Shown here: in pieces, positions 1-64,000 of the stretch
How positions within the stretch are numbered: the stretch's first letter is position 1
How the letters are laid out: every line of letters begins with the position of its first letter
DNA from: Siphonodentalium dalli
Taxonomy: Eukaryota > Mollusca > Scaphopoda > Gadilida > Siphonodentaliidae
Assembly (NCBI GenBank): GCA_032622095.1
Contig: CP136064.1
Span: 126,467,605-126,531,604 of the forward strand
DNA: 64,000 nt
Direction: 5' to 3'
The notes under the pieces: model-generated
Database searches by the model: none
Told to the model about the DNA's origin: nothing
The model's input: the letters and a program-made list of their open reading frames with translations, nothing else
Program-made: the position numbers and the translations under genes

Positions 1-170
1 GGACAAAAAAAGAAGTTTACCTACCTACCGACCCAACATTTTAGGGACCCCGTTAGCGGAAACACAGGTATTTTTTTTTAGGCCTTACCATGCAGAACGA
101 CAAGGAGGACCAGATAGTTACAATCTGCTGCTCGCATGTGTTAAATCATACTTGTCATTTTCTTTTCTAA

Positions 171-725
171 ATGCTGCGACGTGCCGAAGAATTTCATGCA
201 AACATGAAAAAAACACTATTCACCACACCGCATAAGAGAGGTAATGTGAATTTAACATTGGATACCCAGCAAGAAATGGACCATGTCGATGCTCTGAGGG
301 GTTTTCGACCTGGATCAACTTTGGAAAGTAACTTTCCACGGATGTCAGTTATCGATTCATCCAATTCAAAACACCACAATAGATTAGATCTGTTTGGTCC
401 TGATTCAGAAAAGGAGAGTGATGAAAACGTCTCATTTAGGTTTGACAGTGAAGAGAAAGAGAGTTGTGAATACTTGTCGCAAGAGTTATCGAAGACTGAC
501 ATCAAGAATATTGTATCAACCATCCAGATGCTCCTAGGCCAAGATTCCTTTTCAACAAGTCAAGATCAAACAGTATACAATGTGTACAATATAAATACAA
601 TACTACAGTGTCTTGGGGCGAAGGTCATAGCATACAATCAAAGGGCTGATAAAGATGCAGTGGACTATTATCAGGTGATATCAACCAAATCATGTGTTAT
701 GAACCAAATCCTGTCATGTGATTAA
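171..725 (+). CDS. unrecognised 184-aa open exon, possibly a terminal exon
   Basis: I do not recognise this protein. It is the longest open frame in the first 24 kb. It begins at an ATG directly preceded by an in-frame TAA and stops at TAA, and a consensus AATAAA follows about 100 nt later, so it reads as a complete short ORF or a last exon. An upstream exon spliced to the AG at 187-188 is also possible. The N-terminal third is basic (MLRRAEEF, TPHKRG). The middle is acidic and serine-rich (DLFGPDSEKESDEN, SEEKESCEYL). The C-terminal third looks folded, with SKTDIKNIVSTIQMLLG followed by a Q/Y/N-rich stretch (VYNVYNINTILQCLGAKV). There is no signal peptide or membrane segment. The reverse-strand ORF at 194-523 is its shadow. 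Coding quality looks good, but no family can be named. Confidence 0.55.
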   Translation: MLRRAEEFHANMKKTLFTTPHKRGNVNLTLDTQQEMDHVDALRGFRPGSTLESNFPRMSVIDSSNSKHHNRLDLFGPDSEKESDENVSFRFDSEEKESCEYLSQELSKTDIKNIVSTIQMLLGQDSFSTSQDQTVYNVYNINTILQCLGAKVIAYNQRADKDAVDYYQVISTKSCVMNQILSCD

Positions 726-822
726 AACCCTGATAGGACATGTGGTCTGTCCAACATGTGGTCATTATCTCATCCATCTTATTGTATGTGTCTTTACATT
801 AGATCCTATTACTGCTGATGTT

Positions 823-828
823 AATAAA
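823..828 (+). terminator. polyadenylation signal AATAAA
   Basis: A consensus AATAAA lies 97 nt after the stop of the 184-aa ORF, followed by a TG/AT-rich stretch. It is a plausible 3' end for that gene. Confidence 0.45.
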
Positions 829-1735
829 TTATGTTATATAATATCATCAAGCTGATTATGTAACTGCTTTGCCTATATGCATACAAAATATCAGGTTTGT
901 GGTTGGTCACATCAACAAAGTTTACTTGCACCAAGAAAATCTGCTCGAAAACCTATTCTTATTATACTATATTATATACTGAAATCATTGGGATATTAAC
1001 CATTAAATTACTGTTGACATCTCTACAAGTCATATTCGAGTAAGTTCATTGTCAGTACCATGCAGTATACATGTATATATCTATATTGAGCAGAATGTGT
1101 TGTGTTGCATGATGTGACAGTACATCATTTACCTGCAGTTTAAGGCACTGAGACCAGCAGGAATATAAGTCACGGATGTTTTACTGTACACCTTGCAGAG
1201 CTGCTGAATATTAATGAATATGAATTGTTTTGACACTCTCATGATTCCTTAGTCAAGAATATCATATGAAGTTGTAAGCTTGACTTGTACTAATCTGTTT
1301 TGATAATCTAGTGACTTCTTCGAGTGTTTCTATAGTAGCAAGACACACAGGTCTGCATGTTGTTATGAAAAACCAGAATGCTGCCAACAAGTGCAGTACG
1401 CGACTGGGAATCAACACGCAACTCAAAACTCAGTAAATTTTTGTCATAAAAGTGGAAATAAAACCTGCCTGCCAGTAATTTTTGTCATAAATATAAATTT
1501 AAAAAGAAAATCACTAGGGAGTGGCAAAATATGCCTGTGGTAATAGTATGGCAGTATCCTTTCCCCTTACCTGTGCTATCACCATGTCAATGAACTACCA
1601 AGAGTTACAAGGTGATTTAATCAGATGGACAGAATTTCCAAGTCCGGACGGAAGGAATTAATTTCTAAGTAAAGAAATGGCCGTATTTCTGGTAAAATTC
1701 CCGACTGGGTTTGTGAATCCTTTTACGCAGCTCCA
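829..1735. other. intergenic, nothing recognised
   Basis: AT-rich non-coding sequence with stops in all frames. I see no RNA gene, long repeat or inverted repeat here. Confidence 0.5.
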
Positions 1736-1953
1736 TTAGGTTGGAATTTCACAACTGACACCTCAAACTTTCTCATTTGTTGGAAATTTCCAATCTTAAA
1801 AGCATCTTTTGTTGTAAAAAGACCTTTTAGAAATATTTGAAGCCCAATTATCTATGGACCCTAAACACTATGTCAGATTAATCAGTAGGTCCAAGGTAAT
1901 GTTTTAATGACTGATATTTAAATGAGTTTGTTAGAGAGAAAAGTGATAAGTCC
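1736..1953. repeat. dispersed repeat, copy A
   Basis: This segment matches 4429-4657 in the same orientation, with shared words such as TTAGGTTGGAATTTCACAAC, GTTGGAAATTTCCAATCT and AAGCCCAATTATC, and scattered indels. The ends are blurred and no terminal inverted repeat is visible. A short core (CAATTGTTGGAAATTTCC) also appears near 56250. It is an interspersed repeat of unknown class. Confidence 0.65.
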
Positions 1954-2879
1954 ACCAATACCAGTCTGAACATCCCAGTGAGGTTTCGATCTTTGTAACT
2001 GCATACACATGGTTATTATCAATTTGGGCTTTTCCAAGTATCAAAGTTCGATGGGGGACACAAGGGAATCTTATTGCCGGCGTCGCTTAAGCACAAATAT
2101 CAAATATGTGTCTATCAATTTATTTGCACTTAAGCGCAAATCATTTTCGCTTAAGCACAAATACCTAACATTCCCTTACTTCTCTCTGATTGTGAATGAT
2201 TCAGTCCATCTCATAGTAAATTATGATGGGCCCATAGTAATAGCCCCATACAGACTCGAAGTTGAAGAAAAAACATATTTCCATACGTATATCAGCAACT
2301 CTGTCTCTGGTGTCCCAGGAATTGGTGTCGCACTCCCAGAGCTCTAGTATATTTTATTAAAGGGATATCTCCAGCACAGATATATACCATTTCCATGGAC
2401 ATAAAAATGGAATTAGGGGGCTTGCTTCCTTTATACCGTATGGTGTACTTATTGACTTGAAATGGGGGGGGGGAACCCCCATTTTCATATCAGCATCCCG
2501 GTCCCAAAGAATTTGTCTCCATCACAGAGATCAAGTATATTTTATAAATGAGACATATCCTGCACAGATCTATACCAGTGCAGCTAATATATTCTTAATT
2601 AATATCGTTCTAATATATTCTTAATTAATATCGTTCCTCAGTAAAAAGTGGATTCCACTGTGTACATAGTTCACGAAAAACCCACCCAGCTCTATGTTGC
2701 ATGAAATATGTCACTTTGTTGAGTCGAGTTTGATTGGCATCCTTTACAATCATGAAATTTCTGATGGATAATCAATTCAATGTCGGCTCACAAGTCAGAC
2801 AAATCATGCAATCTTGAGTGTCACACCCCCCTATTGTGAAATATATTATTACGGAACAAATAATAAATAAATATATATA
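1954..2879. other. intergenic with a short tandem duplication
   Basis: No gene is supported. A perfect two-copy tandem repeat of 26 bp (unit starting CTAATATATTCTTAATTAAT) lies at 2584-2635. The 112-codon open frame at 2009-2347 lacks a family match or codon signal and contains simple repetition of CGCTTAAGCACAAAT, so I do not call it a gene. Confidence 0.5.
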
Positions 2880-3660
2880 CTAGTCACTGAGTTGTTTTTT
2901 CAATGGTATAAAGTTCTCAGTCAGAACATTAACACGTTCCCATAGTTTTAACTGGTTGAAAAATGACATCCATGGTAGCCAGAGTATAAATTTATGACAT
3001 GATCTAACACTTGGCAACCCATTCCTATATTCTATAAGAAATATATTCAGCAGATTCTGCAAATCATGCAATTCTTGTATTATAGTCCCCGAGAAGCGTT
3101 CATAAATTTCATCTACCGTTTCCTGAGACTCTATCATGCCTTCGATTCCCGAAACAAGTGAAGCAAGGGTATTTAATTTTGAGTTCGACGACAAGAAATT
3201 TTCTGGTAAAGGCTTCTTTAATTTTGAAGGTATTCTACAGTTAGACACGTTCAAGTCAGCTGATACAACTATTGTTTGTTGTTGGATAACAGGATTGAAC
3301 TCAACTGTGATGCCCACGAAACTATAATCGGGAGTTTTAGAGCCATGGCTATAATAGCCTTGCAGTCGGTGCTTGATAATCAGTGATGATTGAGTAGTAC
3401 CGGTAACCCGAAAGTCAGTGAACCTGACAAATTCCTTGTGCGGTACACATAAATAGCTAACCACTTTATACTAACTGATACATAGTTATCATTTTTAGGA
3501 TTTAGCCTCCCATTTAAAAAGCTAAATTTTGATTCATTTAGAAACTCCAAAAAGGCTTTTCCATATTGATTGACAGTAGAATCAATGCTAACTCTTTGTG
3601 TTATTCTATCATAATCAGTGTTAAAGTCAGCTAAGTCACCAATGCGTGCTTTTAAATCGC
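2880..3660 (-). pseudogene. LINE-type (EEP) endonuclease fragment
   Basis: Reading the reverse strand from about 3655, one frame gives ARIGDLADFNTDYDRI, then IDSTVNQYGKAFLEFLNES and KFSFLNGRLNPKNDNYVSVS. Near 3462 the match moves to another frame, which continues SYLCVPHKEFVRFTDF and then KTPDYSFVGITVEFNPV to a stop at 2880. The order of motifs (ID..N..G..F..FL, LNGR, S/TS, VDY-like, then PDHS-like) is the C-terminal half of the exonuclease-endonuclease-phosphatase fold used by non-LTR retrotransposons. In that family the last motif carries the catalytic Asp-His; here it reads PDYS, so the histidine is lost. One frameshift, loss of the N-terminal catalytic half and no reverse transcriptase nearby mark it as a dead fragment. 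Family assignment is from motif pattern only. Confidence 0.6.
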
Positions 3661-4428
3661 CACATATTTATTTATTTTCGTTTGTATTTAACAGTTAGTT
3701 CAAACAATATTTATTTCAACCCGAATGATAAATATATAATTTATTCAATTTAATTTGATCAATTCATCTAATGATCAATCAGGCAACTCATGTCGTTGAC
3801 AGTAAAAATGTTTCCCACAAAACATTTTGATCTGCATCAGAGAGTGAATGAGCTCTTAAGACATCAATGGAAGCTTCTGACGACAAGTATCATTGTTTCA
3901 TTGCGATCGAAAAACTGTTGAAAAACTGACTTAAAAAAATAATGGTATCTGTGAATGTTTCACTAATTTAACAGAGATAAAAGCACGGCGGTCGCTTCCA
4001 GTGGAAATACCCATACTATAAGTAGATGTATACGTATCTCCCATTGAAAACACCTGGTGCTTTGGAAAGTAAACATAACTCACACCACAACAACAGCAAC
4101 AATGGCTACCTCCGTAGGCCAGCACGTTGTTGTGGCTATCTATTTGGACTAATGTGTCCACTGCAAAAGAAACAAGACAGTCAATGACTGTGGGGTCACT
4201 CACCAGACTGCAAAGACTGATAAGACTGGGACTCTGGAGACCAAAACAGTCAGCACTTTTCATAATCACTTTAAAAGAAGTAGATTTAAACAGGATATGT
4301 GGCTAGAGAGACTGTAAGTATGTAGATTGGTGAAAATCCACCTTGAAATTGCCAACTGTACAGTACTGATCACCCCCCTCCTCCAGCTCAACAAGTCCCC
4401 TCCTGACCGGGCACCAGATTCCCAAGTC
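3661..4428. other. intergenic, weak open frame only
   Basis: AT-rich at 3661-3760. A 112-codon reverse-strand frame (3931-4269) contains a run of five cysteines that comes from a CAACAACAGCAACA tract. It has no recognisable domain, and I do not call it. Confidence 0.45.
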
Positions 4429-4657
4429 TTAGGTTGGAATTTCACAACCGACACCTCAAACTTTCTCAATTGTTGGAAATTTCCAATCTCACAAGCGCCT
4501 TTTTCTAAAACCATTTAGACATGTTTAAAGCCCAATTATCCATGGACCCAAAACACAATACATGTATGTCAGACCAATCAGTCAGGTGGTTCCAAGGTAG
4601 ATGTTTTATGGATTTGGTATTTCAATGATTTTATTAGACACAAAAGTGTTAACTCCC
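4429..4657. repeat. dispersed repeat, copy B
   Basis: Second copy of the repeat at 1736-1953, in the same orientation. It runs directly into the tandem interspersed repeat that starts at about 4660. Open frames on both strands here (4266-4518) come from the repeat and are not genes. Confidence 0.65.
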
Positions 4658-4659
4658 CA

Positions 4660-5140
4660 TAGCCTGCCATTTCTTGGCAGGTTGACCTCATTGTAACAAA
4701 TATGAATCTCAGTCACTAAAGGATCCTCCCGATTCCTCTTTACTATATGTAAGCTAAATAGTCCAAACTCTATTGAGAAGACATTTTAAGAATTACTATA
4801 GAGACATATAGTTATGTCCCTGGTCCCACCCTATAACCTGAATAAATTAGAATCCCAGACACCAAAGAACCCTTCATACATATCATAAATATCAGTAAAA
4901 TAGACCTGATGGTCCTTGTGAAGGAAGCATATTAAGAGGGAAACTGTCCTTCGCTTGGCCCCTATTTGACCAGGTGACCCCATTTAAAAAAATCTGAATT
5001 GCAGTCAAGAACATTCCATTCTATATAAGCCAAATAGTTCTTGCAAACATATTTTAAGAATTACTATGCAGTGAAATAGTTAAGTCTCTGGCTCTGCCCT
5101 TATTTGACTTTGTGATCCCATTTTCACAAATCTGATACTT
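4660..5140. repeat. tandem interspersed repeat, left part (units of about 140-155 bp)
   Basis: Diverged head-to-tail units share phrases such as TGACCTCATTTGAACAAAT, AGTTATGTCCCTGGTCCCAC and AAGAATTACTAT (seen at about 4788 and 5056, with a degraded unit between). The same units resume at 6345, so the sequence at 5141-6344 appears to interrupt one array. I associate this repeat type with marine mollusc genomes. Confidence 0.65.
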
Positions 5141-5857
5141 AGATTTAAGTTTCCCAGTTGAAGTTGGTGATATTCACCCATTGGGCACCTCATTTATGAA
5201 TTTTATCTTCAGCAAATTAGGGGATATAGAAACTTCCTAGAAGGGAAATTTAACAAACAACAATGTAAATTTGATACTATAGATACTTCCCAGAAGATGA
5301 GGCCTAAGCAGAATGAGGTATCCAGAGGGTGAATTTGGTGATGCTAGCCCAGTGTGCGGGATAGCATCACAAAAAGCGTGTCTGTTCCTACATTGTGCAT
5401 GCCTGGCCTCAAGCAACACAATGTATTATACAATCAAGCCTTGAAATAGTGTGAAAGTGTGTCTGTCATTTGCAGAATGAGGTCCCCAGAGGGTGAATTT
5501 AGTGATGCTATCCCGCACAGCAGGCTAGCATCACTAAATTCACCCTCTGGGGACCTCATTCTGCTAGGGCCCCCAACTGCTATGGCAGACCTAGGATAAG
5601 ATTGAAGTTCCCCAGTTGAAGTTGGTGATGTTCACCCATTGGGCACCTCAATTATGAATTTATCTTCTGCAAATTAGGGGATATAGAAACATCCTAGAAT
5701 GGAAATGTAACTAACAACAATGTTAATTTGATACTATAGATACTTCCCAGAAGATGAGGCCTAAGCAGAATGAGGTCTCCAGAGGGTGAATTTGGTGATG
5801 CTAGGCCGCTGTGTGGGATAGCATCACTAAATTCACCCTCTGGGGACCTCATTCTGC
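5141..5857. mobile_element. hairpin MITE family within two 230-260-bp direct repeats
   Basis: Two direct copies lie at 5141-5372 and 5599-5857. They share TTGAAGTTGGTGAT, CACCCATTGGGCACCTCA and TACTATAGATACTTCCCAGA. Each ends in a palindromic module with arms GCAGAATGAGGTCCCCAGAG and its reverse complement. A third, cleaner hairpin of 93 bp lies between them at 5472-5564, and the 5765-5857 module is also 93 bp. The same module recurs at 19383-19586 (two degraded copies), 31019-31095 and 31501-31532 (half). No coding capacity. This is a foldback or MITE-like family using the hairpin as a mobile or end module. Target-site duplications are not clear. Confidence 0.7.
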
Positions 5858-6159
5858 AAATGACATTAGTCCTGATATGAACAATACATGAGAGATTGGG
5901 AATTAATGACTTCTAGCAGATCTGCAGGAATGTTTATAAACATATCAAGATTGACATGATTGTGTCGGCATACCCAGCATATATACAGTTACAGCCAAAG
6001 TAAATGCTCCTTATTAATGATTCTGTCAAGAATTTGAGTAAATTTTATTGTTGAGACCAGGCCAGGGTGGCAGAAGCAGTGCATTTGAGTGAAGGACCAG
6101 AGGCCACAACCTACAGAAATGTAATGGCATTAGTTTTTCAATTTTCAAAAAATGTTAAA

Positions 6160-6330
6160 CAATATATATATATAATTGACCATGGAGTTAAATACAATTT
6201 TTTTTTTTTTTTTTTTTAAATATTTTTATAATAAAAAAAAACAATTCCACAGTTTTTTTTTAATATTCTTTTATTTTTTAATATATCATTTCTTTTCTAT
6301 TCTTTTATTTTTTGGTTAAAGAGTTTAATC
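6160..6330. repeat. A/T low-complexity tract
   Basis: Poly-T and poly-A runs with TATATATA, of no coding value. It lies between the MITE cluster and the resumed tandem repeat. Confidence 0.8.
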
Positions 6331-6344
6331 TGAATATTTTTTTC

Positions 6345-6880
6345 TGAGTTATGTCCCTGGCCCCACCCACATTTGACCCAGTGACCTCATTTGAACAAAT
6401 CTGAACCCCAGTCAACCAATGATCCTTCATACCAAATATGAACCCATTTGGCCTGATGGTATGTGAGAAGATGTTTAAAAGAATTACTATGGAGGAAAAG
6501 AGTTATGGCCCTGGTTTCTCAACTAATCAACCTGATGACCTCATTTGAACAATCTGAATGTGAGTGACCTAGGGAACATCCACACCAAATATGAACCCAT
6601 TAGGCCTTATGGTTCTGGAAAAGAATTCGTTCTAAGAATTACTATCAAGGAATAGAGTCGTGGCCCTGCTTTCGCAACTATCTGACCCAGTGACCTCATT
6701 TGAACAAATCTGAATGAGAGTCACCTAGGAAACATCCACACCAAATATGAACCAATTCGGTCCAATGGAACTTCAGAAGAAGATGTTCAAAGAATTGTTG
6801 ACGGATGGACAGACGGACGGATGGACGACGGACGAAGAATGATGACTATAGCTACACTGGAGACTTTGTCTCAGGTGAGC
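6345..6880. repeat. tandem interspersed repeat, right part (about 155-bp units) with GACGGACG end
   Basis: Three units can be aligned by AAGAATTACTAT at about 6478 and 6633 and AAGAATTGTTGACGG at about 6790, a period of 155-157 bp. Each unit carries GACCTCATTTGAACAAATCT and CACACCAAATATGAACC. The array ends in GACGGATGGACAGACGGACG, then ATGACTATAGCTACACTGGA and CAGGTGAGCTAAAAA, which is the defined end of the element. It is the continuation of 4660-5140. Confidence 0.75.
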
Positions 6881-6996
6881 TAAAAAGATATCGGATAGAT
6901 AGACGATGCCAAAATTGAAGAACTCTTCTTTTTAATCCACCCGGATAAGACTGACTTCAGTAAGGTTAAAGTGAGGTGCCATACATCGGGGGAGCT

Positions 6997-8652
6997 CATA
7001 AAAGCCGAACACAACCGAACATAACCGAACATAACCGAACACAAGTCCAAATAATAGGAAAATTCATGAATAAAGTTCATAGGCATGTGTATTCATGTTC
7101 ACACTATACATATACGAAGTTTGGTGGAGTTTGGGCCAATAATAAGTGTTTTAATCGATATTTTGTAAGACGCGTTTAGTGTTCGGCATAGAAAACCCGA
7201 ACACAAGCTAGCTTATGTTCGACACTCATGCAGTCACCGGTAATTAATTAACACATAGAATGATGTGACATTAGCTGCCGTTTGAGATATATAACTCTAT
7301 ATAGAGTCTACTAAATATACGAACACCTTGTAAACTTCAGACATATGTATTCACGTTCAACCTATTACTATACGAAGTTTGGTGGAGTTTGCTTCAATAA
7401 TGAGTGTTTTGTTAGATGTTTTGTATAACGCGTTTGTGTTCGGCATAGAAAAGCAGAACACAAACTTCTGTCTCGTGGATTAGTTTATCCGCTGATAGGT
7501 GATAAGTAATATCTGCCAGATGGGATTTGGCAGGCTTTATTCGGGAGAAAAACGTATTGTTGTCCATTTTCGTCCGCATTCTCACTAAAATGTTACCCCC
7601 ACCCCGTTATTATTACAAGTACATTCGTACAATATGGTTGTTTAGATGGATCATACTGGACAAATATCAGCACGCCCCGAATAAAGAGCGTTTCGTATTG
7701 TATCTTTTTAAAAGTCTGATATGCTGTGATATGCAGAAATTTAAGATCTTATTTTATTTTCAAATATGTCTCTGATATGACAGGAATGTGATATGAAAGG
7801 AATAAAGATTATTTATTTTGCGCTCAAGATACTTTTTGATGTTTGCTAGGGTTGATTGATCTAGTTTTGCATGTCTTTACTCTTTTAGTCTGACATGGCT
7901 TCTTGGCAATAGCCCCGTTTTGCGGTATCGTCAAACGTTAAAAACTTTGAGTTGTAATCTTTCCATGAAGTTACATAAATATTTATTTTTGTAATTATTA
8001 TTATTCTCGTCACGTTTTGGGAGAGGACTTAATTACAAAAAAGCCACACCAGGCTTATTGTCTCATCCCTTTCCAATCACCCATAATCACCCATTAGCAT
8101 TTTTGTAAAATATTCATCTTCTTTTGTATTGTGTATAAATATTGTTTACACCAAGTTTTGCTTCATGTGACGAGTGCATAAGGTATGTGTACTAGCGGGA
8201 AAACTTGTTTGTCACTCGACGTTTTTACAATCGTTGTCTTTCACGACGGGGCCTATCAAAAGCATGTTGTTTCTATAATAGTAGGCGCCATCAAACACTG
8301 AAACTATTTGTCAAAACACTAAACTACAATAGGTGAGAGACCGCCATCAACAACAATTAAAGCCTTTCGGATTAGTGACCATGTCAGATATTAATTATCA
8401 CCTAGCTAGACAGCCGTTAGACTAATCCACGACAAAATGATAACTTGTGTTCGGCTTTTCTATGCCGAACACAAAACGCGTTTTACAAAATATCGAATAA
8501 AACACTTATTATTTTCCCGAACTCCACCAAACTTCGTATAGTAATAGTGTGAACATGAATACACATGCCTATGAACTTTATTCGTGATATTTCCCATTAT
8601 TTGGACTTGTGTTCGGTTATGTTCGGTTGTGTTCGGTTGTGTTCGGCTTTTA
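6997..8652. mobile_element. 1.66-kb element with ~210-bp terminal inverted repeats
   Basis: The arms 6997-7207 and 8444-8652 are reverse complements of each other over roughly 210 bp. Their outer ends hold a short tandem of CCGAACATAA-like units, and the inner ends have a hairpin built from GTGTTCGGCATAGAAAA and CCGAACACAA. A third, more diverged copy of the arm lies at 7330-7522, in the same orientation as the left arm. It continues the match to 8362-8443 (CGTGGATTAG, AGGTGATAA, TAATATCTG). No transposase is visible inside. The open frames at 6976-7179 and 8460-8666 are simply the arm sequence. It is a non-autonomous foldback-like DNA element, probably two nested or tandem insertions. Confidence 0.7.
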
Positions 8653-8689
8653 TACGTACCGTACATGGGCTGAGTCAGTGTCGTTTGAC

Positions 8690-9070
8690 ATAAATGTTGA
8701 AATGAAAGTTAAGGAGTTGTCAGCATTCAACATAAACCATAACAAGTTTGTTTGCGGTGATAGAGAGATCGTGGAAAAACAGATCGAATATGATACTATG
8801 GAAATCACCACACAGCGGAATGCATTTGATATTCTTATGAAGAAAGAAATATATATCATTTTTAACTTTGAATCTGAATTTCTTGTTTCTCAGTATATAC
8901 CATGGGTAGACCACCTCGAGACTAAGAAGTCCATAATGTGGGCTCATATAAAGTATTATACACGTATTGTCAATAATATAGAAAAATTTAAATATTTAAT
9001 GAAAAGTGTTTTTGCCTGCCTACCGTCCCTATTTTTTTCCATTTTCTTTTTAGGTCTTAGCAAAATGTAC
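8690..9070 (+). CDS. unrecognised coding-like frame, possible exon
   Basis: A frame stays open from the edge of the inverted repeat to a TAA at about 9073. It reads VEMKVKELSAFNINHNKFV, CGDREIVEKQIEYDTM, EITTQRNAFDILMKKE and YIIFNFESEFLVSQYIPW, which looks like protein with mixed charge and no low complexity. It has no convincing start of its own, because the nominal start lies inside the repeat arm. I recognise no family. A reverse-strand exon candidate abuts it at 9075-9135, so at most one of the two may be real. It could equally be a stranded fragment of a host or element gene. Confidence 0.3.
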
Positions 9071-9074
9071 TAAC

Positions 9075-9135
9075 CTTTCTTTCCACAATCTCGAATTTCT
9101 AAGATGTCTTCTATGGACTGATCAGGAGCTTCATT
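9075..9135 (-). CDS. candidate 61-nt internal exon
   Basis: On the reverse strand a pyrimidine-rich acceptor (CTCTTAAATTACAG) is followed by an open 61-nt segment encoding NEAPDQSIEDILEIRDCGKK, then a donor AAAG/GTTAGTA. Both splice sites match consensus well, and only phase 0 stays open, giving an exon that ends in phase 1. I could not find its neighbours on this strand, so the parent gene is unknown. It may be an isolated relic. Confidence 0.3.
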
Positions 9136-11577
9136 CTGTAATTTAAGAGAGCAAAATCACCAAAAATCCAAATAACATGAATAAATAAAGACTGGTCACA
9201 ATGGAATCAAATAAATGTGAAGGAAGCGGGCTTCGCCGACTCAGAAATTGACATATAACAGGGTCAGAAATAAGGTCTCCTTATTTCTATGACGGAGCTG
9301 ATTTGACTTTGACAGGGCTGATTTCCTCAATTTTGGGAATTGACGAAGAATATCCTTTCAGAATATATAACTGTTGTAGATCTACATATATACTTCATAC
9401 CTGTCAGTTTATACAAGGTTCTATCATGACTTTTGCAATGTTTTATAGTGGCATTCACAAAAACCCAACGGGGCCTGAGAAAAAGCCCCCTTTACTTGGG
9501 AGATAGGGCTGATTACAGGGAACCCTGGACCCTGGGGAAGAAAAGTTCTGAGAGAAAGTGAAGCCAGGAAGAATGTCTAACCAGTGGTCCAGTACACTCA
9601 AAATATTAAGATAAATGATGCAAAAGTAATTCTAACCCCTGTGCCACTGATAGTAGAGTGCAATGCAAGCATTAATTGGTGCACACGGAAGTTTCAGACA
9701 CTCAGTAGCGTGTCCGACGGCAACCTTCAATCAATTCCGGCCTTTGAAGTTTTCTCTGATCTTCCGACAAAAGCATGTGGGCAGTCACTGTGTATCCAGG
9801 CAGGATAGTTCAAAGCAATGACGTCACTGAATCAGTGAATCTGTCATCTGATTGACACCCCTCAGACTCGGTATTATTTCGTGTTGAAATTTGAAAAGTG
9901 AACACGGCTATCGATAATTAGTGTCCGCGATCATGATACTGACGAATAGTTCAAATACTGAATAGGACTGTGAGTCTGTGATCTAACTGACCTTTCTTTT
10001 AGTTATTACAACAGGAGTTTGTGAGAATGATAATAAATAAAAATAATAATAAATAAGTAATAATAAATAAATAATAAAACACTAGGAATAAAATAGGGGA
10101 TAGTGATTTGACCTACAAATTGTAGCGACAACACAAGTTTTTGAAAAAAATCAAGTGGTGATCAAATTTTCAATGTTTTTCATAACCAAAGACATCTACC
10201 ATCATATAGAAAGCAACAAAAAAAAATTCCTATGAATATTTTTTTTTTGCCATTTTTTTTTAATGCGGACTTCGGAAAAAAAATAATCTGTCAACTCATT
10301 ATGTCACCCAGAAGTTGCCAAATAATGTCTGTAGACACTGCTAATGTGCTTTCCACTCTTAATTCAGTGTAGTTATATGTCTCCTACATTAGTCTGTTGT
10401 TCGTGGTGGTGTATTAATTAAGGGACAAAAAGCTTGTAAGATCAATTGTCTTTTTTCAGTTATGATATGTGAAGATTGTATGTTATATATTTGGTTTCCA
10501 GCAATAACACTAATAAATGTAGAATGATTTGTTGAAAACTTGTATATGCATGAGAAATCATCAGCACATGTGGTTAAATTTAACCCGGAGGTTGATTGAC
10601 ATGGAGACAACAACGAAGACAATCGCCAGGTATATAAAGTAACAGATCTTGGGCAAGACCAATGGTTAATTTTTATTACAGAATACAAAACTATCCTGTA
10701 ATGCAACTTCATGTGCCCAAGCATCCAGACTACAATAAATAAAACTGGCGTCGGATGAATACATTATAAGGTGATCTTGAGAAGTTGAGTTGTACAGTTC
10801 CAGTCGTATAGAAGGACATGATAGACTCCAGTTATTATCGCATAACCATTTTTACATGTACTGAATGGAAGTTCCCACTCAGTTATAAAAGTGCATTGGA
10901 ATGGTCTATAATCATTTGGTGGGTTTTCAGGAAAATATAAGCAGACAACAGATGCAAGTATAACACAAATTAAAGTACATTTTAGGGAAGTGTTCAGATA
11001 ATAAGTTCAACAATTACAAGCTATCGTTTGATTTGTTAAACTTGAATATTATCTGAGCATTCCCTTATGGGTCACTACTCATCAATGAGTATTTGCTAGA
11101 ATAGTTTTAAGAAAATACCACATACTTTCTTTTCATAAATGAAAATTGACTAACATTTGAGTTAGATGTGTTATTTGTTTCGATAAAAAAGGGACTACTC
11201 CTGCCGAACAATCAACATTGAATTTGATGTTGATATCGGTATATGTGGAGGGGGGTCCTGGTAACTAATCACATGGTACAGTTAACCTAAATAAAGTTGA
11301 TGTGTATCTTGTACCTAAATCATAGAATACATGTAGTACCTCAATCTTGGTCTTTCTTTGACCCGCAGATTTACATGAACAGGCTCAAACAATGTAAACA
11401 ATGATTTCATATTATCACCCGTACAGAAACTTCACGTATGATTTGGGTAGAAACACGTTAGAGCACCTTAGAATTATGTTAGTTTTATGTCCTAATTGGC
11501 TGGGCTAACTTAGATCGTGTATGAAAGCAGATCGCTCATTTCAATGCAGCAACTTTGAACCGGCTGTCGACGTAAAC
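9136..11577. other. intergenic, AAT-rich microsatellite inside
   Basis: A run of AATAA/AATAAT units occupies about 10026-10079. A short segment at 10858-10935 (GAATGGTCTATAATCATTTG) resembles 32461-32530 and is probably a dispersed repeat. The open frames at 9584-9808 and 10389-10724 have no recognisable domain or supporting signals. I see no gene. Confidence 0.5.
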
Positions 11578-11870
11578 CACGTTAGAATTATGTTAGAAAT
11601 CTGTCCTTTATTCTTTTCACCAACTCCTACTTATAAGATTTAGCGGAATTCTCTAAGTCCGGCTTTCTAACGTCAGTGCACGTTAGAATTATGTTAGAAA
11701 TCTGTCCTTTATACTTTTGATCAAGTCCTGTTTTATAAAATTTAGCGGAATTTTCTAAGTCAGACTTCTAACATCAGTGCACGTTAGAATTATGTTAGAA
11801 ATCTGTCCTTATACTATTTACAGATCTACTTCTCCTTTTTTTAATTAGCGGAATTTTCTAAGTCCAACTA
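11578..11870. repeat. three-copy tandem repeat, 101-bp period
   Basis: Units start with CACGTTAGAATTATGTTAGA at 11578, 11679 and 11780, spaced exactly 101 bp apart twice. Each also contains TTAGCGGAATT.TCTAAGTC near its end. A decayed earlier unit is visible at about 11455 (ACGTTAGAGC, GAATTATGTTAG). The unit begins with CACGTTAGAA and ends with TTCTAACRTCAGTG, an internal inverted relation. Confidence 0.85.
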
Positions 11871-14775
11871 AGAAAATTTACTTATAAATGAGTAAAAAAA
11901 AAATTACTCTATTTTTACTCACGAATAAATTATTTTATTGAAGAATATAAATCACAAATAATTTAAAGTACAGATTGCTAAGTATCATAATTATATATAG
12001 AACCTGCAGTTGTGAACCCATTCTGTTATTCAATAGTTTTATTTTAGTATCAAATTAAAATTTCTTCTTGAATCATGAATTTTGAAATCTTGAATCCTTA
12101 TATTATATTATATCCGCAAAAACTGGTTCTATTGGTTGCACGGTTTGAATTTTCAAACGTTGGCCTTCGTGACATAACTGATCAACTATTGAGAGTATGT
12201 ATGAAACAAATTAATATGTGCTAATTGTGTACTCTCTCAAACACCATGGTACAAAAATGTTCTTAAATTATATCTATCTCAAATGACAGTGCAAACATAA
12301 ATGCGAATTTCGTCTAACGAACAACCACTCACTTCATAAATTCATATTATAAATTACATGAATATTGCTATCTTAGTGCGGTGTCGGAAGAGCGTATTTT
12401 CGGTCCAGCAACAGACGATCACAGACTGAGTGATCATGTTCAAGCCAGATTTTTTTCCTCACAGTGTAGAATTATCCCTCTTTGGTGTCAATCTTCTCCG
12501 TCTGACAGACGTCGACGTTAAATTGACACCAGTCCACTGTACCGGCGCGGGAATAAATCAGTACCATTCATTTAAATACTCATAACTTCGAGTCATAAGT
12601 TAACAAGAGAATATATATATATCTCTCTTTTTTTAAACTGTTTCTTGAACTGATCTGCACTGAATGATATAAACTACTAGCTGGTGCCGGGGCGAAACGA
12701 ACAAGCGCGGCGAATTGAAACCCAAATCGTCCTTGCAGTTGCATGGTGCCGTCGAATTGTCGGACAGCATATTAACTCGACAAGACCCCCCGCTGTACGA
12801 ATAATCCAAATATCCCACCCACCCCATCCACGGTCTCGATGTTTAAAATACCGGGCATTTTATATTCTGCAGCGACACAATTGTGGAACTTAACAAAAAT
12901 AATACCACATTTTTTCCTCAGATGCGAAATGACCAGTTTTCTAACAGTATAGAATTATCTCTCTTTGTCGACATTATAAATCTGCCAGTTCACCTAAGAA
13001 ATTTTCAATATATTTTCACGGGTTACTGGAACTCATGCTCCGCGAGTTCCGAAGTCTAGATTAGTAGTACCTCTTCCGAGTTTTGCCTGAGTTCACTTCC
13101 GATCTGCGCACGGTCACTGGGGATTTTCCCAACGTTAATAACGCAAGTTTTCCACAACGACGAAATATATACATGTGTTCATATGTTCGATATAAAACTC
13201 CAAATTAGACTCAGTTTTGTTTGGAATTAATCTCTAAAAATTGTTGCAATACGCAAGTTTGGTAAATGGTCTAGTACAACACGTCTATATCCGCAAAGTC
13301 ATGAAATTAGTTAACAATTAATGTTTATCGGTTTTATATAGAATCTCGTACGATGTTCAGTATTTAATCACGTTCACTGTCGTGGTGTTCTATGCATGGT
13401 CTATTTTATGCCATATCTATGGAGTAATCATATATGGAATTGTAGTAACTATCTTAATTTTCCACAAAAACTCATAAGTGAACTCATGGACTAGAAATCG
13501 ATAATTCAACTGGACCAAAATCGGAAGAGGTATATTCTCTCTCGTGGAGCTGTTCCTACCCCGTGATAGGGGCCTATTAGTCGTTTGATGACTTTGATCA
13601 GTAAATGATTTTGATCAGTAACGCAAATTCCGTTATTATAATCAACTTATATAATAATATAAAATAATAATAAAATAATATTAAATGAAAAAAATTGACA
13701 CCATCGTTAGCGATGGTACATAATTGTATAGATAAGGTGGTGTAAGTTTCATTTTCATTTGAAAAAAAAATGTATTAGTGTGTCCTAGCCGGCGTCCCGG
13801 AGTAATTGGAGCTTGCTAAATAAATTTTGGATTTAAAAGTGTGGCCAATTTGATAAGTATCGAAGTATCGAAGTCTTTTCCTGTATCAATTATAATGCAG
13901 ACGCCGATTGCCGCATAATCTATCATTTCCAATTTCCGGTCCAAATTCGTGCTACCTTACTCGTATTTACAGTACTATTTTTCGCTCATTTTTAAATTCG
14001 CGCACTTTGAATTCGCGCACCTTGGGAATATACATAAACCCAAATAAATAATGGTGGCGACAATTCATGTATAAATCTAAAGCTTCCATCGTGTTCTCGT
14101 GAACTTTAACCCAACATGTTGGAGTTATGAAATAAATTTTATATACAACGAATTAACGACACGTATGAACCATAGTAACAATTCCCACCTTCAACTGGAA
14201 AGTTGTGAAAATATACCACATGTATAAATTATACACTAATTATAAATTTCCACAATTTCTAATGATAACTTATAAATAACCCGACCGTCAGCAAGTGTAG
14301 TCAGATCAGTGTTTTCAGACAACTGTAATACCGAATTATTATATAGTTCACTGGACTTCCGGTTTAAATATGTAAACAGTCGTTACGAAATCGCTCTCGG
14401 AAAATTCGCGAATATTGTCCGTTCGCGGGAGCCTAATATTGGACTGGAATTTCTTAAAAGATCAGTTTTATTATACAAGAAGGGATTGCGCATATTCTTT
14501 ACCCCCTAGTGTTTTGTGATTTTCGAGATCGGTATGTGACTTTTGAAAACTATATTTCCACCGGGTCAGCTTCTAACCCATTAAGTACGTAACTCAGCCC
14601 AAAAAACAGTGACATCGAACACAAATCCTCGAAGACGAAACTGAATTTCAGCGCCCAATTGTGACTACTCTGATCGAATATTACGTGTGTCTGGACTAAT
14701 TAACTGCTGTGATATAAACTATGTTCGCGCCTTATATATTGTGCAGCATTCGTACGCTGGTGATTAATAACCACT
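11871..14775. other. intergenic with small inverted repeats and a MITE relic
   Basis: At about 12483-12532 there is a short palindrome with arms TGGTGTCAAT and ATTGACACCA. At 13947-14035 a relic (CTTACTCGTATTTACAG, CAGTACTATTTTTCGCTCA on the plus strand) matches the better preserved MITE at 17288-17397. No gene is supported. The short open frame at 14309-14509 has no recognisable domain. Confidence 0.5.
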
Positions 14776-15691
14776 ATGCCCACAGAATCCGAAGTTACCG
14801 ATATCACCAATCAGAACCAATCACTCACGATAATGTCGTCTAATTTCAACAATAGCAATAGTGATAACTATATTCCTATACATCAAAAGTGAGAACTGTT
14901 GACAGGGAAGAATTCACCATGCTCAGAAGTGCGGTGGAGCAACATGGCGTTCAATCTGCAGTTGAGTTTGACAGCACAGCTTCTCAAAGGAACAACACTG
15001 TGTCGGTAGATGATTTGGTGACCATGTCACACCTTCCTAAAGACAAATTCACCAGTGAGCTACTATATATAACGTAGCACAAATTCAAACGCATCGCAGA
15101 AGCTCAACATCTGAGCACTGAATTAACCACATGTGACTTAAAACAGCGCTACCAACGCTCGGGTGGCGGCCCTCTGGAAAACAAATTAGCCGGGGACATC
15201 TATCAACTCGTTATATATATATCGGTGGTGGTTCTATCAACGACATAAAAGACATTCTGACCCCAATGCCCCCTGACGAACTGATATCTATCGCTCAACC
15301 ACCCCGCACACCAACAAATCACTGCCCATGTGGATCAACTTGCATGCAAGACAAATTTATAGAGATCCACAGCACGATCACACTGATGAAAGCGGATATT
15401 ACATCCACAGTCGAACATTCAGATGACTTACTTGCTAAATATAAGTCACTTGATTCTGATCTTGTGCAAATCCGCCAAGAGCTGTCCAGCCTAAATAGAG
15501 AAATCGGGATAGTTGCGTCTCAGTCCCAATCAAACAAAATTGCTCTTGGTGACATTAAAAAGGCAAGCTCATGTGGACCAAGAGACATTCGAAATTCGAC
15601 CTTAAATATCTCCTTTCTGGATGTTTATAAAAAACTTCTTTTCACATGTGCTTCCATTTATATATCCATTTTGTTGAGTACACAATCCTGA
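14776..15691 (+). pseudogene. broken coiled-coil ORF, probable mobile-element origin
   Basis: Coding-like stretches run in the same direction over about 0.9 kb. They start at an ATG (MPTESEVTDITNQNQS), then show a segment with FTMLRSAVEQHG, a segment with HKFKRIAEAQHLSTEL, and a last part with CPCGSTCMQDKF followed by a coiled-coil-like helix (LDSDLVQIRQELSSLNREIG). The Cys pair just before a coiled coil resembles the first ORF of endonuclease-bearing retroelements in invertebrates such as the one at 2880-3660, but this is inference. The frame is interrupted about three times, so it is a fossil. No reverse transcriptase follows. Confidence 0.4.
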
Positions 15692-16140
15692 TTACAGAAC
15701 AGAAAACATTTTCCAGATACGTTGAGAAATTCCAAAATTGGGAGTTTGACTAAATTCGGGGGCCTCAATTTCTGAAGAATTAGCTAAAATCCATATTTTA
15801 GGGTCTAGTATTTTAAAAACTAGAGAACAATGAAGGGATATCTTACTGTTGTATTAGTTGCCTCACTATATTGTGCACAAAATATGATTTCTTTATGCAT
15901 CTATGATCGAGAAGACAAAATATTCTTAGACACAACTGGTGATAAAATACCATATTTGAGGTCATACAACTCAATAAATTGATATCCATATGCCCTGTAT
16001 TTCTCATAACCTCTTACATATACTAGGTTAAATACACTGTGCTGGAATTCCTAAACACATATCTGCCATAATCAACTTCTGGCCCTATGAATCCTTTGTA
16101 TTGACTCTTTTCCAAAAATGCCATTTTGGACTGTTTTATG
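15692..16140. other. intergenic, nothing recognised
   Basis: AT-rich sequence between the broken ORF and the foldback element. No signal is seen. Confidence 0.5.
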
Positions 16141-16915
16141 GTGTTTTTGTCCATTTTAAAGTTTTTTTTGTGCTCAAATAGTAAACAACAATGAATACAA
16201 TTAGTGTTTAATGTGTAAAATCATTTGAACGTTCCTCCTAAAACACTTAGTGTTGGGAAAAATATGATTACATTGGTTATGCCAATCAACAGTCACTGGA
16301 TTTCACATATTTTTCAAGAAACTGACTGCAAATTTGAATGTTGATAATGGGGTAGGTGACATCACCAAAGGCTATGATCTTGTCACCATATTCTAGTCAT
16401 TGGAGACAAAGGGTTGTTTTATTCCAGTTTGTGCAGATTATTCTTGCATGGTAAACAGTTTAGTACTTTAATAATTATTAGATGTTTATTTAGAGCTTTT
16501 ATCAGCATGTTATATAGAACCAGCCCGAAATAATGATTCGCCATTGAGTTAACGGCAACAAAAATGATCGTAGCTCTAAATATGAACATCAAAACAGGAA
16601 GCAGTTTACTCTGTATGAAAGAATTAGGTTTGTAGGAGCTGGTGATGTTAAAGTTTTATGCATCAATGTCCATATTTTCTAGATTTTGTCAATATGGTTT
16701 CCCCTACCCCATTTTTCAGATATTCAAATTTGGCATCAGTTTCGGGAAAAATTAGTGAAATTCAGTGACATTCATTGACATATCCAACATAAGGCATTTA
16801 TTTCAACACTAAGGTGTTTCAGGAGGAAAGTGCAAATGATTTTGCACATTAAACATACATTGGTTTTACAATTTATACACAAAAACCTTTAAAAATGAAC
16901 AAAAAAAATTGTTCT
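16141..16915. mobile_element. foldback element with ~240-bp inverted arms
   Basis: The left arm (16141-16396) and right arm (16680-16915) are diverged reverse complements. Shared blocks include TTTTGTCCATTTTAAAG, GTGTTTAATGTGTAAAATCA, CCTCCTGAAACACCTTAGTG-like, GACTGCAAATTTGAATGTTG and AATGGGGTAGG. About 280 bp of unique sequence separates them. No ORF inside. Target-site duplications are not evident because both ends are A/T-rich. Confidence 0.7.
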
Positions 16916-17287
16916 GCCACAATACTGCAGCGGGCCCCATATTTGACTGTGATCGTGTGTCCTGGTCTCGCACAAAAATATTACGAGTTAGCCCCATCCT
17001 TCTCGGCCTCTCGATCTATTATATAGCTTTACACTAAAAGGTATACTCTTGAATATATAGCTTATTAAGGCTTCGCCCGGATTAGTTTTGTGACAAATTG
17101 ACACGAGACCAAGTCCTGGATAGGGTCATTCATTTCTTTATTACTATTAGCAGTATATATCAAACTGACCGTCCATATATATTGATCTGAAATCTGGTGC
17201 TACAAAGTTGTTATTATACTATATTATTATTCTGATAAATCGTTATTTTTATATAATCTTTAATTTTCATATTGTAAAATTGTTGTG

Positions 17288-17397
17288 TACTTTACTCGTA
17301 TTTAAATTCCGCGTGCAGTACTATTTTTCGCTCAGTTTTAAATTCTCGCACCGTTTATAAAGATTTGGCATGCGCGAATTCAAATGCGAGTAAGGTA
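17288..17397. mobile_element. small MITE, 110 bp
   Basis: The ends TACTTTACTCGTATTTAAATT and AATTCAAATGCGAGTAAGGTA form an imperfect inverted repeat. The interior (CAGTACTATTTTTCGCTCA) is shared with the relic at 13947-14035. Confidence 0.6.
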
Positions 17398-17493
17398 TTT
17401 ATATAAACTCATATAGTACACGGGGTGTGGGAGAACCGCGACGTGAGGATCTGTTGCATTATTTACTAATACCCATCAAAATCTAGACGCTGG

Positions 17494-17636
17494 AGTGAGT
17501 AAAACCAATAGGATAACATTTTAGAAGTCAGGCGACGGTTCGTTTTCCGATAAACGACGAACCGTCGCTTGCCTGTTATCGGAAAACGAACCGTCGCGTA
17601 CTTTTAAATGGCGATTCTATTGGTAATTTACTCACT
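17494..17636. mobile_element. hairpin MITE, 143 bp, with nested palindrome
   Basis: The outer ends are AGTGAGT and ACTCACT, followed by ACCAATAG and its complement. Inside, GCGACGGTTCGTTTTCCGAT at 17532 is inverted at 17577-17597, and a second inverted GACGGTTCG/CGAACCGTC lies at the centre. This gives an almost fully double-stranded fold. No coding capacity. Confidence 0.8.
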
Positions 17637-17716
17637 GTATCATCTATAATTTGGTGTATATTAGTAAATAAAAAGGAAAAGTCTCAGTCTCGCTCCTAAA
17701 TGAGTATACAGAGAGT

Positions 17717-17840
17717 AATCAACTGGCTTCAATGATTACGCGATATAATTCACGAGGTGGCTGGAGAATCCCGAAGCGAATGAGGGGTTTTACCAGTTAT
17801 AGCCGAGTTATATCACGTAATTATTGAAGCCAGTTGATTA
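17717..17840. mobile_element. inverted-repeat MITE, about 125 bp
   Basis: AATCAACTGGCTTCAATGAT at the left end is the reverse complement, with two or three changes, of the sequence ending at 17840 (ATTGAAGCCAGTTGATT). Arms are about 32 bp. Confidence 0.75.
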
Positions 17841-18381
17841 TTCTATCTGATCAATACATCAAAATGACGTAAAATTCGACGTTATTCCTCTGCGTTATTC
17901 CACAGGTGAAAATCACAATGTCACAGTATATAGCGGCTACGGTGACGATATGACATTTAATTAACTGTGAAATCTCTATAAATCACACATAGATAGGTAA
18001 TAAAAGAAACTAACTGTCTCATTGAAATGACAAAATAATTTAACTATATCATATTATTGATGAGCAAATATACTTATAACAATATATCCATCGCTGACGC
18101 TCTCTATAGTATATACATAAAGCCCATAACATATTAAACATTAGCTTTATGAATATAATTGAGCTTTATTACTATAGTACTACTTTTTCGGGTTAATGAT
18201 ATGCTTATTTGTTCTCAAATTCAACCTCACTGAATATTAATAAGGTGACGTTGATTACGTCAGACCATTTCGGCGAGACGTTCTGATCGAATTATTCGTC
18301 TGAAAAGGCTAAAAAATCAGTTTCTCTGGCTAATTTCTCGCGAATTAATAATATCGGCGATGGATAAACCAAATATCAATA

Positions 18382-18542
18382 TATAAGTATGTTCCATTAA
18401 TAAGTTTATGTTCACTCGTAGGATTTGGCACATAATAATTTTTCTTTATAACACATTTTATGTACAAAGCTTTTCTGATAAAACGTCAAGGAACATGTGA
18501 AAATGTCTCCGGGCTATCGGACCTTAATGGAACATACTTATA
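18382..18542. mobile_element. short inverted-repeat element, 161 bp
   Basis: A perfect 19-bp inverted repeat, TATAAGTATGTTCCATTAA at 18382-18400 and its complement at 18524-18542, bounds 123 bp of unrelated sequence. It is a likely MITE. Confidence 0.6.
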
Positions 18543-21500
18543 CATAATCTCTAACGGTCTATATTTTGTCAAAGATTATGTTCATAATTGATAATATGTG
18601 ATATGTATATTTTTCTACTGTAGAAAATTAGCGATCTAAACAAAATAAAAAATGAAGGCATATAATTATTAGTCTTTTAATTATACAGTCACAGGCACAC
18701 TAGCCTTTTGTGGGATCTTTTTTTCATATCCAGAATGTACTTGCATTCGACAGTCATGTGTCATCGGTGGCGTAATTCTTTTAAGTGATACTATAACTTC
18801 GATGGACAACATAAAACAAACTCACGGTGCATTGAAATACAGACAACAAATATAAAGTCAACAATTGCAACATTCAACAACAGTCAACAAGTTTGGACTT
18901 TTGTTGCAGCCCTGTTGTATACGCCGCGATTGGTAATTAAAAATACAATGCTCATTTAGCCAAAGAAAATGCATGTCATTCCATGCATGTTCTTTGTTTC
19001 TAGCCATTTTAAGTATCATACGCCATCGTAGAGGCATATATTTTGGAGCGTGTTGGTCGGGCCAATCTCACATGGCCACGTCAGATTTAGTTATTATTTT
19101 ATTTTCCCTTTATATATCTGCGTATCGTCAGTTTCAATACTTGTTTATATATATCCTATGTATGCATACTGTGGTGGCTCTGCAGTCGTTATAACTTTCA
19201 TTATGCCAAATTGTTAAACCGTTTCATGCGCCCCTGCCATAACATAAATAGCCTGACCACCAAAATTTAGCAAATCTAAAACAGATGTCTCCGACATTAA
19301 ATGTGTGAAAGATATACAGACCGCCTAAAGATTTCTGGAGCTATGTTATTAGGGCAGACGTGCCGGACATTTTCATTACGATGTCTCCAGAAGGTGAATT
19401 TAATTAGGCTGTCCAGCATAGCCGGCTAGCGCTGAGTAAATTCAGTGCCCTCTGGGAACCTCATCTGAAGTTAGTTGATTATTTGATCAAGGAGATTTGG
19501 ATCACAAGAGGGTTAATTTGGTGCTGCTAAATCGCCTATGCGAGGGGGAAACATCACTTATTCACCCTCTGAGGACCTCATTCTGCATATGTCTGGCAAG
19601 TTATTTTGAGGCCTGACGCTAGTGTGAAATCAGAAAGAAAACTCAAGTCTGAAACCAGCTGACCGTCGACAACATGCATGTATTAGTGACACATGCCGAT
19701 ACTGGGGAAAAGAAAATTAAATCTTTCACCATGTCGATGATCGAGTACTGCTGAGCTTTCAGATGAGAATTTAAATTGCTGGGGATGCCGTGACGGTCCC
19801 GAACAGATCTGATAAGGGGTCCACATGCGTGTAACATGTATTATAGCTAAAGGCTGAATAAAACCAAAATCATATGGAATTACAGTGAAAATATAGATCG
19901 TGTGTTTAATTTCTTGAATTCTGTGCGAACAATTGAAAACATCTGGAAAATAACTGACCACGGAAAGTAATTTTGAGAGCATATATGAAGTATATCAATA
20001 TTTTGTTGTATCTCAACATATATCTTGTGCCTCCTCCCAAATTAAGCAGACAAAATAAGCTTGATTGTTCGTCACACTCGCGGTTCTGACTGTCCCCGAA
20101 TTATCCTGGAACAATCGGGACCATGTGCGTCGACACTAAAAAATATTTGATTAATTTAGTGATGTGAAACCCTCCGATTACGAATGGAATAACAAATAGT
20201 TATGCCAAAATAGGTTATTTTCATAAATTTGATTCCAAACAATCAGAAAACAGGGTCAATGTTATAACCGAAATATACTCAATGACTGTTAATCATTGCA
20301 TGACGTAATGTTTATGTCCAATAATGCGTTCCGAATAAATTAGTAAATATTTACGTATATGTAGTTCAACAGTTGCATTCTCTCAAATGGTACAGTCGAC
20401 GTGGTTGGAATTTTCGACAGTCCACAGTTAATGCCACATTCTTCCAATGAGGATAATGTTTGGTTACTAACAGATTGGTTTTATTCAATGAAATAAGTCC
20501 ACAATATGTCTTCAACATATATTACCGGTGTATACATTAAATGAAAGGAAAATTATCACCGATATTACTCGCGTATCAGCCTTTAGCCAGAAACTCGTCA
20601 ACGTTGAAGCTATAGATACGACGGCTTTCTAAATTTATGCATACATATTTTTTTAAAGCATAATTTATACTTTGGACTGCGAAAGTATGCAAATTGGTGT
20701 TGGAAGATTGTCGTATCTATATTGGCGCCGTTGACGTGTTTCTGTTTCCGGGTCACACCACTTGGAGGAATTTCCGAAGAAATTGGCTTATTTTTGTGAC
20801 CCAGGGCACCCCCACCACCCACAGGACATTTTTACGCGATTTGGCCGGTTGGCACATCGATAATAATCAGAAAATGCACAAGCAACCATAGTTTATGTGT
20901 TTACGTGTTTTGCGGCTCGGTAATAACCTGAGACCGCACTATGCCGCAATTCGCACACACAATTTTATGTCAATTGATTGGCAATATTAGTTTAATTCCG
21001 ACTGAACGATAAACGTTATTCGCGGGGTCCCCTTTGTCATATTTTGCACTGTAGATCATACCATGAATATCTATTCTCTTACTTATAGGTCCTACGCCCG
21101 TATATAGATCATATTCCACCAGTAAACATTCAAACCCTGTGAACTGTTTAAAGTTTTGACAGGGAATTATAAGCGATTGTGCCATGCTTATAATTACGAA
21201 GATATATTCCCTGAATTATTTTGTCAACATTATAAGGTTTCCTATCAAAGCTTCAAAAAGTTCCCAGGTTTTGTTCCGGTGGAATATGATCTCTATGGGC
21301 ACAAGCAAGAGTGGATATTCATAGCATGATCCAATTTGGCGCGTGCCGTTGCTCAATCGACAGCTCCGTAATAACCAGATCATGCAACTCGGTTTGACCG
21401 GAAATTAAGTTGGTTCAAGTTTGAGATAAAGGGGATCTCACTAAAGTTTCTATTTTATACGAAATTTATCAATCAAGTTCCCTTAATTTGATTTGAGCTG

Positions 21501-22160
21501 AGGTTTACCGAGGTTCAAATAGGATGTAGTGGACAAGGTTGATCAATTATGTATAAAATAGAACATGTTTATTTGTTATACCGATTATCAGCTGATATAG
21601 TGTTATAGACATATATTGTACACTGATTGAAAAAAACGCACTATTTTTATGTTAAGGACATGCTACTGCAGTAAATCTGACAATAGCAACATAGCTAGGG
21701 TAATTTATTCTGATGAGTTTGGCATAAGATTACTAAGTTGATACTTGATAGACCGTTCCAACATTGGTCAAGTTTCCTGTTTGCATTTTATTATTTCTAC
21801 GAAGGACAGAGGGCAAATGCATCAAAATGCTGCTGCCAACATATTAGTTACACACATCTATTGAGTGCACATCTATATTGATGGATTGTCGATGCCTTTG
21901 CACTCTGTCCTTCAACTATTCATAATAACATGTGAACAACCAGGAACTTTGGCATTTTAGAGATAATCACACAAGAAGTCACCAATTGTTTGAGAATCCT
22001 GGAGAATCACTAAGAATGTGGTTTTCTGTAGTTCACAGAATGGTCATTGTCTACCAGTAGAACGCAGATTTGTACCTCGTGATGTCACGACATGTACAAA
22101 CATGTATATTGGTGATCGCAACGCTTTGTATGCACTTTAAAAAATGACAACTAGTCATTA
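18543..22160. other. intergenic, MITE relics only
   Basis: Two degraded copies of the 5.5-kb hairpin module lie at 19383-19463 and 19497-19586. A weak inverted repeat (ATAGATACGAC / GTCGTATCTAT) brackets 20609-20725. Several open frames of 60-100 codons here have no recognisable domain. I see no gene in this 3.6-kb stretch. Confidence 0.5.
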
Positions 22161-22305
22161 CCTTGTGAGTCTAAAAATACACCCCCCCCCCCCTAAATGA
22201 ATAAGGAAAAAATTTACGTGTAAATTTTTTACGCCTAGGTACCCCCCCCCCCCCCCCCCCCACCCCCGGTACGTTGTGTCCCGAAGTTTTTTTCCGGTCC
22301 CCCCC
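22161..22305. repeat. poly-C tracts
   Basis: Runs of C interrupted by TAAATG and by a T/A-rich stretch, at about 22183-22195 and 22243-22266. They are low complexity and are likely places for sequencing or assembly error. Confidence 0.85.
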
Positions 22306-22457
22306 CTGGTATATTCGACAAGTGCAACCGCATTTATGTCTTCGCCATCATTATCTATCCACGTTACCCTTCTTTTATAACACTTGCTCAGCTTGTGTGT
22401 TGAGTACCTCCTATGCACTTTTAAGATTTCTTCCTCTGTGGGTTGTACCTGCATTGT
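22306..22457 (-). CDS. possible exon, unrecognised
   Basis: On the reverse strand an ATG at about 22454 opens MQVQPTEEEILKVHRRYST, then HKLSKCYKRRVTWIDNDGED and INAVALVEYT before the poly-C tract degrades the frame. The composition (charged, Trp and Tyr present, no simple repeat) looks coding and unlike its surroundings. I cannot name a family. A plus-strand frame beginning at 22482 overlaps only its upstream side. It may be a pseudogene fragment cut by the C-rich insertion. Confidence 0.3.
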
Positions 22458-23408
22458 TGACGCCTTACGTACACACGGACGATGGACGACAAAGCCATGG
22501 TAATAGCTCAAACTTTACAAAGTAAAGTTGAGCTAATAAGTTTGTGTCAAAATAAGGAGATGAATTGTGCATTATTTTGGCCGATTGTGTGCAACCAGAA
22601 CAACAATTATAAGGTCGAAATCAAAGTAGACATGTCAGTACGTGCTTTAAATCCTCTTAATTCAATACATTCCTGCTAGGAATTGCGATTCCAAAAGGAG
22701 ATATCTGCTCGGAATATGGATATATCTGCAGATAAATGCAGGGATGGCCAGGGGGTGGGAGTGCAATATTAAGTGCCATACACAAGGTCCATTTGGGTAC
22801 GTGGGTGAGACAATTTGCCATATATATTAAAGTCTGAATATTTCCTCGGCAACAATGGAAGTTGGCAAAAACAGACATTATGTCACATACATATAATTAT
22901 ATACACCTTGTTTCCAGTATGATTCAGTTTCTTTCATGTACACATCAACTTGAAAAAAACCCTCATATGCTTTGTTGTATAGTTTTCTAGTGATCTGTTT
23001 AGACCAGATCCCTTTAAGGAATGAAAATTTGGTATTGACTGGGGAATGAAATTCTTATATAAACTCGCGGACACGTGTTGTTGACTTTTTTCATGAAGAT
23101 GAAAAAAATCCACTGAAAATTTATTTTTACTCTTAATAACCAGGTCAAAAGTCTATTATCATTTTGGGAGTATTGGAAAATACATTAACACCAGGGTTTC
23201 TCCGCAAATCGCTGTTGTCGTGGGCCTATAAGGGTGGGTGTCAAAACTTTGTGGGAGATAAAATGGGTTGGTATCTAAATTCGGCAGTCCAAAAAAATCA
23301 ACCTTGTGTATGCATTTTTATTCACCTCCCCTCTGGGATGGCATCATGTATCCGAGGGCGTATTCACTCTTAATAGCATTTTGTAGTATTTCTACACAAA
23401 TGTGTAGT
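22458..23408. other. intergenic with a short dispersed repeat
   Basis: AGTGCCATACACAAGGTCCA followed by TTTGGGTACGTGGG at about 22771-22806 recurs near 29108-29143 with few changes. Nothing else is supported. Confidence 0.45.
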
Positions 23409-23638
23409 AGAGGAGAGCGGGATCGGTTGTAACACTTTTTAGATTGTTCAACATTACAAGCTAGCCGCAGCAGAAAATGGAACGAGAGTTGTGTGGTATG
23501 CTAGTTCAGTATTCGTGTTATAATAATGTTTAAATACCGTTTTGAACTATAACGGCACAACTCAAATTACTTTTCATATAATTAGAGATATCGGCCGTGT
23601 TACAATTGCCCCTGTTACAACCGGCCCTGGTCTCCTCT
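23409..23638. mobile_element. MITE, 230 bp, 25-bp inverted ends
   Basis: The ends AGAGGAGAGCGGGATCGGTT and its diverged complement (AACCGGCCCTGGTCTCCTCT on the plus strand) form terminal inverted repeats of about 25 bp. GTTACAA is repeated just inside. No ORF. Confidence 0.65.
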
Positions 23639-23643
23639 AATAG

Positions 23644-23955
23644 TACACAATTTTATCCTGCTAAATATTGTGTAGAAATGATCAATATTAGAAATAAGTT
23701 GGAATATGTTCCAAATACCGAATAATCGGGGAATATCTACACAAAAAATTGTAACACAAAAATTTCAAATCGGGACCATAATTTTCACTGCAATATTTTT
23801 TTCTAGTTTTGTGCCCCAAATGGCAATAATGTCATTTACTAACTATTATTTACACGAATTATCCTCGATTATTCGATATTTGGAACATCTTCTAACTTAT
23901 TTATAACATATTTTTGGTCATTTCTACACACTATTTAGCGGGATAAAATTGTGTA
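23644..23955. mobile_element. MITE, 312 bp, ~70-bp inverted ends
   Basis: TACACAATTTTATCCTGCTA at the left is mirrored by the right end (TAGCGGGATAAAATTGTGTA). The homology continues through TTGTGTAGAAATG / CATTTCTACACA and ATAAGTTGGAA / TTCTAACTTAT to about 70 bp. It can be read as TA-flanked with ends CACAATTTT...AAAATTGTG. It lies 54 bp from the 3' end of the transposase ORF and shares the TGTGTA/TACACA theme with 52592-53382 and 58665-59045. Confidence 0.7.
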
Positions 23956-24009
23956 GTCTTACAACACAATACTTCTAAGCGTGTTGTCCATATGACGGAT
24001 ACATCCTTG

Positions 24010-26695
24010 TCACTCCATTTCAATATTGTTAGGTGGACAACATGCATATACCGTATGTGAGTCGTTTGACCCTTCGAGATACAAACATACTTGTTTTATT
24101 TCTCTGACATCTATAGCCACCTTCCTAGAGCTGGTATGGTGCAATGGACAACTAAACGCCTTCGTGTGTTTCATTTGAAAGTCTTGTGTGTTGTCATTGA
24201 ATGGGAACCACTGTTCTGATCTTTCTTGCAACATTGAAACTACGGCCAGCACATTTCGCCCCGAGCGACCTTGGTCGTTATATATGATGAATTGTTCGAT
24301 TTGACCAATTTTGCCATCAGAGAAACTCGCAGTAAAATTATTTCTGACGCTTATCCGAGAACAATCTCTGCAATGCAGTATTTTTCCGTTCAGACATAAC
24401 CGTTTGAATACACCAATGCGGCCAATGGGTACAGCATCAATATAATCTGACAAGGCATTGAATATGTCCGCTGATACGCCATGATTGATGTCAATTGTCA
24501 CAATTAGTCCCAATGCATAACATCCTAAGAACAGTTCTGTTTTATTTTTGGAATAATTGCTGTTCGACATGCTTTTCATAAATTCATTGAATTCTGTGTC
24601 GGCGTTCCCATTAACAAATTCTTTTCTCAATGCTGATAACCCGTGTACTATCGAAAACGAGTCCACGATTTGTGAATACACACATTGGGTACCCCTAATC
24701 AATTTCAGCAAAAATCCATTCGAATTTTCGAATGGAAAACACGAATAAGCCCACAGTGGACCTAGACGGCGGACATTGTCTGTTATATGGAGCAAGAAAT
24801 GAATATTTAATGTCTGAAAGCGCTCCTGGTACAGTTCAGAGAATATTGACACAAAATTCTCTAGAAGGTCCTCGCAATAATCTAACTCTAGAGGGCTAAT
24901 TGATATCTTCAGAAGAATGTATATCGCTTCGCTTAACATCAAGAAGTGTTGATATCTGGACTGGCTGATTATGTCCTTAAGGATGACTGGTCCATAATAT
25001 AAAAGAAACGATTTGTATTCGGACGCTTTCCAATATTTGATGTCTGATAGGCTACGTGGAGCTCGCTTAATAAAACACGGAGGCTTGATATTACACATAC
25101 GAGAACTCACTTCTCCAGATTTTGCGTGTGCTGAATATTGTTCTTTTGAAAAATCCTTTGAGAACCACAGTGATATAAGTCGTTTTGTAATGCCCAACAT
25201 GACACAGTGCATGTAATCGATGCAGTCACCTTTCACGAAATTATATGCTGAAAGTTCGGTCAACATGCATGGACCTTTAATCCCGGTTCGGTGTTTTTTG
25301 TTTTTTTCGTGTCCCTTCTCTACACAATTTACACAACTAGCGTGCGTTCTTTGCGGTCTGGTTGGGCCGTCAAATTTGAACGGAAATATATGTGACCTCC
25401 CCTTACCTGCAACTGCAGTCTGCCCGGCCTGTTCACACTGTGGACAACTAGCTTCTCCGTTGAATTGCATCATATTATTTACCATACATTTTGCTGGTAA
25501 ATCGGCTGTTGAACAAATCAAGTGACCGCGAACTGTCACCCTCGTTTAATTCTGTTGATATCTTTATACCAGTTTCTAACGTCTTAAGACTTTTAACAAA
25601 CGGATCTAGGAATGTGGACATCAGAGGTTTGTGAGAGCCTATCCACAAACCAGCAAGTATCATATTCTCTGGCTTTTGTCTGACGGTGTAGGGTAGTTCA
25701 TTTATCACAAAAAACAGTGGCCATATTGATGTCTTGCTACTTTTAAACAGACATGCTCCGTCTGTGTTCATCAGTAAGGTGAAGTCGTTTTGTGTTAAAT
25801 TGTGCGTTCTTCTCACATCCTGATAGTAAGTCCCATCGCAGATATCCTTTATGTTTCCATCCATATCTCGTTTGTATTTAGAATTTATAAGGGGAATAAA
25901 GTCAGTATTCTTTGTCAACATATTCGTAACCTGTTCAACGATCGGTGCCTCAACGAAAAAGTTTGTACTGCCCTTCGATACGAGTTGTTTTCTACACGCG
26001 GGACATGTCTTGTCATCGGAAGCCACTGGTTTCAAGCATGTGTTGCAATAATAGTGCCTCACTTTGTTCACCTTCAAATTGTTGAACCATTTCTTCAAAG
26101 CATAGGCCGATTTGGGTAATAAGTTCTTTTCAGCACAGTGAAGTCCAATCAACTGAAGCAAATCTGACAATCCTTCACTTGTTACCTTATGTTTTATTGA
26201 AAATGACATGATACCTAAAACACTTTCTCCCACTGTTAACTGTGACCCGTGGTAGAGCGGATAGTTTTCAAAGGCGTCCTCTGTATCCTTCGACATAACA
26301 TGTGGGTCATCAATTGGGTAATCCGACTTGTCATTTGATGCGTTTAGAACAACTATGTGTCCAGTTGTGTCATCGAATTCCAAACCACTTTCATCAAGGT
26401 CATTATTGTGATCACTCTCAAACGAATTTTCTGACATTGCATCTTGATCTTCATCATTCGCATCTGCGCTAGCAACATAATCTGTGAAGTCGCCGCTTAT
26501 AATAATATTCTCACTCCCTTGCAATGCCTCATGAGGGCTTTGGTCAGTCGAACGCAGAATATTCCAAACTGACGATTTTAATTCGTTGGGCGCATTGGAA
26601 AACGGGTGTCGATTTGTGAGGTAACTCTTATATGTAAGACCCGAAGGCCTGACACGCGGTTTCTTGGCCGGACATTGACGTTCTCGTTCATCCAT
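24010..26695 (-). pseudogene. CACTA/EnSpm (Tnp2-like, DDE) transposase with one frame break
   Basis: Two overlapping reverse-strand frames make one protein. Part 1 starts at ATG 26695 (406 codons), part 2 begins in another frame near 25539 and ends at 24010 (about 509 codons). Part 1 has an acidic region, a C4 zinc finger (residues 217-234, CNTC...CPAC) and NTDGACLFK, with the first catalytic Asp at about 312. Part 2 has VRGHLICSTADLPAK (second Asp), the Cys-X2-Cys insert FNGEASCPQC, the family signature IDYMHCVMLG and the catalytic Glu in CFPFENSNG. The order matches transposase family 21/Tnp2, which cuts and pastes CACTA elements. At the junction GAGGGT is followed at once by GACAGTT; a lost GT dinucleotide would explain the shift. 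There are no other stops in about 900 residues, so inactivation is recent or the break is a sequence error. I found no convincing CACTA terminal repeats. Confidence 0.85.
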
Positions 26696-27138
26696 GATGA
26701 TCCTGGTTCTGTTAAAAAAAAAAAATTACAAACTAAAAATATTGGTTGCATTCACCAATGTCTATTGGCTTGGGGACAGAAAAATTGCCCCGCTGACCAC
26801 ACTTGCATTGGAGCTCATTGAGGCCCCCGTGACCCCTATATATATTATAGATTACATGCTGCTTTGACGGAACGCATGATGAATTGCAGTCATATTCAGA
26901 AACTGACACATCTTTAATATAGTACTTTATATATTGAACTTTATAAATATAAACTGTAATATGAATAGAATATACTTAACATTGTAACGTGACGTTGCAA
27001 TGTATGCATTTGGACATTAATATAATTTCATCCTAATAATACAAAACAGAACAATTTACGCACACACCACTTGCGTTCAGGCACCAACTGAGGATGCCGG
27101 GGTGGGTTATCACACATGTAACCAATCATTAATGTATT
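26696..27138. other. 5' flank of transposase
   Basis: An A12-13 run lies directly upstream of the transposase ATG. The rest is AT-rich with TATATATATTATAG at about 26838. The element end should lie here, but I cannot place it. Confidence 0.4.
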
Positions 27139-27162
27139 TGGTGGCCCTGAAAAGGGCCGTTT
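27139..27162 (-). promoter_or_regulatory. canonical histone-type 3' stem-loop
   Basis: On the reverse strand the sequence AAACGGCCCTTTTCAGGGCC is followed by ACCA. The 16-nt core GGCCCTTTTCAGGGCC (27143-27158) is a 6-bp stem with a TTTC loop, identical to the metazoan replication-dependent histone mRNA element, and the flanks fit too (A/C-rich 5', ACCA 3'). In that class the element binds SLBP and sets non-polyadenylated 3' processing with U7 snRNA. It lies 25 nt after the stop of the 67-aa ORF, the usual distance for histones. I see no purine-rich downstream element after it. An AATAAA overlaps its 5' flank, so polyadenylation is an alternative. Confidence 0.8.
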
Positions 27163-27183
27163 ATTCATGCACCTTAGTGCTCC

Positions 27184-27387
27184 TTAATTACATCTTAAGT
27201 GTTTATTTACGTTGCTTATATTCCTATGTCTCATAATTCGCATAGCAATTTCTCTGGCTTGTTCATATATTTGCTGCTTAATTTGCAATTTGTGTAATTT
27301 TTGCATTAAAATTTCAGTCCCCATTGCGTCGGACATGTGTTTTTTCATAGCTATCAAATTCTCCTGCAATACGATGTCAGTCTCCAT
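27184..27387 (-). CDS. 67-aa helical protein with histone-like 3' end
   Basis: The ORF starts at a true ATG (METDIVLQENLIAMKKHMSD) and ends in RHRNISNVNKHLRCN. It looks like one long amphipathic helix, rich in Met, Lys, Gln and Ile (MQKLHKLQIKQQIYEQAREI), compatible with a coiled coil or a small basic nucleic-acid-associated protein. It is not a core histone or H1 by any motif I know. The distinctive feature is the perfect histone 3' stem-loop 25 nt downstream, which suggests an S-phase-type, intronless transcript. It is transcribed away from the BEN-domain gene across a 333-bp spacer. Against it: it is short, and the sequence after its stop (GAGCACTAAGG) could also be read as a CACTA-type element end. 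Function unknown. Confidence 0.5.
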   Translation of the reverse strand: METDIVLQENLIAMKKHMSDAMGTEILMQKLHKLQIKQQIYEQAREIAMRIMRHRNISNVNKHLRCN

Positions 27388-27720
27388 AGCTCAGTAGAAT
27401 AGAGTCGACACTCAACTATAACATAATACTCGGACACCCTCTTAAGTTACATAGAGGCGGAGCTAAAATTAGTACCGGGCATGGGTAAGTTTCAAACATT
27501 TCAATAAAAAATACATAAAAATGGAGGCAGCCACGAGAACAGATATTTCATTGGTTGTCGTGGACTCTGTAGCCCGCTGTGATAACCGACCGGTATATAC
27601 GTAACGTGCTCAGCCGATCCGAATAGCTATATATATGAGTGAACCGGCCTTTACAAGTTACTAACATTATTCTTCCTCTGGTTGCGTAATTTTAGTTTTG
27701 TTCAAATATTTGAAGAAATT
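27388..27720. promoter_or_regulatory. candidate bidirectional promoter
   Basis: A 333-bp spacer separates divergent start codons. For the plus strand, TATATATAT at 27628-27636 lies about 85 bp before the BEN-gene ATG. For the minus strand, a CCAAT box (ATTGG on plus, 27550-27554) lies about 165 bp before the 67-aa ORF, as in many histone promoters. Transcription starts are not visible, so this is inference from position and motifs. Confidence 0.4.
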
Positions 27721-30476
27721 ATGTTTGCGTTAGTTTATTTCACCGAAGATGGCGGAAAGTTTGAGTGTTTACCGATGAAAAAACTTGAGAAAACTGCTGC
27801 GACAAGTAGTGCTGAATTCATGCTCTTGGAAACTGTTTCTGTGCAATATAGAATAAAGGCATCCGATGGCACTGGCAAAGAACGACTTGTTGACATAGAT
27901 TACATTGGAACAGTTCAACTCATCCACAAAGGTAAGTACATAATTGATAATATATATACAACAGTCATGGGACTATTTCACTGGTTCAGCATTTTGATCC
28001 ACACGCAGGGACGTCGCTACAGGGGGTGGGGTGTCACACCACTCCCAATATTTTCCAAAATGTTCCACTTTTGGAAATTCGGAGGTCAAAAATCGAAATT
28101 TTGGGAATATTCAGTTGAAAATTTGGAAATTTTAGAATACTGGTAGTAGATTTGGAAAAAAATTAGACTCAATGGGGGGGGGAGCAAATGGAAATTCCGA
28201 AAGTTTGAACTTTTAGGGCGGTAGATTTGAAATTTTTTTATAGGGGGGGGGGGGTGCAAATGGTATTTCCTTTATTTGGAAACCTGGTATATTTGATTCG
28301 AAAAAAGGGGTGCAATAGGAATTTCGGAAGTGGACATCCCCATCCCTGATCTCTTCGCAACGTCCTTGTCCACACGATTCGATTATGGAACTATTTCATG
28401 AGGATATGGTTGTTCATTTAGAACCATTTATTTGGAAATACTATAAGGTCGACACGTCACATTTATAAAATTTCATATATATATATATTATTTAATATGT
28501 GAAAAAGTTGAACTAGTGCCTTATATATAGGACCTAAAACTAACTAACTATTGTCATGAGAACAAGCTGGGAAGCAATGCACTATATATATAAACTCTAA
28601 TAGTATGACAGGCTGCAATTTCACAAGCAGATCTCTCGGCAGAGACGTCCAATTACACTCAAATAATGCTTTTGGCTACCAATGTATCCTCGACATAACA
28701 AAGTCCCAGATACCATACCACATGAGATTTAAACATTTTATCAGCAGGATTCACAAACTCCCGGATTTGATTGCATCTTGACATTAATAGGGTTTTCAAG
28801 CTGCCGCGGAGGAAGATCGGTCAAGTTCCTTCTCTCTTCAGCAGCCTCAAAGAGCAATTAAAGCAAACTGGTGTCATGTGCTGGTTTTAATGTGGTGGTT
28901 CTTAGATATACAGTTCACTTTTTCCTGTTTTCCTGCCAAGAGCGTAACGTGGTCAGTGGGGTGGAGGGGCAGGCCGTGTAGCGGAGCGCTTTACGAGCCC
29001 CTGTGTTATTAGGCATATGCTCATCGGCACCTCAATACAATAAAATATGTAATTTACCCAGGGTCGGCAAAACCTACCAAGGGGTACAACAGGGGGTCAC
29101 ACAAAAAAGTGCCATACACAGGTCCATTTGGGTACGTGGGACGTGTCTGGGGCCGAAGCAAGTTTTCTCTTAAATGTTGCACATTTTATGCAAATACATT
29201 AATTTACCTAATTTTGACTTTAAAACAAACTGCATAATGATTATATTTATTGAATGTAAACTACAGTCTAATTAACAAAGCAAATCCTGTACCAATGGTG
29301 TATGGTATAATCTACTGAGTTGCTCTCATGCCATTGCTTTACATTAAAATAATTTGTGTATTAATACATTCTGTAAAAGACTTAGGCGTGGCCTTCCGTT
29401 GGTTAAAGGTTTCAAAAGTAAAGTGCATTGTGATGTTAAGGTCCTTGAGAAGCAGCTATGTGGTCCTGATAAGTACTTAGATAGTCCTGGAATTTGATTT
29501 TGAAAAATTTGTTTTGCAAATGTATCTATATCACATGCGTCCGGTCTAGATGTATATACCACATTCGTTACAGTATAACTGTTACAGATATACGAAATAG
29601 ATAAACATCTCCTGCGTGTACGTGGTATATATACAACTCGTAGTGTTTATATTTGACATATTTGACGTATAGTACATTTAAACCTAAAGCTTTACCCCCT
29701 GTGGTAAAGCAAATTTAATACTGGAAATAGACTGATGACGATTTTATATATACATGTATTTCAGGTGAAATTGATCGATGGCTATAACGTATACATCGAG
29801 AGAAATAAGGTCAACGCCATCAAGATAAATTCGAAGAAGAACTCGAAGAGATTTCTTCGAGACCTCCTCTCGTACTTCTTCCCTAATGACTACCTACACG
29901 AGCACTCGGCTACAGGGAGGAAGTCACAACTGAAAGGACTGCCAATAGAGATATTGGAACCAATTCGTGGTACGTCTTATTTATTTCAGTACGATATATC
30001 TACGGTGATAATGTTGGGTTATATGGTTATACGGTATACAGAAAAATTACAAATCTCGACCAATCAAACCAACCCAAAGAGCTTTTTTTTTCTTATCTTA
30101 CAGAACGTTTTATTTAGTGTGGTGTCATTCGTTTAATTGTCAAGTTTTTTCAGCATAGATACATTTAGTGTCTACACTTTACAATTAAAGTGGCTAAATT
30201 GCACAGGGTAATAAGACCTAATTTCTTTGGAATAGAAATAATAAAATAATGAAGCCGGGCCAGACAAAATCATTTATATCATCAACCACAACTGTCTTAT
30301 GTGATTATAACTGTGACAATTATTTTGGGTCTTATTGCACACTATATTGTTAATTAATTTATTTTTCAGCATATATGACAAAATCATACAGTATGCAGGA
30401 CATAAACACCACCATAAACAGGAAATGTCGAGACACGTCCAAAAGATACAAAGATACAGCTGAGGATGTTATTTGA
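27721..30476 (+). CDS. BEN-domain protein gene (three visible exons)
   Basis: Exon 1 (27721-27931) starts MFALVYFTEDGGKFECLPMK, a small beta-rich N-terminal module, and ends at AAAG/GTAAGT. Exon 2 (29765-29969; acceptor TATTTCAG, donor CGTG/GTACGT) encodes YNVYIERNKVNAIKINSKK, RFLRDLLSYFFPNDYLHEHS and ATGRKSQLKGLPIEILEPI. Exon 3 (30370-30476; acceptor TTTTTCAG) gives AYMTKSYSMQDINTTINRKC, RDTSKRYKDTAEDVI and a stop. Exons 2 and 3 together are a complete BEN domain: central LL..FF, TG+, LDP-like and the closing INRKCRD helix, and their splice phases agree. BEN domains bind DNA and recruit chromatin factors, usually in repression; a nuclear role is likely. Exon 1 ends in phase 1 but exon 2 opens in phase 0, so another exon in the 1.8-kb first intron, or other splice sites, must exist. 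Confidence 0.8.
28008..28372. mobile_element. inverted-repeat element inside the BEN-gene intron
   Basis: The left end AGGGACGTCGCTACAGGGGG and the right end (complement AAGGACGTTGCGAAGAGATC) are diverged inverted repeats, flanked by ACACGC and CCACAC. The interior has G-runs (8-10 G) and repeated GGTGCAAATGG / TGGAAATTC phrases in inverted halves. The open frame that exon 1 seems to continue into runs through this element and is not coding. Confidence 0.5.
28373..29764. other. rest of BEN-gene intron 1
   Basis: No further repeat pair except the short dispersed repeat at 29108-29143. An intermediate exon is required by phase, but I could not identify it. A reverse-strand frame at 29344-29562 has no recognisable feature. 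Confidence 0.4.
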
Positions 30477-30666
30477 TAATTTAAAGGCACAACCTGATGA
30501 CATCCAACACCTCGACAGAAATTAAGCTAAGTACAACTTTTAATTACCTCTCAGTAATTGACAGCCATTAAGGCTTCCACGCCCAGTTGGTCCGCCATGC
30601 CACACTAATTATAACCACTTCGCATACTAGGCTCCGGATACCTAGACGGCTTACCCAGTCATCAAA

Positions 30667-31018
30667 ATGGACAGTAACCAAGTCGAGAGGCTAGTGCAAG
30701 TACGTAAGAATGCACACACAGAAGCAGACGATTCACGTCATGAGGAATTCATGCATGAATTCAAGGCATTCAGACGTAATGCCGCCACGGACGCAGCCAA
30801 TGCTAAAAAAAATTATGATAACATCCAAAATTCGTTAAATAAACTTGCGGCCAAATTGGAAAAAAGCGGAGGCTAAAGCGGAAAAAGCTGAGGCTAAAGC
30901 GGAAAAAGCTGAGGCTAAAGCCAACAGATTACAAAAGACCATTGACGAAAGAGACTCCCTTAAAAAAAAACGCAAATCCGACAAACCTAAGGCCAAACCA
31001 AACCGGGAAATCATCATG
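30667..31018 (+). pseudogene. coiled-coil ORF with heptad repeat, frameshifted
   Basis: An ATG at 30667 opens MDSNQVERLVQVRKNAHTEA and continues through a helical region (FKAFRRNAATDAANAKKNYD, IQNSLNKLAAKLEK). At about 30863, in a run of six A, the frame shifts by one and continues AEAKAEKAEAKAEKAEAKAN, RLQKTIDERDSLKKKRKS and KAKPNREI. The repeat is a 21-bp tandem encoding a 7-residue AEKAEAK heptad, so a continuous coiled coil with a basic tail is implied. The frame then runs into the hairpin MITE at 31019. It lies 190 bp after the BEN gene on the same strand. I recognise no family. The A-run makes a sequencing error possible, so this may be an intact gene with its 3' end taken by the MITE. 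Confidence 0.45.
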
Positions 31019-31095
31019 CCAGAGGGTGAATTTGGTGATGCTAGCCCACCATGTGGTAGCATCACCAAATTCACCTTCTGGGGACCTCATTCTGC
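31019..31095. mobile_element. hairpin MITE copy at the end of the coiled-coil ORF
   Basis: CCAGAGGGTGAATTTGGTGA on the left and TCACCAAATTCACCTTCTGG on the right are inverted. The right end carries the family end GGGGACCTCATTCTGC. It is a copy of the module at 5472-5564. A second half-copy with the same right flank (GCAAATGTCA.ACAC) lies at 31501-31545. Confidence 0.75.
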
Positions 31096-31851
31096 AAATG
31101 TCATACACACTGTATCCATACTTGCTGGGGTGTTAAAATTAATACATGTTTACGATTCCTTGACTTTGTACTTATACCTTATCAGACAGTGTATATTAAT
31201 GTATTCAATATTTGAGCTCACATTAAGTTGACCTGATGTGTTGATACTACCATACTACCAAAGCCCTGTCAGATGCATATACTGTAATTAGCTTGAACGG
31301 GAAAATTGCTAGCCTGCATGAACTGTAATTTGCATAAGCAAAAATATTTATGCAGCAGCTATAGGGTTCCAAAAAAATCCCTATCGGTCCAATTTCCCCT
31401 GTAGTATGGCTGAAATTTGCGGAATATTAGTGGAGAGAAACTGAACAGAAAGGAAAAGGTTAATAAAAGCAATGTTAATTTGAGCCTATAGATACTTCAC
31501 ACTAAATTCACCCTCTGGGGACCTCATTCTGCAAATGTCAGACACTCTATATCCAGACTTGCCCCTGTTATATCAGAAAGATTTTTTTAGGCTGATTCTT
31601 AATGTTCATCACATCAATATGAAATGATAGCTTTGTAAGAAATTTGAATTTTTACCACATGTGACAAGCTTTAAGCTTTATTGATTTTCAACACCTATCG
31701 TCACCATATTACCACATCACACAGATATATTTTATAGGTTATTGTATACCCGCTTTCTGGCTGGTTGGACTCAGATGGCTATAATATATAGATATCCTAT
31801 CCATTTGACATCCTTAACCCTTCCATGACTGGAGCTTCCTAATATTCTGTT

Positions 31852-32025
31852 CCAATATATTCTCTTTTATATGAGACAGAGAGTCTCCCATAGGGAGCTT
31901 TGCATATATAAGAGTATACATTGGCCTAACAATATTAACATTGACCTTGTATTAAGCCAGTGCTTTCTCTTATATAAGCGAGGCTCCCTATGGGAGAGTC
32001 ACATATATAACAGGATGCACTGGCA
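31852..32025. mobile_element. double-hairpin element, diverged copy
   Basis: Two hairpins, 31852-31924 and 31955-32025, each fold on themselves (TTCTCTTTTATATGA with CATATATAAGAG; TCTTATATAAGCGAGGCTCC with its partner). They are also inverted relative to each other. This is the same family as 50121-50413, but older. Confidence 0.65.
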
Positions 32026-32328
32026 CATGATTTTCTCGCAACATGCATAATTTTGTCCAAGCTTTTATTCTTACATTTTTCGGTCAATAGGTTTAAGATT
32101 AGGGTTATGGTTGTACACCTGCAATGGGAACTGTTATTTTATAATTTTAACTAAATGTTTACTGACATGTGAAACATCTTAGTATTTTAAAAACAGGGGG
32201 GTATCCGTAGTGCCATTGGGACAGTCACACCTCTAGTTTATTCTGGAGTTAAGCTAAAGTGTTTATTCGTACTTTTAAAATAGGTATTTTCTCAATTTCA
32301 CTGAATTATTTCGTTTTCTTATCAATAG

Positions 32329-33207
32329 AATACAGCGAATCAGAAAAGAAAGAAAACAGAAAGACTTACAAAGAAAACAGAAAGCAGCAGAAAACAGAAA
32401 GCATTTAGCTAATGTTCGGTAAGTTCAATCATCATTCATGGAATATTGAAACCTTTCTATACTAAATGGATTCTCCCAGTCAGTTAAAAAGTGTACACGA
32501 GAATGGTCTATTATTCATTTGCCGGTATCTACAGCAAACAATTAGTTCCTTCTAACCTACAAAATGATGTGCTGTAGGTGCAATGTGAATTAGGTGTCAT
32601 CTCTAACATTTAAAGACATATTATGGACTTGTTCGGGTACGTGAAATTGATAATTTAGTACTCAGACGCTATGCCAACTTGGGAAATGTAGCATTCTACT
32701 AACATTATCGAAATTTTCAAAGAAATCGACCATACCACTCCATAGAAAACATCGTCTGAACTTCGCCCAATTGTAAATATTTACATCTCGATTCGGGACG
32801 CAACTATCACCGATAATCTAACACAATGATTTCTCCATCGAGTGTCATTGCATTTATTTAATATATAAGAATGACGGTGTGTATCGTCAATTTGGATTAA
32901 TATTCGTAACAAATAACTACTTTGAGCAAGAATACATATCAATTTCTAATCGATCACCATACCAGAGTGTTTCACATAACTTTAATATTTCACATCCCCT
33001 CTCTACCATTTCAGGCACCACAACACCAGATGCATCCGCCGCTTCAACCTTCCACCTCATCCTCTCAGAGACGCCAAATACACCTATTGGAAACAGCAAA
33101 ATACCAAGACAATAAAGCAGACCAAGACACTGCCATCAACCCCTACCATATCAACGACATCACCAACACCCATACAGATTATCCATGTTACAGACGACGG
33201 GATGTAA
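32329..33207 (+). CDS. two phase-compatible exons, unrecognised basic protein
   Basis: Exon at 32329-32418 (acceptor TTCTTATCAATAG, donor TTCG/GTAAGT) is open in only one frame up to the donor: IQRIRKERKQKDLQRKQKAA, ENRKHLANV, a basic coiled-coil-like helix. Exon at 33015-33207 (acceptor CTCTACCATTTCAG) in the matching phase reads RHHNTRCIRRFNLPPHPL, DAKYTYWKQQNTKTIKQTK, then a Thr/Pro-rich part and IIHVTDDGM-stop. Other frames of the second exon are also open, because it is C/A-rich, so the frame rests on splice phase. Upstream exons are not identified. The coiled-coil ORF at 30667 might belong to the same gene. A weak ATTAAA lies at about 33297. No family recognised. Confidence 0.35.
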
Positions 33208-33541
33208 GCTATCTGAGAGACGCCCAGATAGCCCATCCCGTCCCCACACAGCACTGACCCCTCCCAATGACAACAACAAGACACAAGACAAAGACTATTA
33301 AATTAAACTAAATTTGTTTCAATATATTATCTTTGACAAAATTGCACCTCAAACTTAATTACAATTGTCTGGTTCACATCCCGGTGTGTTGCTTGTTCAA
33401 CGCTTTATTTAATACTTTTGTTATACTCTTTAAATCGCTACAAAAACTACAAGTTTGCTCAGTGACAGGTCTGACCAGACTTCTGTTGTCGCAACACGTG
33501 ATGTAGGCCTACTATATGTACTAGCATTGTCGTTTCCCCAG

Positions 33542-33680
33542 AATTTGGGCAGAACTTCCGCTGGAGGCGCTTGCCAGATCCTTAACACCACCCGTATCCA
33601 ATCAAATTAAAATTTGGGCAGAACTTCCCCTAGAGGCGCGAGCCAGATCATTATAATCAATCAAATGGATAATTTGGGCA
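33542..33680. repeat. 2.2-copy tandem repeat, 60-69 bp
   Basis: AATTTGGGCAGAACTTCC starts units at 33542 and 33611, and AATTTGGGCAG starts a partial unit at 33671. Each is followed by GAGGCGC and GCCAGATC in the full units. Confidence 0.8.
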
Positions 33681-35568
33681 GTTAATGCACATTAAAGAAT
33701 ACTACTGTGGCTAGAGAACTTAATTCATAGTCATGCAGGCAGAACTTCTCATACTATTTCCTCCATACCATTGCCGCACAATGCAAATAACGTTGATTCT
33801 TGTAGGGTAGTGGTATTTACTAAGTCAAAACACAATGAAAATGCTAGCCAAAAAAAATAAAAAATATGCATTCCATAGCCAATTGGATTACCAATAATAT
33901 GGCACGTGAGTTACTGGAAGTTACTGACGATTCCTTCAACTTTTTTATGCACGAAAATAGGCTACCTTTTCAGACGATTATTACCTTCAAAAAAATAATA
34001 ACATGGAATACAACCTTGTCCAACATTAATGCCAATATTTATTATGCATTGTCATTTATTTGTATTCTAAAATTTTAATGTATAACTTTTTACAAAATCA
34101 AAGCAAAGTTCGATGGGGTCATTTATCGATATCAAAATGGTGGCCACACAACAAAAGTCAAACGGAATTTATTTCACTTACAGTTGACAATATTTCACCT
34201 GAAACTCAATTACAATTGTTTGGTGCACACTCCGATTGTCCATTTACTTATTTTAGACAGAAAAGTAAGTAGTTTATCCAATAATTTACTGAATTTATAT
34301 CACTTTTGAGCTCTGCAAAAAGACACGTTTTCCTCATTCACAGATTGAGAAACCGGAAATGGCCGGAACACGGGACACACTATAAAGTGTATGCCGAGGC
34401 CGAGGCCGGCTCCAAATAAAAGGTGTAAACGGGGTGTTATATGGCGTTTGGTCCGTTGTTTCTGGATGGATATTAATGAAATTTGGTGTATATGTCCGGG
34501 CTGGGACATTTGAAAATTCCTTCACAGTTTGTTCAATCTAGTATTCTCAAAATGTTATGAGAAAAGCAGAGCATATGGATATTAATTTATTGAGTTACAT
34601 GACCTCAAATATGGCATTTCATCACACGAGTTCTGTGTCAAGGCAAATTTGGCTAAGTCCATACAATGGAACACACATTTTGTTTGAGAATATTTTATTC
34701 TCCTTATTCATAGATGCACATATTAATCCTAATTTGTGTTTTATCTAGTGAGGAAATCACTAAAGCAGTGAAAAAGTCATTAATTTTGCTCTAGTTTTTT
34801 AAATAATTAACCATATAATACGGCATTTGGCTCATTCTGCGAAATTAAGGCACCGAAATCAGGTAAACTCGCGTTTTTGAAGGCACACAACTCGAAAAAT
34901 ACTTAAGGAATCTGGGAATGGTTTCCAGTTCTGGATTCAGGAAAATGTGGACGACAAAATAGGCATGATATTTGTAGGACTTGTAAATTTGAATTTTTTA
35001 TATACATTCATGAAAATCCATAAATTGATGATTTGACCAAGTTTTCCAAATTTTTTTTCACGAAATTCACTAATTTCCCTTTTTCCGATTTTTGCTGATT
35101 TTTAGTATGTTGTTTGTGGGGGGTATATGTACCAATTCCAGCAAAAAAAAATTCTGTTGCAATTAGTTCTGGGTAAAACCATAAATGCACTGGACTAATA
35201 TTCATATTTAAGTATGAACACAGAATTTTAAGGACATTTAAAAAGTGGTTTGAGTCTTTGACTTTCAGATTGAATTGAAAATGTCCTTGAAAGTTGAATT
35301 GAAATTAATTTAAATTCAAATTCAAATAAAATAACAATATAATATAATACATAAATAAATATCGTCTCACATATAATCATTAATATATTATTACTGCCTA
35401 TAGCCTAGGCTAAATTAATATATATATACGGTATATAATATATATGTACTGTAGTTTAAATGTGTTGGTTAACTCACCCTACTAAGTCCCTAGCCTAGGC
35501 TATACCAACCTCTTGTTAATATTTCGTAATATGAGCTATAGCTCTAGTCGTTAATATATAATAATATA
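33681..35568. other. intergenic, AT-rich
   Basis: Short frames at 33866-34272 and 34300-34525 are not supported. 35280-35560 is very AT-rich, with two CTAGCCTAGGCTA palindromes (about 35402 and 35491) and TATATA runs. No gene seen. Confidence 0.45.
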
Positions 35569-35999
35569 TTAATTCGAGGGTAAGTTTGATTTACGTTTAT
35601 GTAGGGCTTCTTTGATGAAATTACATATTTGCTTTGTTGCAGAGAAGGTTTTTGGATTCAGCAGCATCTTGGGGTTGTTAATATTTTCTCCCAGTTGAAA
35701 TATGTCATATTTTCTTCTCAATTTAATGTATTGTAATAATGACTACATTAAATTGATTAATGTATGTGTTGCAACTTGCAGTAAATTACACTGATGACAG
35801 CATGCATGCCCGCACATATAATATGTAAACAACTTACATTTGGTTTTGATCGTTTACTTCGACGTCGAAGAAAATTCGCCATGACGGCCGCCATACGCAG
35901 CAGACAAAAAAAGCGCGGATGCAGTTGTTGATATTTATTTTTAGCTTGTCGTCTGACGTCATCATCTAGTAGTAGTAGTCCTGAGACGCCGGTGTGCAT
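35569..35999 (-). CDS. possible two-exon gene, 111 aa, unrecognised
   Basis: Exon 1 (35999-35838) starts at ATG with MHTGVSGLLLLDDDVRRQAK, then MAAVMANFLRRRSKRSKPN, and meets a strong donor AAAT/GTAAGTT in phase 0. About 95 nt on, exon 2 (35742-35569) is open from its acceptor: SLLQYIKLRRKYDIFQLGEN, INNPKMLLNPKTFSATKQI, CNFIKEALHKRKSN and a stop. The phases agree, and exon 2 has a clearly protein-like composition. The acceptor lacks a good pyrimidine tract, which lowers confidence. Translation may instead start at the internal MAAVMAN. The protein is small and basic. No family recognised. Confidence 0.35.
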
Positions 36000-36148
36000 T
36001 CTCTTGATACCCGTTTTGGTGGTGTGTATTCAGAACCTTGCTATTCTATTTTTAGCTTGTTGTCTGACATAACCAGCGCTGGTCCTGGGATGTCGGTGTG
36101 CTTTCTATGAATGCCTGTTTTGGAGGTGTGCATTCATAAATCTCAAAA
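35937..36148. repeat. tandem duplication, about 105-110 bp unit
   Basis: TTTTTAGCTTGTCGTCTGAC at 35937 and TTTTTAGCTTGTTGTCTGAC at 36049 start two diverged copies that share GGTGTGCATTC, CCGTTTTGG.GGTGTG and ATTCAGAA/ATTCATAA. The first copy contains the start of the 35999 exon. Confidence 0.7.
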
Positions 36149-36207
36149 TCTACTATGAATAGTAGGCCTATATAGTGGTACACAAGAGTGGGGATCATCA
36201 ATTGGGG

Positions 36208-37630
36208 CTGAATAGGTCATTCTCACCGGTTTTCTGTGATAAAGTTACCCAGGTTCCTGAAATTGTGATAAAGTTACTCAGGTTGGAGAGAATTGTGATA
36301 AAGTTACCCAGGCAAATATCACACTATGAACTCGATTTAAAAGTGACAGAGGGTGCTAATATTGTTTAGTTTTGACAAGTAATAGCCCTTAAAATTATAT
36401 GACTACCACTAACCCCATACACATACCACTAGGGTAATGTGGGGCATAATGCGACACATAAGCACATTAGACCCCATTATGTCACTAAAAACGACGGACG
36501 GGCACACATTATTAAATTAAAAGTTAGATAAATATTTCCACTATACATATTAATACTCAGACTTGCCTGGGAAGCACCACTTTCTGAACACCATTACTCC
36601 CCATCGACGTACCCAATCCGTCGCATTATGCCCCAGACACGGGGTATGTAAGGCGACACATTTGACTTTACAACATCACTATATACCGAACTTAATAAAT
36701 GCAAGACGGTCTGCAGTTTCTTTTCTTTTGTGGATTGAAAGAATGTATAAGCGTTATTTCAAGTCATAACAGCAGACCAATGAGACATTTTATTGATTTA
36801 TATGGCGGGTAAAATAGCACCATAAAGTTTTGATTTCAGGAAAATGGCCGGGGTAGGGTTAACAATAATTATTTATCTATATCATGTTTTAATGTTTGGG
36901 AATGATCGAATATGTTTTTTTTTATTTCTCTTCTTTTGAAATAAGGTTACGATAAGATTTTTTTTACCAGGTTTGATTTGCGATATGCCTAATCATATTT
37001 TTTTCTGGTAGGCCCCTACTGGTTGTACCCGAGTGTCGCATTATGCCCCACATCCAGCCGACCTGTCTCTCTCCCAAATAACGGTGAATGTGAACAACCG
37101 ATGTACATAGAACTGATCAACTTACTATATAATTCGTCTTACTTTACCAAAATACGCATGTAGGACTATAGCTTTGGTGGTAGTGGTAAGATGTTCTCGT
37201 TTTAATAACTACAAGACCTACCGAAAGTTATAAACCATTCAAAAAGGGGGTCACCAAATGTGGGTACCTCTACTCCGGCGTTTCGCATGCGCGATTAAAC
37301 AGTCATAATGATGTCGGTCCAATTGGGATGTCAACTTCTATGGTTGGTCTTACTAAAATAATAAATGTGCGATTCAACTTCAGTCATGGAAAAATCATAT
37401 GGCCCGATATATAGCGACCGTCTGTCGCATTATGCCCCGCGTCGCATTATGCCCCACATTACCCTATTGTTAGGTGATAAATTCCGAGCAGTCGAAAGAC
37501 GCTTGTCTGGTCGTGAGCTGTATCGGTATTCTATGAATTCCGTATCAGTATATCCTTTGAATTCCGTATCGGTATCGCTGGAACCGGGGTAACTTTATCA
37601 CAGTAAACCGGTGATAGTGACCTATTCAGC
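36208..37630. mobile_element. 1.4-kb element with ~45-bp inverted ends (outer)
   Basis: GCTGAATAGGTCATTCTCAC then CGGTTTTCTGTGATAAAGTT at the left is mirrored at 37586-37630 with about three differences. Just inside the left end GTGATAAAGTTACCCAGG is repeated three times (36237, 36268, 36297), a likely subterminal binding array. It has no transposase and carries a second element at 36432-37464. Confidence 0.75.
36432..37464. mobile_element. 1.03-kb Tc1/mariner-like non-autonomous element (inner, TA-flanked)
   Basis: Perfect 24-bp terminal inverted repeats start GGGTAATGTGGGGCATAATG and continue CGAC. Both ends are flanked by TA (36430-36431 and 37465-37466), the target duplication of the Tc1/mariner superfamily. 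The motif GTCGCATTATGCCCC recurs inside at about 36621, 37033 and 37424 besides the end. The open frame at 36563-36769 is not a transposase. Confidence 0.8.
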
Positions 37631-37639
37631 GCAAGTATA

Positions 37640-37745
37640 GGCCTACCTGTACACGGTTATATGCCTAGGCATATATATTTTGGGCATATATCCGCGTGCA
37701 TATATGCCTATATATAGGCTACCTAGGCATATATGCCTACACACG
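37640..37745. repeat. palindromic ATATGCCTAGGCATAT cluster
   Basis: Several near-perfect palindromes (TATATGCCTAGGCATATAT, ATATATGCCTATATATAGGC, CCTAGGCATATATGCC) lie within 105 bp. Function unknown; they are cruciform-prone. Confidence 0.7.
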
Positions 37746-37906
37746 GGGCGATTTCAACAACCATATTTTTAGAAACATATAATCGACCATCCCACAAACC
37801 CGACGTATATATATGTAAGAAAACCATAGTCAGCTGAGAAATGGTAACTTCACCAACATCATATTATTAGCCATAAATATAAATTATAATATAATTATAA
37901 TATAAA

Positions 37907-38289
37907 CTAGCTTTCAAATTCCATGTGGGGAATGTCGACGGTGGGGAATTGACCGTTGTTCCCATTAACGAGCCGTTTGGTGAATATGGCAAATGTCCGG
38001 GATACCATGTCTTGCCAATGCACATCCGATATGAAGTCATTGTGTCCATGCATGGGTGCTGTTCCTCCGATTTCCTTAACAGTAATATCACAAATACATT
38101 TATTGAGTGGCATGCCTTCACTGCTCGTGCATCACCTAGCTTAATTTTGCCCGATTCCACTTTTAAGGCTATTGTTGTGGGAGTACGTACGGCAAGGCAG
38201 AAACCAGCAAAAAACAGCGTGTTTAATTGAACCCGATGGTTATCTATATGACCCTGTGAAATAAACAGCACACACGTTCTCACTTCCAT
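37907..38289 (-). pseudogene. coding-like relic, unrecognised
   Basis: The reverse strand has two overlapping open frames. The first reads LFFAGFCLAVRTPTTIALKV and GKIKLGDARAVKACHS. The second reads CDITVKEIGGTAPMHGHNDF, ISDVHWQDMVSRTFAIFTKR and NGNNGQFPTVDIPHMEFES to a stop. They look like one protein with a frame change near 38110. The GHND...DIP spacing recalls the start of membrane dipeptidases, but the match is short and the catalytic set is incomplete, so I do not assign it. Confidence 0.3.
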
Positions 38290-38960
38290 TTGTAAAGAAT
38301 TGTTATGTTTCTATGAGCAAATAAATTTCCAAACTGGCTAGCTGTTAGTATGAAAATTCAAATATGGACAATAAGCTTAAATGTCCATTTCTGTTAAGTT
38401 ATCGACCATCATACGTAATCATAAATAACATAGGGTCTATAGCACGCCTACATTCGTCTATTCAACGTTCCCGGTGTTGTTTTTCATTTTAAAATGCGAC
38501 ACCTGGGAAGTCTTCGTCTATATTGTTCAGTCTACCACCATTGGCCCATTAATAGCAGCCAGTTGATAGACTATATAGCGTTTAGCGACGACACATACTG
38601 TTCAGAATGAATGTTGAGAATCCTTTCTGTCAAATGAGGACTTTCATCTTATAACGTCATGACGTCATAAAGCGTTTAGTTGTATTTTGTGTATATGGCT
38701 CATATGAGTGGTTTATTTGTGTGTATAATCTGATACACAGTTCTCGTTTTACCTATCAAATGGGACTCGGTGGATAACAAGTTATTTTTGTATAAAATGT
38801 CAAAATATAGCGATTCTATGTGATTTTCAAATGAGGACCTAGCCTTAGGTCCCCATTTGCTACTCAAGTCCCAATTTGTTGCTGTGTATTCCAGACTAGG
38901 TCCTCATTTGGCACATAAAACAAACACACATACACACACACACATACAGAAGTTACATAA
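38290..38960. other. intergenic with a short inverted repeat
   Basis: CAAATGAGGACCTAGCCTTA at 38828 is partly inverted at about 38894-38913 (GACTAGGTCCTCATTTGGCA). It may be a small MITE. A CACACA run lies at 38928-38947. No gene. Confidence 0.45.
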
Positions 38961-38963
38961 TAT

Positions 38964-40800
38964 ATAATAGAGTAGCAGGTTAGCCCGCCACTGGCGGCAA
39001 TCGTCAGAAACATGACTTTAATTTTTTGTTTTTCAATGAGTTAATTCTGCCTTTTTAATTATTTTTTTAATTTAATTTTTGTTTGAATTTTTTGTTTTTA
39101 AATTTTTAATGTTTTTAATTAATTATTTTAATTTATTTTTTAATTAAATTATTTTTTTCAATAAGTTAATTCTGCCCTTTTAATCAAAAGAAATTATGGT
39201 ACCCGTCCCATGATGGTACCCGTCCCTAAAAGAGGTACGTTTGTGGGTACTCATTTCAAGGTGAAGATCACCTCGGGCGGAAAAACTGACCCAATGAAAA
39301 TCTCCTCAGTTCATAGGAACCCCTAAGTACGAAGACAGACATAAGAATCACACAACACGCTCATGTTTGGATACAGACACGTTCATGTCTGGACCTAGAC
39401 ATAATCACACTACACGCTCTTTATCAACGACACTGCGGATACGAATGCTTTTTAACTATCAAAGCGATTAACCCCACAGTGCCAAGGGCTGTGACTGGAA
39501 GTGGAGAAGGGGTGCTCGGATGCGTCCTGTATGTTTTTACCCTTAGATAGAAAGTTTGGTCTCAATCGGTCCAGCCGTTTTCGATTATATAAAGTATATA
39601 CACATATACACACACAATATATATATATACTAGAAGGTGACCCGACTTCGTCCGGGCTATTCAAAAACCAAATTTCAAGTCGATTGCTCCACCCGTTTCC
39701 TAGATCTGGTCTGCGCATGCGCGAAGCTGGTGTCGCACGTGCTCGGCGACCCGATAAAATTCGTATCCGGGGCAAGATACATTCACATACCAAATTTCAA
39801 GTCGATAGCTACACCCGTTTACGAGATATATAGCCCAATGTCATTTGCGGATACCTCGGCCGGTGATGAGTTAACGCGACACAGTCAAATGCATCGGCAG
39901 GGTGAGAGTTAACGTGATCTAACTGTATGACCTCTGACGACGTCATAGAAGTTACGCATTGATTTTATCCTGATAAAAGATCGCACCACTTCTCCCTAAT
40001 AATTGAGGCAGATAACTAAAACGGATACATACATATTATATATCGTTGGAAAGATGAAGCCACACAGATTCTAACCGTGCAAATTATATGACTGGCAATT
40101 TATTATTCGCGCTATATCGAATCGATTTGTGAGCACCGAACTGAAATATATTAGCGCAAAACGGCGTAAAAATAGATTTGACCTCCGCACGTGAAAAGTT
40201 GACCTCGCACGGACAAATAAATATGCCTATGTTCGTCTCCGGCCGAAAATACCCTAAAATACCAAATTTCATTGAAATTGGCTTAGTCGTTTTCGAGTCC
40301 ATCGATTTCAAACACACAAACTTACACACAAACTTACACATAAACTTACACACACACAGATCTTTCGAAATATATAATAGACTAGCCGATGAGCCCGACG
40401 TTGTCCGGGCTATTCAAAAAATCAAATTTCAAGTCGATAGCTATTCAAAAACCAAATTTCAAGTCGATAGCTACACCCGTTTCCGAGATCTCGTCTGCGC
40501 ATGTGCGAAGCGGGCGCCGCACGGGCTCGGCGACCCGATAAAATTCGCATCCGGGGCAAAATACATTCACATAGCAAATTTCAAGTCGATAGCTCCACCC
40601 GTTTCCGATATCTCGTCTGCGCATGCGCGAAGCGGGCTCCGCACGGGCTCGCCAATATGACAACGACGACCGCCTGGTCAAACTACACTCACGTACCAAG
40701 TACGATCGGTCGAGAATCGTAGATTTGTATTAATGACAGACAAACATACAGACAGACAGACAGACAAACAAACAAACAGAGGTCTTCAAAATATATATGA
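38964..40800. repeat. head-to-tail dispersed repeats with TTCAAGTCGATAGCT core
   Basis: At least three related segments begin near ATATAATAGACTAGC-type sequence (38964, 39628, 40378; another at 41738) and carry AGGTTAGCCCGCCACTGG or GACCCGACTTCGTCCGGG, then CAAATTTCAAGTCGATAGCT, CACCCGTTTCCGAGATCTCG and TCTGCGCATGCGCGAAGC, sometimes duplicated internally. They end in CA-rich tails (ACAAACTTACACA; CAGACAGACAGACAAACAAA). Such 3'-tailed modules are typical of SINE/LINE 3' ends, but I see no polymerase III boxes or reverse transcriptase. Open frames here are in repeat sequence. Confidence 0.65.
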
Positions 40801-40829
40801 GATATAGCTATGTATAGTAAGCAATAGGC

Positions 40830-41492
40830 GGACCATTGACCATCATTAGGCAGACCGTGAATTTATGCAGACGAAATCGGGTCTGCCTAATTTTTGCATG
40901 CCAGTCACAACTGGTTATCTTGCGATTTAATTGTTAACACCTCTCCTTGTTCAACGGATTTAGGTTGTCTTTTGTTTATAAAATGATGGGATTGAAAAAA
41001 TTGTTGAAAAGGGCATTTCCGCCCCGATGATTTTGAGACATGTATATTCGATCGATATAAAGTTTCATCATTGTGCGGTCTTTTTTCAATCCCGAAATTT
41101 TTACTCAATTTCGATGTATACACCAGATTTTTCAATGTTTTAATGACATTTGACCTGTTATCTTCTTTTTTGCTGCATCCTATACATACAAATGCAAAAA
41201 CCAGAAAAGTTTATTTTTTCAAGACCGCTGTGGATGTTTCGACCGCACAATGATGAAATTATATATCGACAGAATATACATGTCTCAAAACTAACGGGGC
41301 TGAAATGCCTTTAACAATTTTTTTTTTCAATCCCATCATTTTATAGACAAAAGACAACCTAAGTCGGTTGAACAAGGAGAGGTGTTAACAATTAAAGCCC
41401 CAGATAACTAGTTGTGACTGACATGCATAAAGTAGGCAGACCGAATTTGTTCTGCATAATGTCACAGTCTGCCTAATGATGGTCAATGGTCC
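40830..41492. mobile_element. foldback element, 663 bp, ~255-bp inverted arms
   Basis: GGACCATTGACCATCATTAG starts the left arm and its complement ends the right arm. The arms (40830-41085 and 41238-41492) match over most of their length, including TCTGCCTAAT, GTTAACACCTCTCCTTGTTC, GACAACCT and ATGATGGGATTGAAAAAAT. A truncated related end (AATTAGGCAGACC ... GTCTGCCTAATGATGG) follows at 41505-41680, so a second insertion abuts. No ORF of transposase type. Confidence 0.8.
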
Positions 41493-41690
41493 TCTTATAA
41501 TTAGGCAGACCTGAGAATTTGTATATTTCATATTACTTGAGGAATCACAAATTCCCATTGATCACACCTTGGTGGTCACATTTAGAAAAAAACTAGAGAA
41601 AGAGTGTTTAAAATTGAGCGGTTTTAAAGTTTTTTGTATATGTCTGCCTAATGATGGTAATAGGGTCATGTCTGCCTAATGCTGAAAAAA

Positions 41691-41692
<2 letters not shown>

Positions 41693-41721
<29 letters not shown>

Positions 41722-41722
41722 G
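41693..41722. repeat. (TA)n microsatellite
   Basis: About 14 TA units directly before a further CTAGCAGGTTAGCCCGCCAC repeat head (41750). Confidence 0.85.
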
Positions 41723-41734
41723 GAAAGCTCAAAA

Positions 41735-42442
41735 TATATAGTAGACTAGCAGGTTAGCCCGCCACTGGTGGGATTGGTCCCATGGCTTTGTTACAGGACG
41801 TCAGGGTTATTTAGGAATATCTTTGCCAGAAACATGACTATATGAGTGCATATGAGCGTATATGAGCAAGGACACGGGCGCTTGCGAAATTGGACCCGAT
41901 TTGACCTTGAATTGACCATTTGAAGGTCAGATCGGGATGACGATATGACCCGTCCAATACACTCCCCGGACAAAAGTAATCCTAGGTATCATATTTCGTC
42001 CGTATAAATCCGCCAGTTTTACCCGATTTGATTTTCACTCAAGTAGATATATTTTTGAATAGCGACGCCTCATATACACACGCTTATTAATTATCACGCT
42101 TTAAGAGCATCCAGTTAACCAATATCAATGAAAATAAACCAAACTTGTAGCCAAGAATCAGCTAAAAATCTGTTACACAGCTTTAACCAAAATTTCGGCC
42201 ATTCTGGATGCCATCTGAGGTAAACGGATTTGATTCACTTTTACCCGAGTCCAGGTTCCAGACCAAAACAATGGGTTCGCTTCACTTTATACTTGGGTCA
42301 GATTCCAGATAATATTTACTGAACCTTTAACCGCCACCTAACTCTATATGACTTAGCACTGAGTGAGGTGTGGAAAATAATAGCATAAAAATATATATGT
42401 ATCAAAAATAGATTAAGAATATCAGCTGTAACAAAAATGCCA
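41735..42442. other. dispersed-repeat head and unique sequence
   Basis: 41735-41850 repeats the head seen at 38964 (GCAGGTTAGCCCGCCACTGG, GCCAGAAACATGACT). The remainder has no recognisable feature. Confidence 0.45.
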
Positions 42443-45400
42443 CCAAAATGGCCTCCAAAATATAGAAAATTGTAAATATTTCCCCATCGTTCACTGCAAT
42501 CGCTTACAAGTTGTGGTTGATGAATAAAATTGGCTATTCTGCCTTTTGTCCGTTGAAAACCAACATGTCTGATTCACATTGGTTAATTTTTAGTATTGTA
42601 ACCACTGACATTACAAGAAATATTGGTTTATACCCTCACAAACTTGACATAAATATCGGCAAAAATTAACTTTTTAGGTGAGGACCATTTTTTTTAAAGT
42701 ACACGTTAACTAACTCACTTTGGTATGAAAGGTGTTTATTTGTTTTGATATATTCTAAATCTGTCACACTAAGGTGTTCAAAGACCAAATTACTCAAGAT
42801 GGCTTCCAAAATGGTAACTAACTTGGGTACAATGTTCATTGTTCACATATATCCGGCATATTAATCTCTGCTATATGGTCCTGTGTGAGGTCAAGGGAGG
42901 TCAATCATTATGAGTGGGATGTCCATTATGAGATGTATAGGTTTACAAGTAGTGACTGTATGGTCATGTGTGAGATGAATTTGTTTACAGGAAGTGACTA
43001 TGGTTGTGTGGTATTGTGTGGATGTACTGGTATGTACGATGTGGCTGTATGGACGATGATATGGTGTGTGGATATAAGGAGAGTAGCTATATGGTCACCC
43101 CTGTGTTGTGATTGTATGGTCATGCTGGGGTGTATATTGAGTGGCTATATTGCCACAGGTGTTTGCACATGTATGCATGTGTTGTCTGTGTGCTCATGGG
43201 TGGGGTATATGTATATATGGGGAGTAGGTGAACGGTAATGTGTATATGTGTACATGGAATGACAGTACGGTCATGTATTATCATACCTTATATGTATTAT
43301 ATGATGTGTGGGGAGTATGATTGGCCGAATGCGCGAAGTATTGGTACATCTGGAAGGACCGCATGGTCATTGGTGATGTGTATGTGTACACTTTGAGTGA
43401 CTCTGTGGTCCCGTGTGGGTGTACATATGTATATATAGAGTGGCCATATGTGGCTATATGGCCACGGGTATGTCGAATAGATATGCAGGGAGTGACTTTG
43501 TGGCCATTGGTGAGATGACTATGTGTACAAGGAGTGACTGTGTGGTCAGCAAATGTGGCGAATAGGTATACATGGAATGACTATATGGTGATGATCAGAT
43601 GTAGGAGTATACCCCATGTGCATGTATGGTGACTCAATTATAGCTAAATGGTCATGTGTTGTGTACATGTATACACAAGTGTGGCTGTTTAGTCATGGGT
43701 GAGGGCTATGTGTATAGCTAGTGTTGCTATATGACCACTGGTGATGAACATATGTATACATGTAGTGACTCTATAGTCATGAGTGGGGTGTATATGTTTA
43801 TCTTGAGAGTGTCTATTTCGAAATGGGCCTGGCGAGTAGATTTGCAGGGAGTGACCGTATGGCCAATGGTGTGGTGAATATGTGTACCAGTAGTGACTGT
43901 ATGCTCATGGGTGTGGTGAATAGGTATTCATGGAGTAACTTGGTCTACCTGTATTTGATTAATGGCTGTGTGAGGTGTATGGGTATACACAACTGTAGTA
44001 TTGACATGGCTGAGGGGTATGTGTTTGAATCGAGTGATTATATGACCATTGGTGAGGTCCATATGTATAACTGGAGTGACTGTATGGTCATGGGTGGAGT
44101 ACATGTGCATATATTGAGTGGCTATTTGGCCATTGGTGTGGGGAAATAGGTACACATGGAGTGAATGTGGCCAATGGTGAGGCCAATAGTTATTATTGAC
44201 TATGATCATGAATGTGGTGAATCTGTATACATACAGTTACTATATGGTACATGGGTGACTCTATAGTCACGGGTAGGGTGTATGGGTATACATATGTGTG
44301 GTATTGTCATGGGTGAGGGTATGCGTATAAAACGAGTGATTATGACCATTGGCGAGGTGCATCTGTATACCTGGATAAGGGGTATTTGAATAAAGCGAGT
44401 GATTATATTGACCATTCGTGAGGTGCATATGCATACCTGGAGTGACGATATGGTCATGGTGGAGTGTATATGCATATATTGAGTGGCTATTTGGCCATGG
44501 TGTGGGTAATAGGTACACATAAAGTGACTGTATGGCCAATGGTGATGTCAATATGTATACAATGATTGACTGTGTGGTCATGAATGTGGTGAATATGTGT
44601 AATATTGTGACGATATGGTCATAGGTCAAGTGTAGGACATATACCTGGTGCATGTATTGTTACTGATAGGTGTATGGTCATGTGTGATGTGCATGGGTTT
44701 TCACAATTATTGGTGAACGGTGATGGGTGGGGTGTATGTGTAAATAGCACGCGACTATATTTTCAGTTTTGTGGTGTTTATTTATATATGAAGTGAATTA
44801 TGTTACTGGTGAGTTGTACATGTGTATCTTGTGTGGGTGTCGCTTTCCACAAAAACTCAATGATATGTTAATCGATAGAGAGGTCACGTCAGATAGTTCT
44901 CCTTCTTGGTGGCGTTTATACACAACGGAGGAAATGCTAAACGACTTTCCCGACAACAGTCGATAAACTGTTATACTAATGGGCTAGAGTAGCAACATAT
45001 TTTGGTCCCTCTCAGTTCCGTTTCAAAGTTCTGCAAATTTCTTTTCAAAAACATGGCCAGAATCCCAAAAAGAAGTTTTCGCACAATTCCACACTTCATA
45101 CTTTAAAATTAAATGTTAATGACTCATAATGTACTGTGACAACCAGTATATAATATGTAGTTGCCGGTCGATTAACTAACATGTCTGATAACCAAGTGAG
45201 TCACATTGTGTTACCGTTTCAGAACGTCAGAGCATTATGTTCCGGATATATGTGAAAATCAATTATTTACCCAATTTATTTGCCATTTTGGAAGCCATCT
45301 TGAGTAATTTGGTCATTAAACACCTTAGTGTGACACATTTAAGATAGACCAAAGCAATAAACACTTTTCTGAACTAAGATAGTTACATTTTGTTTGACAT

Positions 45401-45649
45401 AAATGGTTCAAGTCTGAGAAGAGATATTTTTTTCCGATATATATGTCAAGTTTGTGAGACTAAAATCCAATATTCCCCAGTAATGTCTGTTACAGTAGTG
45501 ACAATTAAACAAAGTGCATCAAGCATATTAGTTTTCAATGTACAGAAGGCAAAATAAGCAATTGTATTCATCAACCACAACTTGTAAGCAATTGCAGGGC
45601 ACACTGGGGCAATATCTACTATTTTCCATATTTTGGCGGCCATTTTGGG
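42443..45649. mobile_element. 3.2-kb inverted-repeat unit enclosing a minisatellite
   Basis: The left arm 42443-42815 and right arm 45283-45649 are diverged reverse complements of about 370 bp. Matching blocks include CCAAAATGG, CACTAAGGTGTTCAAAGACC (as CATTAAACACCTTAGTG), AAATTACTCAAGATGGCTTC, TCACAAACTTGACATA and AAGTTGTGGTTGATGAATA. The outer ends carry the CCAAAATGGC / GCGGCCATTTTGG motif, which recurs at 45985 and 46135 outside the arm. Between the arms are the minisatellite (42885-44760) and about 500 bp of unique sequence. No transposase. The structure recalls foldback elements that carry tandem repeats. Confidence 0.7.
42885..44760. repeat. degenerate G/T-rich minisatellite, about 1.9 kb
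   Basis: Irregular units of roughly 45-65 bp are built from GAGTGACTGTATGGTCATGG, GGTGTGGTGAATATGTGTA and TATACATGGAGTGAC. The plus strand is strongly G+T biased and poor in C throughout. Open frames on either strand (for example 42885-43238 and 44267-44653) are translations of the repeat (SDCMVMGEV, HDHIVT) and are not called as genes. Confidence 0.8.
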
Positions 45650-47892
45650 CCTAAGTAACAACTTTTGTTCCTATGAGTTGGAATATCGATGGGTAATGGT
45701 ATGTCTCTCTTAAATTCCACAGTTCTGCTCATTCTTTGTTGAAATATGTATAGAAACCCAATTGTGATTTTTTTTTGTGAAATTTTATACAGCGTTCTGT
45801 AAAATCAAACTTTTGAGGGATCAGAAGGGGCTAGGAACCCAATAATTGCTTTGTAATTACCCCAATGATAACTTAATATAAATATATAAGAATAAGGCCA
45901 CAATCCTCAACCAGTTCCAAAAAGTAGAAACTGATATAGAAGATATTAGTTAAAAAAAGTCATATGTTCCACTTCCGGTGGCCATTTTAGCGGCCACTTT
46001 GAATAAATGAAATTTATTCATACATATAAATAAGGAGTACTCAATTATCAACAAAAGACATATTGCACGACTTTATACCTCCTAAACTCCCTGAGTGATT
46101 GCGAATTAAAATTTGCCAGGTCAGATAATCCATTTTGGCGGCCATCTTGGATTCAATAGCCTCGAAACACGTGACCATTGACTACCTATATACATCCATG
46201 TGTTCGCCAAATGTTGTAGAAAACTGCCCTGGCCTATGTTCTCGTGGAAAATCATGAAAACATCGGTATTGTTCATCATTTAATTACGTTATGCATGCGT
46301 ACGTTCACACACTGTATTTTTCCGATATATCTTCAAAATAAATAAAAAATAATAGAATCGGTGTCACTTTAAGAGAAATATCGAGTCAGGTGCCCATGTA
46401 ACGCTATCGACGTAGACATTTATTATATACAGTTCGAATAAAACTAAGTTTGAAATTATACCTATATATTATAGTATTAATTTTGAGATAAATATTTCCC
46501 CTACCCCCAATAAGGATGTTATCGCAAACAAGCAGAACACTGTGTGAAATACACTCCTCTATCGGAAAAAAACATAGTCGGCAAAAATCCGCACAGTGGG
46601 GAGGGTGGCCATATGGTAGCTCACGGTCTATACATTTTGACACACGATACACCCCATTATAACGAATAAATCAACTCAAATCGATATTGGTATTGTATAA
46701 CACCGAGTCTAGCTGTTTCATCGGCGTCGATATAAAGTTTGCATGTTCGCCGAATCAGTATAGTCGTTTTACCACAGCCATATCGTATCTACAAATGAAT
46801 GCGTCATTTGATATCTAATACGTGTTGTTTGCTAGCGTATTCATCGAGTAATCTAAATTCTAAAGATTCCATGTTTCGTGTCATCTTCGCACGAGTGCGT
46901 TAATCGTCTTCTAGATGTACAAAAAATAATCCCTTCGGTCGAATGAAAACATTTGTGTTGTGAAATAGATGCTAAACTTCATTTTAGGACCATGTTTGCT
47001 TGTGGGCATAGCTTTATCGCTGTAAAAATTCAATTGTACAACTGTTCTGCAGCCTTGATTTCAATAACTATATGGCAGTTCAGTCATCGACCGAATAATA
47101 AAATTATACTGGTGCCGGTCAGCGGGTATAATATATTTAAATGGGGTGATTATCGGCCTTTCGTTAGACATCAAAATGAAATCCTCTGCGCGCCATATAA
47201 TAAAACTTCTGGTATCGAGATATCGGCCGTCCCTCGCAATTTACAATTATGTTGCGCAGATCGTCGTTCTGTTCAACATTCCACCCCATTCCGTAGATTG
47301 TCATGTCCCCAAATTTCTGCAACTGGAGAGATTAACGATGTGTTATAATTATACGATATACATGCATTGAATCAATGTCCTTCTAGATATTAATCTTATG
47401 TATTAAGATTCATTTTATTTCACTTTGAATGCATTGCAATACATCTTGCGTTCACGCCTCACTTTTAAATATGTTTACATTTAATATATGAACACAAGCC
47501 AAATACCACATGCGCATGCATGGAACGTCAGTTGCGATACCCCACGTTTTGTATTGTAATTTTGTCGAATTATGACCTGGAAAACTAATGAAAATCAATA
47601 CGGTTTGTCATGTTTGTGCTCTCAGGAAGGACCAATTTTAATTGTTCGACTAACGGAGATACATGTGATGGATATTGCATGCCTATATTTATATTTTTTT
47701 TATTTTAACCGCAGTACTTAATACAAAACGTATAACGCTTGGAAAGACGACTAGACAGGACATAGATAAATAAAATCGACGAGTTCGCAGTGTATACCAT
47801 AACCAATTTTTTAAATAAAGTTTCCAACTGACGATTTATTGGACATGAAATGTTCGACTGTTGAGAATTTGGCCTAAATTAGAGACTCCTGC
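45650..47892. other. intergenic, nothing firm
   Basis: Further copies of the GGCGGCCAT(C/T)TTGG motif occur at about 45985 and 46135. The 131-codon frame at 46953-47348 has mixed composition and no recognisable domain, so I leave it uncalled. No RNA gene seen. Confidence 0.45.
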
Positions 47893-49470
47893 CAGGGGGC
47901 CGTAAAAAAGTTGCGAGACGTGGCGGTGTTTTTTTTTTACATTGCCATTTTTTTTACACCCACCCACCCTTTCTTGCATTTTTTTTCATAAAACTTTAGA
48001 CACCCACCCCAAAACCTCAAAGCTTTATGTTGCCCTCTGTAAAAACGACTAACCGCTCTATATTGGTCCCTTCTTTGAAAGACCAAATTAAATTTTACTT
48101 CCTGTTTACAAACATGTACAAGACAAATATTTTCTTGGCTGATAATTATGCGATAATCAGCAGTAATCAGCGATAATCTCAACTAAATTGAACTCTAAGC
48201 AATCAACAAAGGTAGAATATGATGTGATTATATTGGTAAATTTATAACCCAGCCTATTCATCTGTGTGAGTAGATGAAAAATATGTTGAATCCCTGGAAT
48301 GACAAAAAAAAATTACAAGGGCCAGTGTTAGGGTCTATAATAGAATAAAAAATTACACAAAATTAAATTTATCTTTTTTTCAGACATCAACCAGCATCAA
48401 CTAGTAGGCCTAGAGCCTATAGTAATACCAAAAAGGAAAATGTGCATATGAATTGGCTTTTATGTATGCCTGCATGACCATCGACCCGACCTCGCATTAC
48501 GACTTAGGACTAGGCCTAAAATAATGTTTAACCCTTTGAGTTTGAACGCTGATGGTCAATTTAGTGCCAAATCCATATACATGGGTGTGCACTTTAGTGA
48601 CATGTGACCGTGGAGATGAGGTCACAGTAAGCGTAACGTCATTGTGTTGGTGTAGGGAAGATAACTCCAATTTGGTCTTCTGTTTACAGTATACCGGCTG
48701 TAGTCTTGATTTACTATTATATGTCTACCTGTGTCTACTATATATTATTAAATATACATTATTCTGATACATTGAGAATACCGGCGGTTATTTGAATGAG
48801 TGGGAGCCCCGCGCCAGGGTGCTACTGATGCTCTGTGGCCATAGTGTTCGAATGGTTAAAAATAAAATGAGTTGCCCTGCGTTGAGGGTCACATGGCCAT
48901 AATTGTATCGCATATGCTGATATGCAATCAATTTTAGTGTACAAACACTGATACAAATACTTATGTCATACATTACACGCATGCATCAACTAACTGTATG
49001 AATAAAGAGTATAAGAATTATTGTAATTAATATGCTGTCATGAGTTGTTAGCTGATATTGTTCACCTTACCCTAGAGCTATCTGAAGTATTGTTTTATTG
49101 AACTACACCGTGAACTAGACAATTGTCATTATAAAAACTGCCAAGCAAGCTGAAACAGACACAATAAAAAAAATTTGCGCGCACAAAATATCAATGAAAA
49201 TTTTGGGACCCACCCCCACAATATTCACTATTTTTCCATTTGATATCAACTTATGGGGGTAATTATAACAATATTGAATGTATTAGTGCTTCTCATATTG
49301 CAACAAGCCACAACATATAAACCAATATGTTTAAAACAGTTGAAAATATGTCAATGCAAAAAAATAGCAAAAAAGGTGGTCAAAAACTGTTTCCGGCCTC
49401 GGGTACCCACCCACCCCCCCCCCCCCTACCTCACGTCTCGTAAAAAAAATTCGCCCCCTCCCTGCTCCTG
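47893..49470. mobile_element. possible 1.6-kb element with short inverted ends
   Basis: AGGGGGCCGTAAAAAAGTTG then CGAGACGTG at 47893 is approximately inverted at 49425-49470 (CACGTCTCGTAAAAAAAATT, CGCCCCCT). C-rich stretches (CACCCACCC) sit just inside both ends. The interior holds no recognised gene. The ends are imperfect, so this is tentative. Confidence 0.4.
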
Positions 49471-50120
49471 CCACTACGTGCTTGGTAATCATACTGGGTT
49501 AATTACGCATTGTAAAAAGTGTTCGATTGATAGTGTGACATGGTATAATAATAGAGAACTGTCCCGTATTCACAGGATCAGAGTGTACTCTGGCTGTGCA
49601 CACCATATTACACACTTGACTGAGATAATCTGCTCGCCTGAAATGTTCAGTGGTTGACGAAAAAGATAATTTTGAGTAGTGAGGTGTACATAAATAATTG
49701 GATAGTATGTCTTCAGGAAGACGTTGACCATTTATAAACTGGCTGATATTAGAAACGTGATTCCTTGTTTTGGAGACGAACCATCGTGTATATAGACCTG
49801 GATGGACCATGGATTGGGAAGATGCACCAAATATAGGGTGGCCAAAATGCATTTTTTGTCGGGCAATAGACAATCCGCTTGGACAACCAGGGACCATTTT
49901 CTACCGAACCATGACTCCCATGCTTATATGTACATGTGGGATTTAAACATCTAAGCACACCAACAAACTGAACTTAACCATTTACCCAACAAACCGGCCA
50001 AAAACGCCCAAATAAAGCTTCAACAGCCTAAAATATCTTCGGTCTGTCTCAATAACACCATACAAATATGGATATCATTGGAACCGGTTCATTGACCACA
50101 TTGTGATGGTTACAGTTATG
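49471..50120. other. intergenic, dispersed repeat at the right end
   Basis: ACCCAACAAACCGGCCAAAA then ACGCCCAAATAAAGCTTCAA at about 49984-50030 recurs at 51664-51715 almost unchanged. The overlapping frames at 49253-49897 on both strands are unsupported. Confidence 0.45.
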
Positions 50121-50413
50121 CCCTGTGCCAATGCATTCTCTTATATATGCGAGTCGACCATAGGTCGCATCGCATATATAAGAGAATGCATTGGCCTAAA
50201 CAAAATCTTTTTTAAACACTTTTTACCATTTTTCTTACATTCTTTAACAATTTTATAATTTTTTCTTACATTTAAAAAAAAAAATTATAATATTTTTCTA
50301 CATTCTTTGCCAATTTTATCATTTTTAATATGTATTAAGCCAATGCATTCTCTTATATATGTGAGGCGACCTATGGTTGACTCGCATATATAAGAGAATG
50401 CATTGGCACAGGG
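50121..50413. mobile_element. double-hairpin element, 293 bp
   Basis: Outer ends CCCTGTGCC / GGCACAGGG enclose two long hairpins, 50127-50195 and 50339-50407. Each is itself a near-perfect palindrome whose arms read GCCAATGCATTCTCTTATAT. The whole unit is also an inverted repeat, so four copies of the 30-bp arm are present. The AT-rich middle has T-runs and AATTTTATAATTTTT. The relative at 31852-32025 is more decayed. Confidence 0.8.
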
Positions 50414-51723
50414 CCGTTCTGTTGGGTAAAGGGTTAAAACAGGTAGGCCCTATTAGCACAAATATCATAACAAAATAAATTATTATTTAAAATAAATTGT
50501 GATTTTATCAAGTAAATGTTGCAAAAATTGGCGATGTTAAATCAACTTTATCATATTTCAAATTGGACATGGAGGTAGCGCTCTAATATATGCGCCAATG
50601 GGAATCGTTTTTTTATGAATAACGCACCAGAGATGGTGGCATTTCAGAGAGTTAATAAACAATAGACCAAATAGGGAATATCCCAAATGACCTTGATCCT
50701 AGCAGTTGATCTCGACCATATATAATTTGGTGGACCATTGGTGGCACACTGAGTTCACATAATTTCTTCAAAAACAAGGCCAGTGGGTTCCCAAAAGTGT
50801 CATGTTTCAATTGTATACTAAATAGGCGATGTCGTTGTCATGGAAACCATATTTTCTCCTAACCCATGCCTAACACCCCGGGTCGCCGCCTCCAATTTGA
50901 TTCCCATGTTTCACTCAATATATCAGCCTTTGTTCGAAATGCTTGGGGTTTTTTTCCAGTCATGCAGCGTGATTTTAGAATCGCCTCGTCACATGCGAAT
51001 CCATTGATTGTTCGTCATATCGACACCATATACAATGGACACCTTTGTCCCAATTGATAATAACATTATTCTATATCGTTGGTTACTTCACGCACTCTCC
51101 TATATAATGTTCACATACTCACCATATAGCGCAGTCACGGTATTTATATTCAAACTATTGTACCAGAGCTGAGTTCGTGCTATAGATGATTGAAAGGTGA
51201 GTTTTTGATCCATTTTCCACACACACACAAACACACCCCCACACACACCCTCCCTTACACACACACTCACACACCCACAAACAACTGGCCGAGTGCTCCT
51301 GCTGAATTGAAATGATGTTGTTAGGGCGAACTGATGCTGTTAACAAAAAGTACCGTTACATTTTTTCATTGGTCTTGTTCCGATATACACAGGAAAGCCA
51401 TTATGCGTATCAAACATTCCAAAAACATATTTATTGCGAAAGAGTTTTAATACTGTTCGTAATAGTTGTTGAAAATCGACTATAATCAAGATGATTATTC
51501 GCGTCGTTTTAGAAACACCAGCGCAGGGATTGTGATATTTTTCAAAAACAAAAATGTTCTTGAATGTGTTTTTTTCTCAAATCTCTCGGATTATCAAACA
51601 CCGCGAAAACGACAAATCCATGGCATCAGTTTGCCCTACCAGCATCATATCAATTAACCCTTTACCCAACAAAACGGCCAAAAACGCCCAAATAAAGCTT
51701 CAACAACCTAAAATATCAATTAA
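50414..51723. other. intergenic with a CA-rich tract
   Basis: 51217-51290 is an impure CACACA/CACACCC tract. The short frames at 50866-51057 and 51466-51657 are not supported. Confidence 0.5.
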
Positions 51724-52217
51724 AGGCACGTGAGGCCTTAATTGTCGAAAATATTCATATTTGTTCCAAACACTATAAACAGAAAAACATTAAAACGCAT
51801 ACAGTTTCGTTCATATATACCATGACCATCGCGTAAACAGTATGTTATCGTAAAGGCCTACTATATTTTACCTAAGCAAGAGCCTGATTGTGTTACAGAA
51901 GACCGCACAATGCTACTGGCTAATCACACACAAATGGCATAAACGCTCTTTATTAGTTCCATATAAGGAATTCACAAACAAAGAACGATCTTTGTGTTTA
52001 CCATCATAATATAAACAAACGCCAGAAAAGTAACTTTTTATGCTTTTGTTTACATAACAATGGTCAAACATATGACAATAACATACTGTTTATGCGATAT
52101 TTCTTATTTGTATACGGACAAAGTCTATCTACATTTTGATGTTCTTTCTGTTTATAGCGGTTTTTGACGGGTGGAGATATTTTCACAGGATACCCACCGC
52201 CAAGGCCAACCGTACCT
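51724..52217. mobile_element. 494-bp TTAA-flanked inverted-repeat element (piggyBac-like MITE)
   Basis: TTAA at 51720-51723 and 52218-52221 flanks ends that read AGGCACGTGAGGCCTT and its diverged complement (AAGGCCAACCGTACCT). Inverted homology continues inward: CACTATAAACAGAAA with its partner near 52150, and CGTAAACAGTATGTTATCG with CAATAACATACTGTTTATG. Arms are about 130-150 bp. A TTAA target duplication is the hallmark of piggyBac. No ORF. Confidence 0.75.
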
Positions 52218-52591
52218 TTAAGCGGGACCACCAACATCATATTGGCAGGACCACTTGACCAGGGATGAAACAGTGGATGGCAAACGATAATGACATATTT
52301 ACATGTAGGAAAATATCAGGCACAGATGAACTGGGATACTGTATTGCTATAAAGATTACACACGTGAGAACGCCACGGCTTAAGGTTGTTCCACATCGGG
52401 CGCGAGCGAGCGATTATAACGGCCGTTTTCTAACGTCCGTATCAGTTCAAAGCGCGCGATTTTTATGTCCACACCGCAAGCGACTGAAACGCTTCGTCGC
52501 GCGCGATAGTCAGGTTATTATTCTGTGTGTACGCCAGTTTCAGGGGAGTCAGGTGGCTGCATGGGGGATACCCCCACCCCACATACTTATG

Positions 52592-53382
52592 ACTAATGTG
52601 TAGGGTTTCTACAAACAACGTGTAGCCCTGCTACACAACCATTATTCATTTTTTATCTTAAACATATTTTACACAATAAATGGGTCAATTTATACACATG
52701 TATACACACTGGTGTGCATAAAATCAACACCTATGCCTTACACATGTTGTGTAAATTCTTACACTAATATATCGTAGACAAGAATGTAAAGTTCAGCATT
52801 CCGAACTGTGGGTATATAGTATTCATGGCAAACGGAGATTTATATGTTAAAACATTCATGGCGTACAATGGTACGTAATATTTTGCTCTGTCATGTGTGA
52901 GTTTTCGTTTTAAATGAACAAACCATGGTCGTGGCGTGGTTGCACGTGATTAGTGCACGTGATTAGTAATAACGTATTACAACAATCATATAAACAAGAG
53001 TAAGAGCAGTATTCTTCATGAAAGTTTTAACAAATATATCCTCATATATCATTAATACAATACTCACAAGTCGGAATTCTGAACTTACATTCCTTGTCTA
53101 CAATTTGTTTATTCTCGTCACTCAAAATTACACGGATATTGAGACAGTAGTAAATTGTATTCCAAAACATATACTCAAACAATATCGTCGTCATGTAGCA
53201 GACTATGAAACTGAAGGCACGCAATGCGCACGATCTACATTATTACACAAGTGTGTGTAATAAAATGTACACATTAGGTGTAGAACGGCACTTGGTCAAT
53301 GTATTTGTATGTAAAACTACACATTGCTATGTGTATTAACCGGGTTTACACATTAGATGTGTAATCGTTTCTACACGTTAGT
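52592..53382. mobile_element. 791-bp nested element, TGTGTA-rich ends
   Basis: Ends ACTAATGTGTAG and CTACACGTTAGT are inverted. Both subterminal regions are packed with TACACA/TGTGTA pairs (for example TGTGTAGCCCTGCTACACA, TACACATTGCTATGTGTA, TACACATTAGATGTGTA) that form small hairpins. It is nested within the TTA-flanked element. Target duplication unclear. Confidence 0.6.
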
Positions 53383-53659
53383 TATAATAGTGCTCCCACC
53401 CGGTAATACGCGATTATTATTAGTTGATTAATGCATTGTCTCATGTTTACCACAACGTATTTTGGAATGAACTAGCCTCGTTATATTCTTTATCATTTCC
53501 CCTGATTATACCAAAATATAATTCACCAGCCAATGGAGCAGATTATACGGTCCATGATTTTAGTTCTTTACAAGGAATAAACTGAATATAGTAATCTAAG
53601 GTGGAATTTCAGTCACGAAAAATAACAAAAATAAATGGTTTAATTATTTGGTCATAGAG

Positions 53660-53765
53660 ACATACAGTCATACAGACACACATGGCATACATGCATACAT
53701 ACATACAGTCATACAGACACACACACAGTCATACAGACACACATGCACCATACAGACACACATGC
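53660..53765. repeat. CATACAGTCATACAGACACACA microsatellite
   Basis: About five imperfect units of 14-24 bp. Confidence 0.85.
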
Positions 53766-54194
53766 GTTGTACTTCGATTATTAGCCTCTCGCTAAAGTCC
53801 TCCATTATCGCGGCGACAAATCAGTGTGCCGTCATCAAATAGAAAAATAACGGTCGTATAAACACCTATTTGAGAGCCGTCCAATTATCTCGCTGGTTTG
53901 CAACAAAGCGACAATTCGACGAAGCATAAAATCACTGCTATAATCGCCTCGTGGTCAGCGAGTTGGTCGCTTGCGGTGTGAACATAAAAATCGCGCGATT
54001 TGAACTGCTACGGACGTTAGAAAACGGCCGTTATAATCACTCGCTCGCGCCCGGTGTGGAACAACCTTTAGATGGCAACGATTGGCTCAATCCGAACAGT
54101 ATTAGTCGCGCTGGTTCATATGAATTGCTTCGGGTCAACAACTGCATATTGGCTATTCATAACATTATGGAATTTCCAGTTGGTGCACTCATGT

Positions 54195-55945
54195 AACCGA
54201 TAACCGGACGTGGAATCGGAAAAAGCGGAATGTACGCATCGGAATCAACACATTGCAGGGTAAGTGTTTTGGCTTCTAATTACTCTCTCAGTATCATAGG
54301 CATGTTGTGCAATGGTATTTTCCTTAAACGCTATATGTCCAAATACATACATCAGACGAGCTGTTTCTGCTTATTTGCTGTGATCGAGAAAAATAAAACT
54401 AAAGTAGAAAACTCACATGTAAATAATGGCGTCTTCCACTTCAATGTGTATTGTCGCAGATAATAACTGATATCTACTTACATTGTGTCAGTTGTGTATT
54501 TTCCTGCCACGTTGGTGGTTCTATACGTATATAACACGTGCCACTATTGCGACAATTGTCATTTAAAATAAATATGTATCTGTATATATATATATATATA
54601 GCATGTTAGTGTTCGGCAGTATATGCCGGGAACTGTATGCAGTTTCCAGCACACTGCCGTACACTAACGTTCTACAAAACATATTTCAAATGAAAATATC
54701 TCAATAGTGGCAACATGTTATAAACGGATAGAACAGCGACAGGACAATGCACCATGGACACAATTTACATAAATATCAGTTATTATCTGCGAAAATACTC
54801 ATTTAAGTGTAAGACGGCATTATTTACATGTGAATTTTACACTTACGTTTTATTTTTCTCGATAACAGCCTACACAACACGTATGCTGTGTGTAATTGGA
54901 AATTTATCGTCTAAGGAAAATGCCGTATACATATTATGTAAATGATATTATGATATTTTTCGAGCGTTTACTTGGATTAGCACGAAAAAATTGTATTCAC
55001 AGTACGTGAGTTAACGTAAATTGGGGGTGGAGAGATCATTGTCATGTCGACCAATGAGAAGTTGTTATTAGATAGTTGTTGTCAGAGGATTATAGTTTGG
55101 TGAGAGTTCATTCTAGCCTAACCAGTCGAGACAGGAGGTCACTTTTATTTTTTATATATTTGAACACGTAATAGAATATGCAAGCTTATAGTACATCAAA
55201 GCATTGTTTGTGCTTTTCTCGATAACAGCCTACACAACACGTATGCTGTGTGTAATTGGAAATTTATCGTCTAAGGAAAATGCCGTATACATATTATGTA
55301 AATGATATTATGATATTTTTCGAGCGTTTACTTGGATTAGCACGAAAAAATTGTATTCACAGTACGTGAGTTAACGTAAATTGGGGGTGGAGAGATCATT
55401 GTCATGTCGACCAATGAGAAGTTGTTATTAGATAGTTGTTATCAGAGGATTATAGTTTGGTGAGAGTTCATTCTAGCCTAACCAGTCGAGACAGGAGGTC
55501 ACTTTTATTTTTTATATATTTGAACACGTAATAGAATATGCAAGCTTATAGTACATCAAAGCATTGTTTGTGTTTTTCATATCTTGTCATTGAGAATGAA
55601 TTTCCGAACATTGTCGCTGCGTACGAATGGGGTTTCGGAAAACAGGTTTCCGCCTTGTTTTTCCCCCAGAAAATAAAGGGGGTTTTTACCTAGGCGGTTT
55701 TTCCTGGCCGACTGCGCAGTTTTCTCGATATGTACAATAACCTGTATGTCCACATGTGCCCACAATATTCTCTGTATATTATGGATCGGCTTATTTGCAA
55801 TATTTCGAGTTGTTTATTGTAACGTCGAATTGGGAATACTGTAAATGATACTGAGAGAGTAATTAGAAGCCAAAACACTTACCCTGGTGTTTATTCCGAG
55901 GCGTATATTCCTCTTTTCCCGAATTGACTTCCGGTTATAGAAGGT
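54195..55945. mobile_element. foldback element, ~1.75 kb, near-palindromic core
   Basis: The ends 54195-54297 and 55840-55945 are inverted and include a 40-bp perfect stretch (GGTAAGTGTTTTGGCTTCTA and on). From about 54300 to 54960 the sequence folds on itself around a centre near 54638 (hairpin GTTAGTGTTCGGCAG / CTGCCGTACACTAAC). Matching blocks are TCGAGAAAAATAAAAC, ACATGTAAATAATG and GCAGATAATAACTGATAT. The right arm is lengthened by a 360-bp tandem duplication. No ORF of transposase type. Confidence 0.75.
54854..55573. repeat. 360-bp tandem duplication, two copies, one mismatch
   Basis: 54854-55213 and 55214-55573 are identical except for G/A at 55081/55441. The unit begins TTTTCTCGATAACAGCC, inside the right arm of the foldback element, so the duplication came after the insertion. 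It is either very recent or an assembly artefact. Confidence 0.95.
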
Positions 55946-57799
55946 GGACAGTGGTATGCACTTCCAAATCGAACGAAATGAGAAAGTGGTCATGTTCTTT
56001 AGAAATAATAACACATTTAATATGTTATAATTTAACAGTATATGCATGTATATATGCATGGCTGGAAAAAGTGGTTATGTTTTTTTGGCAAATCGGATGA
56101 CATCGAGACCCAGTGTGATTTTTTTCAAAAGTGTTGTAGTTGGTTTGAATCATGGACTGTGGTGTATATCACGTGTCTGATTACCAAATATACAGGGGTG
56201 TCGGGACATGGGGCTTGTGGTGTTTATCCGACAATGGTCAAATCTTTCAATTGTTGGAAATTTCCCACCAACAATTTGTTGAATTTTTTATCGTTGTTTG
56301 ATTCTCCAACAGCAATATAAGTGAAATTTGTTGTTTTTAGAACAACAGTTGGATATCTTCCTACTTTTTGTCAAAATATTTGTTTGAAATCGGCATCTGT
56401 TGGAAGATTTCCAACTTTATGGGGTGTCAGGTGGATATTTCGAACACCGCTGGAGATCAGTCCGGATGCTACGAATTTGAAATGTTCTCACATGCATATG
56501 GCAGAACCGTGGTCGACTCAATGGGTTCTGGTCCCATCCCTGCTAAGCAAATAAAGAAAAACAAAACGAAGTCTGAATATTGTTTATGGAGTTACAGACC
56601 TCTATATATGTCTTCGGTATTCAATCACATATAAAACAAATCATCCGTAGGTCATCGGTGTCCAGTCAAAATTCAAGTCAATAGACAAAATGAATTATGC
56701 AATCTTGGGAGTTTGGTCTGGTTCAAGGGAGACGTGAAGATGGAAATCCAGTTTGTACATCCCCATGAACGAAGACCCTCTAGCCACGCAAACATATCGA
56801 GCTAATAATTCAGCGATTGTCACGACCCATCAAAATCTAGAAGTCAGTTGTGGAAGCAGACGATAATATTGATGGGGCATAACCCTAGCCTAGGAACAGA
56901 TACAAGCATATATATTAGAGATTATTAACGGTTACCAATGCCCCCAATCACCAACTATCACTATACATGTATATTATGTTTATGTCATATGTTTGATTTT
57001 TTGAAATAAATATTGTTTACACCAACTATCACCGGGGTTTAGCGGACTTACCACGATGCTGTCGTTCGCGATTTCGTTCCGACTCGATTTTGATCGAATC
57101 CCGTCTCTATTCTGATTTTCTCAAAACTATTGACAATTTTTGATGTGGAAAGGGGTATAGATGGACGATGGATGAGTGTCTTGATCTTTTCCGATATATA
57201 GACCCTTTATTGGGTTCTAACTTGTGTGTTATCTATGATCAACCACCACCCAAATTTGGCGATATATATAGATAGTGACAATCATTGAAACATTTATCTA
57301 TGCGATTAAACTTTGAATATTTGCACTGTGTTTATTACCAAAAAAAAAACAATCCCGAAGCTCTTTATTGTTCATAAACATACTTCTTATGCCAACTGCT
57401 TCCATGCAGTGTCGAATGTACAAATTAGTTCATATGACTGAAGTAATCACACAACGCTCTTTAAATTCTGAAAACCACAAAACAACCTGCAATTATACCT
57501 GCACTAAATATGTTGATAGAAAACCTATTCTTATAAATCACCTTTATCATTACAAAATTGTATATATTTTTTCGACATAAGGAATCCGACTAGTATTATC
57601 TGTATAGAGATTAGAAGAATCTAGGACAATAAGGAAGAGAATGCGTGTAATGATTACATTTACTTACCTCCACTTTGTGATGAAGAACGTAAACTGAAAA
57701 ACAGCGATTGTACATTATTATTTATTGAATTTCTTTTTCAAACAAGCTGTCTCCAAAGCGATCGGGGTGTTCTCCTTCACGCTGAGAACATGAGTTCAG
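55946..57799. other. intergenic, repeat-derived
   Basis: 56190-56470 contains repeated TTGGAAATTTCC / TTGGAAGATTTCC phrases related to the 1736/4429 repeat. Open frames at 56042-56634 lie in it. No gene is supported. Confidence 0.45.
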
Positions 57800-58230
57800 T
57801 CAACACGTCATCGAATCGACGGGGATGTTATCGATCAACTGAAATCGATGTTGGGGCTCGGAATGATGTACTGTGTTGAGAGCTCTCTGAATAGTGGGTC
57901 GTGCTGTCAACGAAAGTTCAAGAGAACTGGCCCCAGTCAGTTGATACAAATCGACTGTTTCCTCTGAGTTCCGCCTAAAGTCAGCAGTAGTAGCTAGTTC
58001 ATTAGTTCTTATTCTTACAGTCAAGATGCTACCCCCCGCTGCTCTCTTGAAAGTTTTAGGCTTAAGAACACAGAAATTGGTCAGATGATCCTGATAGTTC
58101 ATTATCCATTTGAACTGGCCTTGGCACATTGATTGCATGTCGACTAAGTCCACTTGTGAACGAGAGCTAAAATCCTTTAACAGAATGGGCTTCACCACAA
58201 CACCTTTGGTCGTTACTCGTTACTCGTTAG
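57800..58230 (-). pseudogene. fossil integrase-core fragment (KRBA2-like type)
   Basis: The reverse strand shows VVVKPILLKDFSSRSQVDLV, DMQSMCQGQFKWIMNYQDHL and TNFCVLKPKTFKRA, the start of an rve-type integrase core of the kind found in KRBA2/SCAND3-related proteins and the Ginger/Gypsy-derived elements behind them. Only the first part of the core is present. The rest of the element, including any reverse transcriptase or terminal repeats, is not visible. It is a broken old copy. Confidence 0.65.
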
Positions 58231-58375
58231 TATGATCGTAATATGCAAATGCCAAACCTGTCAGTCTATAATTTATATTTGTTTGTTATCCTCTGAATAC
58301 AGTATGTAGTTTTATCTCTTTGACTGGATATATGACTGTCAAGTCTGACTATTTTGTATAAATGTTATAATCATC

Positions 58376-58664
58376 TTGGACCTGGGAGTTCTGAATATAC
58401 ATAACATATTAGACTATGTGATGGTAACTCCTGATATAACTGCATACAAGGACATTCATAGTGATTGTGGTCTACCTGTTGTGAAGTTGGCTGCTATCGA
58501 TACATATCTGTTTTCTGTGTCACAAAGTTTAGGAGATGGGCCAACAAATCTGTACGAGGAACGGTATCTTACGTTTGCGAGGTTGGCTCTACACGATGGA
58601 ACGTTTTACATAAAAGCACAGCGTTGTGCTTCTATGAAAAAGAATGTGTCTTACTCTCTAAAAA
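58376..58664 (+). pseudogene. coding-like fragment, perhaps transposase C-terminus
   Basis: The frame reads ILDYVMVTPDITAYKDIHSD, CGLPVVKLAAIDTYLFSVSQ, LGDGPTNLYEERYLTFARLA and HDGTFYIKAQRCASMKKNVS before meeting the TGTGTA array. The stretch FARLALHDGTFYIKA..CASMKKN is faintly like the C-terminal FKRLCLNGKILHC..CSRISVRNN of the transposase at 24010. The resemblance is short. No start or splice sites identified. Confidence 0.25.
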
Positions 58665-59045
58665 ACACTGTGTAGAAACGCTACACACTTTGTACACACA
58701 TATGTGTAACATCTGCTCCCCAACAATTATGTGTAGAAACTGTAGAGCAATTTTTGGTACACACAATATGTGTAGCTCTATACACACATGTATGTGTAGT
58801 CGTTATACACTTATGTGTAGTAAACAGTTGGTAGACAGTTACTACACAGTTAGTACACAGATAATACACAGTTAGTGTGTACTTTATTTATACACATCTG
58901 TGTACATAGTACACAGTAGTGTGTACTTTATTTATACACATATGTGTAACAACATACACAATTTTGTAGTATATAGTACCCAGTATTGTGCATATTTGGT
59001 ACACATACTGTGTACCAACTAATCTATACACTTTATGTGTAATAA
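58665..59045. repeat. array of TACACA/TGTGTA half-palindromes
   Basis: About 20 occurrences of TGTGTA or TACACA alternate in about 380 bp, often as paired hairpins (TACACACATATGTGTA, TACACACATGTATGTGTA, TACACATCTGTGTA, TACACATATGTGTA). A direct 31-bp repeat (TTAGTGTGTACTTTATTTAT or AGTGTGTACTTTATTTATAC type) occurs at about 58872 and 58918. The same motif marks the ends of 52592-53382 and 23644-23955. It is probably a subterminal transposase-binding array. Confidence 0.65.
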
Positions 59046-59330
59046 ATTTACATGCATTCTTTTTGCAAATATTGGACATTTTTGGGTGATGTAGCAACTG
59101 TAATGTCGAATCAGAATCGCATGGTTGAGGCCACTGAATTTAGGCCATCACAGTAAGAATGTTTGATATTGAAAGCGATAACTATTAGCCAAAACAAATC
59201 ATGAAAAACATGCTATGATATGTTATATATGCTGAATGGACCTCATATTACATTGACATTTACATGTACTGGTATAATAAATTTGCAATGACAATGAAAT
59301 GGGCAAGAAAAGTTTAACTCACTATTTATC
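59046..59330. other. intergenic, nothing recognised
   Basis: AT-rich sequence between the motif array and the palindrome. Confidence 0.5.
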
Positions 59331-59842
59331 TAACTTTTCCGGTTCAATATAATTGTTTAATTGCCAATTTATTTTACAGGCAAATGACAATGCCAACTAT
59401 GGGTGATGTTCGATCAATTAAGCGTACTGGATGTATATCTAATAGCACATTCCTCGGGATTTTATTCTGGGTAACATTTTTCTGACAATGCTGTGTTTTC
59501 TCAATTTTGTTTATCAATATGATACTTTCATTCTCAGTTTTTGAAGCCACTTCTTCAATTGACAGGACACGAGGATCTTCGGATTGACTCCAAGCCACCT
59601 CTCCATGTCAATGACATGAAGATCTTTCAAAAACTGAGAATGAAAGTATCATATTGATAAATTTTGTTGAGAAAACACAGCATTGTCAGAAACATATTAC
59701 CCAGAATAAAATCCCGAGGAATGTGCTATTATAGATATACATCCAGTACGCTTAATTGATCGAACATCACCCATAGTTGGCATTGTCTTTTGCCTGTAAA
59801 ATAAATTGGCAATTAAACAATTATATTGAACCGGAAGAGTTA
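59331..59842. repeat. 512-bp near-perfect palindrome, 215-bp arms
   Basis: The left arm 59331-59545 (starting TAACTTTTCCGGTTCAATAT) and right arm 59626-59842 are reverse complements with only a handful of changes and small indels. The spacer is 80 bp. The spacer plus the start of the right arm recurs at 59886-60050 (CACCTCTTCAATTGACAGGG, GAGGATCTTTAGAATGACTC). A transcript would fold into a hairpin of more than 200 bp. The open frames in it (59374-59598) are not genes. Confidence 0.9.
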
Positions 59843-59885
59843 GATGCAGTCAAGTTTATATTTTAATTGCTTGCATCCACGATAA

Positions 59886-60050
59886 GGCATCGAAGTCACC
59901 TCTTCAATTGACAGGGTATGAGGATCTTTAGAATGACTCCAAGTCACCTCTCCCTTGTCAATGACAAGAGGATTTTTCAAAAACTGAGTGAGCATGAAAA
60001 TATCATTTTGATAAGTTTTGACAAGAGGACACAACACTCTCCAAAAAGTA
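59886..60050. repeat. direct partial copy of the palindrome centre
   Basis: Matches 59545-59700 with moderate divergence (TGACTCCAAGTCACCTCTCC, TTTTTCAAAAACTGAG, TATCATTTTGATAAGTTTTG). Confidence 0.7.
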
Positions 60051-60635
60051 TAAACCCATTAGTTATCATATACATGTATAACGGATTTGTGGAATGGAAC
60101 TAACTTCAGAGAAAGTTGGCATTGAAATTCATATATACCGGTACAATAAAATGGCAATGACAGCACTGTTAAAATTTACGAAAGAAGTTACAAGTAAAAG
60201 TGGGACCAGCAATTTCTGTTGCGTTACATATACGGTAGTTAGGATACCACCAGTCATTGAACAGAAATCACTTCTCTATTACTTTCATGGTGTATCATGG
60301 CAATTAAGATTCAGTATCAATGCTTACATTACAATTCAGAAGCAGAATACACAGAACACTGATAAGGTGTCATCACGCCAAACACCAAGATTATATATGG
60401 TCTCTTTGATGTTATTTAATTGTACACCCCACTGACTTATCATATTTCAGTAGATAAATAAACCCATATTATATTAAACTGACATCGTTTTTTCAATACT
60501 ATGTTACCACCATTACTTTGATAGAGGAAAGTTTATTCTCAAAGAGTATAATTATTTTACATGAACTTTATTTTAATGGTATATAACTATATATCCAACA
60601 AATGAAGCTGAAAATTCATATTTCATGTGCTGCAG

Positions 60636-60759
60636 GAGCCTTCAAACTCTGGTTGACACTACAGTAACAGTTGAGGCACAAGCAGACATGTTCACTGGAG
60701 AAATGTTATTAGATAGTCCACTTCAGCTGTTTCAGTCAGTTAATAAATTAGAGGAATAA
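60636..60759 (+). CDS. candidate terminal exon, 41 codons, unrecognised
   Basis: After an acceptor TTCATGTGCTGCAG, one phase is open to a TAA and reads SLQTLVDTTVTVEAQADMFT, GEMLLDSPLQLFQSVNKLEE. The composition is protein-like and the other two phases stop early. The previous exon was not found. The ORF at 60094-60435 has a true ATG and the same strand, but its possible donor (CATG/GTGTAT) gives the wrong phase. No family recognised. Confidence 0.35.
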
Positions 60760-62383
60760 TAGTATGACCACTGCTCCAATCCTGTAGTTAGCCAAAATCA
60801 AGGCTTCTTTTACCATGATTTTAATGAACAGAGAACAGAAAATTCCTTAGTTGAAGATTGTCAGATCATCAATTACAATAATGTGACTTATCATTCATCC
60901 TCCTCCACAATAACATATTACATGGTAATTTACAAAGCATGTGTATGATATTACAGGGCTGAAGATTGTCACACATTTGAGAACTGGTCCATAAATACTG
61001 TTTGTCATCCACCTTGAATGGGAAATTCAATTCATGGCATTTTGAAGCTACAAGTAGTAACATATCATTACGTAAACTGTAAACTGTTTAAATATAATCA
61101 ATATTAAGTATGCATCATCCGATTAGATGCCCCTCAATAAGGCTCAATTACTATATATTTGGATTCGGGTGGGAGAATATTTGATTTGAGTCGATGAACC
61201 CGCCCACCAAAGCTAAGAGTTATTACATATTCATTTTTAAATCTATTATTTTTCACCATCGAGACTTAATAGTGGCCTGGGAAAAAGTCAACGGGCCAAT
61301 GGTCTTGGACCATTGAATCAACTTGAGAACTTGCACGCTAAATTATACATGAAATGCTTTATATAATTATTATACAATGAAGTAAAATAAATAATCACTC
61401 CAAATATTTAAAAAAACATGTGAGTATAGTTAGTATACAGACTGTCAATGCGGTGAACGTTATTGCAACAATTTGTTGGGGCTCAAGTTCCGTGAAATAT
61501 TACATGAGTGGCCAGTGTCAAGTTGCATCTTGCAGCATAACACTTTAACATAACAGATAAGTGGACAATTGTTTGCAGGTGTGGTTTGGTTTTGTATTTA
61601 CTACACACCAATATTCAATCAAGTAATAATATGTGTCCACTATCTAGGCAAGTTAGTTATATATTGAACATGGCAATAAATTAAATTAATTCTCTGGTAC
61701 TGGATAGGCTGTCATGCATGATGTCAAATATGTTGCGAGTCTCAATGACATCAGGATTGCACTATCGTGGACAAGCTGAAATATTATACCAACAATGTAA
61801 CTGAATTTACGAAATAGACCACAATATTGCAGCTGTGTAATTAGAAGTAAAATAAAATAAAGCTTTATTCCACACCTATTGACTATTCAACCAAATCTCA
61901 CCATTGAATACCTATTATTGTATGCCTCTAGTGGAATAGAAGCAGGAACTATTTGTGTTGATGTTGTCACCAAGAAAGGTGACAAACAGCTATTATAGGT
62001 ACATTTATTATGTCAACAATCAGCTTCAGGTGATGTCCCGATCATAACCAGTAATCCATCAGACTTAAATCACAATAAAGGTAGCTGACTCATGGATTGA
62101 CACAATGGTGTAGAATAAATACAGAACACAACTTGTACCATAATCTCAAATATTTTATCAAAATCATGGTGGACAGTGCATAATTACATTCTGCTCGAGT
62201 TTTGCTGTCGCAAAATATATCCATGCACCTTCTGCAACTCATTTGATAAAAGATTCTCGATGACACTAGGGGTAACTTAATTTTAGGATCCTGCAAATAT
62301 TAAAAAAATCATATTCAATTAAACATGCTGCTGCATGAGTATATGATTCATATTCGAATCAACATCAGCGAAGAATATATCTA
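60760..62383. other. intergenic, nothing recognised
   Basis: AT-rich sequence without repeat pairs I could see. The frames at 60869-61063 and 62090-62296 on the reverse strand have no recognisable feature. Confidence 0.45.
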
Positions 62384-62794
62384 TATAATATCCCTGTTGA
62401 GCTTCGCAGTGCTAAAATGAGTGTTCCGTATGAAGCACACATCGATGGCATTGCCGTAGAAGCACCCCCTCATTACGAGAGTAGTTCATCTGGATGATTG
62501 ATTTCAGCATCCTTACCGACTGTACATGTGCATGAAGGTTGTGATACACGTGAGTCAGATCATGTAGCCCCAATGTCTCTCAAAATTAAAAGATTAGTTG
62601 AAATGCAAAGTAACATTATATTTTACTCACAGACACAGACTGCCATTGAAAATGTTTTGTCCTCTCACAAATTCCAGAATTATTGGCAAAGTTGTCTTGC
62701 AGCAAATTCAGAGGATCACATCACTCATTCTTACGATAAGCTGAGGTTATCTGCAAAAATTAGTAAACACTTATTACAATATTGTTTTCATTAG
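62384..62794 (+). pseudogene. coding-like ORF interrupted by one TGA, unrecognised
   Basis: A single frame reads YNIPVELRSAKMSVPYEAHI, DGIAVEAPPHYESSSSG, then a TGA at 62495-62497, then LISASLPTVHVHEGCDTRES, PMSLKIKRLVEMQSNIIFYS, QTQTAIENVLSSHKFQNYWQ and SCLAANSEDHITHSYDKLRL to a TAG. Both sides look like the same protein, with a charged helical C-terminus. ATTGATTTCAG after the TGA could be a splice acceptor, but I see no matching donor. The most likely reading is a pseudogene or an exon boundary. No family recognised. Confidence 0.35.
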
Positions 62795-63068
62795 AAAAAG
62801 CTATTACTCAGACTATTTATTTATTGCAATTGTATACATACCATGAAATCTGAAAATTGGCCACAGCAATAACTTCCAGGGCTATAAAATCACATATGTA
62901 CTTCACCAACATTCATCAGGGATGTGGATGGAGGGTCTCCATTGGGGATGGAGGGTCTCCATTTGGGGAGGAACGCACCTTGAATTTGAAATGTATAAAG
63001 CCAATAAAATATCCAACACATGTTGTATTATATCAGACAAGAAGTCAAATTTGTTTTCAAGTTGGAGC

Positions 63069-63364
63069 AGGGGCCCCCGGTGGTCGAATCGGTAGAGTGC
63101 CAGGTGAATTACACCGCCACAGGCCGTCCAGCGCTGACGAAGCTGGTTCGAACCCCGTCATAGGAAGGCCAAGGGTGACTGGTGACTGGTGTATCTGGGC
63201 AAGTTTGTCAGTTGCTTTCTGTGGGTCGGTGGTTTCCAAACACAGTGGGACGATTTCTTGGTGAAATCAAGCCTCTGCGTGGTCTTTCCTCCACCAGTAA
63301 AATTGACAACGTCATGTGTGGCCTAGCGGCTAGAATGACGATAAACCCTAATAAACCAAACCAA
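63069..63364 (+). mobile_element. tRNA-derived SINE, 296 bp, with 12-bp target-site duplication
   Basis: The head contains polymerase III promoter boxes: box A-like TGGTCGAATCGGTAGAG (63081-63097) and a perfect box B GGTTCGAACCC (63145-63155). The body includes GTGGGTCGGTGGTTTCCAAA and GAAATCAAGCCTCTGCGTGG, and the tail is ACCCTAATAAACCAAACCAA. TCAAGTTGGAGC directly precedes (63057-63068) and directly follows (63365-63376) the element without a mismatch, which is the mark of LINE-assisted insertion and of a fairly young copy. Open frames on both strands (62857-63444) lie in it and are not genes. Confidence 0.9.
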
Positions 63365-63376
63365 TCAAGTTGGAGC

Positions 63377-64000
63377 CGGTTAAAATTGTGAATTGGAACA
63401 TAAGTACTAGTAGAATGTCTGCCGAACAGTCTCTTTAACGACAATAACTTATGATGAACTTATCTTGGCCATTTTTGTAATAGCAGCTTTATACCGACAT
63501 GGGTTGGCAGTCTATACATTTGTATTTATTGAATTTGTGTGCACCAGTCTCTGTCGAGACTAAGTCTGCATTAAGTATATGTGACTATATTTATATACTG
63601 GTACGTATATACATCGTTCGTTCGAAGAGAGGTCCCTGTCGGTAATTGCCGCTCAGCAAATGCTGCACATGACATGTTCACCTGAATGGCGATCACCACC
63701 ACCGGGCACTTGCAGTAAAAAGGGCAGTTCGTTCAAAGGGTACGAAGCCCCATGGCTACCCGTGTGCTTGCTATTGACAGTATTATAAGTAGAGGTGGAG
63801 ATATTTATTCTTTCGAGGTTTCGACACAAGTTTCCAACAACTGTGGTCTGTGATAACTTGTTCGAGCTATAAAAGGTGCAAAAACTAATTTTGGCTTTTG
63901 ATGACTTGTGCATATTCCATTAATTTGAAATTAGGTGTTGTTGGAAATTGGAAATGAAATAATATTATCTAATTAGTGAGCTTTCAGACAACCACGATTC
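63377..64000. other. intergenic, nothing recognised
   Basis: An 86-codon reverse-strand frame with a true ATG (63653-63913) has no recognisable domain. Nothing else seen to the window edge. Confidence 0.45.

Follow-up and report, generated by a model that had tools for sequence, protein, structure and literature searches.

Histone-type 3′ stem-loops at the ends of small Polinton-type genes and in a transposon spacer of Siphonodentalium dalli

The closest described systems for the locus analyzed here are the replication-dependent histone mRNA 3′ end (RF00032, SLBP/U7), the Polintons/Mavericks (adintovirus-like), and the tnp2/Transposase_21 DNA transposons. SLBP is limited to S phase, and U7 pairs with the purine-rich element; as usually taught, the histone stem-loop hardly occurs outside replication-dependent histone genes. 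Our sites share with that system the hairpin consensus, the AAAC and ACC flanks, the short distance from the stop codon and, in most of the Polinton gene classes, a purine-rich element placed as in histone genes; they differ from it in that the genes are not histones and in that the site from which we started has no purine element. The elements that we read resemble Polintons in their DNA_pol_B_2 polymerase and A32-like ATPase but differ in that some of their small genes, as a set, have histone-type mRNA ends. As in tnp2/Transposase_21 transposons, there is putative transposase homology beside our starting site, and repeated copies with internal deletions occur; unlike in those transposons, there is a divergent BEN-type gene and, in a single one of the copies that we read, a spacer that holds both an ORF and a histone-type hairpin. 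In the literature searched we found no earlier report of histone-type mRNA ends on a set of Polinton genes, judging by the titles and the opening lines of abstracts among the papers listed, none of which concerns such ends on Polintons/Mavericks or viruses; the words ‘histone’ and ‘stem-loop’ are absent from the main text of PMC11071308.

The window, that is, the whole 64-kb stretch of DNA that was analyzed, is C4:126467605-126531604 of the 2.227-Gb genome (9 contigs); the features discussed here are collected in Table 1. A first-pass annotation, made from the letters of the window, had described a reverse-strand ORF with a true ATG (P0001) that stops shortly before a perfect histone 3′ stem-loop with correct flanks on both sides, and had proposed a check with the Rfam stem-loop model. 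The description is accurate: RF00032 passes its gathering score at this site, the sole match to do so in the whole window, and the stem-loop with its flanks (5′ AAAC, 3′ ACCAAAT) matches an H4 gene of the host arrays letter for letter over 27 nt. The best flank match is an OTU-like Polinton gene (28 nt equal; vide infra). From base composition, ~8e-8 copies of AAAC-stem-loop-ACCAAAT are expected genome-wide, so the window hairpin needs common descent or selection, not chance; it is the host's histone-type 3′ element. A whole-genome RF00032 scan did not place the window site among the 75 best candidates scored. Also as annotated, the purine-rich downstream element is missing (the best score after the hairpin is matched by 23% of simulated flanks), and AATAAA overlaps the upstream flank, inside ATAAAC, a position at which the OTU-like Polinton genes have AAATAAAAC.

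Table 1. Positions of the features in the window, counted from its first nucleotide.
Feature	Position	Strand	Evidence or remark
P0001, 67-aa ORF	27184-27387	-	ATG start; stop 25 nt before the stem-loop
Histone-type 3′ stem-loop GGCCCTTTTCAGGGCC, 6-bp stem and 4-nt loop, flanks AAAC / ACCAAAT	27143-27158	-	RF00032
RF00032 match	27118-27163	-	34.7 bits vs gathering score 34
Place expected for the purine-rich histone downstream element	27110-27142	-	none recognizable
Putative tnp2-type transposase gene, two overlapping frames	24010-26695	-	Pfam
Transposase frame 1	25475-26695	-	DUF1258 8e-12; Transposase_21 2e-5, below cut-off
Transposase frame 2	24010-25539	-	DUF4218 1e-3, below its cut-off
Private spacer with ORF and stem-loop	26722-27466	.	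no second copy found
Repeated segment: upstream region and first part of the BEN-type gene	27467-29512	+	86-99% copies on C3
BEN domain, just under cut-off	ORF 29735-30136		Pfam

The annotation had also taken the stem-loop to be rare outside histone genes, and this view does not survive a count in the genome. The exact 18-mer GGCCCTTTTCAGGGCCAC has 1985 copies (956 + 1029) in ~2.2 Gb, with 0 for a reversed-pattern control. Sorting on the exact 3′ flank assigns 614 sites to the MDPL/MPSL kind, 346 to the OTU-like kind, and 95 to the MSTP kind; these Polinton-type flanks are the commonest (1055/1985), a histone-like 3′ flank is found at 578 sites (some of them outside the histone arrays), and the remaining 352 have flanks of no listed kind. 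Polinton-type genes are ended by 27 of the 30 sites fetched from the 18-mer list, including all 20 of the first-listed sites (19 identified by a protein tag and one, L047, by its frame) and 7 of 10 isolated sites that were hand-picked from 100 listed, some with altered frames; the other isolated sites are L074, which ends an H4-like gene, and L076 and L078, which have no recognized protein. The five top RF00032 matches genome-wide (43.2-44.2 bits, L001-L005) have the MPSL-type flank and outscore the array histone genes. The settings of the hairpin in this genome are histone genes, small Polinton genes, and the lone window site, which lies in a tnp2/BEN-type transposon spacer. The histone genes are found in tandem arrays at C5:111.42-111.74 Mb and C8:156.30-156.93 Mb (units mostly ~3.9-4.0 kb); the H4-like gene of L074 stands alone at C1:61128694.

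The hairpin-bearing elements are identified as Polintons by the predicted polymerase and ATPase that they encode: PF03175 (DNA_pol_B_2) is matched in L055 (3.3e-36) and the A32-like ATPase PF04665 in L055 (3.3e-8) and L043 (7.7e-7). The label ‘OTU-like’ for one of the small proteins is our own reading; there is no OTU match in Pfam. The gap between stop codon and hairpin is 18-22 nt in intact MDPL, MPSL, OTU-like, and MSTP frames, 13 or 20 nt in MSEIPE/MTAIPE frames, and 13 nt in L071 and L075 (two sites known from 441-nt pieces only), and one MSTP frame (L072) extends to 2 nt from the hairpin; the histone gap is 29-36 nt, and that of the isolated H4 gene is 27 nt. In a leave-one-out scoring of a purine motif that we seeded with AAAAGATA, 11 of 12 classes have the motif at ≤3%, namely the 4 histone classes and 7 of the 8 non-histone ones; it lies 11-13 nt past the hairpin, except in L076, where the distance is 18 nt. 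Some of the classes are interrelated, so that the 12 tests are not independent, and L076 is not established as a Polinton. The class in which the element was not found at ≤3% is an OTU-like one (L071/L075).

The Rfam model gives a concordant count in two of the loci, with four matches at or above gathering score in L025 and four in L028, one per hairpin gene; L069, L071, and L073 also pass, L043 and, among the 10 isolated sites, L070, L072, L075, L076, and L077 have the hairpin letters and score <34, and neither L055 (the PolB/ATPase stretch) nor L056 has a match at gathering score. The proteins encoded ahead of the hairpins are far apart: MSTP (L043) and MDPL are 24% identical over 83 positions (E 1e-4 in a single comparison), and the L071 gene and the OTU-like gene are 22% identical over 81 positions (E 2e-4). 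Since the hairpin is common to genes with proteins this dissimilar, it appears to have been kept while the Polinton proteins diverged strongly. Tandem hairpins are found after a small MTAIPE/MSEIPE-type gene (L025:4220-4262, L028:1856-1899); the second of these has a paired change (GGTCC/GGACC), and the purine element comes after this second hairpin. No relatives of P0001, the ATPase, or MDPL and no stem-loop pattern were found in the viral contigs, and the putative histone-type ends on Polinton genes are known from this one genome.

One family of these elements also shares an upstream sequence. In L025 (L025:3000-6147), all four hairpin genes have one module 76-88 nt ahead of the start, CAGGAAA.ATTTGTCA.TTTTAACG.CAA with near variants, that is found in L028, L029, and L038 as well. 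Allowing ≤5 mismatches, the module precedes 4/4 hairpin genes in L025, 4/4 in L028, and 3/3 in L029; L038 has it before two of the three genes whose hairpin lies inside the locus and before an OTU-like gene that runs off the end, and one small gene of this locus has no recognizable module. L028 has one extra copy with no frame behind it. At the same tolerance the module is missing from the window, the histone loci L022-L024, L055, and L056, and also from L043 and L044; these last two are of a second Polinton family, which thus carries the hairpin but not the module. A separate word, GATCC, is seen upstream of H2A, H2B, MPSL, MDPL, and MSTP (L022, L025, L043) and is absent upstream of H4, the OTU-like gene, and P0001.

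These gene ends suggest that the Polintons borrow the histone way of ending messages. The stem-loop and the purine element would place the small genes under the host SLBP/U7 system, to which the best-studied family would add a common promoter module; the small-gene messages would then be without poly(A) and reach their greatest stability in S phase, the time at which the element can replicate, and the PolB and ATPase genes would escape histone-type control. A search for the U7 snRNA found none above cut-off in the genome (best 26.8 bits vs 34); of 14 control genomes, 12 likewise gave nothing above the cut-off in this search. From the arrangement of these sequences we consider it reasonably probable that the Polintons have a histone-like set of unrelated small genes, with a module in one family, a stem-loop, a U7-type purine element, and a tie to S phase, and that the hairpin has also come into the window spacer, where, within a cut-and-paste transposon, it perhaps serves a new small gene. 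If this is true, mobile DNA can join the S-phase, poly(A)-free mRNA route via abundant virus-like elements, poly(A)-selected RNA data miss such Polinton transcripts, and the timing of Polinton gene expression becomes testable.

The annotation had proposed that P0001 is a small, possibly S-phase protein that has acquired histone-type 3′ processing or that a histone 3′ UTR was captured. The first alternative amounts to a working small gene, that is, a 67-aa transposon-borne or host protein with an mRNA that ends histone-style. Its frame begins with ATG (an in-frame TGA stands 2 codons ahead in the raw sequence), and its gap to the hairpin is longer than that of nearly all intact Polinton frames (13-22 nt) and shorter than that of the histone genes (27-36 nt). 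Among simulated local sequences, 1.4% (276/20000) contain an ORF of ≥67 aa that ends ≤70 nt from a fixed point, a chance rate that makes the ORF suggestive, unproven as a gene. Of random open codons, just 0.2-0.8% attain the codon score of P0001; when the 75 ORFs of 55-100 aa in the window are ranked, however, P0001 comes no higher than 8th and 4th, and it is outscored by another frame across the same stretch. The score is mildly gene-like, and P0001 may be a real gene. The perfect hairpin core, where nothing past the near flanks resembles other copies, also speaks for a gene in use.

The searches for relatives point the other way. P0001 has one copy genome-wide and no relative in its own genome, the viral contigs, phages, PHROGs, or Pfam above cut-off (no histone match; only MCRA, sub-threshold), and no relative in the PDB (best E 3). 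Against 8372 frames of the fetched loci, a set without the four loci that overlap the window, P0001 matched itself and one other frame at E 1.2. It is also absent from the sibling transposon copies that we read (vide infra), and the purine element is missing at its site. We therefore regard a working gene as somewhat unlikely: what stands of the annotated proposal is the true histone-type element on a non-histone frame and the plausibility of capture, and what is unproven is the 67-aa S-phase protein, a single-copy frame with no relative and no purine element.

The site lies within a probable transposon. The order in the window is a tnp2-type transposase gene on the same strand as P0001, the spacer, and a BEN-type gene on the other strand; DUF1258 is above its cut-off, and Transposase_21 scores 24.1 bits vs a cut-off of 28.6. 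Copies on C3 align on both sides of the spacer (L018 at 98-99%; L019 and L020 at 90-98%), and the middle is absent from them: in L018 window position 25035 is joined to 27499, and in L019/L020 25438 is joined to 27467. Because these are two differing breakpoints, both within the transposase frame, we infer that the siblings arose by internal deletion from a longer element and do not testify to an insertion into the window. The copy at C3:61.33 Mb (98-100% identical) comprises window 20214-25035, 27499-29512, and 32750-32884, with 2.46 kb deleted internally and an overlap of 8 nt where the deletion ends join. None of 17 other matches to window 25300-27480 extends past 26721, where 5 diverged copies (77-78%) stop. 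The diverged copy at C3:61.24 Mb, followed through its whole 3798-nt spacer to the BEN side, has neither the hairpin nor P0001; in the other diverged copies there is no hairpin within the first 1500 nt past the match (the stretch read). As far as the search shows, the spacer would be private to the window copy.

With a tnp2-type transposase adjoining the site and the word CACTAAGG after the P0001 stop, the hairpin could be part of a DNA-element end, that is, of a CACTA-like terminal repeat, as the annotation had allowed. This reading is highly improbable: the window contains no CACTAAGG partner and no second CACTAAGGTGCATGAATAAACGG at ≤3 mismatches, a shorter word occurs at chance level (47 vs 46.9 expected), and the flanks of the hairpin are not multicopy. 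A CACTA-type terminal repeat at the hairpin is thus largely refuted by the lack of a partner in the window. The result that the annotation had named as one that would refute its proposal on P0001 was half obtained: the stem-loop core recurs many times with no such ORF beside it, and the segment that flanks it has no further copy.

The hairpin and ORF could also be a diverged fragment of another Polinton small gene that was dropped into the transposon; the longest flank match is to a Polinton gene, Polinton-type flanks are the commonest kind in the genome, and the OTU-like class L071/L075 is equally without a purine element. Nevertheless, tblastn of the window with the frames from 8 Polinton loci gave no Polinton gene at E 0.01 (the sole matches of L056 translated frames are short repeats at 31.8-32.1 and 50.1-50.4 kb), the comparison of P0001 with the other fetched-locus frames was no better than the E 1.2 match, and the module is absent from the site. 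We judge a Polinton relic unlikely; as to the source of the hairpin, these searches found no Polinton protein near it.

A captured or orphaned histone-type gene end is, from the sequence features at hand, most likely what the window site represents; the exact core (27-28 nt) in unique surroundings, with neither purine element nor module, favors it. Taking the two subjects together, we lean slightly toward the joint reading that the window has such a captured or orphaned end and that the Polintons are under the host histone mRNA system. A transcript of the captured or orphaned end, if made, could bind SLBP via the hairpin; with no purine element for U7 to pair with, its processing would be poor or polyadenylation would take over. 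Elsewhere in the window, a 360-nt unit is present in two tandem copies with 99% identity (54854-55578).
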